Part shown: positions 1 through 64,000 of the stretch, in pieces
How positions within the stretch are numbered: position 1 is the first letter of the stretch
Layout: the number at the start of each line of letters is the position of its first letter
Assembly: GCA_019745555.1 (NCBI GenBank)
Contig: JAIESX010000027.1
Coordinates: 1-64,000 of the forward strand
DNA length: 64,000 nt
Direction of reading: 5' to 3'
Origin: Burkholderiaceae bacterium
Lineage (GTDB): Bacteria > Pseudomonadota > Gammaproteobacteria > Burkholderiales > Burkholderiaceae_C
Position numbers and translations under genes: made by a program
Notes under the pieces: generated by a model
The model's database searches: none
What the model was told of the DNA's origin: nothing
What the model saw: the letters and a program-made list of their open reading frames with translations, nothing else

Positions 1-1
1 A

Positions 2-1219
2 TTGGCTACACTCCCGCCACACTTCCTGCGAATCGGCCTGCTTTTCCGCTCCCTTGTGAACTCTGCACCTCCCCGCCACAACTTCCGTGCCGCAGCCTGG
101 GCAGCTGTATTCGCCCTGAGCCTGGGCCTGATGGCACTGGAAGTCTGGCGGCAGCCGGCCCTGCCGGGCGCGGCGCGGGCCGCGTGGCCGCAGGCCCGCG
201 TGCCCGAGCCAGGCCTGCTGGTGCTGCAGGCCGCCGGGCGCATTCCCATGCCGGCCGACACCCCCGCCGCCCACGCCAGCACCTTGCTGACCCTGCCTGC
301 CGGTCATCCGGCGGCGGTGCAGGCCTACTGGTTCGCCGGGTCGCGCGAGAGCGGGCCCGATGTGCAGATCGTCATGTCTGAGTTCGAGCGTGCCGCACAG
401 CAGTGGAGCCCGCCCATGGCCGTGGTGAACCGCCATCAGGTGGGGCCGCAGCTGGGCCATGCCCTGCGCCGCATTGGCAACCCGGTGGCTTGGCGCGATG
501 CGCAGGGCCGCACCCACCTCTTTGTCGTGGCCACGGGCCTGGGCGGCTGGGCTGCCGGGCGTATCCTGCATCTGCGGCAGGACGACGCGCAGCAGCCCTT
601 TGTGCCGCTGCGCACCCTGCCCCTGTCCTGGCTCTGGAACACCAGCCATCTGGTGCGGGCCATGCCCTTGCCGCTGGCCGATGGTGGCATGGTGCTGCCG
701 GTCTATTTCGAGATCGGCGTGAAATATCCTGTGGCCTTGCGTTTCGATGCGGGCGGTGAATTCCGCGGCATGGTCCGCATGTCGCAGCGGCGCGACCTGC
801 TGCAGCCCACCTTGCTGGCGCGAAGCGAAACCGAGTGGCTGGCCCTGCTGCGTGACAACCGCGCCGATCGCAAGCTGCGCGCGGTGCAGACGAGCGACGG
901 TGGCCTGCACTGGCAGGACCTGCCCGATCCCGGCCCGGCCAATCCCGATGCGTCGGTGGTGGGCCTGGCGCTGCGGCCTGAACTCATGTTCCTCGCGCAC
1001 AACCCGCGCGCCGAATCGCGCGCCCAGCTGGCCCTGAGCGTCTCGCGTGATGGCGGGCAGAGCTGGACCGTGCTGGAGACACTGGCGCAGGCCCAGCCCG
1101 GCCAGGAGATGTCCTATCCCTCCATGGCCTGGGCCGATGACAGCCTGTGGGTCAGCTACACCGAGCAGCGCCAGGGCATCGCCTGGCAACGCTACACCTT
1201 CTTGCCGGCGACGCGCTAG
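2..1219 (+). CDS. Sialidase-like/BNR (Asp-box) repeat protein, possibly 5'-truncated by window edge
   Basis: 405-aa ORF with two Asp-box-like motifs (TSDGGLHWQDL, SRDGGQSWTVL) and a hydrophobic N-terminus; ORF begins at the window edge so the true start is uncertain. Confidence 0.75.
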   Translation: MATLPPHFLRIGLLFRSLVNSAPPRHNFRAAAWAAVFALSLGLMALEVWRQPALPGAARAAWPQARVPEPGLLVLQAAGRIPMPADTPAAHASTLLTLPAGHPAAVQAYWFAGSRESGPDVQIVMSEFERAAQQWSPPMAVVNRHQVGPQLGHALRRIGNPVAWRDAQGRTHLFVVATGLGGWAAGRILHLRQDDAQQPFVPLRTLPLSWLWNTSHLVRAMPLPLADGGMVLPVYFEIGVKYPVALRFDAGGEFRGMVRMSQRRDLLQPTLLARSETEWLALLRDNRADRKLRAVQTSDGGLHWQDLPDPGPANPDASVVGLALRPELMFLAHNPRAESRAQLALSVSRDGGQSWTVLETLAQAQPGQEMSYPSMAWADDSLWVSYTEQRQGIAWQRYTFLPATR

Positions 1220-1229
1220 AGGCGAGGCC

Positions 1230-1877
1230 ATGGATTTCACCCAGATCGCCGCTTCCCTGTTTTCGACGCAGTCGCCGCTGCTGCCCGCGCCGCTGCTGTT
1301 CCGTCTCTATCTCGATCTGGCCTGGGGGCTGGTGCTGGCTGCACTCGCGCTGCCGGCGCTGGCTCACTGGTCCCGCAAGCGTGAGCACCTGCAGTTCTGG
1401 CTTCCGCCCGTCCTGCTCCTATGGTGTCTGCTGCCCGGCGTGCTCTCGCCTGCCTACTGGATGGGACTGGCCCTGCGTGCGCCCAGCGGCTTGCTGACCC
1501 TGCTCTGCATCTGGACCCTCTGGCGCCACTATCGCCACCGTACCGCAGGGCCGACACCGCTGCAGGCGCTGCGGCCCTGGGCCTGGCCGCTGGTGGCCCT
1601 GGGCTGGGTGCTGCTGCTCGACACCTTCGCGCTGTGGCCGTTCAGCCTCTATGCCTGGGGTTTCTCACCGCTGCTGCTGGGCGCACTGGCCCTGCTGGGC
1701 TTGTTGCCGGGGGCGCTGCGAGGGCAATTGGCAATGTCCGGTCTGTGGATGGTGGTGTTGCTGCTGCACGTGCTGCTGCGCCTGCCCACTGGCAATGTCT
1801 GGGACGCGTTGCTGGACCCGGCGCTTTGGATCTGGTTGCAGGTCGACGCCCTGCGCCGACTGCGCCGTCGCGCCTGA
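1230..1877 (+). CDS. Hypothetical multi-pass membrane protein
   Basis: Start taken at ATG 1230 (MDFTQIAASLF...) just after the previous stop; strongly hydrophobic. Confidence 0.65.
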   Translation: MDFTQIAASLFSTQSPLLPAPLLFRLYLDLAWGLVLAALALPALAHWSRKREHLQFWLPPVLLLWCLLPGVLSPAYWMGLALRAPSGLLTLLCIWTLWRHYRHRTAGPTPLQALRPWAWPLVALGWVLLLDTFALWPFSLYAWGFSPLLLGALALLGLLPGALRGQLAMSGLWMVVLLLHVLLRLPTGNVWDALLDPALWIWLQVDALRRLRRRA

Positions 1878-1880
1878 AGT

Positions 1881-3647
1881 TCAGGGCCGCACCAGCAGCC
1901 ACTCGCGGCGGTAGAGCCACTGCTGCGGATACCAGAGGTTGTCCCTGCGGATTTCACCCGGTGCGTGCCGGCTCGTGAGCAGCCAGCGCTCGCCCAGCAC
2001 GCGGCAGTCCGGCAGGCAGGGTGGTGAACTCTGCTCGCCATGGCTGGCGGTCCAGACCACGGCCTCGTGCGTGCCCAGCAACTGGCGTAGTTCTTCTGCC
2101 GCCTGGGCCTGGCCTTCGGCATCCGGGCCGCGACGTGCGCGGGCCTGGGCCCGGCTGTCGTAGGGGACGAAGTCGTGCGCTCCGGGCAGCAGGAACTGAA
2201 AGCGTTCGAACTGCCCGTTGAAGCCCGTGGGCACGGCAATACGGCCAGCCGGCGCTGCCGCGATGGCACGCTCGTCATAGTGGCCCTTCGGCCCGTCCAT
2301 GGGCGCGACCATGGCGTTGAAGGCCGCATAGACCAGCAGTGTGCACAGCACGGCCGCGCCGCGGCTCCAGGCGCTGCGCCACAGACCCAGCAGCAGGCAG
2401 ACGACCGCAGCCGCCACGATGCCCAGCGCGAGGCCGATCTCCATTCCCGACGCCAGGCCGATGCCGTGGCCCACCCAGGCCAGGCGCGCCAGCACCAGCA
2501 GCACGGGCGCCGCGAGCAACAGCGTGGGCAGATACCAGCCGCGCGGAATATCGCGCCAGTGCAGTGCCAGCAACATGGCCACGGCCGGCATGGCAGGGAT
2601 CACGTAGCGGGCCGAGCGCTGGCTTGGGAAGAGGAAGACCAGCAGCCAGACCGCGGCCCAGGCCAGCAGGATGGCTTGCGCCGCAGGCAGGGGCCAGCGG
2701 CGTCGCAGCTGCGGCAGGGTTTTCAGCCCCAGCCAGGCCAGGCCCGGCAGCACGAAGAAGAGCAGGCCGGCGTTGACCGCATAGGCCAGCAGCTGTGACC
2801 AGACCCCGGAGCCGTCGAAGGCCAGGGCAGCCCGCAGGTAGCCGCGCGGGTCCGCGAACTTGGCGGCGTTCTCGCCGACGATGAATTCGCGCCATACCGA
2901 TTGCGGGTCGGGATCCAGTACGAACCACAGCGCGAACACGCCCAACGCCAGCATAGCGCTAAAAGCCACGCGCAGGGTGTGGCGCAATACGGCGGCCCAG
3001 CCCAGGTGTGACTCGCTGGCCACCAGGGCCAGCCACCAGGCGGCGGCGGCAGGCGCGACGAGGGCAAAAGACTTGTAGGCCAGGCCCAGGCCCAGCGCGA
3101 TACCGAACAGCGCATGTGCGATCCAGCCCGGGCCTGCAGCGGGCAGACGTGCGCGCTGCCAGATCAGTGCGAACAGCGGCAGGCTGAACCAGAAGGTTTC
3201 GGGCGCACTCGTGAGGTAGGGGCGGCCATAGCGGAAGGTGCTGAGGAAGGCCAGGAAGACGCAGGCCGCGATCAGCCCGTCCTGCCAGCGCTGCGTGACG
3301 GCGCGCAGGCTCAGGACGATGCCGCTGCAGATCAGCAGCAGGTAGAGCAGGCTGGGCGCGCGCAGGGCGGCCATGTGCCACCACTCGCCCCATCCGCCGG
3401 CCACCATGGCCTGCCAGATCAGCAGCGGCGGCTTGGTGTTGCGCATGTTCTCGAGTTCCGAGGCCAGCGGCAGCCACTGGCCGGTCTCGGCGGTCTCGCG
3501 GGCGATGTGCAGGTAAACCATCTCGTCGCCATTGGTCGGCACGTACTGGCCACCCAGGCCCTGCGCGTAGACGAGCAGGCCGAACAGCAGGACAGCGAGC
3601 CAGAAGAGCGTGGTCTGGCGCTCTGAAGGAGAAGTGAGATTCAGCAT
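1881..3647 (-). CDS. Glycosyltransferase family 39 / ArnT-like membrane protein
   Basis: N-terminal region with NGDEMVYLHIARE and many TM segments, typical of ArnT/PMT-like GT39. Longer start at 3668 is possible, but 3647 has GGGA at good spacing. Confidence 0.8.
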   Translation of the reverse strand: MLNLTSPSERQTTLFWLAVLLFGLLVYAQGLGGQYVPTNGDEMVYLHIARETAETGQWLPLASELENMRNTKPPLLIWQAMVAGGWGEWWHMAALRAPSLLYLLLICSGIVLSLRAVTQRWQDGLIAACVFLAFLSTFRYGRPYLTSAPETFWFSLPLFALIWQRARLPAAGPGWIAHALFGIALGLGLAYKSFALVAPAAAAWWLALVASESHLGWAAVLRHTLRVAFSAMLALGVFALWFVLDPDPQSVWREFIVGENAAKFADPRGYLRAALAFDGSGVWSQLLAYAVNAGLLFFVLPGLAWLGLKTLPQLRRRWPLPAAQAILLAWAAVWLLVFLFPSQRSARYVIPAMPAVAMLLALHWRDIPRGWYLPTLLLAAPVLLVLARLAWVGHGIGLASGMEIGLALGIVAAAVVCLLLGLWRSAWSRGAAVLCTLLVYAAFNAMVAPMDGPKGHYDERAIAAAPAGRIAVPTGFNGQFERFQFLLPGAHDFVPYDSRAQARARRGPDAEGQAQAAEELRQLLGTHEAVVWTASHGEQSSPPCLPDCRVLGERWLLTSRHAPGEIRRDNLWYPQQWLYRREWLLVRP

Positions 3648-3653
3648 GGGCAT

Positions 3654-3681
3654 TCCCGGCCTTGGCATGGCAAGGCCGGGA
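3654..3681 (-). promoter_or_regulatory. 11-bp perfect hairpin between gtrA-like and GT39 genes, containing the putative SD
   Basis: TCCCGGCCTTG-gcatgg-CAAGGCCGGGA. Confidence 0.6.
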
Positions 3682-3684
3682 TGA

Positions 3685-4179
3685 TTATGGCCGCTGCTTG
3701 TGCTTGAAAGTCCAGCGGTCGTTGGCGATGAAGTTGCTCACGCTGGCGATCACGATGGCCGTGACGTTGGCCACGAGGTAGTGCAGGCCCATGTGCGTCA
3801 GCCAGAGTGTCAGGGCGTACTGCAGCAGGATACCCAGCCACGAGGCCGTGGCGTACTGGCCCAGCTGGGCCAGCAGGCTGCGCTTGCGCAGGCGCTCGCC
3901 TTCCTCGACGGCGGTGGCGTGCTGGCGGTCGGACCAGGTCCAGAGCCGGTTCCAGGTGAAGTTGTTGACCGTGGCCACAGCAATCGCCAGGGCCAGCGAG
4001 AAATACGGTTTGCTGCCCACGGGCTCGATGGCGCGGAACAGGTACTCGTGCGCGAAGTACAGCACCATCAGGTTGACCACCGTGCCGCTGGCGCCGACGA
4101 TGCCGAAGCGCACATAACGGAAGCCGTGCAGCCAGTCGACCAGCTGCCAGATCCGGTCACGGAGTGTGGGCGTGCTCAT
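3685..4179 (-). CDS. GtrA family protein
   Basis: VRFGIVGASGTVVNLMVLYFAHEYLF...NFTWNRLWTW, typical GtrA small membrane protein; start MSTPTLRDRIW. Confidence 0.85.
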   Translation of the reverse strand: MSTPTLRDRIWQLVDWLHGFRYVRFGIVGASGTVVNLMVLYFAHEYLFRAIEPVGSKPYFSLALAIAVATVNNFTWNRLWTWSDRQHATAVEEGERLRKRSLLAQLGQYATASWLGILLQYALTLWLTHMGLHYLVANVTAIVIASVSNFIANDRWTFKHKQRP

Positions 4180-5405
4180 GCCGCGGCAAGGGCCTGCAGC
4201 GCGTCGGCCAGCACCGGATCGGGCGCGATGCGCTTCAGACACTGGTTGTCACCGTCGCAGAAGGTCAGGCGGTGGTTGTAGGCCGAGAGGCAGGGTGAGC
4301 AGGCGATGCCCGATTCGTAGACCACGGCTTTCGGCCCGATGCCGGGCAGGGGGCCGTAGAGCTTGCCGGTCTCGGGGCCGAAGAACATCAGCACGCGGAT
4401 CGGGGTGAGGCTGGCAAAGTGGCCGGGGCCGCCGTCATTCGTCAGCAGCAGATCGCTGGCATGGAAGAGCATCAGCAGCTCGCGCAGGCTGCGGGTATAA
4501 CCGGTCAGGGCCACGCAGTGTTCGCTGCCCACCAGGGCGCGGATCTCTTTGGCCAGGGCCAGATCCTCCTTGAGGCCGATGAAGGCCACGGCGTGGCCGG
4601 CGTCGACCAGACCACGGGCCACGCGCGCATAGTGCGCGGCCGGCCAGGCGCGTTCGGGCAGGATGCCGCCGCCCGGGTACATGAGGGCGATCTTGCGACC
4701 GGCCAGCACCGGGTGGTCACGCAGCACCTGATCGCGGTAGGTGCGCAGCTCCTCCGGCGTGAAGGGCACGGACAGGCCGGTTTCCGCGGGCAACTCACGG
4801 ACGGGGGCCTGGCGGTGGCGCGGCGAGCCCTCGCCTTCCAGCGCATCGACCAGCGAGAGGAACTGCTTGCTGATGTGCTGGTAGGGGTTGTAGGGGATGG
4901 CGCAGTTGATGTAACTGCCGCGGTACAGACCTTCCTGCGTGTGCGGCGTGAAGCCGGCACGGCGCGGCGCGCCCGTCAGATAGGAAAGCAGGCTGCTGAC
5001 ACGAGAGAACAGTTCGCAGTCGATCACCGCGTCCAGGGGCAGGCGGCGCATGGCCAGGCTCACGCGCCAGATGTCGCGTGCCAGCCGGAAGGGCGAGCTG
5101 TCGTCGATGCCGTGGAAATTGGCGTCTTCCGTGAGCCGCAGCATGCGCGCGACTTCCTGGTTCTTCTTCAACTGCAGCACGTGCAGCGTGGCACCGGGAT
5201 AACGCTCGCGCAGGGCCTTGAACATGGGGCCGGCGAGCACGATGCTGCCCATCTCGGACAGCAGGATCACGAGGATGTGCTTGGAGGGCAGGGTACGGTC
5301 CACTTTGGGGGAATGCGTACCGATCAGGCGCGCCCAGCCCGAAACTGCAGCGCACAGCGCCTGCCCGATCCAGCGGTCGATCCAGCGTTGTGTCTGCAGC
5401 TTCAT
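4176..5405 (-). CDS. Glycosyltransferase family 9 (heptosyltransferase-like)
   Basis: ILVILLSEMGSIVLAGPMFKALRERYPGATLHVL N-terminus and LLTNDGGPGHFASL donor-site motif. Confidence 0.85.
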   Translation of the reverse strand: MKLQTQRWIDRWIGQALCAAVSGWARLIGTHSPKVDRTLPSKHILVILLSEMGSIVLAGPMFKALRERYPGATLHVLQLKKNQEVARMLRLTEDANFHGIDDSSPFRLARDIWRVSLAMRRLPLDAVIDCELFSRVSSLLSYLTGAPRRAGFTPHTQEGLYRGSYINCAIPYNPYQHISKQFLSLVDALEGEGSPRHRQAPVRELPAETGLSVPFTPEELRTYRDQVLRDHPVLAGRKIALMYPGGGILPERAWPAAHYARVARGLVDAGHAVAFIGLKEDLALAKEIRALVGSEHCVALTGYTRSLRELLMLFHASDLLLTNDGGPGHFASLTPIRVLMFFGPETGKLYGPLPGIGPKAVVYESGIACSPCLSAYNHRLTFCDGDNQCLKRIAPDPVLADALQALAAA

Positions 5406-5423
5406 GCGGGCGTAGGCTCCGGC

Positions 5424-6608
5424 TTACTTCAGGCCGGCGGCAGCACGCAGGGCGGCAGCCTTGTCCGTACGTTCCCACGTGAACTCGGGCTCTTCGCGGC
5501 CGAAGTGGCCGTAGGCGGCGCTCTTCTCGTAGATGGGACGCAGCAGGTCCAGCATCTGGATGATGCCCTTGGGACGCAGGTCGAAATGCTCGGCCACGAG
5601 GGCGGCGATCTTGTCGTCGGCGATCACGCCGGTGCCGTGGGTGTTCACCGTGATGTTCATGGGACGCGCCACGCCGATGGCGTAAGCCACCTGGATCTGG
5701 CACTTCCTCGCCAGCCCGGCGGCCACGATGTTCTTGGCGACATAGCGCGTGGCGTAGGCGGCCGAGCGGTCCACCTTGGACGGGTCCTTGCCCGAGAAGG
5801 CACCACCACCGTGGGGGCAGGCGCCGCCATAGGTGTCGACGATGATCTTGCGGCCGGTCAGGCCGCAGTCACCCTGGGGGCCACCGACGACGAAGCGGCC
5901 GGTGGGGTTGACCAGGTACTTGGTGTCCTTGAGCCATTCCTTGGGCAGTACCGGCTTGATGATCTCCTCGATCACGGCTTCGTAGAAGCTGGCCTTGAGC
6001 TTGGTGGCGGTCTCGGACTGGTCCGGGCTGTGCTGGGTGGACAGCACCACGGTGTCGATGCTGTGCGGCTTGCCGTCGACGTAGCGCATGGTCACCTGGC
6101 TCTTGGCGTCGGGGCGCAGGAAGGGCAGGCGGCCGTCGCGGCGCAGCTGGGCCTGGCGCTCGACCAGACGGTGGGCGTAGTGGATGGGCGCGGGCATCAG
6201 GGCCGGCGTCTCGTCGCAAGCGTAGCCGAACATCAGGCCCTGGTCGCCGGCGCCGATGTTGAGGTGGTCGTCGCTGGCATGGTCCACGCCCTGCGCGATG
6301 TCGTTGGACTGCTTGTCATAGGCCACCAGCACGGCGCAGCCCTTGTAATCGATGCCGTACTCGGTGTTGTCGTAACCGATGCGCTTGATGGTGTCGCGTG
6401 CGACCTGGATGTAATCCACGTGCGCGTTGGTCGTGATCTCGCCGGCCAGCACCACGAGACCGGTGTTGGTCAGGGTTTCGGCGGCCACGCGGCTGCGCGG
6501 GTCCTGCTTGAAGATCGCGTCGAGGATCGCGTCGGAAATCTGATCCGCGACCTTGTCCGGATGGCCTTCGGACACAGACTCGGACGTGAAGAGGTAGTCG
6601 TTCGCCAT
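5424..6608 (-). CDS. metK: S-adenosylmethionine synthetase
   Basis: [58 protein letters not shown]. Confidence 0.97.
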
Positions 6609-6693
6609 TGAATAAGCTCCAAAAAGTTGTGTCAGGCGCGTTGCCTGGCTGGGAAGCTTCGGCGAACGCTTTAGCAGAAGTGTCTTGAATGAC

Positions 6694-6762
6694 GGCACAA
6701 TCGAGCCCTTTCGGGGGCGGCCTGTGCCTGTCGCCCTGCAAGTAGTTCCATAACTCAGCGAC
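6694..6762 (-). promoter_or_regulatory. Structured metK 5' leader (two hairpins)
   Basis: GTCGC...GCGAC pairing (6730-6734/6758-6762) and GGCACA...TGTGCC (6694-6699/6723-6728) enclosing GCCC...GGGC. Confidence 0.45.
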
Positions 6763-6768
6763 CCGCGC

Positions 6769-6774
6769 ATTTTA
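6769..6774 (-). promoter_or_regulatory. Putative -10 (TAAAAT) of metK promoter
   Basis: TAAAAT on the minus strand about 7 nt before the first leader hairpin; -35 weak. Confidence 0.35.
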
Positions 6775-6779
6775 GCCGA

Positions 6780-7613
6780 ATGATCGTTCTCTTCCGTGTG
6801 CTTTCCTGGCTGCCTTTGTGGTTCCTGCACGGCCTGGGCTGGGGGCTGGGTTGGCTGGTGTACGCCCTGTCGCCGACTTACCGGCGACGTTTCCTGGCGA
6901 ATTGCAGGCAGGCGGGGCTGGACTGGTCCCGCTGCCGGGGGGCCGTGGGCCAGGCCGGCCAGCTGGTCGCTGAGCTGCCGCGTCTGTGGTTCGGCCGGCC
7001 TGTGCCGGTGGAGTGGACGGGGGGCGAGCATGTACTGCAGGCCCTGGCGGCTGGCCGGGGCATCGTCTTCCTGACCCCGCACATGGGCAGTTTCGAGGTC
7101 ACGGCCCAGGACTATGCCGAGCGCTTTGGTTACACACAGCCCATCACCGTGCTCTATCGGCCTTCCCGTCAGCCGCTGTTGCGTGAGCTGGTGGCCACGG
7201 CGCGCCAGCGGCCACGTCTGCAGACCGCGCCGACCACGCTGGCTGGCGTCAAGCAGATGATCAAGGCCTTGCGTGCTGGCCAGTCCGTGGGCCTGCTGCC
7301 CGACCAGGTGCCGCCCCAGGGGCTGGGCGTCTGGGCGCCCTTCTTCGGCCGCGAGGCCTACACCATGACGCTCTCGGCCCGGCTTGCCCAGCAGACGGGC
7401 GCGACGGTGCTGCTGGCCTGGGGCGAGCGTCTGTCCTGGGGGCGGGGCTACCTCGTGCACGCGCAGCCGCTCGGCGCCGAACTGCCGGCCGATCCGGTGG
7501 CGGCGGCCACGGTGATCAACCAGGCCATGGAGCGCCTGATCCTGACACAGCCCGGCCAGTACCTCTGGGGTTATGCCCGTTACAAGCAGCCGCGCCAGGA
7601 GTCCGCGCCATGA
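6780..7613 (+). CDS. Lysophospholipid acyltransferase (LpxL/HtrB family)
   Basis: [37 protein letters not shown]; HtrB/LpxL family. Confidence 0.9.
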
Positions 7614-8473
7614 CGCATCCCGGTGTGCTCTTCATGCGCCTGATCGCGCCCCTGCCCCTGGGCTGGGTGCGTGGCCTGGGCACCGTGGTGGGCTGGGTCC
7701 TGTATGGGCTGGCCGTGCCGCGACGACGGGTCGTCATGGCCAACCTCGCCTTGTGCTTCCCCCAGCAGCCCTTGGCTGTGCGCCGGCGCTGGGCCCGCGA
7801 ATGCTTTGTCTACTTCGCCCAGGCCTGGTTCGACCGCTCCTGGCTCTGGAACGGTCCAGTGGAGGGCTTGCGTCGCCGTCTGCGCATCGTGGGGGCCGTC
7901 GAGGAGCTGCAGGGTGACGCGCCGACCGTGATCTTCGCGCCGCATTTCCTGGGCCTGGACGCTGCGGGCACGGCAATCAACGACCAGATCCGCCGCCCCA
8001 TGGTCAGCATCTACACGCCGCAGCGTAGCCAGGCGGTGGACCAGTGGCTGCACGATGGCCGGCGGCGCTTCGGCAACCTGCAACTGTTCTACCGCGACCA
8101 GGGGGTCAAGGGCATTGTTGCGGCCTTGCGCGAGGGGGCCTTGCTCTACCTTCTGTCCGACATGAATTTTGGGCCCGAGGAGTCGATCTTCGTGCCCTTC
8201 TACGGTGTACCCGCCGCTACCGTACCTTCCTTGCCGCGCTTCGCCCGTCTGGGCCGGGCCAAGGTGGTGCCGGTGACGGCGCGCATCACGCCCACGGGCT
8301 ACGATATCGAGGTGCACCCGGCCTGGAAGGATTACCCGGGCCCGGATGTGGAGGCTGACACGGCTTACATGAACCGCTGGCTCGAAGGCGTGATCAACAC
8401 CATGCCTTCGCAGTACTACTGGGTGCACAAACGCTTCAAGACCCGGCCCCCGGGTGAGCCCCCGGTCTACTGA
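7610..8473 (+). CDS. Lysophospholipid acyltransferase (LpxL/HtrB family), second copy
   Basis: [38 protein letters not shown]; 4-bp overlap with upstream paralogue. Confidence 0.9.
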
Positions 8474-9375
8474 GCCAGAAACGTCTGCAGCGAGGCGATG
8501 ACCCGCTGCGGCTGTTCATGCACGATCCAGTGCGTGGCCTCGGGCACGCGTTCCAGAGTCAGTCTGGGGATGTAGTCCTCCAGACCCTCGATCAGCTCCG
8601 GTGGCAGGGCCGTGTCGCCCAGACCCCAGAGCACCAGCGTGGGCACGGAGATGGTCAGCATCTCGCGCGGCAGCTCGATCTGGCTGGCCGCGGTATCGTC
8701 CGGTCGCGGCGGGCGCAGGGGTGAGGCACGGTAGTAGTTGACGCCGCCGGTGAGCCCGTGGTCCCAGACGGCGCGGTAACGGGCCTTGACGTCTTCGGTC
8801 AGCCAGCCATAGGCACCCGGGCCCGCGCCCATGTTCAGGAAGAAGTCCCAGAGCCGGCGGTAATCGTCCTCGGCCAGCAGCTGCTCCGCGTCGGGCCGGA
8901 TCAGGAAGTTCATGTAGGCACTGGCGGCCTGCTGCTTCGGGTTGCTTTTCAGCTCACGCAGAAAGGTGCCCGGGTGCGGCGAGTTGAGGATGGCCAGACG
9001 CTGCATCAGCGCCGGCTGCTGGTTGGCCAGGTTCCAGGCAACGGCGCCGCCCCAGTCGTGGGCGACCAGGCAGGCCAGAGGTTGGCCGGGCGATTCGATG
9101 GCGATCAGGGCCGCGATGTCCTGCACCAGATGCTTGGCCCGGTAGGCGGCTGGTTCGGTCGGGGCGCTGGACTGTTCGTAGCCGCGCAGGTTGGGGGCCA
9201 CGCAGCGGTAGCCGCCGTTTTCAGGTCGCGCGAAATGGGCAAGCAGTTGGTCCCAGACAAAGGCCGCCTCCGGAAAACCGTGCAGGAAGAGCAGTACGGG
9301 CCGACCGCGGGCGCCGGCCGCGCGGCAGCTCAGCGTGATGCCGTGGGGAAGTTCTTGTTGCCAGGTCTCGATCAT
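8467..9375 (-). CDS. Alpha/beta-fold hydrolase (epoxide-hydrolase-like)
   Basis: VLLFLHGFPEAAFVWDQLL, LVAHDWGGAVAWNLA nucleophile elbow, EATHWIVHEQP. Confidence 0.88.
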   Translation of the reverse strand: MIETWQQELPHGITLSCRAAGARGRPVLLFLHGFPEAAFVWDQLLAHFARPENGGYRCVAPNLRGYEQSSAPTEPAAYRAKHLVQDIAALIAIESPGQPLACLVAHDWGGAVAWNLANQQPALMQRLAILNSPHPGTFLRELKSNPKQQAASAYMNFLIRPDAEQLLAEDDYRRLWDFFLNMGAGPGAYGWLTEDVKARYRAVWDHGLTGGVNYYRASPLRPPRPDDTAASQIELPREMLTISVPTLVLWGLGDTALPPELIEGLEDYIPRLTLERVPEATHWIVHEQPQRVIASLQTFLAQ

Positions 9376-10100
9376 GGGGTCTCCGCAGGTGTTTCCTGCG
9401 GAGATTCTGGACCGGCGGCTTCATGGGCCCAGTCCCACAGCAGACAGGCCACGTCCTCGATGCCGGTGCGCTTGGTGGCTGAGAACAGGCGCACCTCGCC
9501 GCCGCCAGCGTTGAGCTTCATGATGGCCAGGGCCTTGGCGGCCTCGCTGCGGGTGAGCTTGTCGGCCTTGGTCAGGATGACCAGGAACTTCAGGCCTTCC
9601 TCGACGCGCGGGCGGATCACCTCCAGCAGCACCTCGTCCAGCTCGGTCAGGCCGTGGCGAGGGTCGCACAGCAGCACGATGGCCTTGAGGTTCTCGCGCG
9701 TGACCAGGTAATTGGCCATGACCTGCTGCCAGCGGATCTTGTCCTGTTTGGGCACGGCGGCGTAGCCGTAGCCCGGCAGATCGGCCAGCACCGCATCGGT
9801 CACCCCCTGTTTGCCCAGGGCAAACAGATTGATGTGCTGGGTGCGCCCCGGCTTCTTGGAGGCGAAAGCCAGCTGGTTCTGCTGCGTCAGGGTGTTGATG
9901 CAGGTGGACTTGCCGGCATTGGAGCGGCCGACGAAGGCGATCTCCGGCACGTCCAGGGCGGGCAGGAAATGCAGTTCCGGGGCCGTGGTCAGAAAACGGG
10001 CGGTGTGCAGCCAGCCCAGGGCACGGACGGCCTCGGGTTTTGCGGTCTTGGCTTGCTGGCCCGGATAGGGCGGACGGGCGGTTTTGGTGGTGGGGGTCAT
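9372..10100 (-). CDS. engB: Ribosome biogenesis GTP-binding protein YihA/YsxC (EngB)
   Basis: EIAFVGRSNAGKSTCINTLT, DLPGYGYA, LTKADKL motifs; start MTPTTKTARPPYPG. Confidence 0.93.
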   Translation of the reverse strand: MTPTTKTARPPYPGQQAKTAKPEAVRALGWLHTARFLTTAPELHFLPALDVPEIAFVGRSNAGKSTCINTLTQQNQLAFASKKPGRTQHINLFALGKQGVTDAVLADLPGYGYAAVPKQDKIRWQQVMANYLVTRENLKAIVLLCDPRHGLTELDEVLLEVIRPRVEEGLKFLVILTKADKLTRSEAAKALAIMKLNAGGGEVRLFSATKRTGIEDVACLLWDWAHEAAGPESPQETPAETP

Positions 10101-10128
10101 GGGGGAATGGAGGAGTGCCCGGCCCTGC

Positions 10129-10156
10129 ATTGTAGAATCGGGCAGTTTTGCTCCAA
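10129..10156 (-). promoter_or_regulatory. Candidate engB promoter TTGGAG-16-TACAAT
   Basis: -35 on minus strand at 10156-10151, -10 at 10134-10129. Confidence 0.45.
10133..10138 (+). promoter_or_regulatory. Candidate -10 (TAGAAT) for cytochrome c4 gene
   Basis: TAGAAT upstream of ATG 10172; overlaps the opposing TACAAT. Confidence 0.4.
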
Positions 10157-10171
10157 CCAGACCCATAAACC

Positions 10172-10795
10172 ATGAAGTTGCTTGCTCCCCTGATGTTGGC
10201 TGCCATGCTGGCAGCGCCCGCCATTGCTGCAGCCCAGGACGCCAAGGGCCCGGCCAAGCCGGATCTGGCCAAGGGTGAAGCCAAGTACACCGCCGTGTGC
10301 GCGGCCTGTCACGGCGCCGATGGCAACTCGGGCATTCCGGCCAACCCCAAGCTGGCGGGGCAGCATCCCCAGTACCTGGTCAAGCAGCTGCAGGAGTTCA
10401 AGTCCGGCAAGCGCAACAACGCCGTGATGACCGGCTTTGCGGCCATGCTGAGCGATGAGGACATGAAGAACATCAGTGCCTGGCTGGCGGCCCAGAAGGC
10501 CAAGCCCGGCTTCGCCAAGGACAAGGACCTCGTGGCGCTGGGCGAGCGCATCTACCGTGGCGGCATCCCGGACCGCCAGATCGCCGCCTGCGCCGGCTGC
10601 CACAGCCCCAACGGCGCCGGCATCCCGGCCCAGTACCCGCGCATGAGCGGCCAGCATGCCGACTACACCGCCGATCAGCTGCGCGCCTTCCGCGACGGCG
10701 TGCGCGGCAACAGCCTGCAGATGAACCAGGTGGCCGCCAAGATGAACGATCGCGAGATCAAGGCGGTCTCGGACTACATCGCCGGTCTGCGCTGA
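10172..10795 (+). CDS. Di-haem cytochrome c4
   Basis: Signal peptide, two CXXCH sites (CAACHG, CAGCHS), c4-type organisation. Confidence 0.93.
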   Translation: MKLLAPLMLAAMLAAPAIAAAQDAKGPAKPDLAKGEAKYTAVCAACHGADGNSGIPANPKLAGQHPQYLVKQLQEFKSGKRNNAVMTGFAAMLSDEDMKNISAWLAAQKAKPGFAKDKDLVALGERIYRGGIPDRQIAACAGCHSPNGAGIPAQYPRMSGQHADYTADQLRAFRDGVRGNSLQMNQVAAKMNDREIKAVSDYIAGLR

Positions 10796-10834
10796 AAGAC
10801 CGCGGAACTTCCGCGGCTGCTTCCAGCTCCATCC

Positions 10835-10875
10835 GAGGCAGGTCTTTGAACAAGGGCCTGCCTCTTTTCTTTTTT
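10835..10875 (+). terminator. Rho-independent terminator after cytochrome c4
   Basis: GAGGCAGG ... CCTGCCTC 8-bp perfect stem followed by TTTTCTTTTTT. Confidence 0.8.
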
Positions 10876-10879
10876 CATC

Positions 10880-12994
10880 ATGACTGTTTCCTCCCGGGGT
10901 CTTGAACTGCCTGTTTCCTCCCGCACGCTGCGCGCGGCCGTGGAACTGCTGTCGTCCATGCGCTTCGCGATCTCGCTGCTCACGGTCATCTGCATCGCTT
11001 CGGTGATCGGTACCGTGCTCAAGCAGCACGAGCCGCTGAACAACTACATCAACCAGTTCGGCCCGTTCTGGGCCGAGGTCTTCGGTCAGCTGGATCTCTA
11101 CGCGGTCTACAGCGCCTGGTGGTTCCTGCTCATCCTGGCTTTTCTGGTGATCAGCACCTCGCTCTGCATTGCCCGCAACACACCCAAGATCTTCGCCGAC
11201 CTCAAGGCCTACAAGGAAAACATGCGCGAGCAGTCCCTGCAGGCTTTTCACCACAAGGCCCAGGGTGCGGTCGACGAGGTGCCGGAAGTCGCCGCCCAGC
11301 GCCTGGGGCGCCTGCTGGCCACCGGAGGCTGGAAGGTCAAGTTGCAGCCGCGCGATACCGCCTCCGGCACGGGATGGATGGTCGCAGCCAAGGCCGGCGC
11401 GGCCAACAAGCTGGGCTATCTGGCGGCGCACAGTGCCATCGTGCTGGTCTGCCTGGGTGGCCTGCTCGATGGTGATCTGATCGTGCGCGCACAGATGTGG
11501 TGGGGTGGCAAGACGCCCTACGCCGGTGGTGGCCTGATTGCCGACGTGAAACCCGAGCATCGCCTGGACGAGCGCAACCCCACGTTCCGCGGCAACCTGC
11601 TCGTCGCCGAGGGCACTCAGTCCAGTACTGCCATCCTGAACCAGTCCGACGGTATCCTGCTGCAGGAGCTGCCCTTCGCGATCGAACTCAAAAAGTTCAT
11701 CGTCGAGCACTACTCCACGGGCATGCCCAAGCTCTTCGCCAGCGAGATCGTGATCCACGACAAGGCCACGGGCGAGAAGCAGGAAGCGCGCGTCGAGGTC
11801 AACCACCCGGCCAGCTACAAGGGCATCGAGATCTACCAGTCCAGCTTCGACGACGGTGGCTCCACCGTGCGTTTGCGTGCCCAGCCCATGACGGCCGGAG
11901 GCAAGACCTTCGAGGTCGAGGGCGTGATCGGCAGCTCCACCCGCCTGAGCCGAGGTGAGGAGACGCTGACGCTGGAATACACGGGCCTGCGCGTGATCAA
12001 CGTCGAGAACTTCGCCGCCAACAGCCCCTCGGGTGTGGACGTGCGCAAGGTCGATCTGCGCAGCTCCCTGCAGGAGCGCCTGGGGGCAGCCAACAAGCAC
12101 GACGCGCCCAAGACCCAGCGCAACGTCGGTCCCAGTGTGACCTACAAGCTGCGAGATGCAGCTGGCCAGGCGCGCGAATACCACAACTACATGCTGCCCG
12201 TGGACCTGGGCGATGGCGTCCCTGTCTATCTGCTGGGTATGCGCGAAACCCCGTCCGAAGCTTTCCGCTATCTGCGCGTCCCGATCGATGCTCAGGGGAC
12301 TGCCGAAGATTTCTTCCGTTTGCGTAGTGCACTGGCGGACCCGGCCATGCGGGCTCTCGCGGTGCGTCGCTATGCCCTGCGCATGATCGATCCCGCCCGC
12401 AAGGACCTTCTGCCCCAGCTCAGTGCCTCGGCCTTGCGTGCTCTGGCCTTGTTTTCCGGGGCCGAATCCGTGGCCGGCAGCAGTGCCCCCGGTGGCCTGC
12501 AGGCCGTGGCGGACTTCATGGAAGGCAATGTGCCCGAGGCTGAGCGTGCCCGTGCCGGCGAGATGCTGGTGCGCATCCTCAACGGTACCCTGTTCGAGCT
12601 CTTGCAGGTGGCACGTGAGCGCGCCGGTCTCCAGCCCCTGCCCGCCGACGAAACGACCCAGGCCTACATGACCCAGGCGGTGCTGGCCCTGAGCGACGCC
12701 CATTTCTATCCGGCCCCCATGGCTCTGCAGCTGGTTGATTTCCAGCAGGTGCAGGCCAGTGTCTTCCAGGTGGCGCGTGCCCCGGGCAAGACCATTGTCT
12801 ATTTGGGGTGTGCCTTGCTCATCCTCGGCGTTTTTGCCATGCTCTATGTGCGTGAGCGTCGGCTGTGGATCTGGTTGTCGCCGCAAGGTGCAGGCAGCCA
12901 GGCCAGCATGGCGCTCTCGTCCAACCGCAAGACCCTGGATGCCGACCGTGAATTCGAGCAGCTGCGCGACAAGCTCTTGCCGCGCAAGGAGTAA
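10880..12994 (+). CDS. resB: Cytochrome c biogenesis protein ResB
   Basis: ELLSSMRFAISLLTVICIASVIGTVLKQHEP, HPASYKGIEIYQSSF; followed by ccsA-like gene. Confidence 0.92.
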   Translation: MTVSSRGLELPVSSRTLRAAVELLSSMRFAISLLTVICIASVIGTVLKQHEPLNNYINQFGPFWAEVFGQLDLYAVYSAWWFLLILAFLVISTSLCIARNTPKIFADLKAYKENMREQSLQAFHHKAQGAVDEVPEVAAQRLGRLLATGGWKVKLQPRDTASGTGWMVAAKAGAANKLGYLAAHSAIVLVCLGGLLDGDLIVRAQMWWGGKTPYAGGGLIADVKPEHRLDERNPTFRGNLLVAEGTQSSTAILNQSDGILLQELPFAIELKKFIVEHYSTGMPKLFASEIVIHDKATGEKQEARVEVNHPASYKGIEIYQSSFDDGGSTVRLRAQPMTAGGKTFEVEGVIGSSTRLSRGEETLTLEYTGLRVINVENFAANSPSGVDVRKVDLRSSLQERLGAANKHDAPKTQRNVGPSVTYKLRDAAGQAREYHNYMLPVDLGDGVPVYLLGMRETPSEAFRYLRVPIDAQGTAEDFFRLRSALADPAMRALAVRRYALRMIDPARKDLLPQLSASALRALALFSGAESVAGSSAPGGLQAVADFMEGNVPEAERARAGEMLVRILNGTLFELLQVARERAGLQPLPADETTQAYMTQAVLALSDAHFYPAPMALQLVDFQQVQASVFQVARAPGKTIVYLGCALLILGVFAMLYVRERRLWIWLSPQGAGSQASMALSSNRKTLDADREFEQLRDKLLPRKE

Positions 12995-12997
12995 GCC

Positions 12998-14335
12998 ATG
13001 AACACCGCCACGACCACCCTGACCCTCAACGAGGGCTACTTCGCCAAACGCAATCTCTATGACTGGCTCTTCGCGCTGATCATGGCAGCGGGCGGGCTTT
13101 ACGCCTTTGCCAATTACCAGTACGCCATGGATGTCTATGAAAAGGGCATCCTCCTGCTGAGCATTCCCTCGGTGATCATGCTGGGCTGGTTCTGGCGACC
13201 CTTGCGCACGCTGATGCTGGTCGTGGCCGCGCTCTCGCTGCTGGGCATCGCCTCCTACCAGAAGGATCTGGCGCGCGCCGAGAGCGTGTTCTGGCTCAAG
13301 TATTTCCTGTCCAGCCAGTCGGCCATTCTCTGGATGAGTGTGCTGTTCTTCATGAGCACAGCCTTCTACTGGATCGGCATGTTCAGTCGCAGCCAGGGTC
13401 CGGCGATGGAGGTGCTTGGCTCGCGTCTGATCTGGGTGGCGGTGACCATGGCCCTGATCGGCACCATGGTGCGCTGGTACGAGAGTTATCTGCTCGGGCC
13501 GGACATCGGACACATCCCGGTCAGCAATCTCTACGAGGTCTTTGTCCTGTTCTGCTGGATGACAGCCCTGTTCTACCTCTATTTCGAGGAGCAGTACGCC
13601 ACGCGGGGCATGGGTGCTTTCGTCATGCTGGTGGTCAGCGCGGCCGTGGGCTTCCTGCTCTGGTACACGGTGGTGCGCGGTGCGCACGAGATCCAGCCCC
13701 TGGTGCCCGCGCTCAAGAGCTGGTGGATGAAGGTGCATGTGCCGGCCAACTTCGTGGGCTACGGTACTTTTGCGCTCGCGGCCATGGTGGCGTTTGCCTA
13801 CCTGATCAAGAGCCAGGCGCAGCAGGAAGCGCTGGAGAAGGTGCGCTGGTACAAGCTGGCGCCCCTGTGGATCTTCGGCATCGTGCTGTGCTTCGTGCCC
13901 GTGGCCTTCCGCCAGCGCTCTGCGGAAGCGGGTGGCAGCTACTGGCTGATCTACTTCATCGTGGCCGCGCTCATTGTGGCCGGCATCCTGCTGGGGCGCC
14001 GTCGCATCGCCGAGCGCCTGCCGGCCGCCGAGGTACTGGACGACGTGATGTACAAGTCCATTGCCGTGGGCTTTGCCTTCTTCACGATCGCCACCGTGCT
14101 GGGCGCGCTCTGGGCGGCCGAGGCCTGGGGTGGCTACTGGAGCTGGGATCCCAAGGAGACCTGGGCCCTGATCGTCTGGCTCAACTACGCGGCCTGGCTG
14201 CACATGCGCCTCATGAAGGGTCTGCGCGGCACCGTCGCGTCCTGGTGGGCGCTGGCCGGTCTGGGCGTGACCACCTTCGCCTTCATCGGTGTCAACATGT
14301 TCCTGAGTGGCCTGCATAGTTACGGCGCCTTGTAA
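12998..14335 (+). CDS. ccsA: c-type cytochrome biogenesis protein CcsA/CcsB (haem transporter)
   Basis: WGGYWSWDPKETWALIVWLNYAAWLH tryptophan-rich motif; multi-pass. Confidence 0.93.
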   Translation: MNTATTTLTLNEGYFAKRNLYDWLFALIMAAGGLYAFANYQYAMDVYEKGILLLSIPSVIMLGWFWRPLRTLMLVVAALSLLGIASYQKDLARAESVFWLKYFLSSQSAILWMSVLFFMSTAFYWIGMFSRSQGPAMEVLGSRLIWVAVTMALIGTMVRWYESYLLGPDIGHIPVSNLYEVFVLFCWMTALFYLYFEEQYATRGMGAFVMLVVSAAVGFLLWYTVVRGAHEIQPLVPALKSWWMKVHVPANFVGYGTFALAAMVAFAYLIKSQAQQEALEKVRWYKLAPLWIFGIVLCFVPVAFRQRSAEAGGSYWLIYFIVAALIVAGILLGRRRIAERLPAAEVLDDVMYKSIAVGFAFFTIATVLGALWAAEAWGGYWSWDPKETWALIVWLNYAAWLHMRLMKGLRGTVASWWALAGLGVTTFAFIGVNMFLSGLHSYGAL

Positions 14336-14363
14336 GCAGTCACCACAAGCCTGCAGCGTGCAG

Positions 14364-14392
14364 GGAACTTTGTAAGAATGGCCGTCGTCCCA
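14364..14392 (+). promoter_or_regulatory. Candidate ECF/sigmaE-like promoter for msrPQ
   Basis: GGAACTT-N16-GTCCCA upstream of ATG 14421. Confidence 0.35.
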
Positions 14393-14420
14393 CGACTCAT
14401 TCGTACCGGAGGACACTGCC

Positions 14421-15419
14421 ATGCTGATCAAGACCCGCGACGACGGTTTCGTCCATCCCAATTCCAGCGAGATCACGCCGGCGCGGGTCTACCAGCGGCG
14501 GCGTGATCTGCTGCGTCTGATGGCCGGCGGTGCCGCTGGCGCCACGCTGGCCGGTTGGGCGGCGCGCGATGCCCGTGCCAGCCAGGTGCCGCGTCCAGGC
14601 AAGCTCGCAGCCTTGCCGGGGCGTGCCGCCACGGTGGACGGTGCGAGCACCATGGAAAAGCTCACGGACTACCAGGACGCGAGCGGCTACAACAATTTCT
14701 ACGAGTTCGGCATGGACAAGGGCGACCCGGCCCGCAATGCCCATACCCTGCCGACCTCACCCTGGACCGTGTCCGTCGAAGGTCTGGTCAAGAAGCCCGG
14801 CAACTACACGCTGGAGGATCTGCTCAAGCTCGCGCCCATGGAAGAGCGTATCTATCGCCTGCGCTGCGTCGAGGGATGGTCCATGGTGATTCCCTGGGTC
14901 GGTTACTCGGTTGCCGAGCTGATCAAGAAGGTCGAACCGCTGGGCAGCGCCAAATACGTCGAGTTCGTGACGCTGGCCGACAAGAAGACCATGCCCTATG
15001 TGAGCTCGCGCGTGCTGCTCTGGCCCTACACCGAGGGCCTGCGCATGGACGAAGCCATGCACCCACTGTCCCTGCTGGCCTTCGGCATGTACGGTGAGGT
15101 CCTGCCCAAGCAGAACGGCGCACCGCTGCGCCTGGTGGTGCCCTGGAAATACGGTTTCAAGAGCGGCAAGAGTCTGGTCAAGATCCGCTTCGTCGAAAAG
15201 CAGCCGGCCACGGCCTGGAACATTGCCGCGCCGCAGGAGTACGGTTTCTACTCCAACGTGAACCCCAACGTTGCGCACCCGCGCTGGAGTCAGGCTAGCG
15301 AGCGGCGCATTGGCGAGGATGGCCTGTTCGCCAAGAAGCGCAAGACGCTGATGTTCAATGGCTATGAGGCCCAGGTGGGGCAGCTCTATGCCGGCATGGA
15401 CTTGAAGAAGTACTACTGA
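14421..15419 (+). CDS. msrP: Protein-methionine-sulfoxide reductase catalytic subunit MsrP
   Basis: Tat-like [13 protein letters not shown] signal, [24 protein letters not shown] molybdopterin Cys motif. Confidence 0.95.
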
Positions 15420-15429
15420 GCGGTTTGTC

Positions 15430-16092
15430 GTGCTGCGCGAGTCTCTCAACCGCGCCTTGCTGAGCGGGGCGGCGAAGCCCCTGCTGTTTCTGGGCTGTCT
15501 GGCGCCGGCCGGCTGGCTGGTCTATGGCGCGTTTGCGGATCAGCTTGGCGCCAATCCCGCCGAGTACCTGCTGCGTGCGACGGGCGACTGGACCTTGCGC
15601 CTGCTGTGCGTGGTGCTGGCCGTGACGCCCTTGCGCGTGAGTCTCAGGCTGCCCGGACTGGCGCGTCTGCGGCGCATGCTGGGGCTGTATGTCTACTTCT
15701 ACGCCGTCCTGCACCTGCTGTGCTACGCCTGGTTCGACATGGGCTTCGATCTGCAGGAGATCGCCCTCGATATTCCCAAGCGTCCCTTCATCCTGGTGGG
15801 CTTCACGGCCATCGTGCTGCTGACCCCGCTGGCGGCGACGTCCTGGAACCGTGCCATCCGCCGGCTGGGCGGGGCGCGCTGGCAGGCGCTGCACCGGCTG
15901 GTCTACGTCGTCGCCGTGCTGGCCGTGCTGCACTTTTTCTGGATGCGTGCCGGCAAGAATGACTTTGCCGAGGTCTACGCTTACGCCGCGGTGCTCGGCT
16001 CCCTGCTGGCCTGGCGCCTCTGGCGCCGGTTTTCAGGCCAGGGCGGCAGGCCTGCTGTTGGTCATGCGCGGATCGATCAGCGCACGCGGTAG
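15430..16092 (+). CDS. msrQ: Protein-methionine-sulfoxide reductase haem-binding subunit MsrQ
   Basis: Directly downstream of msrP; ferric-reductase-like TM protein (LRLPGLARLRRMLGLYVYFYAVLHLLCYAWFD). Confidence 0.92.
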   Translation: MLRESLNRALLSGAAKPLLFLGCLAPAGWLVYGAFADQLGANPAEYLLRATGDWTLRLLCVVLAVTPLRVSLRLPGLARLRRMLGLYVYFYAVLHLLCYAWFDMGFDLQEIALDIPKRPFILVGFTAIVLLTPLAATSWNRAIRRLGGARWQALHRLVYVVAVLAVLHFFWMRAGKNDFAEVYAYAAVLGSLLAWRLWRRFSGQGGRPAVGHARIDQRTR

Positions 16093-16848
16093 CTGGTAGT
16101 TGCGGTCGTCGAAGAGGTCGACGCCACAGGCCAGGTTCTCGATCCAGTCGAAGAAGGCGGCAATGGCCGGGCCGGCCAGCGGCGCGCCATGCTGCGGCAC
16201 GATCATGGCGATGTCCAGCTTGCGCGCCATGGCTGCCCACAGGCGCAGCACCTTGTTCGAGACCATGTAGCGGCGGTGAAAGCCCTCCATGAGATGCACG
16301 TGGGAGCTGAAGTCGGTCACGGGCCTGCTGGCCTGCTGACCCGACATCATGGAGACACCCAGGTCGCCGCTGAAGAGGATCCGGCTGACCGGGTCATAGA
16401 AATGGAAGTTGCCCTCGGCGTGCATGAAGTGCGCTGGCAACAGATGCAACTCGCTGCGGCCCAGGGGCAGGATGCCACCCGCATCGTTGACGCCGATGAT
16501 GCGGCCTGTGGTCTTGCCGACCTTCGTGAAGTGCGGCACGAAACGCTCCCAGACACGCGAGATCACGAGCTGCGCAGGGGTCGAGGTCAGCCAGCGGTCC
16601 AGCGAGGCGATGATGTCCGGGTCGGCATGCGAGGCCAAGATATAGCTCAAATCCTGTGGCTTGAAGTAGCGCGAGCAGGTCAGCAGGAGTTCGTTGAAGG
16701 CCAGGTTGCCGCCCGGATCGACGATGGCGCCGTGGTCATGGTCGACGATGAGGAACTGGTTGGCCTGGACCGCGTTGCCGTCCTCTTCCACCAGGTCGGT
16801 GAACATGAGGCAGACATGGTGAGGATCACGGTAGAGCTCGATGGACAC
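16033..16848 (-). CDS. MBL-fold / oxygen-binding di-iron (ODP/flavodiiron-type) protein
   Basis: ILASHADPDIIASL, HFMHAEGNFHFYDPVSRILFSGDLG, VPQHGAPL metal-ligand pattern. GTG start 16848 (VSIELYRDPHH) preceded by AGAAAGG at 6 nt. Confidence 0.82.
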   Translation of the reverse strand: MSIELYRDPHHVCLMFTDLVEEDGNAVQANQFLIVDHDHGAIVDPGGNLAFNELLLTCSRYFKPQDLSYILASHADPDIIASLDRWLTSTPAQLVISRVWERFVPHFTKVGKTTGRIIGVNDAGGILPLGRSELHLLPAHFMHAEGNFHFYDPVSRILFSGDLGVSMMSGQQASRPVTDFSSHVHLMEGFHRRYMVSNKVLRLWAAMARKLDIAMIVPQHGAPLAGPAIAAFFDWIENLACGVDLFDDRNYQLPRALIDPRMTNSRPAALA

Positions 16849-16877
16849 GCGGTGCCTTTCTGCTTGCAGTAAAGAAG

Positions 16878-16917
16878 AGGACCTGTACCCACGGTGAATG
16901 CCGTTTGGACAGGTCCT
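16878..16917 (-). other. Perfect 9-bp inverted repeat in predicted 5' leader of the di-iron protein gene
   Basis: AGGACCTGT (16878-16886) / ACAGGTCCT (16909-16917) with inner ACGG/CCGT pairing. Confidence 0.7.
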
Positions 16918-16924
16918 GGGCGCC

Positions 16925-16966
16925 ACTATAGAAAAGATGCGCTGGGGGTGACTTGATTTGCATCAA
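16925..16966 (-). promoter_or_regulatory. FNR/Anr/Dnr-type box plus -10 (class II geometry)
   Basis: TTGAT-N4-ATCAA at 16953-16966, exactly 22 nt from TATAGT (minus strand 16930-16925). Confidence 0.8.
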
Positions 16967-16986
16967 ATCAGCCCCGATCGCGAGAC

Positions 16987-18261
16987 TCACAGCAGTTTTT
17001 CGTGCCGGAAGGTGTCAGCGGCGCTTTCGCGTTGGCGGATCAGGTGGGCCTGGTCCGCGTCGACCAGCACCTCGGCCGCGCGGCCCCGCGTGTTGTAGTT
17101 GCTGGCCATGCTCATGCAGTAGGCGCCAGCCGAGAGCACGGCGAGCAGATCGCCTGGCTGCACGTCGAGCGCGCGGTCCCGGCCGAGCCAGTCACCGCTT
17201 TCGCAGATGGGCCCCACCAGATCCCACGTGCTGGTGCTGCCCGCACGCGCGGTCAGCGGCACGATCTGGTGGTAGGCCTCGTACATGGCCGGGCGCGGCA
17301 GGTCGTTCATGGCGGCGTCGACGATGCAGAAGTTCTTTTGCTCGCCAGGCTTGAGGTAGAGCACTTCGGTGAGGCAGACACCGGCATTGCCCACCAGGGA
17401 GCGTCCGGGCTCGATCATGAGCTGGCGCTCGCCGTAGCCGCGGGCGTCGAGCTTGGCGAGCAGGCGGGCCCACAGCGCGTCGGCGGCCGGTGGCGTGTCG
17501 CCGTTGTAGTCAATGCCGAGGCCGCCGCCGAAGTCGATATGGTGCAGGTGGATGCCGGCGGCCTCGATGGCGTCGACGAGGTCGAGCACGCGGTCCATGG
17601 CGTCGAGGTAGGGGCCTTCCTGTGTGATCTGTGAGCCGATGTGGCAGTCGATACCCACGACCTGCAGGCCCGGCAGGGCGGCCGCGCGCTGGTAGGTGGC
17701 CAGGGTGCGCTCGTGCGCAATGCCGAACTTGTTGCCCTTGAGACCGGTGGAGATATAGGGGTGGGTCTTGGCGTCGACGTTGGGGTTGACACGGATGCTG
17801 ACCGGCGCGCGCTTGCCCAGCGAGCGCGCGACCCCGTCGAGCACGTCAAGCTCGGACTCGCTCTCGACGTTGAAGCAGCCGATGCCCGTCTCCAGGGCCT
17901 GGCGCATTTCAGCGCGGGTCTTGCCCACACCGGAGAAAATGATCTTGCCGGGCTCACCACCCGCTGCGAGCACGCGCTCGAGCTCACCACCCGAGACGAT
18001 ATCGAACCCGCAGCCTGCGCGCGCGAACAGCTGCAGGATGGCCAGCGAGGAATTGGCCTTCATGGCGTAGCAGATCTGTGCCCGGCGTCCGGCGAACCCG
18101 CGCTGGTAGGCGGCCAGGGCGTCCAGCATGGCGGCCTTGGAGTAGACGAAGAGCGGGGTGCCGTAGGTACGGGCCAGATCGGCGAGACGCACGTTCTCGA
18201 TGTAGAGCGCGTCGCCGCGGTAGGCGATGTGGGGGCGACCCGGGAGATTCTGGGCGGTCAT
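16987..18261 (-). CDS. lysA: Diaminopimelate decarboxylase
   Basis: ICYAMKANSSLAIL PLP-lysine motif, HIDFGGGLGI, EPGRSLVGNAG, CESGDWL. Confidence 0.96.
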   Translation of the reverse strand: MTAQNLPGRPHIAYRGDALYIENVRLADLARTYGTPLFVYSKAAMLDALAAYQRGFAGRRAQICYAMKANSSLAILQLFARAGCGFDIVSGGELERVLAAGGEPGKIIFSGVGKTRAEMRQALETGIGCFNVESESELDVLDGVARSLGKRAPVSIRVNPNVDAKTHPYISTGLKGNKFGIAHERTLATYQRAAALPGLQVVGIDCHIGSQITQEGPYLDAMDRVLDLVDAIEAAGIHLHHIDFGGGLGIDYNGDTPPAADALWARLLAKLDARGYGERQLMIEPGRSLVGNAGVCLTEVLYLKPGEQKNFCIVDAAMNDLPRPAMYEAYHQIVPLTARAGSTSTWDLVGPICESGDWLGRDRALDVQPGDLLAVLSAGAYCMSMASNYNTRGRAAEVLVDADQAHLIRQRESAADTFRHEKLL

Positions 18262-18518
18262 GGCTGGTCTGTGTCCTTGGAGGGCGCGGGAGTAGGGGCG
18301 GGTGCGCTGCTGCCAGGCTCGGTGCCCTGCTTCTTCTTGGGCATGACGGGCCAGAGCGATTCAGGCAGCGTGGCCCGGTTGGCGGCAGCAGGCTCCGTGG
18401 GCAGATACAGCGTGCCGGTCTGGCCGCAACCCGCGAGTCCCAGCAGCATCAAGGTGGCAATGCCTGCGCAAACGCCATGGTTGAGGGCTCTGACTAGAAT
18501 CCGGCTGGTTCGCAACAT
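18258..18518 (-). CDS. lptM: Small lipoprotein, LptM (YifL)-like
   Basis: Lipobox [15 protein letters not shown] directly upstream of lysA. Confidence 0.8.
18495..18500 (+). promoter_or_regulatory. Candidate -10 (TAGAAT) for cyaY, inside lptM coding start
   Basis: TAGAAT 31 bp before cyaY ATG. Confidence 0.3.
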
Positions 18519-18530
18519 CACGGAATTGTA

Positions 18531-18860
18531 ATGACCGACACCGAGTTCATGGACCGCGCCGAGGACGTGCTGCGCGCCATCGAGTCCTGCTGTGACCGCA
18601 TCAACGAGGAAAGCGACGCGGACATCGACAATCAGCGCGTGGGTGGCATGGTGACCCTGGTCTTTCGTGATCGCAGCCAGATCGTGGTGAACCTGCAGAA
18701 ACCCTTGCACGAGATATGGCTGGCTGCGCGCTCCGGCGGCTATCACTACAAGTTTGACGGCCAGCGCTGGATGGACACCAAGGGTCAAGGCGAGTTCTTT
18801 GCCAGCCTGTCCCGCTATGCGAGCGAACAGGCTGGCGTAGCCCTGGATTTTCGCGCCTGA
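18531..18860 (+). CDS. cyaY: Frataxin homologue, iron donor protein CyaY
   Basis: [14 protein letters not shown]...[28 protein letters not shown]. Confidence 0.96.
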
Positions 18861-21353
18861 TCAGTTCCTGAACAGGTCGAGGATGCGCAGTCGCTCCTCA
18901 CCCGGCGGGTTTGCCGGCGCTTCCGGCGACGGGGCCGATACGGCGGGCGGGGCGGGGGGGGCGACCGGTGCGGACGGCAAAGGCAGGAGCCCGCCGGGCG
19001 GTGGCATGACCGCCGGCATGTCATCCAGGCCCAGCGACAAAATGCCGCCATCCTTGGCGTGTTCGGCGTACATCCAGTCAACACCGGCTTGGACCACGCC
19101 CTCGGGCGGCGCCAGTTCCAGGACGGGAACGTCGCGCAGAGCGTGCTGCATGTAGCTGATCCAGACCGGCAGGCTCAGGCCGCCACCTGTTTCCCGGTCG
19201 CCGAGCTTGCGTGGCGTGTCGTAGCCGATCCACGTCACGGCGGAGACGCTGGGGTGGTAGCCGGCGAACCAGGCGTCCATGGAGTCGTTGGTGGTGCCGG
19301 TCTTGCCGTAGATGTCGGGGCGTTTGAGGGCGGCCATGCCGCGTGATCCCGTGCCCGAGCGCATGACTTCCTGCAGCAGGCTGGAAATCACGAAGGCGTT
19401 GCGGTCATCGATGGCTCGCATGGATTCGTCCGGGGCCACCGGCTTGGCCTGCGCCAGAACCTTGCCTTTCTGTTCGGTGATCTTGCTGATGAGCCAGGGG
19501 TTGACGCGGTAGCCCCCGTTCGCGAAGGCCGAGTAGCCGACGGCCATCTGCATCGGCGTCACCGAGCCGGCGCCCAGTGCCATCGTCAGGTAGGGCGGGT
19601 GCTTGGCCGCATCGAAGCCGAACTGGCTGACCCACTCCTGTGCGTAGCGCGGACCGATGGCGTCCAGGACGCGGATCGAGATCATGTTCTTGGACTTGGC
19701 CATGCCACGACGCAGGGGCATGGGGCCTTCGAAGGCGCCGTCATAGTTCTTGGGCTCCCAGGGCTGGCCGCCGGTGAGCTCGGGCTCGAAGAAAAGCGGC
19801 GCGTCGTTGACCACGGTGGCCGGGGTGAAGCCCTTTTCCAGCGCGGCGGAATAAATGAAGGGCTTGAAGCTGGAGCCAGGCTGGCGCCAGGCCTGGGTGA
19901 CGTGGTTGAACTTGTTCTTCTCGAAATCGAAGCCGCCGACCAGGGCCTTGATCGCGCCATTGCGCGGATCAAGCGCGACGAAAGCCCCCTCGACCTCCGG
20001 CAGCTGCAGGATCTCCCAGCTGTTCCTGGATGTCTTCATCACGCGGATGATGGCGCCACGACGGATCTTGAGCTTGGGGGCAGCGCGGGGTTGCAGGGCG
20101 GCCTGGGCATAGCGCAGGCCGTCCCCGGTGATTTCCAGGATCTCTCCGCCACGTCGTACAGCCACCACTTTTCGCGCACTGGCTTCCAGCACGAGCGCGC
20201 TCAGCAGGTCGCCGTTGTCCGGGTGATCGTCCAAGGCATCGTCGATGGCGTCATCCAGCTCTTCGGCGTTGCCGGGCAGGGAAACGAACTTTTCCGGGCC
20301 GCGGTAGGCCTGACGGCGTTCGTAGTCCAGGATGCCCTGGCGCAGGGCTTGGTAGGCTACTTCCTGGTCGCTGGAGCGGATCGTCGTGGTGACGTTGAGG
20401 CCGCGGGTATAGGTCTCCTCGCCGTACTGGGCGAAGATCAGCTGGCGCACCATCTCGGCCACGAACTCCGCATGGCTGCGCGAGGGATTGCCGACGGCGC
20501 CTGTGTTGCCGCCTGACTTGATGCGCAACTCCTGCTTCTTGGCCGCTTGAGCTTCTTCGGCAGTGATGAAGCCGTTGTCCAGCATGCGGTCGATGATGTA
20601 GAGCTGGCGGCTGCGGGCGCGTTTTGGGTTGTTGATGGGGTTGAAGGCGGACGGGGCCTTGGGCAGGCCGGCCAGCATGGCGGCTTCCGCGATGGTGACG
20701 TCCTTGATCGACTTGCCAAAATAGGTTTCCGATGCGGCAGCAAAGCCGAAGGCCCGGTTGCCCAGAAAGATCTGGTTCATGTAGATCTCGAGAATCTGGT
20801 CCTTGGTCAGCAGGTGCTCCAGCTTGAAGGTCAGCAGAATCTCGTAGATCTTGCGCGTGAAGGTCTTTTCCGAGGATAGGTAGACATTGCGAGCGACCTG
20901 CATGGTGATGGTCGAGGCGCCCTGGCTCTTGGCCTTGCCGACATTGGCGAGTCCTGCCCGTACCACCCCGACGTAATCCACACCGCCATGCTGGTAGAAG
21001 CGCGCATCCTCAATGGCCAGCACGGCATCGGTCAGCACCCGGGGGATGTCCTTGATCGGGGTGAAGTTGCGCCGCTCTTCCCCGAATTCGCCGATCAGGT
21101 CGCCTTCGGCTGAAAAGACTCTCAGCGGCAGCTTGGGCCGGTATTCCGACAGGTCCGAAACGTCGGGCAAGTTGGGGTAGGCAAGCGCCATGGCGACGCC
21201 AACCGCCATCAGCAGCGAAAGCAAGCCGGCCACACCCGCGGCGACGCACAGCAGGGCAATGCGCAGGGCCGGGTGCATGCGGGCAAAGCGTGAAGTTTTC
21301 ATGCCGGCGGGTGCAGCGGGGGATTCGGAGTCGGCGGGGGAGTCAGACGGCAT
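18861..21353 (-). CDS. mrcA: Penicillin-binding protein 1A
   Basis: Transglycosylase AIEDARFYQHGGVDYVGVVRA, QGASTITMQVARN; transpeptidase QPGSSFKPFIYSAALE, KTGTTNDSMDAWFAGY. Start MPSDSPADSE chosen because TATAAT lies at 21379-21384. Confidence 0.95.
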   Translation of the reverse strand: MPSDSPADSESPAAPAGMKTSRFARMHPALRIALLCVAAGVAGLLSLLMAVGVAMALAYPNLPDVSDLSEYRPKLPLRVFSAEGDLIGEFGEERRNFTPIKDIPRVLTDAVLAIEDARFYQHGGVDYVGVVRAGLANVGKAKSQGASTITMQVARNVYLSSEKTFTRKIYEILLTFKLEHLLTKDQILEIYMNQIFLGNRAFGFAAASETYFGKSIKDVTIAEAAMLAGLPKAPSAFNPINNPKRARSRQLYIIDRMLDNGFITAEEAQAAKKQELRIKSGGNTGAVGNPSRSHAEFVAEMVRQLIFAQYGEETYTRGLNVTTTIRSSDQEVAYQALRQGILDYERRQAYRGPEKFVSLPGNAEELDDAIDDALDDHPDNGDLLSALVLEASARKVVAVRRGGEILEITGDGLRYAQAALQPRAAPKLKIRRGAIIRVMKTSRNSWEILQLPEVEGAFVALDPRNGAIKALVGGFDFEKNKFNHVTQAWRQPGSSFKPFIYSAALEKGFTPATVVNDAPLFFEPELTGGQPWEPKNYDGAFEGPMPLRRGMAKSKNMISIRVLDAIGPRYAQEWVSQFGFDAAKHPPYLTMALGAGSVTPMQMAVGYSAFANGGYRVNPWLISKITEQKGKVLAQAKPVAPDESMRAIDDRNAFVISSLLQEVMRSGTGSRGMAALKRPDIYGKTGTTNDSMDAWFAGYHPSVSAVTWIGYDTPRKLGDRETGGGLSLPVWISYMQHALRDVPVLELAPPEGVVQAGVDWMYAEHAKDGGILSLGLDDMPAVMPPPGGLLPLPSAPVAPPAPPAVSAPSPEAPANPPGEERLRILDLFRN

Positions 21354-21378
21354 AAAAACCTTGTAAGGGCGCGTCAGC

Positions 21379-21384
21379 ATTATA
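21379..21384 (-). promoter_or_regulatory. -10 (TATAAT) of mrcA
   Basis: Perfect TATAAT on minus strand; -35 poor. Confidence 0.45.
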
Positions 21385-21534
21385 AAAATTCACAGTGCCT
21401 GCACCTTTGCCCCGGCCGCATCCTGCCGGAGACTTGTTTCCATGCCCGTTCGCATGGCTGTTGGCCTTGTTGCAATCGCATACAAAACGTCTGCTTTTGA
21501 CAACGTCATATGGTGAAAGAACGGGAAAAATCCT

Positions 21535-21563
21535 TTGCAGGACAAGGACCTAACTGCTAGCAT
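21535..21563 (+). promoter_or_regulatory. Candidate pilM promoter TTGCAG-17-TAGCAT
   Basis: Sigma70-like spacing upstream of pilM. Confidence 0.45.
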
Positions 21564-21622
21564 TCAAGTGAATTCATAGGTTTGCCGGCCTAGGGCTGGT
21601 TTTCTTCCATCAGGGGACGCTC

Positions 21623-22702
21623 TTGAGCTTCTTAGGATCCTTGTTCAGCCGCCAGGCCGAGCCCATGCTGGGCTTGGATGTCAGCTCGTCCAGCGTCAAG
21701 CTGGTGGAGCTGAGCAAAAACAAGGCGGGGCAGTACGTGCTGGATCGCTGCGCGATCGAGCCGCTGGAGCGCGGCTGGATCACCGACGGCAACATCGAGA
21801 AGTTTGATGAGGTCGCCGAAGCTGTGCGACGGCTGGTCAAGAAAAGCGGCACCAAGACCAAGAACGTGGCCATGGCGCTGCCGCCTTCGGCGGTCATCAC
21901 CAAGAAGATTGTGCTTCCGGGCGGCATGAGCGAGACCGAACTGGAGATGCAGGTCGAGGCGGAGGCCAACCAGTACATCCCCTTCCCTCTGGATGAAGTG
22001 AGTCTGGACTTCTGTGTCATCGGCCCTAGCGCCACCTCTGCGGGCGACATCGATGTGCTGATCGCGGCATCCCGACGCGAAAAGGTGCAGGACATCCAGG
22101 GCCTGGCCGAATCGGCCGGCCTCAAGCCGGTGATCGTGGATGTGGAGTCGTACGCTTCGCGCCTCGCCGCGAAGCGGCTGATTGCCAACCTGCCGGAGCA
22201 GGGCGTCGGCGCCATTGTGGCGCTCTTCGAGGTGGGGGCGCTCACGACCAGCATGCAGGTGATCCGGGATGACGAGGTGCTCTACGAGCGGGACCAGGCC
22301 TTTGGCGGGGCCCAGCTGACCCAGCTGATCGTGCGTCAGTACGGGTTCTCTCTGGAGGAGGCCGAATCCAAGAAGCGCAGCGGCGAGTTGCCGGATGACT
22401 ACGAGGGCACCGTGCTGCGGCCCTTCATCGAAAGCATGGTTCAGGAAATCGGCCGGGCCTTGCAGTTCTTCTTCACCAGCACGCCCCATCACAAGGTGGA
22501 CTACATCATGCTGGCGGGCGGCGCGGCGGCGCTTCCGGGTTTGACCGATGCGGTAACCCAGCAGCTCAGTTTCCCTTGCAGTCTGGTCAATCCTTTCGAC
22601 GGTATGGAAATCGGTGATGGGGTACGTCTCAAGAAGATGACGCGTGAAGCCCCCTCCTACCTGACATCCTGCGGTCTGGCGATGCGGAGGTTCCTGCAGT
22701 GA
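21623..22702 (+). CDS. pilM: Type IV pilus assembly protein PilM
   Basis: MLGLDVSSSSVKLVELS actin-like fold, first gene of pilMNOPQ; TTG start with AGGGGA SD. Confidence 0.94.
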   Translation: MSFLGSLFSRQAEPMLGLDVSSSSVKLVELSKNKAGQYVLDRCAIEPLERGWITDGNIEKFDEVAEAVRRLVKKSGTKTKNVAMALPPSAVITKKIVLPGGMSETELEMQVEAEANQYIPFPLDEVSLDFCVIGPSATSAGDIDVLIAASRREKVQDIQGLAESAGLKPVIVDVESYASRLAAKRLIANLPEQGVGAIVALFEVGALTTSMQVIRDDEVLYERDQAFGGAQLTQLIVRQYGFSLEEAESKKRSGELPDDYEGTVLRPFIESMVQEIGRALQFFFTSTPHHKVDYIMLAGGAAALPGLTDAVTQQLSFPCSLVNPFDGMEIGDGVRLKKMTREAPSYLTSCGLAMRRFLQ

Positions 22703-23322
22703 TACTGATCAACCTGCTGCCCCACCGCGAGGCAGCGCGCAAGAAGCGCCAGGATATCTTCAACGCCTCTCTGGGCGCCTCCGCCCTGGCAGGAGGCTTG
22801 GTGGCGGGTGTCATCTTTCTCTGGTTGCAGGGACAGATTTCCTCGCAGGAGGGACTGAACAACCTTCTGACGCAGGAAATTCGGAAGCTGGACGCGCAGA
22901 TCAAGGACATTTCTGCGCTGGAAGCGGAAATCGCGGCCCTGCGGGCCCGTCAGCAGGCCGTGGAAAACCTGCAGGCGGATCGCAACATGCCGGTGCACCT
23001 GCTCAGCGAGCTGACGCGTCAGTTTCCTGAGGGGGTATTCATCACCAGCATGCGTCAGGATAACCAGCTGATCTCGCTGCAGGGTACGGCGCAGTCGCAG
23101 GAACGGGTCTCAGAGCTGCTCCGCAATCTGGCCTATCACTCGTCCTGGTTTACCAAGCCCGAACTGATCGAGATCGTGGCGGCCAATGTCACCCTGGGCA
23201 AGGAGCAGCGCCGTGTTGCGAATTTCACGGTTCGCGTGCGGATGTTGCGTGCCAGCGAAGTCCAGAAGCCCGCAGCCAGCGGGGGCGCCGGCCCGGCCCC
23301 GGCCGCTCCTGCGAAGCCGTGA
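22699..23322 (+). CDS. pilN: Type IV pilus assembly protein PilN
   Basis: ILINLLPHREAARKKR start; overlaps pilM by 4 bp. Confidence 0.94.
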   Translation: MILINLLPHREAARKKRQDIFNASLGASALAGGLVAGVIFLWLQGQISSQEGLNNLLTQEIRKLDAQIKDISALEAEIAALRARQQAVENLQADRNMPVHLLSELTRQFPEGVFITSMRQDNQLISLQGTAQSQERVSELLRNLAYHSSWFTKPELIEIVAANVTLGKEQRRVANFTVRVRMLRASEVQKPAASGGAGPAPAAPAKP

Positions 23323-23333
23323 GGGAAAGAACA

Positions 23334-24002
23334 ATGGCTGCCACGTCATCCTTGAATCAGAAGTTTGCGCAACTGCAGGAGACCCTGCGTTCGCAGTTCA
23401 GCAATCTTGATCCCCGCAATCCCGTGGTCTGGCCGGCTTTGCCGCGCTATGGCTTGTTTCTCTTCATCGCAGTGGTTGTGGTCGTCGTGCTGTGGTTTGT
23501 GTGGCTCAGTGGTGAGGACGAGATCCTGACGCAGGAGCGGGCCAAGGAGGTCCAGCTGCGCGAAGAGTACCGGACCAAGCTCGCCAAGGCCATCAACCTC
23601 GATGCCTTGCGCAAGCAGCGCGAGCAGGTGCTGCAGTATGTGACACAGCTGGAGAAGCAGCTTCCGAGCAAGGCCGAAATGGATGCTTTGCTTTCTGACA
23701 TCAACCAGGCCGGCTTGGGGCGCAGCCTGCAGTTCGAACTGTTCCGGCCTGGCCAGATCGTGGTGCGTGACTATTACGCGGAGTTGCCGATCACGCTTAA
23801 GGTGACCGGTCGTTTCCATGACATTGGCTCCTTTACTTCCGATGTGGCACATCTGTCCCGCATCGTGACCCTGAACAATCTGACTGTGACGCCGCGCCCT
23901 GAAGGTGGCACGCTGACCATGGATGCCACCGCCAAGACTTTCCGTTACCTGGATCAGGACGAGATAGCCGCCCAGCGCAAGCCGGCAGGGGGGCGCAAAT
24001 GA
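23334..24002 (+). CDS. pilO: Type IV pilus assembly protein PilO
   Basis: Position in pilMNOPQ; YYAELPITLKVTGRFHDIGSF. Confidence 0.93.
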   Translation: MAATSSLNQKFAQLQETLRSQFSNLDPRNPVVWPALPRYGLFLFIAVVVVVVLWFVWLSGEDEILTQERAKEVQLREEYRTKLAKAINLDALRKQREQVLQYVTQLEKQLPSKAEMDALLSDINQAGLGRSLQFELFRPGQIVVRDYYAELPITLKVTGRFHDIGSFTSDVAHLSRIVTLNNLTVTPRPEGGTLTMDATAKTFRYLDQDEIAAQRKPAGGRK

Positions 24003-24544
24003 AACGCCTGTGGATTGTCTGCTGGGCGGGTGCGATGATGCTGCTCGCCGGCTGTGGTGCGTCCAGCGAGGACGAATTGCGGTCCTGGATGGTGGATCAG
24101 CGCAACCAGATGCGTCCGCGTGTTCAGCCGATTTCCGAGCCCAAGCCTTTCAAGCCTGAAGACTATGTGGAGACGGCAGCCGTCGATCCTTTCAGCAAGG
24201 AAAAGCTGACCGCTGCCCTCAAGCGTGATGTGGCGCAGCCGGCCACATTGACAAGTGCCCTGATTGCGCCCGAACTGGCTCGCCGCAAGGAGGCGCTGGA
24301 AGGGTTCCCGCTGGATGCCATGACCATGGTCGGGAGTCTGATCCAGCAGGGGCAGCCCGCCGCCCTGGTGCGTGTCGACAATCTGTTGTATCAGGTACGA
24401 CTGGGCAGCTATCTGGGCATGAATTACGGCAAGGTGACCCGGATCACGGAGACTGAAGTCACGCTGCGTGAAATCGTGCAGGATGCTGTGGGTGAATGGA
24501 TCGAGCGCCCCGCCACACTGCAGTTGCAGGAGAGAGTCAAATGA
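23999..24544 (+). CDS. pilP: Type IV pilus lipoprotein PilP
   Basis: Lipobox MLLAGCGAS; YRVRLGSYLGMNYGKV-like PilP core (YQVRLGSYLGMNYGKV). Confidence 0.93.
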   Translation: MKRLWIVCWAGAMMLLAGCGASSEDELRSWMVDQRNQMRPRVQPISEPKPFKPEDYVETAAVDPFSKEKLTAALKRDVAQPATLTSALIAPELARRKEALEGFPLDAMTMVGSLIQQGQPAALVRVDNLLYQVRLGSYLGMNYGKVTRITETEVTLREIVQDAVGEWIERPATLQLQERVK

Positions 24545-26685
24545 ACAAACTGAAATTGTCGGCAGCGCGCTGGGTGGTGGCTGTTCTGGGTTCGCTGGTC
24601 GCGCGGTCGTCACTCCACGCCCAGGTGGCATCGGTCGAGTCGCAGGCTGCTGGTGGCATGCCCATCATCCAGGCGGTGACGGGCTCTCTGCAGGGTGGGG
24701 TGGAGGTCGTCAAGATCGACCTGTCCCAGCCCTTGAAGGTCGTACCCAATGGCTTTTCGATCAAGTCGCCCGCCAAGATCGCTCTGGATTTTGCGGGCGT
24801 CGGCAATGTGATGGGGCGGTCGACCATTGATGTGAACCAGGGCAATCTTCAGTCCATCAACATGATCCCCGCCGGTGATCGCACGCGCGTGGTGCTCAAC
24901 CTGCGGCAGGCGACCAATTACAAGGCGGAGTTGCAGGGGCAGTCCTTGCTGGTGACGCTGGAGCCTGTGGTCGCCAGCGCCACGCCTGCCGGCCCCGCTT
25001 CGGCCTTCGCGGAAAACAAGAGTCGTGAAACCTTGCCGATCAAGGATCTGGACTTCCGTCGTGGTGTGAGTGGCTCCGGACGCGTGGTGGTGGCGCTACC
25101 CAATAGCCAGGTCGGCGTGGATATTCGGCAGAGTGGCCAGACCCTGGTGGTCGAGTTCATGAAGTCCAGCCTGCCGGAGGGCTTGCGTCGCAAACTCGAT
25201 GTCAGTGATTTCGGTACGCCGGTTCAGAGCGTTACGGCTTTCCAGATTGGTGACCGCGTTCGCATGGTCATTGAGCCCAAGGGTAACTGGGAGCACAGCG
25301 CCTATCAGAGCGATGAACAGTTTGTAGTCGAGGTGAAGCCGCAGCGCGTGGATCCGACTAAGCTGACCCAGGGGCCGGGATATACGGGACAGAAGCTGTC
25401 CCTGAATTTCCAGAACATCGAAATCCGCGCCTTGCTGCAGGTGATTGCGGACTTCACCAACTTCAACGTGGTTACCTCGGATTCGGTGACAGGTAATGTG
25501 ACGCTGCGGCTCCAGGATGTGCCCTGGGATCAGGCGCTGGAAATCATCCTGCAGTCCAAGGGTCTTGGCTTGCGCAAGAACGGCAATGTGCTGTGGATTG
25601 CGCCGAAGGACGAGATCATCGCGAAAGAGAAGTTGGAGCGTGAAGCGAATGCGGCGTTGGAAACACTGGAGCCCGTGAGGACTCAGACATTCCAGCTCAA
25701 TTACGCCAAAGCTGTTGATGTTTCACGTCAACTCATGGGTGTCGCAGTTCCTGGCGCGGGCCCGGCTCCAGCGGCAGGCCCCGGTGGCGTCAACTCTGCT
25801 CGGATACTGAGCCCCCGCGGTAGTGCAATCGCGGAGGCACGAACAAACCAGCTGTTTGTCACGGACATCGCGAGTAAATTGGAGCAAGTGCAAGACATCA
25901 TTGCAAGGCTTGATATTCCTGTTCGTCAGGTGTTGATCGAGGCGCGCATCGTCGAAGCCTCGGACGTCTTCGGGAAGTCTCTCGGTGTCCGCTTGGGCGG
26001 TGGCATGGATCAGATCTCCACCGGTTCCGGGCGTGGCGTGGATTTCGGTCCGACCTACAACGCAACGTCGGCTGGAACTACCAACGGCACCTTTGTCAAT
26101 TTGCCGGCCATTGGTCTTCTGGGCGCGAGTGCCGGTACTTTCGCCGTGTCGATCTTTGGGGAGAACGCTGCACGCTTCCTGAACCTCGAAATCTCCGCGC
26201 TGGAGGCCGATGGCAAGGGCAAGGTGGTGTCGAGTCCGCGAGTGGTGACGGCTGACAAGGTCAAGGCTGTCATCGAGCAGGGTACTGAACTGCCTTACCA
26301 GGTGGCATCTGCGAGCGGTGCCACGTCCATCGCCTTCCGCAAGGCTAACCTGATGCTCGAGGTTACGCCTCAGATCACGCCCGAGGGCAATGTGATTCTC
26401 GACTTGGACATCAACAAGGACACCGTCGGCCAATCGACTCCGGCTGGCTTCGCCATCGATACCAAGCATGTCAAGACGCAGGTGCTGGTTGAAAACGGAG
26501 GTACTGTGGTCATTGGCGGCATCTTCACGCAGACCGAACAGGAAGATACGGCCAAGATTCCTTTCTTCGGTGACCTGCCGGGGCTGGGTGTGCTGTTCCG
26601 TAACAAGGTCAAGCGGTCCGAGAAGCGCGAGATGCTGGTCTTCATCACGCCCAAGGCGCTGACGGACCGCACCTCTCTGCGTTGA
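24541..26685 (+). CDS. pilQ: Type IV pilus secretin PilQ
   Basis: AMIN-like N-domains and secretin C-terminus (VPWDQALEIILQSKGLG, GKGKVVSSPRVVT, GGTVVIGGIF). Confidence 0.95.
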   Translation: MNKLKLSAARWVVAVLGSLVARSSLHAQVASVESQAAGGMPIIQAVTGSLQGGVEVVKIDLSQPLKVVPNGFSIKSPAKIALDFAGVGNVMGRSTIDVNQGNLQSINMIPAGDRTRVVLNLRQATNYKAELQGQSLLVTLEPVVASATPAGPASAFAENKSRETLPIKDLDFRRGVSGSGRVVVALPNSQVGVDIRQSGQTLVVEFMKSSLPEGLRRKLDVSDFGTPVQSVTAFQIGDRVRMVIEPKGNWEHSAYQSDEQFVVEVKPQRVDPTKLTQGPGYTGQKLSLNFQNIEIRALLQVIADFTNFNVVTSDSVTGNVTLRLQDVPWDQALEIILQSKGLGLRKNGNVLWIAPKDEIIAKEKLEREANAALETLEPVRTQTFQLNYAKAVDVSRQLMGVAVPGAGPAPAAGPGGVNSARILSPRGSAIAEARTNQLFVTDIASKLEQVQDIIARLDIPVRQVLIEARIVEASDVFGKSLGVRLGGGMDQISTGSGRGVDFGPTYNATSAGTTNGTFVNLPAIGLLGASAGTFAVSIFGENAARFLNLEISALEADGKGKVVSSPRVVTADKVKAVIEQGTELPYQVASASGATSIAFRKANLMLEVTPQITPEGNVILDLDINKDTVGQSTPAGFAIDTKHVKTQVLVENGGTVVIGGIFTQTEQEDTAKIPFFGDLPGLGVLFRNKVKRSEKREMLVFITPKALTDRTSLR

Positions 26686-27227
26686 CTTCAGATCATCCTT
26701 CTTCTCTGTCGATCAGCTTGGTCGGCTTGCCGGGATCCGGCAAGTCGACTGTCGGGCGACAGTTGGCCCGCCGTCTGCATCTAGGTTTTACCGACTCGGA
26801 TCATGTGATCGAGCAGCGGATCGGCTGCTCCATCCGCGCTTTTTTCGAGCGCGAGGGCGAAGATCGATTTCGCGACATTGAAGCCGAGGTCATTGACGAG
26901 CTGACCCGGACAGGCGGTGTGCTGTCCACAGGAGGCGGGGCGGTGCTGCGAAGGGAGAACCGGGAGCATTTGCATCAGCGCGGACAGGTGATCTACCTGA
27001 AGTCGACGCCCGAGGAACTGATGCGTCGGCTGCGACACGATACGCAGCGCCCTTTGCTCCAGGTCCAGGACCCTTTGCAGCGCCTGCGAGATCTTTACGC
27101 ACAGCGTGATCCGCTTTATCGTGAAACCGCACATTTCGTCATCGACACCGGTCGCCCGTCGGTCGCGACCCTGGTCAATATGATCATCATGCAGCTTGAG
27201 CTGGCAGGGGTGCTGCCCAAGTCCTAG
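26682..27227 (+). CDS. aroK: Shikimate kinase
   Basis: SLVGLPGSGKSTVGRQLARRLHLGFTDSDHVIEQRIG; TTG start overlapping pilQ stop. Confidence 0.94.
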   Translation: MTSDHPSSLSISLVGLPGSGKSTVGRQLARRLHLGFTDSDHVIEQRIGCSIRAFFEREGEDRFRDIEAEVIDELTRTGGVLSTGGGAVLRRENREHLHQRGQVIYLKSTPEELMRRLRHDTQRPLLQVQDPLQRLRDLYAQRDPLYRETAHFVIDTGRPSVATLVNMIIMQLELAGVLPKS

Positions 27228-27273
27228 TCCTGGTTGCCCTGAGTTGCGCGCTTGCCTGACCTAAACTAGAGGG

Positions 27274-28404
27274 ATGTCCGAACTTACGACTTCCGGGGCT
27301 ACAGCGACCCGGCCGCTCCAGATCCAGCTGGGTGAGCGCAGCTATGATATCCTCGTCGGCAGCGGCCTGCTGACCCAAGCCAGCAGCTATTCCGGCCTGC
27401 CACGCGCCGCGCAGGCCCTGATCGTCTGCAACGAGACTGTGGCGCCCTTGTACGCCGAGGCGCTGCGGGAGCAGTTGCGTGCGCACTATCAGCAGGTGCA
27501 TGTGCTGGCGCTACCCGACGGTGAGGCGTACAAGGATTGGCAGACTCTCAACCGCATCTTCGACGTCTTGCTGGACAAAGGCTGCGATCGCAAGACAGTG
27601 CTCTACGCCCTCGGGGGCGGTGTGGTCGGCGACATGACCGGCTTTGCCGCGGCCAGCTATATGCGGGGTGTTCCTTTCGTGCAGGTGCCGACGACCCTGC
27701 TGGCCCAGGTGGATTCGTCGGTCGGGGGCAAGACGGCCATCAACCACCCTCTGGGCAAGAACATGATTGGCGCCTTCTACCAGCCGCAGCGCGTCATCTG
27801 CGATCTTGACACGCTCAGGACGCTGCCGGAGCGCGAGCTCAGTGCCGGGCTAGCGGAAGTGATCAAGTATGGACCGATCGCCGACATGGCCCTGCTGGAC
27901 TGGCTGGAGAACAATATGGACGCGCTGCGCGCACGCTCCATGCCCGCCCTCGCGCATGCCGTGCGACGCAGCTGCGAAATCAAGGCGGACGTGGTCGGAC
28001 AGGACGAGCGCGAGGCTGGTCTGCGGGCCATCCTGAATTTCGGCCACACCTTCGGCCATGCCATCGAGGCGGGCCTGGGTTTCGGGGTCTGGCTGCATGG
28101 TGAGGCCGTGGGTTGCGGCATGGTGATGGCTGCCACGCTGTCGCAGCGTCTCGGGCTGGTGGACCAGGCCTTTGTCCTGCGCCTGCGCACCCTCATCGAG
28201 CGTGCGGGTCTGCCCGTCGTCGGTCCTGTACTGGATGCCGGTGACAACGCAGGTCGCTATCTGGCGCTGATGCGGGTGGACAAGAAGGCCGAGGCGGGCG
28301 AGATCAAGTTCGTGGTCATCGAGGCGCCGGGCCGGGCCGCGGTGCGCGGCGCACCGGATGCACTGGTGCGCGAGGTCATCGATGCTTGCTGTCTACGCCA
28401 GTGA
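27274..28404 (+). CDS. aroB: 3-dehydroquinate synthase
   Basis: [47 protein letters not shown]. Confidence 0.97.
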
Positions 28405-29554
28405 CCCGGCGCGCACGCGAGGGCGGCGCCATCCCGAGACAGCAGCACCGACGCGGACCGAGTACCAGCGCGACCGCGACCGCATCGTCCACTCCACGGC
28501 TTTCCGGCGTCTGGTCTACAAGACCCAGGTCTTCCTGAACCACGAGGGTGATCTGTTCCGTACGCGGCTCACCCATTCGCTGGAAGTGGCGCAACTGGGC
28601 CGATCGATCGCGCGCTCCCTGGGCCTGAACGAGGATCTGGTGGAGGCGATCGCCCTGGCGCACGATCTCGGTCATACGCCCTTCGGGCATGTGGGGCAGG
28701 ACGCACTCAACGAGTGCATGGCCGCCTATGGCGGGTTCGAGCACAACCTGCAGAGCCTGCGTGTGGTAGATCAGCTGGAAGAGCGCTACCCCGGGTTCGA
28801 CGGGCTCAACCTGACCTTCGAGACGCGTGAAGGCATCCTCAAGCATTGCTCGCGTTCCAATGCCGAGCAGATCGAGGCGCAGGAGCCTGGCGGCGTAGGG
28901 CGCCGCTTCCTGGACCGGACGCAGCCCAGCCTGGAGGCGCAGTTGTGCAATCTGGCGGACGAGATCGCTTACAACGCACACGACATCGACGACGGTGTAC
29001 GCTCCGGCCTGATCACGCTGGAGCAACTCGCCTCGGTGCCCCTGTTCGAGACCTACCGCCAAGAGGCCCTGCAGGAGCATCCCATGCTGGCAGACGCACA
29101 GGCGGGACGGCGTCTGCTCTACGAAGGCATACGCCGCATGCTCAGCGCGCAGGTCTATGACGTGATCGCCGCGACGCAGGTCCGGCTGCATGACAGTCGG
29201 CCGGCGAATGCCGATGCAGCCCGGCTGTTGCCGCCGCAGCTGGCTTTCAGCGCCGAGATGCGGGAGCAGTCCGTGGTGCTCAAGAAGTTTCTGTTTCAGA
29301 ACCTGTACCGCCATCCGCAGGTCATGCTGACCATGGGGCTGGCGCGCCAGGTCATTCAGGAGCTGTTCGTCTGCTACCGGGAAGCCCCACAGGAAATGCA
29401 GGCCGGACACGCAGCCCGCGCGCAGGCTGCCTTGCGGCGGCCGGACGCCGAGAGCGCCATCGCACGTGTGGTGGCTGATTACATCGCCGGCATGACGGAC
29501 CGTTACGCCAGCCGGGAACACACGCGCCTGACGGGCCGGAGTTTGTGGACATGA
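28382..29554 (+). CDS. dgt: Deoxyguanosinetriphosphate triphosphohydrolase-like protein
   Basis: [52 protein letters not shown] motif. Confidence 0.93.
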
Positions 29555-30813
29555 GTGCAAAGCCGGCTCTGACCGCAAATCGCCTATCGACCTCAGCGGC
29601 ACACCCGGACAAGGTGGGTGCCTGGGTGGTGATAGGTGCGGGGGTTAGTGCGGCCCTGCATGTGGGCAAGCTCTCGCCGGCCCTGCCGGCGCTCGGTGAC
29701 GCGCTGGGCATCTCGCTGCTCCAGGCCGGCTTTCTGCTGTCACTGGTGCAGCTGGCCGGCATGACCCTGGGCCTGCTGGTCGGGCTCTCGGCCGACACCC
29801 TTGGGCTGAAGCGCAGCATGGTCGTGGGGCTGCTGCTGCTGACCGTGGCCTCGTTGCTGGGTGGCTGGGCGCGTGATGCCCAGGCCTTGCTGGTTCTGCG
29901 CGCGGTGGAGGGGCTGGGTTTCCTGCTGGTTTCCATGCCTGCGCCCAGCCTGATCCGGCAGCTGGTGCCGCCTGAGCGCATGAGTGCGATGCTGGGCTTG
30001 TGGGGGGCCTATATGCCATTGGGTACAGCACTGGCACTGTTGTGCGGGCCACTGGTGATCGCGCTGGCGGGCTGGGAATTCTGGTGGTGGTTGCTGGCAG
30101 CCCTGACCCTGCTCATGGCAGGCGGCGTGCTGAAAAGGGTGCCCTCAGATCGGCAGCGCAGGTTGGCGGCCCAGCCGTCCCCGGGTGCTGTGTCTGGCTG
30201 GTGGGGTCGTCTGCGCCAGACCCTGCGTGCGCCGGGGCCCTGGCTGGTGGCCTTGAGCTTTGCGGTGTACTCTGGGCAGTGGCTGGCGGTCATCGGTTTC
30301 CTGCCCACGATCTACGCGCAAGCCGGTGTGGCGGGCGGCCTGAGTGCCGTGCTGACCGCGCTGGTGGCCGGCGTCAACATGGTGGGCAATATCGCCTCGG
30401 GTCGTCTGCTGGGGCGTGGCGTCCCGCCACAGTGGCTGCTCTACGTCGGCTTTGGCATCATGGGGCTGGGCACGCTGCTGGCCTTCTTTGTGTGGCCGCT
30501 CTCACCGCATGGAGAGGGGCTGCCGTCCGTGTTGCGTTTCCTGGCAGTCCTATTGTTCTCCATGCTGGGGGGCATGATTCCCGGGACCTTGTTCTCCCTT
30601 GCCGTGCGCCTGGCGCCCGGTGAAGGGACGGTGTCCACCACCGTGGGCTGGATGCAGCAATGGGCATCGATCGGGCAATTCGCCGGGCCGCCGCTCGTGG
30701 CCTGGGTGGCCAGTCAGATGGGCGGCTGGCACTGGACCTGGCTGGTGACTGGCACGTGCTCGCTCGTCGGGCTGTGGCTGGCCAGGCAGCTGGGTCGCAG
30801 GAGTGCGCCATGA
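29551..30813 (+). CDS. MFS transporter (CynX/NimT-like)
   Basis: About 12 TM, MFS-like repeats; start ATG 29551. Confidence 0.85.
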   Translation: MSAKPALTANRLSTSAAHPDKVGAWVVIGAGVSAALHVGKLSPALPALGDALGISLLQAGFLLSLVQLAGMTLGLLVGLSADTLGLKRSMVVGLLLLTVASLLGGWARDAQALLVLRAVEGLGFLLVSMPAPSLIRQLVPPERMSAMLGLWGAYMPLGTALALLCGPLVIALAGWEFWWWLLAALTLLMAGGVLKRVPSDRQRRLAAQPSPGAVSGWWGRLRQTLRAPGPWLVALSFAVYSGQWLAVIGFLPTIYAQAGVAGGLSAVLTALVAGVNMVGNIASGRLLGRGVPPQWLLYVGFGIMGLGTLLAFFVWPLSPHGEGLPSVLRFLAVLLFSMLGGMIPGTLFSLAVRLAPGEGTVSTTVGWMQQWASIGQFAGPPLVAWVASQMGGWHWTWLVTGTCSLVGLWLARQLGRRSAP

Positions 30814-31400
30814 GCACAAAGGCGGACATCCCTGCCGAGTTGCACGACACGGTGTGTCGCGACATGCAGGTCTGGCTCGAGCGGGCCGTGATCGGCCTCA
30901 ATCTATGCCCTTTCGCCAAGAGCGTGCATGTCAAAGGACAGATCCGTTGGGTCGTCAGTGCTGCACGTGACGCGCAGGCCTTGCGTGAGGACCTGCGCCA
31001 GGCGTTGCTGGCCCTGGTTGCCAGCGATCCTGCGCAGACAGACACCACGCTGCTGATGGCGCCCTGGTGTCTGGCCGACTTTCTGGACTTCAACGATTTC
31101 CTCGGCGAGGCCGATGCCGTGCTGGACGAGCTGGACCTGCAGGGTACGCTGCAGATCGCCAGCTTTCACCCGGATTTCCAGTTCGCCGGTACGATACCGG
31201 ACGACATCACCAACTACAGCAACCGCGCGCCTTATCCCACTCTGCACCTGTTGCGCGAGGCGAGCATTGACCGCGCGGTGGAAGCATTTCCGGAGGCTGA
31301 GGCCATCTATGAGCACAATATGCAGTGCCTGCGTGAGCTGGGGCCGGCGGGCTGGCAGGCCCTGGACGTACGCCGCAACGTGAAGGACGATCTGCCGTGA
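30810..31400 (+). CDS. DUF1415 family protein
   Basis: WLERAVIGLNLCPFAKSVHVKGQIRWVVS, DFNDFLGEAD, SFHPDFQFAGT. Confidence 0.85.
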   Translation: MSTKADIPAELHDTVCRDMQVWLERAVIGLNLCPFAKSVHVKGQIRWVVSAARDAQALREDLRQALLALVASDPAQTDTTLLMAPWCLADFLDFNDFLGEADAVLDELDLQGTLQIASFHPDFQFAGTIPDDITNYSNRAPYPTLHLLREASIDRAVEAFPEAEAIYEHNMQCLRELGPAGWQALDVRRNVKDDLP

Positions 31401-32311
31401 AGTCCGCAACCAAGAAGCCTTCCCCTGGTGCTGTGCGCGACGTGGCCGAGGAGCTGGGTTTGCGCGAGGGTCAGTCGCTCGAGCTGCTCAAGGAGCTGCA
31501 CATCCTCACGCGCGAGGGCAAGCTCAACCAGGACAGCCGGCGCAAGCTCAAGCAGGTCTATCACCTCTACCGCTTCATCGAGGAACTGTTGCAGGAGCTT
31601 GCGCCCGCTTCGGGAGACGGCGCGGGCCTGACGCTGGCCGATCACGGGGCTGGCAAGTCCTATCTGGGCTTCATCGTCTACGACCTCTACTTCCGCCAGC
31701 ATGCCGCCGGCCGGGTCTACGGTATCGAGACGCGCGCCGAGCTGGTGCAGAAGTCGCGCGAACTGGCGCAACACCTGGGCTTCGAGCGTATGAGTTTTCT
31801 CAACCTCAGCGTGGCCGAATCCATGCAGTCGCAGGAACTGCCGGAGCGTATCGATGTGGTCACGGCCCTGCATGCGTGCGACACGGCGACGGACGACGCC
31901 ATCGCCTTCGGCCTGCAGAAGCAGGCGCGGGCCATGGTGCTGGTGCCCTGCTGTCAGGCCGAGGTGGCGCGCGCGCTGAACGCGGGCAAGGCGCTGTCCC
32001 TGTCACGCACGCCGCTGGCCGAGCTCTGGCGCCATCCCCTGCACACGCGTGAGCTCGGCAGCCAGATCACCAATGTCCTGCGCTGTCTTTACCTGGAGGC
32101 CATGGGCTACCAGGTCACGGTCACGGAACTCGTGGGCTGGGAGCACAGTCTCAAGAACGAGCTGATCCTGGCGCGCTACACCGGGCAGCGCAAGCGGGCT
32201 GCCGCCCAGCGCCTGCGTGCCATACTGGAGCAGTTCGGTCTGGAGAATCTGCTGCAAAGCCGTTTCCGCTTGCCCGAAGGTCAACCGCCGCTGCGTGATG
32301 GCGTTGCATGA
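31397..32311 (+). CDS. Class I SAM-dependent methyltransferase
   Basis: LTLADHGAGKSYLGFIVYDL, VTALHACDTATDDAI, PCCQAEVARAL. Confidence 0.83.
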   Translation: MKSATKKPSPGAVRDVAEELGLREGQSLELLKELHILTREGKLNQDSRRKLKQVYHLYRFIEELLQELAPASGDGAGLTLADHGAGKSYLGFIVYDLYFRQHAAGRVYGIETRAELVQKSRELAQHLGFERMSFLNLSVAESMQSQELPERIDVVTALHACDTATDDAIAFGLQKQARAMVLVPCCQAEVARALNAGKALSLSRTPLAELWRHPLHTRELGSQITNVLRCLYLEAMGYQVTVTELVGWEHSLKNELILARYTGQRKRAAAQRLRAILEQFGLENLLQSRFRLPEGQPPLRDGVA

Positions 32312-32355
32312 AGAGTCGGCGCAGGGTCTGCGCCATGTTTGATAGAGGTCGAATC

Positions 32356-32814
32356 ATGATGCGAATTTGGATGTATCTGCCCGCCCTGCTGCTGGCCGGA
32401 TGCGCCACCAGCAGCCCGGACGTGATCCAGCGCGGCGATGCCCAGCGGCTGTCGACCGTGGTCGACGCTGTGGTGCTCTCGGTGCGGGCCGTCACGGTCG
32501 AAGGCAGCCAGTCCGGCGTCGGGGCCGCCGCCGGTGGTGCGGTGGGCGGCATTGCCGGCTATGGTGCGGGCAGCAGCCAGCGCGAGGCCCAGGTCATCGG
32601 CATCGTGGGTGCAGTGGCGGGTGCGGTAGCAGGTAATGTGATCGAGCGGGCTGGCACGCGTGAAGAAGCCTACGAGATCCTGGTGCAGCTCAAGAATGGT
32701 GAGCGGCGTGCGATCGTCCAGGCCAAGGGTGCCGAGGTGTTCGAACCCGGTGAGGCCGTGATCCTGATCACCACCAGTGGCAAGGTGCGCGTGGCCAAGG
32801 CTCCGAAGATGTAA
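32356..32814 (+). CDS. Glycine-zipper 2TM outer-membrane lipoprotein (SlyB-like)
   Basis: Lipobox LLLAGCATS; GVGAAAGGAVGGIAGYGAGSS glycine zipper. Confidence 0.85.
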   Translation: MMRIWMYLPALLLAGCATSSPDVIQRGDAQRLSTVVDAVVLSVRAVTVEGSQSGVGAAAGGAVGGIAGYGAGSSQREAQVIGIVGAVAGAVAGNVIERAGTREEAYEILVQLKNGERRAIVQAKGAEVFEPGEAVILITTSGKVRVAKAPKM

Positions 32815-32815
32815 G

Positions 32816-32865
32816 TTAATCGGGGCCAGATTGGCCCTATGATGCGGCGGACTTCACTGCCGCAT
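32816..32865 (+). repeat. RAYT-proximal hairpins (left end)
   Basis: GGGCCA-GAT-TGGCCC (32823-32837) and ATGCGGC-N10-GCCGCAT (32842-32865). Confidence 0.6.
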
Positions 32866-32869
32866 CGCC

Positions 32870-33556
32870 ATGGCCCGTCTGCCCCGTCTCAGCATTCCCG
32901 GTTACCCGCACCACGTGGTCCAGCGGGGCAACAACCGCCAGGCCATCTTTCTGGATTCGACAGACCGCCAGCAGATGCTGGAATTACTGGAGACGCAGGC
33001 CCGGCAGTTTGATGTGGCCATCCATGCCTATGTGCTCATGGACAACCACTTCCATCTGCTGCTGACCCCGCAGACGGTCGAGGGGCTGTCCCGGATGATG
33101 CAGGCCGTGGGCCGGCGTTACGTGCGCTACTTCAATGATCGTCACGGACGCAGCGGCACGCTCTGGGAAGGGCGCTACCGGTCCACCTTGATCGATGCGC
33201 AGGCCTATCTGCTGGCCTGCATGTGCTACATCGATCTGAACCCGGTGCGTGCGGGTCTCGTGGGGCAGGCGCGGGACTACGCCTGGTCCAGTCATGCCCA
33301 TTACGCCGGCTTGCGCAGCGACCGGCTGATCAGCCCCCATCCGCTTTACTGGCAACTGGGAAATACGCCGTTCGCGCGCGAAGCAGCCTATGCCCGCCTG
33401 GTGCAGGAGGGGCTGACCGCCGCCTGCCAGCAGGAACTGACCGACTCGGTCCTCAAGGGCTGGGCTTTGGGCGGCGCTGACTTCCTTGCAGAGCTGCAGA
33501 AAAAGACCGAGCGCCGGCTGAGCAGGTCCAAGCCCGGCAGGCCTGTGAAATCCTAG
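32870..33556 (+). mobile_element. REP-associated tyrosine transposase (Y1_Tnp, RAYT)
   Basis: MARLPRLSIPGYPHHVVQRGNNRQAIF, HAYVLMDNHFHLLLTP HUH motif, YRSTLIDAQAYLLACMCYIDLNPVRAG. Confidence 0.93.
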
Positions 33557-33655
33557 CGACCAGCGCGGGCCTTGGCCCCCGACTCGGTGGCAAGGCGGTC
33601 CGCTGTCATCCATTTAATATGTCCCCAATTAAATTCACTTGAATTGATGGTCTGA

Positions 33656-33680
33656 TTAATGGGGTTCTGACCCCTATTAT
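33656..33680 (+). repeat. RAYT-distal REP-like palindrome (right end)
   Basis: TTAATGGGGTTCTGACCCCTATTAT, containing GGGGT-tctg-ACCCC. Confidence 0.6.
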
Positions 33681-33745
33681 TTTGCTGGTAAAAGTTGTTG
33701 CGCTGCACTATCCTTACGACCCCTGTGAAATTTTAGGAGTGCGCC

Positions 33746-38464
<4,719 letters not shown>

Positions 38465-38487
38465 GACCAAGGACGAAGGAATACATC

Positions 38488-39954
38488 ATGGGTAAAGTCA
38501 CCGGCTTCATGGAGTACGAGCGCCTGGAAGAGGGCTACGAGCCCGTCGCCAAGCGCGTCAAGAACTACAAGGAATTCGTCATCGGCCTCACCGACGAGCA
38601 GGCCAAGGTCCAGGGCGCGCGTTGCATGGACTGCGGCACGCCCTTCTGCAACAGCGGCTGTCCCGTCAACAACATCATTCCGGACTTCAACGACCTGGTC
38701 TACCAGGGCGACTGGAAGAACGCGATCGAGGTGCTGCACAGCACCAACAACTTCCCGGACTTCACGGGCCGGGTCTGCCCTGCACCGTGCGAGGCGGCCT
38801 GCACGCTGAACATCAACAACGATGCCGTGGGCATCAAGTCCATCGAGCACGCCATCATCGACAAGGCCTGGGAGCAGGGTTGGGTGAAGCCGCAACCTGC
38901 GGCTATGAAGACGGGCAAGAAAGTCGCCATCGTCGGCTCCGGCCCCGCCGGCATGGCCGCAGCCCAGCAGCTGGCGCGCGCCGGTCATGCCGTGACCGTG
39001 TACGAGAAGAACGACACCATCGGCGGCCTGCTGCGCTTCGGCATCCCGGACTTCAAGTTCGACAAGGGCCATATCGACCGTCGCGTCAAGCAGATGGAAG
39101 CCGAAGGCGTGGTCTTCAAGACCAATACCATGGTCGGCGAACTGCCCAAGGGCTCCAAGGTCACCAACTGGGCCAAGGACACGGTCAGCCCGGAGCAACT
39201 GAAGAAGGATTTCGACGCCGTGCTGCTGGCCGGTGGTGCCGAGCAGTCGCGCGATCTGCCGGTGCCGGGCCGCGATCTCGATGGCATTCACTTCGCCATG
39301 GAGTTCCTGCCCATGCAGAACCGCGTTAACGCGGGTGGCAAGGTCCAGGACCAGATCATGGCCACGGGCAAGCATGTCATCGTGATCGGTGGCGGCGACA
39401 CGGGCTCGGACTGTGTGGGCACGAGCAACCGCCATGGCGCGGCCAGCGTGACCCAGTTCGAGGTCATGCCCCAACCGCCCGAGCAGGAGAACAAGCCCCT
39501 GGTCTGGCCCTACTGGCCGCTCAAGCTGCGCACCAGCTCCAGCCACGAGGAGGGCTGCGTGCGCGAGTTCGCTATCTCCACCAAGGAGTTCATGGGCAAG
39601 GACGGCAAGGTCACCGGGCTGAAGACCGTGCACGTGGAGTTCAAGGACGGCAAGTTCGTCGAAATCCCGGGTACCGAGAAGGAGTACAAGGCCGACCTCG
39701 TGCTGCTGGCCATGGGCTTCGTGAGCCCGGTGGCCACCATCCTCGACGGCTTCGGTGTGGACAAGGATGCGCGCGGCAACGCCAGGGCCAGCACCGAGGC
39801 TGTGGGCGGATACGCCACCAACGTGCCCAAGGTCTTTGCGGCCGGCGATGTACGCCGCGGGCAGAGTCTGGTGGTGTGGGCGATCCGCGAAGGCCGCCAG
39901 GCCGCCCGCGCGGTTGATGAGTTCCTCATGGGGTCGAGCAGCCTCCCACGCTAG
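38488..39954 (+). CDS. gltD: Glutamate synthase small subunit
   Basis: [50 protein letters not shown]. Confidence 0.97.
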
Positions 39955-40063
39955 GCGGCCCTCCCGGATCGCCCGATGGGCTCGAGTACACCGCCGCGCT
40001 GAGTGTTGGCGTCACCGTCCTGCAAAGCCGCACTCGCGGGGCGGTGTCGCGCGATGCCTTATG

Positions 40064-40099
40064 ATGCAAAAGCCGGATCCCGCCGGCTTTTGCATTTTT
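40064..40099 (+). terminator. Rho-independent terminator after gltBD
   Basis: ATGCAAAAGCCGG-atcccg-CCGGCTTTTGCAT (13-bp perfect stem) then TTTT. Confidence 0.85.
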
Positions 40100-40100
40100 C

Positions 40101-40916
40101 ATGACTGCATCAACTGACAACTCCCTGGTCGAACTGCGCAATGTGACCTTTGGCTACGGCGACCGGGTCATCCTTGACGACATCAGTCTCACCGTGCCGC
40201 GCGGCAAGGTCACGGCGCTCATGGGCGCCTCGGGTGGCGGCAAGACCACCGTGCTGCGCCTGATCGGCGGCCAGTACCGGGCCCAGCAGGGGCAGGTCCT
40301 GTTCGATGGCCAGGACGTGACCACGATGGCGCACACGCAGCTCTACGAAGCACGGCGTCGCATGGGCATGCTGTTCCAGTTCGGCGCGCTGTTTGCGGAC
40401 CTGAGTGTGTTCGAGAACGTCGCCTTCCCGCTGCGCGAACACACGGACCTGAGTGAGGAACTGATCCGTCACCTCGTGCTGATGAAGCTCAACGCCGTGG
40501 GCCTGCGGGGTGCGCGCGACCTCATGCCCAGCCAGGTCTCGGGCGGCATGGCGCGGCGCGTGGCGCTGGCACGGGCCATCGTGCTCGACCCGGAGCTCAT
40601 CATGTACGACGAGCCTTTCGCCGGCCTGGACCCGATCTCGCTGGGGACGGCTGCGCAGCTGATCCGCCGCCTCAACGACAGCCTGGGCGTGACCAGCATC
40701 GTGGTTTCGCACGATCTGGAGGAGACCTTCCTGATCGCCGACCAGGTCGTGATTCTGGCGAACGGCCGCATCGCGGCCCAGGGCACGCCGGAAGAGGTCA
40801 AGCGCTCCACCGATCCGCTGGTGCAGCAGTTCGTGCAGGCCCAGGCCGAGGGACCGGTGCAGTTCCATTACCCCGGCCCGACGGTCGAACAGGATTTCGG
40901 CGAGGTGGCCTCATGA
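40101..40916 (+). CDS. mlaF: Phospholipid ABC transporter ATP-binding protein MlaF
   Basis: GASGGGKTTVLRLIGGQ, VSGGMARRVALARAIVLDPELIMYDEPFAGLDP. Confidence 0.95.
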   Translation: MTASTDNSLVELRNVTFGYGDRVILDDISLTVPRGKVTALMGASGGGKTTVLRLIGGQYRAQQGQVLFDGQDVTTMAHTQLYEARRRMGMLFQFGALFADLSVFENVAFPLREHTDLSEELIRHLVLMKLNAVGLRGARDLMPSQVSGGMARRVALARAIVLDPELIMYDEPFAGLDPISLGTAAQLIRRLNDSLGVTSIVVSHDLEETFLIADQVVILANGRIAAQGTPEEVKRSTDPLVQQFVQAQAEGPVQFHYPGPTVEQDFGEVAS

Positions 40917-41695
40917 GCTGGTGGCGTCCTTCCGATGTGGGTTATGCCGTGCGCAACAAGCTGGCCGACATCGGCCATGCCACGCAACTGTTCCTGCGCC
41001 TGCTGCGCCTGGCCGGACCGACCTTCAAGCGCTTCAGTCTGGTGCGGGACCAGGTGCATTTTCTGGGCAACCATTCGCTGGCCATCATCGTGGTCTCCGG
41101 TCTCTTCGTGGGCTTCGTGCTCGGTCTGCAGGGCTACTACATCCTGGTCGACTACGGTTCGGCCGAGGCCCTGGGTCAGATGGTGGCGCTGAGTCTGGTG
41201 CGTGAGCTCGGGCCGGTGGTGGCCGCCCTGCTGTTCGCGGGCCGGGCCGGCACCTCGCTGACGGCCGAAATCGGCCTGATGAAGGCGGGTGAGCAGCTCA
41301 GTGCCATGGAGATGATGGCCGTTGATCCGATCCGGCGCATCCTGGCGCCGCGCTTCTGGGGCGGCGTGATCGCCATGCCCCTGCTGGCTGCGGTTTTCAG
41401 CGCCGTGGGCGTAATGGGGGGATGGTTCGTCGGCGTGGTGATGATCGGCGTTGATCCCGGGGCTTTCTGGAGCCAGATGCAAGGCGGTGTCGATGTCTGG
41501 CAGGATGTTGGCAATGGCGTGGTCAAGAGCATCGTGTTCGGTTTTACGGTGACCTTTGTCGCACTGCTGCAGGGTTACGAGGCGCAGGCCACGCCCGAAG
41601 GTGTCTCGAGCGCTACGACGCGCACCGTGGTGATGGCCTCGCTGGCGGTGCTGGGTCTGGACTTTGTCCTGACCGCGATGATGTTCACGATCTGA
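40913..41695 (+). CDS. mlaE: Phospholipid ABC transporter permease MlaE
   Basis: VRELGPVVAALLFAGRAGTSLTAEIGLMKAGEQLSAMEMM. Confidence 0.95.
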   Translation: MSWWRPSDVGYAVRNKLADIGHATQLFLRLLRLAGPTFKRFSLVRDQVHFLGNHSLAIIVVSGLFVGFVLGLQGYYILVDYGSAEALGQMVALSLVRELGPVVAALLFAGRAGTSLTAEIGLMKAGEQLSAMEMMAVDPIRRILAPRFWGGVIAMPLLAAVFSAVGVMGGWFVGVVMIGVDPGAFWSQMQGGVDVWQDVGNGVVKSIVFGFTVTFVALLQGYEAQATPEGVSSATTRTVVMASLAVLGLDFVLTAMMFTI

Positions 41696-41702
41696 GGAGA
41701 GT

Positions 41703-42176
41703 GTGGTGCAACGCTCAAAAAACGATGTCTGGGTGGGTCTGTTCGTGCTGATCGGTGCGGCGGCCATCCTCTTCCTGGCCCTGCAGGCCGCCAATCTGCT
41801 CAACCTGAGCTTCCAGTCCACCTACCGGGTCGAGGCACGTTTCGACAACATCGGTGGCCTCAAGCCCAAGGCGGCGGTCAAGAGCAGCGGCGTGGTGGTG
41901 GGGCGCGTGGAGTCGATCACCTTCGACGACCGGACCTTTCAGGCCCGCGTGGCGCTGGCCATGGAAAGCCGCTACAAGTTTCCCAAGGACAGCTCGCTCA
42001 AGATACTGACCAGCGGCCTGCTCGGGGACCAGTACATCGGCATCGAGGCCGGGGCCGAGGAGAAGCTGCTGGCAGCGGGTGACGTCATCGCGAGCACCCA
42101 GTCGGCCATCGTGCTCGAGAACCTCATCGGACAGTTCCTCTACAGCAAGTCAGAGGAAGGCGCCAGCAAGAAATGA
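41703..42176 (+). CDS. mlaD: MlaD, MCE-domain substrate-binding protein
   Basis: NDVWVGLFVLIGAAAILFLALQ, YRVEARFDNIGGLKPKAAVKSSGVVVGRV. Confidence 0.95.
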   Translation: MVQRSKNDVWVGLFVLIGAAAILFLALQAANLLNLSFQSTYRVEARFDNIGGLKPKAAVKSSGVVVGRVESITFDDRTFQARVALAMESRYKFPKDSSLKILTSGLLGDQYIGIEAGAEEKLLAAGDVIASTQSAIVLENLIGQFLYSKSEEGASKK

Positions 42177-42940
42177 GGTCCGGTCGTTCCTGGGCATGGC
42201 GCAACAGCGTCCAGCGCCTGTGCGCGCTTGCGCTCGGCGCATTGCTGATGACCGGGTGCGCCACAGGTCCGCAGGCCAACCCGGCGGACCCGCTGGAGCC
42301 CTGGAACCGCGGCGTCTACAAGTTCAACGATGCTGTCGACCGCGCGGTGCTCAAGCCCGTGGCTACGGCCTACCAGGACAATGTGCCCGAGATGGTGCGC
42401 AAGGGCGTGGGCAACTTCTTGGGCAATCTGGGCGATGCCTGGTCCACGGTCAACAGCGTGCTGCAGCTCAAGGGCCAGGCCGCGGCCGAGAGCTTCACGC
42501 GCTTCTGGGTCAACACCCTGATGGGCCTGGGTGGCGTGCTGGACGTGGCCAGCGAGATGGAGATCCCGCGCCACAACGAGGATTTCGGGCAGACCCTGGG
42601 GCACTGGGGTGTCGGCGCCGGTCCGTATCTGGTGCTGCCTCTGCTCGGTCCTTCGACCGTGCGGGACACGGCGGCGCTGCCGGCGGACTGGAAAGGCAAT
42701 CTGCTGACCCAGATCGAAGAGGTGCCGGTGCGCAACACGCTGACGGCGACGCGTGTGGTGCACGTGCGGGCCAGCCTGCTCAAGCAGGAAGGCCTGCTTG
42801 AAGAGGCCGCGCTCGACAAATATACTTTTCTGCGCGATGCCTACCTGCAGCATCGTCGCAACCTCGTCTATGACGGGAACCCGCCCGAAGAGCCGATGAT
42901 CGAAGAGGATTACGAGGCGGAGCCCGAACCGGCCAAATAG
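42173..42940 (+). CDS. mlaA: MlaA/VacJ lipoprotein
   Basis: Lipobox LMTGCATG; DPLEPWNRGVYKFNDAVDRAVLKPVA. Confidence 0.95.
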   Translation: MRSGRSWAWRNSVQRLCALALGALLMTGCATGPQANPADPLEPWNRGVYKFNDAVDRAVLKPVATAYQDNVPEMVRKGVGNFLGNLGDAWSTVNSVLQLKGQAAAESFTRFWVNTLMGLGGVLDVASEMEIPRHNEDFGQTLGHWGVGAGPYLVLPLLGPSTVRDTAALPADWKGNLLTQIEEVPVRNTLTATRVVHVRASLLKQEGLLEEAALDKYTFLRDAYLQHRRNLVYDGNPPEEPMIEEDYEAEPEPAK

Positions 42941-43022
42941 GACCGGCCTGTCGGCCGGATGTATTCTGGCCACGTTGAGGAAAAGCAGCCTGTGGCTGCG
43001 TTGCAAGAGGAGTGAGTTCACC

Positions 43023-43673
43023 ATGCATCGACGTCTGTTCCACCGCCTGCTGGCGGCCAGCATCACCGGCCTGATGGTCCTGGGATCGGTGTTCGCGCCA
43101 GCCCACGCTGCCGATGAGGCAGCCGATGCCATGATCCTCAAGCTCTCGAACGAAGTGCTCGACAGCATCAAGGCGGACCCGGCGATCAAGGCCGGTAATG
43201 TGGATCGCATCATCGCGCTGGTCGACAGCAAGATCATGCCGAACGTCAATTTCCAGCGCATGACGGCGTCCTCGGTCGGTCCGGGCTGGCGTCAGGCGAC
43301 CCCCGAGCAGCGTAAGCGCCTGCAGGAGGAGTACAAGATCCTGCTGGTGCGCACCTACGCCGGCGCGCTGGCCCAGGTGAATGACATGACGGTCACCGCC
43401 AAGCCCATGCGTGCCGCTCCCGAGGACAAGGAGGTCGTGGTGCGTACCGAGGTGCGCGGCCAGGGCAATCCCGAACCCATCCAGCTGGACTACCGGCTGG
43501 AAAAGACGCCCGGCGAAGGCCGCGGCTGGAAGATCTACAACCTCAACGTCATGGGCGTGTGGCTGGTCGAGACCTACCGCAGCCAGTTTGCCCAGGAGGT
43601 CAATGCCAAGGGTATCGACGGCCTGATCGCCTCGCTGGTCGAGCGCAACAAGGCCAACGCAAAGAAGGCCTGA
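43023..43673 (+). CDS. mlaC: MlaC, periplasmic phospholipid-binding protein
   Basis: KIMPNVNFQRMTASSVGPGWRQATPEQRKRLQEEYKILLVRTYAGAL. Confidence 0.94.
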   Translation: MHRRLFHRLLAASITGLMVLGSVFAPAHAADEAADAMILKLSNEVLDSIKADPAIKAGNVDRIIALVDSKIMPNVNFQRMTASSVGPGWRQATPEQRKRLQEEYKILLVRTYAGALAQVNDMTVTAKPMRAAPEDKEVVVRTEVRGQGNPEPIQLDYRLEKTPGEGRGWKIYNLNVMGVWLVETYRSQFAQEVNAKGIDGLIASLVERNKANAKKA

Positions 43674-43674
43674 G

Positions 43675-43944
43675 ATGCTGGTCCTGCCCTCCGAGTTGAC
43701 CCACAAGCAGGCCACGGCCTGCCTGCGCATGCTGGTGCAGGGCCTGCCCTCGCAGAACGGCGCTGCCGTGGTGGTTGACGCCGCATCGCTGCAGCACTTC
43801 GACTCCTCGGCCCTGTCGGTGCTGCTGGAGTTCCGGCGCGCCAGCCTGGCGCGCGGCAAGGGTTTCGAGATTCGCAACCTCAGCGCGCGCCTCGTTGATC
43901 TGGCCCGTCTCTATGGGGTGGATGGCCTGCTGCCGGCGACCTGA
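43675..43944 (+). CDS. mlaB: STAS-domain protein MlaB
   Basis: Short STAS protein (VVDAASLQHFDSSALSVLLEFRR) closing the mla cluster. Confidence 0.9.
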   Translation: MLVLPSELTHKQATACLRMLVQGLPSQNGAAVVVDAASLQHFDSSALSVLLEFRRASLARGKGFEIRNLSARLVDLARLYGVDGLLPAT

Positions 43945-43991
43945 GCGTCGCCTGCACGTGCGCAGGCGGCCCGCTAAAATGGCGGACTCCC

Positions 43992-44905
<914 letters not shown>

Positions 44906-44909
<4 letters not shown>

Positions 44910-45661
44910 ACGGCTGGCAAACCCTGCTCTACAAGGAAGTGCTGCGCTTCTGGAAGGTCAGCTTCCAGACCATCGCGGCGCCGGTGCTCACGGCCGTGCT
45001 CTACCTGCTGATCTTCGGCCACGTGCTCGAAGACCACGTCAAGGTCTACGACCGCATCAGCTACACCGCCTTCCTGATTCCGGGTCTGGTGATGATGAGC
45101 GTGCTACAGAACGCCTTTGCCAACAGCTCGTCATCGTTGATCCAGAGCAAGATCATGGGCAACCTGGTCTTCCTGCTGCTCACGCCGCTTTCGCACTGGG
45201 CCTGGTTCTTCGCCTATGTGGGCTCCTCGGTGCTGCGCGGCCTGGTTGTGGGCTCGGGCGTGCTGCTGGCCACGGTCTGGTTCACGGAGTTGACGGTGTT
45301 GTCGCCGCTGTGGGTTCTGCTGTTCGCCATCCTGGGTGCGGCTCTGCTGGGCACACTGGGTCTGATCGCCGGGCTCTGGGCCGAGAAGTTCGACCAGCTC
45401 GCAGCCTTCCAGAACTTTCTCATCATGCCCATGACCTTCCTCAGCGGCGTTTTCTACTCCATCCACTCGTTGCCGGCCTTCTGGCAGGGGGTGAGCCACC
45501 TCAATCCCTTTTTCTACATGATCGACGGCTTCCGTTACGGCTTCTTCGGCGTCAGCGACGTCTCGCCCTGGCTGAGCCTGGCCATCGTGGGCACAGCCCT
45601 GCTGGCCGTAGGCGGCCTGGCCGTGCATCTGCTGCGCATTGGCTACAAGATTCGAGGTTGA
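44906..45661 (+). CDS. ABC-2 type transporter permease
   Basis: Six TM-like segments, overlaps ATPase gene by 4 bp. Confidence 0.92.
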
Positions 45662-45664
45662 AAC

Positions 45665-45907
45665 ATGACCGCTGACGAACTGCAATCCATCATCGCCGCC
45701 GGCCTGCGTTGTGAGCACATCGAGCTCACGGGCGACGGCCGCCACTGGTATGCGACCATTGTCTCCCCGGAGTTCGAGGGCCGGCGCGCCATCCAGCGCC
45801 ACCAGCGGGTCTACGCCACGCTGGGCCAGAAGATGCACACCGACGAGGTGCACGCCCTTTCCATGAAAACCTATACGCCGGCCGAATGGGCCGCGCAAGC
45901 GAAGTAA
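45665..45907 (+). CDS. BolA family protein (IbaG-like)
   Basis: 80 aa, HWYATIVSPEFEGRRAIQRHQRVYATLGQKMHTDEVHALSMKTYTPAEW. Confidence 0.92.
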   Translation: MTADELQSIIAAGLRCEHIELTGDGRHWYATIVSPEFEGRRAIQRHQRVYATLGQKMHTDEVHALSMKTYTPAEWAAQAK

Positions 45908-45913
45908 ACACAG

Positions 45914-47179
45914 ATGGACAAACTGCTGATCCGCGGCGGGCGCGAGCTGCGTGGCGAGGTGCTGGTCTCCGGCGCCAAGAACGCGGCCTTGCCTGAGCTG
46001 TGTGCGGCCTTGCTGAGCGCGCAGCCCGTGACGCTGCGCAATGTCCCGCGCCTGCAGGATGTGGCCACCATGCTCAAGCTGATCCGCAATATGGGCGTGG
46101 CGGTGGAGCAGGGCCAGGACGGCACGGTGCGCATCGACGCGTCCAGGCTGAGCAGCCCCGAAGCTCCGTACGAACTGGTCAAGACCATGCGTGCCTCGGT
46201 GCTGGCCCTGGGGCCGCTGCTGGCGCGTTTTGGCGAAGCCACGGTGTCTTTGCCCGGTGGTTGTGCCATCGGCTCGCGCCCCGTGGATCAGCACATCAAG
46301 GGCCTGCAGGCCATGGGCGCCGAGATCACGGTCGAGCACGGCTACATCCTGGCCAAGCTGCCCAGGGGCCAGCAGCGGCTCAAAGGTGCGCGCATCACGA
46401 CCGACATGGTCACCGTGACCGGTACCGAAAACCTGCTCATGGCCGCGACGCTGGCTGAGGGCGAGACCATCCTCGAGAACGCTGCGCAGGAGCCCGAGAT
46501 CCCCGATCTGGCCGAGATGCTCATCAAGATGGGGGCGAAGATCGAGGGTCATGGCACAAGCCGTATTCGCATCCAGGGCGTCGCAGCCCTGCAGGGTTGC
46601 GAGCATCAGGTGGTGGCCGACCGCATCGAGGCCGGTACCTTCCTCTGCGCCGTGGCAGCGACGGGTGGTGACGTGGTGCTCAAGCATGGTCGCGCCGACC
46701 ATCTGGACGCGGTGATCGAGAAGCTGGTCGCGGCCGGTGCCAAGGTGACGGCCTTACCCGACGGCATCCGCGTGCAGTCCCAGGGGCGCCTGCAGGCGCA
46801 GAGCTTCCGCACCACCGAGTACCCGGGCTTCCCCACGGACATGCAGGCCCAGTTCATGGCGCTCAACTGCATCGCCCAGGGCACGGCCAAGATCACCGAG
46901 ACCATCTTCGAGAACCGTTACATGCACGTCAACGAGCTGGTGCGCCTGGGCGCGAAGATCCAGATCGATGGCAAGGTGGCCGTGGTGGAGGGCGTGGCGC
47001 AGCTTTCGGGCGCCACCGTCATGGCCACGGACCTGCGGGCCTCGGCCAGCCTGGTCATCGCGGGCCTCGTGGCCGAGGGCGAGACCGTGGTGGACCGCAT
47101 CTATCACCTCGATCGGGGTTACGACCGCATGGAGGCCAAGCTGGCTGCCATCGGGGCGGATATCGAGCGCATCAAATAA
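45914..47179 (+). CDS. murA: UDP-N-acetylglucosamine 1-carboxyvinyltransferase
   Basis: [42 protein letters not shown]. Confidence 0.97.
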
Positions 47180-47231
47180 GGCTGCGCAGCCAGCCTTGTG
47201 GGGGCGGCTGCGGGGCTTTTGCTTCCTCCGA

Positions 47232-47251
47232 GCCGGGCAGGGGTGCCCGGC
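47232..47251 (+). other. 8-bp perfect hairpin in murA-hisG gap
   Basis: GCCGGGCA-gggg-TGCCCGGC; no T-tract. Confidence 0.5.
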
Positions 47252-47282
47252 ATGAGAAAATCAAGGCCCAGAAAGCCCTGCC

Positions 47283-47927
47283 ATGATCACTCTCGCTCTT
47301 TCCAAAGGCCGCATCTTCGATGAGACTCTGCCCCTGCTCCAGGCGGCCGGTATCGAGGTGCTGGACGACCCAGAGAAGACCCGCAAGCTCATCCTGGCCA
47401 CCAACCAGCCCGACGTTCGCGTGGTGCTGGTGCGCGCCACCGATGTGCCCACCTATGTGCAGTACGGCGGCGCCGACTTGGGTATTACCGGCCTGGACAC
47501 GCTGATCGAGCACGGCAACGAGGGTCTGTACCTGCCGCTGGACCTGCAGATTGCCAAATGCCGTGTGAGCGTGGCCGTGCGCGAGGGCTACGACTACGCT
47601 GCCGCCGTGCGCCAGGGCGCGCGTCTGCGCGTGGCCACCAAGTACGTGGCCATCGCGCGCGACTTCTTCGCCGCCAAGGGTGTGCACGTGGACCTGATCA
47701 AGCTCTACGGCAGCATGGAGCTTGCTCCGCTGACCGGCCTGGCCGACGCCATCGTGGACCTGGTGTCCACGGGCAACACGCTCAAGGCCAACCAGCTGGT
47801 CGAGGTCGAGCGCATCATGGACATTTCCTCGCGCCTGGTGGTGAACCAGGCTGCACTCAAGCTCAAGCGCGAACCCATGCGCAAGATCATCGATGCCTTT
47901 GGCAAGGCGCTGGAGGCCACGGCATGA
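47283..47927 (+). CDS. hisG: ATP phosphoribosyltransferase (short form)
   Basis: [33 protein letters not shown]. Confidence 0.97.
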
Positions 47928-49252
47928 GCTACAAGGCCACGCCCCTGCGCCTGTCCACGGCTCAGGCTGATTTCGAGGCACGCTTCCAGGAGCGCCTGCA
48001 CTGGTCGGGTGAGACCGATGCCGCCATCGAGCAGCGTGTGGCCGAGATCCTGGTTGATGTGCAAAAGCGTGGTGACGCCGCTGTGCTGGAATACACCGCG
48101 CGTTTCGACGGCGTGCAAGGTGCCACGCTCAAGGACCTCGAACTCACACAGGCTGAACTCAAGACCGCGTTTGAGAGCCTGCCGGCCGCGCAGCGTGAGG
48201 CCCTGCAAGCCGCCGCCCAGCGCGTGCGCAGCTACCACGAGGCGCAGAAGCGCGCCAGCGGCGAGAGCTGGAGCTACCGCGACGCCGATGGCACCCTGCT
48301 GGGCCAGAAGGTCACGCCGCTGGACCGCGTGGGCATCTACGTGCCCGGTGGCAAGGCGGCCTATCCGTCTTCCGTGCTGATGAACGCCATCCCCGCCCAT
48401 GTGGCCGGGGTGGGCGAGATCATCATGGTGGTGCCCACGCCGCGCGGCGAGAAGAATCCTTTGGTGCTCGCCGCGGCTTATGTGGCTGGCGTCACGCGCG
48501 CCTTCACCATCGGCGGCGCCCAGGCCGTGGCGGCCCTGGCCTATGGCACGGCCACCGTGCCCGGGGTGGACAAGATCACGGGGCCAGGCAATGCCTATGT
48601 GGCCAGCGCCAAGAAACACGTCTTCGGCAAGGTCGGCATCGACATGATCGCCGGTCCGAGCGAGATCCTCGTGCTGGCCGACGGCAGCACGCCGGCCGAC
48701 TGGGTGGCCATGGACCTGTTCAGCCAGGCCGAGCACGACGAGCTCGCGCAGAGCATCCTGCTGTGCCCGGACGCCGCCTACATCGACGCCGTGCAGCGCG
48801 AGATCGATCGCCTGCTGGGTGAGATGCCGCGCGCCGAAATCATCGCCAAGAGCCTCACGGGCCGTGGCGCACTGATCCACACGCGCAGCATGGAAGAAGC
48901 CTGCACCATCAGCAACCGCATCGCGCCCGAGCATCTGGAGGTCTCCAGCCGCGATCCCCAGAAGTGGGAGCCACTGCTCAAGCACGCCGGCGCCATCTTC
49001 CTCGGCGCCTACACCAGCGAGTCGCTGGGCGACTACTGCGCCGGTCCCAACCACGTGCTGCCCACCTCGGGCACGGCGCGTTTCTCCTCGCCGCTGGGCG
49101 TCTACGATTTCCAGAAACGCAGCAGCCTGATCGAGGTCAGTGAGGCCGGTGCTCAGACCCTGGGCCAGATCGCCTCCGTGCTGGCACATGGCGAAGGCCT
49201 GCAGGCCCATGCACGCGCTGCCGAAATGCGCCTGAAAGATCCGAAGAAATGA
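47924..49252 (+). CDS. hisD: Histidinol dehydrogenase
   Basis: [48 protein letters not shown]. Confidence 0.97.
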
Positions 49253-50346
49253 CCGCACTCGATCCCAGGCTCAAGAGCCTGATCCGTCAGGACATCCAGG
49301 GCATGTCGGCCTATGCCGTGCAGGAATCGGCCGGCATGGTCAAGCTCGATGCCATGGAGAACCCCTACAGCCTGCCGCCCGCGCTGCAGGCCGCGCTGGG
49401 TGAACGCCTGGGCAAGCTGGCGCTCAACCGCTACCCCGATGGTCGTGTGGAGGATCTGCGCGCTGCGCTGGCCGCTTATGCGGGCGTGCCCGAGGGCTAT
49501 GCCCTGATGCTGGGCAACGGCTCCGACGAGCTGATCTCCCTGCTGGCCATGGCCTGCGACGTGCCCGGGGCTTCGATCCTGGCACCCGTGCCCGGCTTCG
49601 TGATGTACGCCATGAGCGCGCAGCTGCAGGGCCTGGCCTTCCACAGTGTGCCGTTGACGGCCGAGTTCGAGCTGGATGTGACCGCCATGCTGGGTGCGAT
49701 CGCGCGCCACAAGCCCACGATCACCTACATCGCCTACCCGAACAATCCCACGGCCAACCTCTGGAACGACACCGCCATCGAGAAGATCATCGCCGCCGTG
49801 GGCGAGCAGGGCGGCCTGGTCGTGATGGACGAGGCCTACCAGCCTTTTGCCTCGCGCAGCTGGGTCGAGCGCATCCGCGCCAACCCGTCAGCCAACCGCC
49901 ACGTGCTGCTGATGCGCACGCTCTCCAAGTTCGGCCTGGCCGGTGTGCGGCTGGGCTACATGATGGGCCCGGCCGAGCTCATCGCCGAGGTCGACAAGGT
50001 TCGCCCGCCTTACAACGTCAGCGTGCTGAACTACGAATGCGCGTTGTTCGCGCTCGAGCACGCCGACGTCTTCGCCGCCCAGGCGTCTGAGATCAAGACC
50101 CAGCGTGCTATGCTTTTGGAAGCGCTGAAGGGCCTGCCCGGGGTTCGGGTCTGGAACAGCGACGCCAACATGATCCTGATCCGTGTGGCGGATGCCGCGA
50201 AGACCTTCGAGGGCATGAAGGCCCGCAAGGTCCTGGTGAAGAATGTGTCCAGGCTCCATCCGCTGCTGGCCAACTGCCTGCGCCTGACCGTGGGCACCCC
50301 GCAGGAAAACCAGCTCATGCTGGCTGCCTTGAAAGAATCACTATGA
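49249..50346 (+). CDS. hisC: Histidinol-phosphate aminotransferase
   Basis: [40 protein letters not shown]. Confidence 0.97.
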
Positions 50347-50939
50347 GCAACGCACGTACCGCTGAAGTTTCCCGCAACACCGCCGAGACCCAGATCACCG
50401 TCAAAGTCAACCTGGACGGCACGGGTGTCTCGCGCCTGTCCACCGGCATCGGTTTTTTCGACCACATGCTGGACCAGATCGCGCGTCACGGCCTGATCGA
50501 CCTGGACATCCAGGCCAAGGGCGACCTGCACATCGATGGCCACCACACGGTGGAGGACGTGGGCATCACCCTGGGCCAGGCCGTAGCCAAGGCTGTGGGC
50601 GACAAGAAGGGCATCCGCCGTTACGGCCACGCCTATGTGCCGCTGGATGAGGCCCTGTCGCGTGTGGTGGTCGACTTTTCGGGTCGCCCGGGCCTGGACA
50701 TGCACGTGCCCTTCAAGAGCGGCATGATCGGCGCCTTCGACACGCAGCTGACGTACGAGTTCTTCCAGGGTTTCGTGAACCACGCCTTCGTCACGCTGCA
50801 CATCGACAACCTCAAGGGCGAGAATGCGCACCACCAGGCCGAGACCGTGTTCAAGGCCTTCGGTCGCGCTTTGCGTGCCGCGCTGGAGATCGATCCGCGT
50901 TCGGTCGGTGTGATTCCCTCGACCAAAGGCTCGCTCTAA
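50343..50939 (+). CDS. hisB: Imidazoleglycerol-phosphate dehydratase
   Basis: [49 protein letters not shown]. Confidence 0.97.
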
Positions 50940-50943
50940 TTCC

Positions 50944-51618
50944 ATGAGTTCTGGACTTCCGGCCCGGACCGTCGCCGTCGTCGATTACGGCATGGGCAAT
51001 CTGCGCTCGGTCTCGCAGGCGGTGCAGGCTGCTGCTGCGGGCAGCCGCTGGCATGTGCTGATCACCCAGCGCCCCGAAGAGGTGCGTGCTGCGGCCCGTG
51101 TGGTGCTGCCAGGCCAGGGCGCCATGCCCGATTGCATGCGCGAGCTGCGTGATTCCGGCATGCAGGAGGCCGTGCTCGAGGCCGCTGCGAGCAAGCCCCT
51201 GTTCGGGGTTTGCGTAGGCATGCAGATGATGCTGGACCACAGCGCCGAGGGAGACACGCCGGGCCTCGGGCTCATCCCGGGCCAGGTTCTGAAGTTCGAT
51301 CTGGCAGGACGGACCCAACCCGACGGCAGCCGCTACAAGGTGCCGCAGATGGGCTGGAACCGCGTGCAGCAGATGGACCATGGCGCTGGACGCCACCCCG
51401 TGTGGGCCGGTGTACCCGATGGCAGTTACTTCTATTTCGTGCACAGTTTCTATGCGCGACCGTCGGATGCACGCCACAGCGCGGGCGAGACCGATTACGG
51501 CGCCCGCTTCACAGCAGCCCTTGCGCGCGATAATATTTTCGCGACACAATTTCACCCAGAGAAAAGTGCTGCCCACGGCCTCGCTCTCTACCGCAACTTC
51601 CTCCACTGGAACCCCTGA
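50944..51618 (+). CDS. hisH: Imidazole glycerol phosphate synthase subunit HisH
   Basis: [26 protein letters not shown] glutaminase nucleophile, [11 protein letters not shown]. Confidence 0.97.
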
Positions 51619-51651
51619 CCCGTCAGTTCGGACTGAACGCGTTCCCGCATC

Positions 51652-52392
51652 ATGCTTCTCATTCCTGCGATCGACCTGAAAGACGGTCACTGTGTGCGCC
51701 TCAAGCAGGGCGATATGGACCAGTCCACCACCTTTGGTGAGGATCCGGCCCAGATGGCCCGCAAGTGGGTGGACAAGGGCGCACGCCGTCTGCACCTGGT
51801 GGACCTCAACGGTGCCTTTGCCGGCCACCCCAAGAACGAGCAGGCTATCCGCAGCATCCTCAAGGAAGTGGGCAGCGAGATCGACGTGCAGCTCGGCGGC
51901 GGTATCCGCGACCTGGACACCATCGAGCGCTACCTGGACGCTGGCCTGCGCTACGTCATCATCGGCACGGCCGCGGTCAAGAACCCGGGATTCCTGCAGG
52001 ACGCCTGCACGGCCTTCGGCGGCCACATCATCGTGGGCCTGGACGCCAAGGATGGCAAGGTGGCCACCGACGGCTGGAGCAAGCTCACCCGGCACGAGGT
52101 CGTGGACCTGGGCAAGAAGTTCCAGGACTACGGCGTCGAGTCCATCATCTACACCGACATCGGCCGCGACGGCATGCTCTCAGGCATCAACATCGAGGCC
52201 ACCGTCAAGCTGGCCCAGGCCCTGACCATTCCCGTCATCGCTTCCGGCGGCCTGAGCAATATGGCCGACATCGAGGCCCTGTGCGCTGTGGAAAGCGAGG
52301 GCGTCGAGGGGGTGATCTGCGGTCGCGCCATCTACACCGGTGACCTCGACTTCGAAGCCGCCCAGATCCGCGCCGACGAACTCAATGGCTGA
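51652..52392 (+). CDS. hisA: Phosphoribosylformimino-5-aminoimidazole carboxamide ribotide isomerase
   Basis: [30 protein letters not shown] barrel. Confidence 0.97.
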
Positions 52393-53233
52393 GGCGGCTG
52401 ACAGCCGCGAGCTTTTCCACGGCCTGCCTGCCCATGTTCTGCGCCTGTCCCAGGGCGATCATGTGCGTGTGTTGCAACACGGTGCACAGGTCGTGTCCTG
52501 GGTTGCCGACGGCCGCGAACGTTTCTTCCTGAGCCCCCAGGCCCGACTCGATGGCCGGTCTGCCATCCGTGGCGGGGTGCCCGTCTGCTTTCCCCAGTTC
52601 AACCAGCGCGGCCCGCTGCCCAAGCACGGTTTCGCGCGCCACCTTCCTTGGGACGTGGAGGGCCCGCCCGTTTGCACCGCCGAGAGGGCAAGCCTGACCC
52701 TGTGCCTGCGGGACAATGAAGCCACCCATGCGCACTGGCAGCAGGCCTTCGAGGCTCGCGTACGTGTGGACCTGGCCCCGGGCAGCCTGCAGATCACCCT
52801 GAGCGTGCGCAACACCGACACCAGGCCACTGGACTTCAGCGGTGCGCTGCACAGCTACCTGGCCGTGGACGACATTGATAAGGCCAGGCTGGAGGGGCTG
52901 CAGGGCCAGGCCGAATGGGATGCGGTGCGCGACCACCATGGCCGGGGAGCCGAGGCCCTGCACTTCGAGGGGGAGTTCGACCGCGTCTATGCCGCCACGC
53001 CGCAGCCCCTGCTCCTTCGCGAAGACCGACAGGTGCTGGAGATCGCCCAGAGCCCGTCCTGGGCCCAGACCGTGGTCTGGAACCCGGGCGCTGCGCTGTG
53101 TGCCACGTTGACGGACATGCCAGCCGATGGTTACCTGCGCATGCTTTGCGTCGAGGCGGCCCAGGTGCTGGCGCCCATCCGGTTACCTGCCGGCGGCGAA
53201 TGGTCGGGCTGGCAACGGCTGACCGTGCGCTGA
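52385..53233 (+). CDS. D-hexose-6-phosphate mutarotase / aldose 1-epimerase-like
   Basis: [49 protein letters not shown]. Confidence 0.9.
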
Positions 53234-53250
53234 GACCTACAATCCACGCC

Positions 53251-54039
53251 ATGCTGGCCAAACGTATCATTCCCTGCCTGGACGTGACGGGCGGGCGCGT
53301 CGTCAAGGGCGTGAACTTCGTCGAGCTGCGCGACGCGGGCGATCCCGTGGAGATCGCCGCGCGCTACAACGAGCAGGGCGCCGACGAGCTGACCTTTCTC
53401 GACATCACCGCGACCAGCGACGGCCGTGACCTGATCCTGCACATCATCGAGGCCGTGGCCTCCCAGGTCTTCATCCCGCTGACGGTGGGCGGCGGCGTGC
53501 GCACCGTGGAAGACGTGCGGCGCCTGCTCAACGCCGGGGCCGACAAGACCAGCTTCAACTCCGCGGCCATTGCCAACCCGCAGGTCATCCGCGACGCCTC
53601 GGCCAAGTACGGCGCCCAGTGCATCGTGGTGGCCATCGACGCCAAGCGCCGTTACGGTGACGACGTGCTGGCCCGCGGCGAGGGCTGGGATGTCTACAGC
53701 CACGGCGGGCGCAAGAACACGGGTCTGGACGCCGTGGCCTGGGCCAAACAGATGGCCGGCTATGGCGCTGGCGAGATCCTGCTGACCAGCATGGACCGTG
53801 ACGGCACCAAGTCCGGTTTTGACCTGGCGCTGACGCGGGCCGTCAGCGACGCGGTGGATGTCCCCGTGATCGCCTCGGGTGGCGTGGGCAACCTTGACCA
53901 CCTCGTCGAAGGCGTGCAAAAGGGCGGGGCCGACGCCGTGCTGGCCGCCAGCATCTTCCACTATGGCGAATACACGATTGCCCAGGCCAAGGCGCGCATG
54001 GCGCAGGCCGGGATTCCCGTGCGCATCGAGACCGATTGA
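53251..54039 (+). CDS. hisF: Imidazole glycerol phosphate synthase subunit HisF
   Basis: [36 protein letters not shown]. Confidence 0.97.
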
Positions 54040-54059
54040 ATTCGCGGGACAATCGCAGC

Positions 54060-54449
54060 ATGAACTGGCTCGACGACGTGAAATGGGATGCCCAGGGCCT
54101 GGTGCCGGTCATCGCCCAGGAACAGGGTAGCAAGGATGTGCTGATGTTCGCCTGGATGAACCGCGAGGCCCTGCAGCAGACGGCCGAACTCGGCCGCGCG
54201 GTCTACTACAGCCGCTCGCGCGGCAAGCTCTGGTTCAAGGGCGAGGAGTCGGGCCATGTGCAGACCGTGCACGAGATCCGCCTCGACTGCGACAACGACG
54301 TGGTCCTGCTCACGGTGACCCAGCTGGGTCACGAGCCTGGCATCGCCTGCCACACCGGCCGCCACAGCTGCTTCTTCAGCGTGCTGCGCGATGGTGTGTG
54401 GACGGCGGTCGACCCGGTGCTCAAGGACCCTGAAACCATCTACAAGTGA
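54060..54449 (+). CDS. hisI: Phosphoribosyl-AMP cyclohydrolase
   Basis: [54 protein letters not shown]. Confidence 0.96.
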
Positions 54450-54454
54450 AGACC

Positions 54455-54835
54455 ATGGCCGAGCCTGTGAATTCCGCTGACGCCCTGGCCCGCCTGGCGG
54501 CCGTGATCGAAAGTCGTCTGCCCGCGCGTGGCGGCGATCCCGATAAGAGCTATGTGGCCCGTCTGCTGCACAAGGGCCCCGACGCTTTCCTGAAAAAGGT
54601 GGGCGAGGAGGCGACCGAGGTGGTGATGGCGGCCAAGGACGCCGACCACGGTGGGGATCGCAGCAAGATCGTGGGCGAGGTGGCCGATCTCTGGTTTCAT
54701 ACCCTGATCACCCTGGCGCACTACGGCCTCAAGCCGGCCGACGTGATCGCCGAGCTGGAGCGCCGCGAAGGCACCAGCGGCATCGAGGAAAAAGCGCTGC
54801 GCAAGGCGCTGGCGCGCGAGGGCGGCACATCGTGA
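54455..54835 (+). CDS. hisE: Phosphoribosyl-ATP pyrophosphatase
   Basis: [45 protein letters not shown]. Confidence 0.95.
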
Positions 54836-55209
54836 CCCTGGACCAGGACGAGCGTCTGCATTCCCTGACGGTCTGGGGCACGGTCAGCTATGTGCTGCAC
54901 CTGATCGTGGCCGTGGCGGCGCTGATCCCCGGCGGCCAGGTGAGTCCGCTGCTGCTGATCGTGGCGCTGATCATCGACGCCATCCAGCGCCCGGCCGCCG
55001 CCGGCACCTGGCAGGCCTCGCATTTCCGCTGGCGCATCCGCACGGTGCTGATCGCGGCGGCGCTCTACCTCGTGACGGCCCCGCTCTGGCTTCTTTTCAT
55101 GCTGCCGGGCTGGCTGGCCTGGCTGTGCGTTTCGGTCTGGTTCCTCTACCGTATCGTGCGCGGCATGGCGGCGATGAACCAGCGTCAGCCCATGGAGTTT
55201 GCACAATGA
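54832..55209 (+). CDS. DUF4870-like small membrane protein
   Basis: About 3 TM, overlaps hisE stop. Confidence 0.7.
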
Positions 55210-55577
55210 CGGATGTGACACACAGCGACCCGAACTGCATCTTCTGCAAGATCGCGGCGGGCCAGATCCCTTCGAAGAAGGTCTACGAGGACGAGCAGGT
55301 CTATGCCTTCCACGACATTCATCCCTGGGCACCTGTGCATTTCCTGCTGATTCCCAAGCTGCACATACCTTCCATGGCCCAGGTGGGCCCGGAACATGCG
55401 GGCCTGCTGGGCCACATGATGGCCCTGGCCCCCAGGCTGGCGGCCCAGGAGGGCTGCCGGCCCTATCCTGAGGGGGGATTTCGCATCGTCTGCAACACGG
55501 GCGGTGACGGCGGGCAGGAAGTCCACCACCTGCACATCCACGTGATCGGCGGCCCCCGACCCTGGCTCAAGGGCTGA
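55206..55577 (+). CDS. Histidine triad (HIT) nucleotide-binding protein
   Basis: [37 protein letters not shown]. Confidence 0.95.
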
Positions 55578-55643
55578 ATTTCCCACGGTGCTGCCGGTTT
55601 GGCGGCGCGGGGATTAAAATCCACGATTCCTTAGGAGAGAAAC

Positions 55644-55889
55644 ATGGGTACCTTTTCCATCTGGCACTGGCTGATCGTGCTGCTCATCGTGGTCATGGTG
55701 TTCGGCACCAAGAAGCTCAAGAACCTGGGCAGCGACCTGGGCGGCGCCGTCAAGGGCTTCAAGGACGGCATGAAGGACGGCTCCGCCAGCGAGGACAAGG
55801 CGGCTGCTCCCCAGCAGGTCGCCAATGCCGCTGCTGCTCCGGCCGCCGACAAGAACACCATCGACGTCGAAGCCAAGTCCAAGTCCTGA
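55644..55889 (+). CDS. tatA: Sec-independent protein translocase TatA
   Basis: [40 protein letters not shown]. Confidence 0.97.
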
Positions 55890-55909
55890 TCGGTGCCAGG
55901 CAGTCCGGC

Positions 55910-56377
55910 ATGATCGATCTGGGTCTTTCCAAGATGGCGCTCATCGGCGCGGTGGCGTTGATCGTCATCGGGCCGGAGAAGCTGCCGCGCGTGGCGCGCA
56001 CCATCGGCACCCTGCTGGGCAAGGCTCAGCGCTACGTGTCCGATGTCAAAGCCGAGGTCAATCGCTCGATGGAGCTCGACGAGCTCAAGAAGATGAAGAG
56101 CACGGTCGAAGGCGCGGCGCAGGAAGTCCAGAACTCGATCCAGACCACCACCTCGGATTTCGAGAAGGAGTGGTCCTCCGCCACATCGGGGCTGGATACG
56201 GCTTCCGATCTCTCGTCCAGCCTGCACAGCGTTCCCGAGTACCGGCATCCGGGCAAGAACTGGCGCCTCAAGCGTGGGGCCACCCCGGCCTGGTACAAGG
56301 CCCGGCAAGGTGTGCGGACCCGGGCCCTGTCGGGTGCCGCCCGCGTGGCCCGCTACCGGCCGCGCAAGACGAGCTGA
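55910..56377 (+). CDS. tatB: Sec-independent protein translocase TatB
   Basis: [33 protein letters not shown]. Confidence 0.97.
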
Positions 56378-56447
56378 ATATCCGGGGCCAACTCGCCCTC
56401 ATTCCTGAAGCCACGGCCCGATTGGGGCCGGCATACGAGCGAAACGC

Positions 56448-57239
56448 ATGGCAGACCCACAAAGCAAAGACGACGAGCTGGCCGGCAGCGAACAGCCCTT
56501 TGTCCAGCACCTGATTGAGTTGCGGGATCGACTGCTCAAGTGCGTGATCGCCATGGCGGTCGCGACGGCTGTGTTTGCGCTTTATCCCGGCCCGGGCGCA
56601 CTCTATGACCTGCTGGCTGCGCCGTTGGTTGCGCACCTGCCCAAGGGGGCCACACTGATCGCCACCTCGGTGATCTCGCCCTTCATGGTACCGCTCAAGA
56701 TCATGTTGATGGCGGCTTTCATGCTGGCTCTGCCGGTGCTGCTTTACCAGGTCTGGGCCTTTGTCGCCCCCGGCCTGTACAGCCATGAGAAGAAGCTGGT
56801 GCTGCCCCTCGTGGTGTCCAGCACGGTGCTCTTTTTCATCGGCGTGGCCTTTTGCTATTTCTTTGTCTTCGGCCAGGTCTTTGCCTTCATCCAGAGCTTT
56901 GCGCCCAAGAGCATCACGGCCGCACCGGATATCGAGGCCTACCTGAGTTTTGTGCTGACCATGTTCATTGCCTTCGGTCTGGCCTTCGAGGTGCCCATCG
57001 TGGTCATCGTGCTGGCCCGCATGGGTATCGTGAGCGTGCAGAAGCTCAAGGATTTCCGCGGTTATTTCATTGTGCTGGCCTTCATCATCGCGGCCATCGT
57101 GACCCCACCCGACGTGGTCTCGCAGCTAGCGCTGGCGATCCCCATGTGCCTGCTCTACGAGGTGGGTATCTGGGCGGCGCAACTTTTCATCCGCCACACC
57201 CGCGCGCCCGACGCCGAGCCGGTCGACAACAACAGCTGA
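56448..57239 (+). CDS. tatC: Sec-independent protein translocase TatC
   Basis: FVQHLIELRDRLLKC, QVWAFVAPGLYSHEKK, six TM. Confidence 0.97.
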   Translation: MADPQSKDDELAGSEQPFVQHLIELRDRLLKCVIAMAVATAVFALYPGPGALYDLLAAPLVAHLPKGATLIATSVISPFMVPLKIMLMAAFMLALPVLLYQVWAFVAPGLYSHEKKLVLPLVVSSTVLFFIGVAFCYFFVFGQVFAFIQSFAPKSITAAPDIEAYLSFVLTMFIAFGLAFEVPIVVIVLARMGIVSVQKLKDFRGYFIVLAFIIAAIVTPPDVVSQLALAIPMCLLYEVGIWAAQLFIRHTRAPDAEPVDNNS

Positions 57240-57275
57240 AGGCCGAGCGCGGGCTGGCTGCAGTGTTCAGTCGCG

Positions 57276-58415
<1,140 letters not shown>

Positions 58416-58451
58416 GCGGGAAATTGTAGAGTGTGGGGCAAGCCCTACATC

Positions 58452-58817
58452 ATGCCCCAGCAGATCATCCATATCCAGCCGGCCGCGCCGCCCAAGCCTG
58501 CGCTGGGGCAGCCCTGCAACGGTTGCGGCATCTGTTGCCTGGTCGAGCCCTGTCCTCTGGGACAGTTGCTGTCGCACCGCCGGCGCGGGGCCTGTGCGGC
58601 CTTGCGCTGGGAAGACAGTTCGGGCCTGTACCGCTGCGGGGCCATCCTCTCGCCTGACGAGGTGCTGCGGGCGGCCCTGCCCGGGCGCCGTTTGCCGGCG
58701 CTGCTGTTGCCGGTGTTGCGGCGCCTGGCGGGACGCTGGATCGCCGCCGGGCGGGGCTGCGACTGCAGCCTGGAGGTGGAGCGTTTCCCGCAATCTGATC
58801 GACAATCCAGCTCATGA
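58452..58817 (+). CDS. Small cysteine-rich (CxxCxxCC, YkgJ-like) protein
   Basis: GQPCNGCGICCLVEPCPLG motif; 121 aa; stop overlaps next gene start. Confidence 0.75.
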   Translation: MPQQIIHIQPAAPPKPALGQPCNGCGICCLVEPCPLGQLLSHRRRGACAALRWEDSSGLYRCGAILSPDEVLRAALPGRRLPALLLPVLRRLAGRWIAAGRGCDCSLEVERFPQSDRQSSS

Positions 58818-59572
58818 CCGATCGAACCGAGCTTCTGCAGGCTTTCGACAGCCTGCTTCAACCCGAACGCTTTCGTGATTACGGTCCCAATGGCCTGCAG
58901 GTCGAGGGCCGGGCCGGGGTGCGCAAGCTGGTCTCCGGCGTCACGGCCAGCCGCGCACTGATCGAGGCGGCCATCGAGGCGCGTGCCGACGCCATCTTCG
59001 TGCACCATGGCCTGTTCTGGCGCGGGCAGGACGGCCGCGTGACCGGCTGGATGAAGGAGCGCCTGCGTCTCCTGCTGGCGCATGACATCAATCTCTACGC
59101 TTACCACCTGCCGCTGGATGCGCATCCCGAACTCGGTAACAACGCCCAGCTCGGCGCCCGCCTGGGCCTGCAGGCCCAGGGCCGTTTTGGGGAGCAGGAT
59201 CTGGGTTGGCTGGGCACGCCCGCCGCTGATGCGGCTTATGCGGACGGTGCCGCGCTGGCGCAGGTCGTCGAACGGGCCCTGGGGCGGCCGGTGACCCTGG
59301 TCGACGGCGCGCGGCGTCCGATCCGGCGCATCGCCTGGTGCACCGGCGGGGCCCAGGGCCATTTCGAGGCGGCGATCGCTGCAGGAGCGGATGCCTACCT
59401 GACCGGCGAGATCTCCGAGCCCCAGGCCCACTACGCGCGTGAATGCGGCGTGGCCTATCTGGCCTGCGGCCACCATGCCACGGAGCGCTACGGCGCGCCG
59501 GCTGTGGCCGCGCATGTGTCGGCGCAGCTGGGGCTGGCCCACGAGTACATCGAGATCGACAATCCCGCATGA
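58814..59572 (+). CDS. Nif3-like dinuclear metal centre hexameric protein
   Basis: DYGPNGLQVEGRAGVRKLVSGVTAS, FVHHGLFWRGQ, CGHHATERYG. Confidence 0.93.
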   Translation: MTDRTELLQAFDSLLQPERFRDYGPNGLQVEGRAGVRKLVSGVTASRALIEAAIEARADAIFVHHGLFWRGQDGRVTGWMKERLRLLLAHDINLYAYHLPLDAHPELGNNAQLGARLGLQAQGRFGEQDLGWLGTPAADAAYADGAALAQVVERALGRPVTLVDGARRPIRRIAWCTGGAQGHFEAAIAAGADAYLTGEISEPQAHYARECGVAYLACGHHATERYGAPAVAAHVSAQLGLAHEYIEIDNPA

Positions 59573-60603
59573 AGCCGCTGGCCATCACCCTGGGCGATGC
59601 GGCAGGCATCGGCCCGGAGATCATTCTCAAGGCCTTCCGCGAGGCCCCCGACGTCCTCCGGGGGTGTTTCGTGGCAGGCGACGCGGCGGTACTGCGCCGG
59701 GCCGCCGTCTGGGTGGACAGGGTCGAACTCGGCCTGATCCAGGCGCCGGAGGAGGCCCTGGCGCTGGCATCCGGGTCCGTGCCGGTGCTGCAAGTGGCCA
59801 GCCTGGAGGGCGAGGCGCCGGTGGGGCGTATCAGTGCCGCCGCCGGCCGCCTGGCCGGGCGCTGCGTGCGCTGGGCCGCCCAGGCAGCGTTGCGCGGCGA
59901 GATCGCGGGTCTGGTCACGGCGCCGCTGCACAAGGAGGCCTTGTCCGCCGCGGGAGCTCCCTACGATGCCTTTGCCGGGCACACCGAACTGCTGCAGGCC
60001 GAGGCGGCGGCTTTTCTGGGCCGGCCGATTGGGGACTTGCCCGTGCGCATGATGCTGGCCAATGAGGAATTGCGAACGGTGCTGGTCAGTATCCATGTGT
60101 CGCTGCGCGAGGCGATCGAGGCTGTGACCCTGGACAACGTGCTGCGGACCCTGCACATCACGCATGCCGCCTTGCGCCCTCTGTTGGGGCGCACGCCGCG
60201 CATGGCTGTGGCGGGCCTGAATCCTCATGCGGGGGAGGGCGGCCTGTTCGGGCGCGAGGAGATCGAGATCATCGTGCCGGCTGTTGCCCGGGCCCGTGAG
60301 GCCGGGCTGGACGCGGATGGCCCGCATGCGCCAGACACGGTGTTCATGCGTGCGCGCCGTGGCGAGTTTGATGTGGTGGTGGCCATGTACCACGACCAGG
60401 GTCTGATTCCCGTGAAGTACCTGGGGGTGGAAAAAGGGGTTAATGTCACCCTGGGTCTGCCCCTGGTGCGTACCAGTCCGGACCATGGCACCGCTTTCGA
60501 CATTGCGGGGACGGGGCAGGCCGATGCCTCCAGCCTGATCGAGGCGGTGCGCATGGCCCGCCGGCTTGTTGTCGAGCCGGGGGCGGGGGGTCGAGTCGGC
60601 TAG
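59569..60603 (+). CDS. pdxA: 4-hydroxythreonine-4-phosphate dehydrogenase
   Basis: LAITLGDAAGIGPEIILKAF, GHTELLQ, AGLNPHAGEGGLFGREE, MYHDQGLIPVKYLG. Confidence 0.96.
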   Translation: MKPLAITLGDAAGIGPEIILKAFREAPDVLRGCFVAGDAAVLRRAAVWVDRVELGLIQAPEEALALASGSVPVLQVASLEGEAPVGRISAAAGRLAGRCVRWAAQAALRGEIAGLVTAPLHKEALSAAGAPYDAFAGHTELLQAEAAAFLGRPIGDLPVRMMLANEELRTVLVSIHVSLREAIEAVTLDNVLRTLHITHAALRPLLGRTPRMAVAGLNPHAGEGGLFGREEIEIIVPAVARAREAGLDADGPHAPDTVFMRARRGEFDVVVAMYHDQGLIPVKYLGVEKGVNVTLGLPLVRTSPDHGTAFDIAGTGQADASSLIEAVRMARRLVVEPGAGGRVG

Positions 60604-60679
60604 AATTCCGCGTTGACCGCCCGGCCTGCGCTTGGGCGTGACAGGATTTCAAAACCCGGTAGATTGATTGAGGAACTCC

Positions 60680-61291
60680 ATGAGCGACACGCTTGCCGAT
60701 AAGAGTCAGATGGACCCGAGCAAACGGACGTGGCTGATTGCCACGGGTTGTGCAGGTACCGTAGGTGGCGTGGCAGCCGCCATCCCCTTTGTCAGCACCT
60801 TCCAGCCCTCGGAGCGTGCCAAGGCCGCCGGTGCGGCGGTGGAAGTCGATATCTCCACGCTCAAGCCGGGCGAGAAAGTCGTGGTGGAGTGGCGCGGCAA
60901 GCCGGTTTGGATCATGCGTCGCACGCCCGAGCAGCTGGCCACCCTGGACAAGGTCGAGTCCCAGTTGGCCGACCCCAATTCCGATCGCAAGGCCTACCCG
61001 ACGCCTGATTACGCCAAGAACCAGCACCGTTCGATCAAACCCGAGGTCTTCGTCGGCGTGGGTATCTGTTCGCACCTGGGCTGCTCGCCCAGCGACAAGC
61101 TGACCCCGGGCCCCCAGCCTTCGCTGCCCGATGACTGGCAGGGCGGCTTTCTCTGCCCATGCCACGGCTCGACCTTCGACATGGCCGGCCGGGTATTCAA
61201 GAACAAGCCGGCCCCGGACAACCTGGAAGTGCCGCCGCACATGTACCTGTCCGACAGCAAGCTGCTGATCGGCGAAGACAAGAAGGCTTGA
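60680..61291 (+). CDS. petA: Ubiquinol-cytochrome c reductase iron-sulfur (Rieske) subunit
   Basis: CSHLGCSP and CPCHGSTFD Rieske motifs; KRTWLIATG Tat-like anchor. Confidence 0.97.
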   Translation: MSDTLADKSQMDPSKRTWLIATGCAGTVGGVAAAIPFVSTFQPSERAKAAGAAVEVDISTLKPGEKVVVEWRGKPVWIMRRTPEQLATLDKVESQLADPNSDRKAYPTPDYAKNQHRSIKPEVFVGVGICSHLGCSPSDKLTPGPQPSLPDDWQGGFLCPCHGSTFDMAGRVFKNKPAPDNLEVPPHMYLSDSKLLIGEDKKA

Positions 61292-61302
61292 GGAACAAGA
61301 AC

Positions 61303-62715
61303 ATGGCTGAATTCAAGGAACTCCCCGCCGACGCACCGACCGGTGCCAAGGTGATGAACTGGTTCGAGAACCGGTTCCCCACGGCATTCGACGCCTACCG
61401 CGTCCACATGTCCGAGTACTACGCTCCGAAGAACTTCAATTTCTGGTACTTCTTCGGCTCGCTGGCCATGCTGGTGCTGGTGATCCAGATCGTGACCGGC
61501 ATCTTCCTGGTCATGCACTACAAGCCGGATGCGGCCCTGGCCTTTGCCTCGGTCGAGTACATCATGCGCGACGTGCCCTGGGGCTGGCTGATCCGCTACA
61601 TGCACTCTACGGGCGCGTCGGCCTTCTTCGTGGTGGTCTACCTGCACATGTTCCGCGGCCTGATCTACGGCTCCTACCGCAAGCCGCGTGAACTGGTCTG
61701 GGTGTTCGGCTGCGCCATTTTCCTGGTGCTGATGGCCGAGGCCTTCATGGGCTACCTGCTGCCCTGGGGGCAGATGTCCTACTGGGGCGCCCAGGTGATC
61801 GTGAACCTGTTCGCGGCCATCCCCTTCGTCGGTCCGGACCTGGCCCTGCTGATCCGTGGCGACTACGTGGTCGGTGACGCCACGCTGAACCGCTTCTTCA
61901 GCTTCCACGTGATTGCCGTGCCCCTGGTCCTGCTGGGCCTGGTGGTGGCCCACCTGCTGGCCCTGCACGATGTCGGCTCCAACAACCCGGACGGTGTCGA
62001 GATCAAGGGCCCGGACGCCCCCAAGGATGCCAAGGGCAAGCCGCTGGACGGCATTCCCTTCCATCCCTACTACACCGTGCACGACATCATGGGCGTGGGC
62101 GTGTTCCTGATGGTGTTCTCGGCCATCGTGTTCTTCGCGCCCGAGTTCGGCGGCTACTTCCTGGAGTACAACAACTTCATTCCGGCCGACCCGCTCAAGA
62201 CCCCGGCTCATATCGCCCCGGTCTGGTATTTCACGCCCTTCTATTCCATGCTGCGCGCCATCACCACCGAGATGATGTACGCGCTGATCCTCTGCGTGGT
62301 GGTCGCTGCCGCCCTGGCTGTGATCAAGGGTCAGCTCAATGCCATGTTCAAGGCCGTGATCGGCGGCGGTGCTGTGGTGCTGATCGCCCTCATGCTGGCC
62401 ATCGACGCCAAGTTCTGGGGCGTGGTCGTCATGGGTGGGGCCGTGATCATCCTGTTCTTCCTGCCCTGGCTGGACAACAGCCCGGTCAAGTCCATCCGCT
62501 ACCGTCCGGACTGGCACAAGTACCTCTACGGCATCTTCGTGATCAACTTCGTGATCCTGGCCTACCTCGGTGTGCAACCGCCCTCGCCGATCGGCGAGCG
62601 CGTGTCCCAGGTCGGCACCCTGTTCTATTTCGGCTTCTTCCTGCTGATGCCCTGGTGGAGTCGCCTGGGTGAGCCCAAGCCGGTGCCCAGCCGCGTGACC
62701 TTCGAGGCGCACTGA
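61303..62715 (+). CDS. petB: Cytochrome b
   Basis: MHYKPDAALAFASVEYIMRDVPWGWLIRYMHSTGASAFFVVVYLHMFRGLIYGSY. Confidence 0.97.
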   Translation: MAEFKELPADAPTGAKVMNWFENRFPTAFDAYRVHMSEYYAPKNFNFWYFFGSLAMLVLVIQIVTGIFLVMHYKPDAALAFASVEYIMRDVPWGWLIRYMHSTGASAFFVVVYLHMFRGLIYGSYRKPRELVWVFGCAIFLVLMAEAFMGYLLPWGQMSYWGAQVIVNLFAAIPFVGPDLALLIRGDYVVGDATLNRFFSFHVIAVPLVLLGLVVAHLLALHDVGSNNPDGVEIKGPDAPKDAKGKPLDGIPFHPYYTVHDIMGVGVFLMVFSAIVFFAPEFGGYFLEYNNFIPADPLKTPAHIAPVWYFTPFYSMLRAITTEMMYALILCVVVAAALAVIKGQLNAMFKAVIGGGAVVLIALMLAIDAKFWGVVVMGGAVIILFFLPWLDNSPVKSIRYRPDWHKYLYGIFVINFVILAYLGVQPPSPIGERVSQVGTLFYFGFFLLMPWWSRLGEPKPVPSRVTFEAH

Positions 62716-62730
62716 GCCGGAGACAACAAC

Positions 62731-63489
62731 ATGAAAAAGATCATTCTTGCCCTCACCACCTTCTTCGCGCTGAGCACGGGCGCGCTGGCTGCCGAAGGCG
62801 GCATCGCCTGGGACAAGGCGCCCGTCAAGACCAGCGACCACGCCTCGCTGCAGAACGGTGCCAAGCTTTTCGTGAACTACTGTCTGAACTGCCACTCGGC
62901 AGCCTTCATGCGCTACAACCGCCTGCAGGACATCGGTTTCACCGCCGAGCAGATCAAGGACAACCTGCTGTTCACGACCGACAAGGTCGGCGAGACCATG
63001 AAGGCCGCCATCGATCCCAAGCAGGCCAAGGAGTGGTTTGGTGCCAACCCGCCCGACCTGACGCTCATCGCCCGCTCGCGCGCGGCTGTCGGCAAGGGCT
63101 CGGGGGCGGACTACCTCTACACCTTCCTGCGCACCTTCTACCCGGACGACACCAAGGCCACGGGCTGGAACAACCTGGCTTTCCCCAGCGTGGGCATGCC
63201 ACACGTGCTGTGGGAACTGCAGGGCCAGCGCCGCCCCATCATCGAGGTGAAGGAAGACCATGGCCACAAGGTCGAGGTCTTCAAGGGCTGGCAGCAGATC
63301 ACGCCCGGCACCATGACGCCCCTGCAGTACGACCAGGCCATGGGTGACCTCGTGAACTTCCTGCAGTGGATGGGCGAGCCGGCCCAGAACACCCGCGTGC
63401 GCATCGGCGTGTGGGTCATGCTCTTCCTGCTGATCTTCACCATCTTTGCATGGCGCCTGAACGCGGCTTATTGGAAAGACGTCAAGTAA
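62731..63489 (+). CDS. petC: Cytochrome c1
   Basis: Signal peptide, YCLNCHSAAFMRYNRL haem site, C-terminal TM anchor. Confidence 0.97.
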   Translation: MKKIILALTTFFALSTGALAAEGGIAWDKAPVKTSDHASLQNGAKLFVNYCLNCHSAAFMRYNRLQDIGFTAEQIKDNLLFTTDKVGETMKAAIDPKQAKEWFGANPPDLTLIARSRAAVGKGSGADYLYTFLRTFYPDDTKATGWNNLAFPSVGMPHVLWELQGQRRPIIEVKEDHGHKVEVFKGWQQITPGTMTPLQYDQAMGDLVNFLQWMGEPAQNTRVRIGVWVMLFLLIFTIFAWRLNAAYWKDVK

Positions 63490-63502
63490 GCGGCTACACC
63501 GA

Positions 63503-63531
63503 AAGTTTTGCACCAAAATAGTGCAAAACTT
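63503..63531 (+). other. 11-bp perfect hairpin after petC
   Basis: AAGTTTTGCAC-caaaata-GTGCAAAACTT, no T-tract. Confidence 0.6.
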
Positions 63532-63541
63532 GCAATTGAGG

Positions 63542-63574
63542 GAGTGGGTTTGCGACAATGCAACCCACTCTTTT
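63542..63574 (+). terminator. Putative terminator after petABC
   Basis: GAGTGGGTTtGC-gacaat-GCAACCCACTC then TTTT. Confidence 0.7.
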
Positions 63575-63644
63575 CATTTGGACCTCACCTGGCTTGCTGG
63601 AGGGGTCTCCCCCAACCGGATCTGTTCTTTAGGAGCCTCCCACC

Positions 63645-64000
63645 ATGATGGTGCTGTACTCGGGCACGACCTGCCCCTTCTCCCACCGCTGCCGCTTTGT
63701 CCTGTTCGAGAAGGGCATGGATTTCGAGATCCGCGACGTCGACCTCTACAACAAGCCCGAGGACATCAGCGTCATGAACCCCTACGGCCAGGTGCCCATC
63801 CTGGTGGAGCGGGATCTGATCCTGTACGAGTCCAACATCATCAACGAGTACATCGACGAGCGCTTCCCGCACCCGCAGCTCATGCCCGGCGACCCGGTCG
63901 ACCGTGCCCGCGTGCGCCTGTTCCTGCTCAATTTCGAGAAGGAGCTGTTCGTGCATGTGGCGACGCTGGAGAACCGTGCCAGCAAGAGCAACGAGAAGGC
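63645..64000 (+). CDS. sspA: Stringent starvation protein A / GST N-terminal domain protein (truncated by window end)
   Basis: MMVLYSGTTCPFSHRCRFVLFEKGMDFEIRDVDLYNKPEDISVMNPYGQVPILVERDLILYESNIINEYIDERFPHPQLMPGDPVDRARVRLFL. Confidence 0.93.
   Translation, partial: MMVLYSGTTCPFSHRCRFVLFEKGMDFEIRDVDLYNKPEDISVMNPYGQVPILVERDLILYESNIINEYIDERFPHPQLMPGDPVDRARVRLFLLNFEKELFVHVATLENRASKSNEK

Follow-up and report, generated by a model that had tools for sequence, protein, structure and literature searches.

An FNR-type class II promoter very likely drives an unlinked ODP-family di-iron protein gene behind lysA in a Burkholderiaceae bacterium

The question raised by this locus is whether odp, a di-iron protein gene that follows lysA on the minus strand of a 64,000-nucleotide stretch of Burkholderiaceae DNA (the window), is expressed from a promoter of its own, and to which signal such a promoter would answer. 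A sequence-only reading had proposed an FNR/Anr-type promoter responsive to low oxygen or NO. The relevant features, in the order in which they are met on the minus strand, are as follows.

16987..18261, minus strand: lysA, diaminopimelate decarboxylase (TIGR01048, 517.6 bits), the upstream neighbour of odp
16945..16975, minus strand: extended hairpin or palindrome that encloses the operator, ∼11 nt past the lysA stop (-17.2 kcal/mol, z -5.1)
16966-16953, minus strand: FNR/Anr-type operator TTGATGCAAATCAA, centred at -41.5 and conserved in orthologues
16952-16931, minus strand: spacer of 22 nt, conserved in length and not in sequence, with no -35 hexamer
16930-16925, minus strand: -10 hexamer TATAGT (family consensus TACAGT)
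16918, minus strand: transcription start, predicted from geometry only
16879..16916, minus strand: hairpin of 38 nt in the 5' leader (-23.4 kcal/mol, z -4.3)
16861-16855, minus strand: ribosome-binding site AGAAAGG; the five nearest relatives have an identical or similar motif ahead of the start
16033..16848, minus strand: odp, encoding an ODP-family (PF19583) di-iron protein of 271 aa, GTG start at 16848-16846

Inspection of the letters and coordinates bore out exactly the perfect TTGAT-N4-ATCAA palindrome that had been read at 16953-16966 (plus-strand letters TTGATTTGCATCAA) and the minus-strand TATAGT precisely 22 nt beyond it; the start predicted at 16918 agrees with the box centre of 16959.5 minus 41.5. 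The minus strand runs from the lysA stop TGA (16989-16987) through the operator, the 22-nt spacer, TATAGT and the predicted start to AGAAAGG and GTG. Relative to that predicted start, the arrangement has the class II layout of an operator centred at -41.5 and 22 bp from a sigma-70 -10 element. No -35-like hexamer was present between the operator and TATAGT, and a generic sigma-70 scan called no promoter in the odp upstream region. The odp box is the single perfect match in the window and one of eight in the whole genome (2.99 Mb), with no match to a reversed control pattern.

Conservation of the box among relatives had been set beforehand as the observation on which the proposal could fail, and the box was found to be kept, together with its spacing. 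The comparison covered 102 distinct orthologue upstream regions, all from the GTDB family of the window. A perfect box was present in 23 (mean of 0.02 in 100 dinucleotide shuffles), a box with at most one mismatch in 63 (shuffle mean 0.4) and a box with at most two mismatches in 86 (shuffle mean 4.3). When a TAnnnT hexamer at exactly 22 nt was additionally demanded, the respective counts were 21 (0 in shuffles), 46 (0 in 100 shuffles) and 60 (0.02 in shuffles). Over gaps of 10-35 nt, TAnnnT was found at 22 nt in 57 loci, at 21 nt in 8 and at 23 nt in 2, with any other gap represented by no more than 8. The rest of the sequence of these loci, 641 kb read on both strands, held the combination of a box with at most one mismatch and TAnnnT at 22 nt just once. 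Column counts over the 60 loci gave the consensus C-TTGAY-N4-RTCAA-G-N21-TACAGT, with no strongly conserved letters inside the spacer; the A and G of the -10 element were 90% and 80% conserved, respectively, though the selection rule did not require them.

The promoter is not universal. Box plus spacing was absent from 26 of 101 own-family orthologues, about a quarter; L010-L012, three members of the same genus with about 70% identity, are among them. Of 40 orthologues from other Burkholderiales families (47-63% identity), 14 have the promoter, in most cases with a gap of exactly 22 nt, and none of 20 paralogues (34-44% identity) has it. At one locus (L029, position 1094) the box is missing from its usual place, and a box-N21-TACAGT unit lies ∼400 nt further upstream of the orthologue, as would be seen after an insertion of DNA separating the gene from its promoter.

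The leader of the window's odp is 70 nt long, and those of orthologues are usually 20-35 nt. Between promoter and ribosome site it contains the hairpin noted above (GGACCTGT...ACAGGTCC), an insert that the sister genomes, the nearest relatives, do not have. It was considered as a repeated element and rejected as such, since the genome holds one copy. The hairpin might stabilise the transcript or act as an attenuator, and could reduce expression. Start codons of orthologues are mostly placed two codons before the query's first residue and are ATG or GTG. At the other end of the gene, the last 60 nt of odp are shared with the 3' end of the convergent msrQ reading frame (16033-16092).

The downstream gene had been read as encoding an ODP-type di-iron protein, and sequence, metal ligands and fold agree on this. 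A profile search of the product matched PF19583 over its full length (E=2.7e-71, profile 1-194 of 194), and the closest solved chains by sequence were the oxygen-binding di-iron proteins 6qrq (E 1e-57), a Thermotoga maritima protein, and 6qnm (E 2.8e-54); the closest solved relatives are oxygen-binding chemotaxis sensors of Thermotoga and Treponema. The ten best fold matches of an AlphaFold model (pLDDT 82.7) were all ODP chains (TM 0.75-0.90), ahead of flavodiiron cores, and included 6r9n, which is titled as a peroxy di-iron species. No variation was seen across 161 homologues at the ligands H72, D74, D76, H141, D160 and H218 (residue numbers count from the isoleucine of IELYRD). The HxExDH motif defines flavodiiron proteins; the corresponding position in the odp product reads HADPDI, and the profile search revealed no flavodoxin domain, which places the protein outside the flavodiiron group. 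Neighbour clustering returned no operon partner beyond the lysA/msrPQ context, a weak negative given that ORF picking is crude in GC-rich DNA. By analogy with its relatives, the protein most likely binds O2, and possibly NO, at the di-iron site as a sensor or buffer. Binding, sensing or buffering is preferred here over a reductase function as a matter of judgement, since a flavodoxin domain and a conserved redox partner gene are both missing.

A candidate regulator is present. The genome encodes FNR, with the cluster motif CSNCNLRELC (CX2CX5C), a further cysteine at 109 and the recognition helix LETVSR (ExxSR), scoring 246.8 bits against NCBIfam Fnr NF008365 (cut-off 228). Other perfect boxes in the genome precede two uspA (universal stress protein) genes, a NarX/NarQ-like kinase, a copper P-type ATPase and a DASS transporter, and TAnnnT follows at 21-23 nt in four of these five. 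In Herbaspirillum, uspA genes are direct, Fnr-activated targets (PMC5934665). Of 23 promoters that FNR activates directly in E. coli, 19 carry their site at -41.5 plus or minus 4 (PMC3688515). A reporter has also demonstrated a class II FNR promoter for cld of Ideonella, another Burkholderiales bacterium (PMC7349173).

Judged from its letters and their conservation, the odp promoter is very likely of the FNR class II type, and an FNR(Anr)-dependent class II promoter serving odp as a single-gene unit, whose product is likely an O2 (possibly NO) sensor or buffer, is the explanation to which we assign a probability of about 0.87. That the same switch is kept at the same spacing in dozens of related bacteria makes it very probable that the protein is produced once oxygen is exhausted. 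In the mechanism that we infer, [4Fe-4S]-FNR dimers would, at low oxygen, bind TTGATGCAAATCAA at -41.5, substitute for the missing -35 element and bring RNA polymerase to the TATAGT -10 element, with transcription expected to begin at ∼16918. Induction of odp would then be independent of the housekeeping lysA transcript. The predicted product is a soluble ODP-type protein of metallo-beta-lactamase fold, free of flavodoxin domain or partner gene, whose di-iron site may bind O2 or NO; it would be a sensor or buffer made ready in hypoxia rather than a stand-alone reductase.

The TTGAT-N4-ATCAA motif is common to FNR and DNR, so the box alone cannot separate the two, and an NO-sensing Crp-Fnr protein of DNR/NnrR type could instead be its main user, in which case odp would answer to NO in denitrification. 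The genome does encode a Crp/Fnr-type regulator (L132; G000:C44:54028-54243) that lacks the N-terminal cluster cysteines yet carries a PETLSR recognition helix; this sequence is possibly DNR-like and may thus be a second, possibly NO-responsive reader of the same box, although its score is far below every NCBIfam cut-off. Among 301 genomes of the family (106 with odp and 195 without; statistics that ignore phylogeny), nirS was enriched alongside odp (47/106 versus 42/195), as was narG (64/106 versus 70/195; with one genome per genus, 25/42 versus 34/99, odds ratio 2.8, p=0.009). Against this, the window's genome has narG but neither nirS nor nirK, the nearest relative (G021, 100% complete) has odp and a perfect box but none of narG, nirS and nirK, and 8 of the 25 loci examined come from genomes that have no narG and no nir. 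Given that G021 lacks all three markers, the association of odp with narG and nirS fits low-oxygen life better than NO production, and the NO half of the original low-oxygen-or-NO claim is weakened. We reject a reading in which NO is the sole signal, as box and gene occur in genomes without narG, nirS and nirK, and consider a DNR/NnrR-type protein as main user to be unlikely.

A different reading holds that the palindrome is primarily a 3' hairpin of lysA, a terminator or mRNA end, and that its resemblance to an FNR box is incidental. In the window the palindrome folds as a 13-bp hairpin directly past the lysA stop, and all nine loci with box-centred stems of at least nine pairs are lysA-adjacent. 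At least six of the seven flanking pairs were formed in 7 of 23 lysA-adjacent loci and in 1 of 47 others (Fisher p=0.001), and each of the seven forms in 39-83% of lysA-adjacent loci versus 9-43% in slid controls. The arms co-vary: they differ in sequence between species, yet each matches its partner. This suggests that a hairpin follows the lysA stop codon and has its core in common with the operator; as related species do not count as independent observations, the shared hairpin and operator is a lead. With regard to INDEPENDENCE from lysA, however, among the 99 loci with enough upstream DNA to judge adjacency, box and -10 element at 21-23 nt were present in 23 of 35 lysA-adjacent loci and 44 of 64 others, a similar frequency with and without lysA next door, so that the promoter belongs to odp and the suggestion that odp has its own promoter despite following lysA holds. 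A terminator does not explain why the core box and the 22-nt distance persist without lysA, and the site has no U-tract; a plain intrinsic terminator of lysA was rejected on this persistence and on a terminator scan that found no T-run. A second role of the extended palindrome as the 3' hairpin of the lysA mRNA is possible, but a primary one is very improbable. Slightly less probable still is that FNR represses from this site, as it can from some positions elsewhere (PMC3688515), since the -41.5 centre, the missing -35 and the constant distance to the -10 element form the layout of an activating class II promoter. Mismatched boxes are common, with 23 sites of at most two mismatches in the window, but conservation of box and spacing in orthologues beyond both the shuffles and the remaining 641 kb leads us to reject a chance match, the probability of which is negligible.

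The FNR-type promoter sets the window's clade apart from a second group of ODP genes in the same order. Ten of 20 paralogues directly follow a gene with a chemoreceptor signalling motif (assigned by eye; eight also by pattern), and six such neighbours that were scanned all matched PF00015; one exceeded the curated cut-off and the other five were weak hits. By contrast, an MCP motif was found near 1 of 102 odp genes of the window's clade, and no MCP-like gene adjoins odp in the window. Nine of the ten linked paralogues fall on one long, fully supported branch in a FastTree phylogeny, a grouping to be read with a long-branch warning. Paralogues L183 and L190-L198 begin 8-35 nt past the end of chemoreceptor-like genes that are short and in part degenerate, and have no FNR boxes. 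The linked paralogues parallel the Treponema ODP, for which genetic coupling to a chemoreceptor homologue is described (PMC7666581).

A broader and more tentative proposal, which we regard as less likely than not, is that Burkholderiales contain a second kind of ODP: an unlinked single gene, built by FNR when oxygen is absent, whose product might sense or capture the first returning O2 via its di-iron site and feed a pathway other than a linked chemoreceptor. Behind lysA, the operator might then be merged with the lysA 3' hairpin into a dual-purpose DNA/RNA element.

As a promoter it belongs to a familiar type. The novelty is a variant, a lone ODP clade very likely driven by FNR, and among the papers searched none was found that links ODP with FNR. 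The 14-bp operator at -41.5 and the 22 bp to the -10 element are the same as at the class II FNR/Anr promoters of E. coli narG and nirB and Ideonella dechloratans cld, which likewise have no good -35, and the window's genome encodes a four-cysteine FNR. What differs is the target, and the frequent nesting of the operator in a longer palindrome beside lysA. An O2-binding protein induced at low oxygen within an FNR regulon has a precedent in Ca. Accumulibacter, where the gene of a hemerythrin, a di-iron protein, is annotated for oxygen detection and lies under an FNR motif (PMC6446978); its fold is unrelated to that of ODP.

At the protein level, the ODP structures of Treponema denticola and Thermotoga maritima (PDB 6qnm, 6r9n, 6qrq and 6qwo) belong to the same Pfam family, use the same six metal-ligand positions and, when aligned by fold, are 35-39% identical to the odp product across the entire domain; in all of them HxDPD[IV] replaces the flavodiiron HxExDH. 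With the flavodiiron proteins FprA and ROO the product has in common the metallo-beta-lactamase-fold di-iron core, but it lacks their flavodoxin domain and has one His and one Glu ligand replaced; it is probably not a self-contained O2/NO reductase. Whereas the Treponema ODP is coupled to a chemoreceptor (PMC7666581), the window's odp stands as a single gene, unlinked, behind a promoter of FNR type; chemoreceptor-coupled ODP also exists in Burkholderiales, as paralogues without an FNR box, so that the FNR-driven lone form is distinct from the chemoreceptor-linked form within one order. Knowledge of ODP proteins has so far come from a few solved structures and a single chemotaxis system. For this large, mostly unlinked clade in a common group of environmental bacteria, the conserved, very probably oxygen-regulated promoter indicates when the protein would be made and opens a direct test of ODP function.
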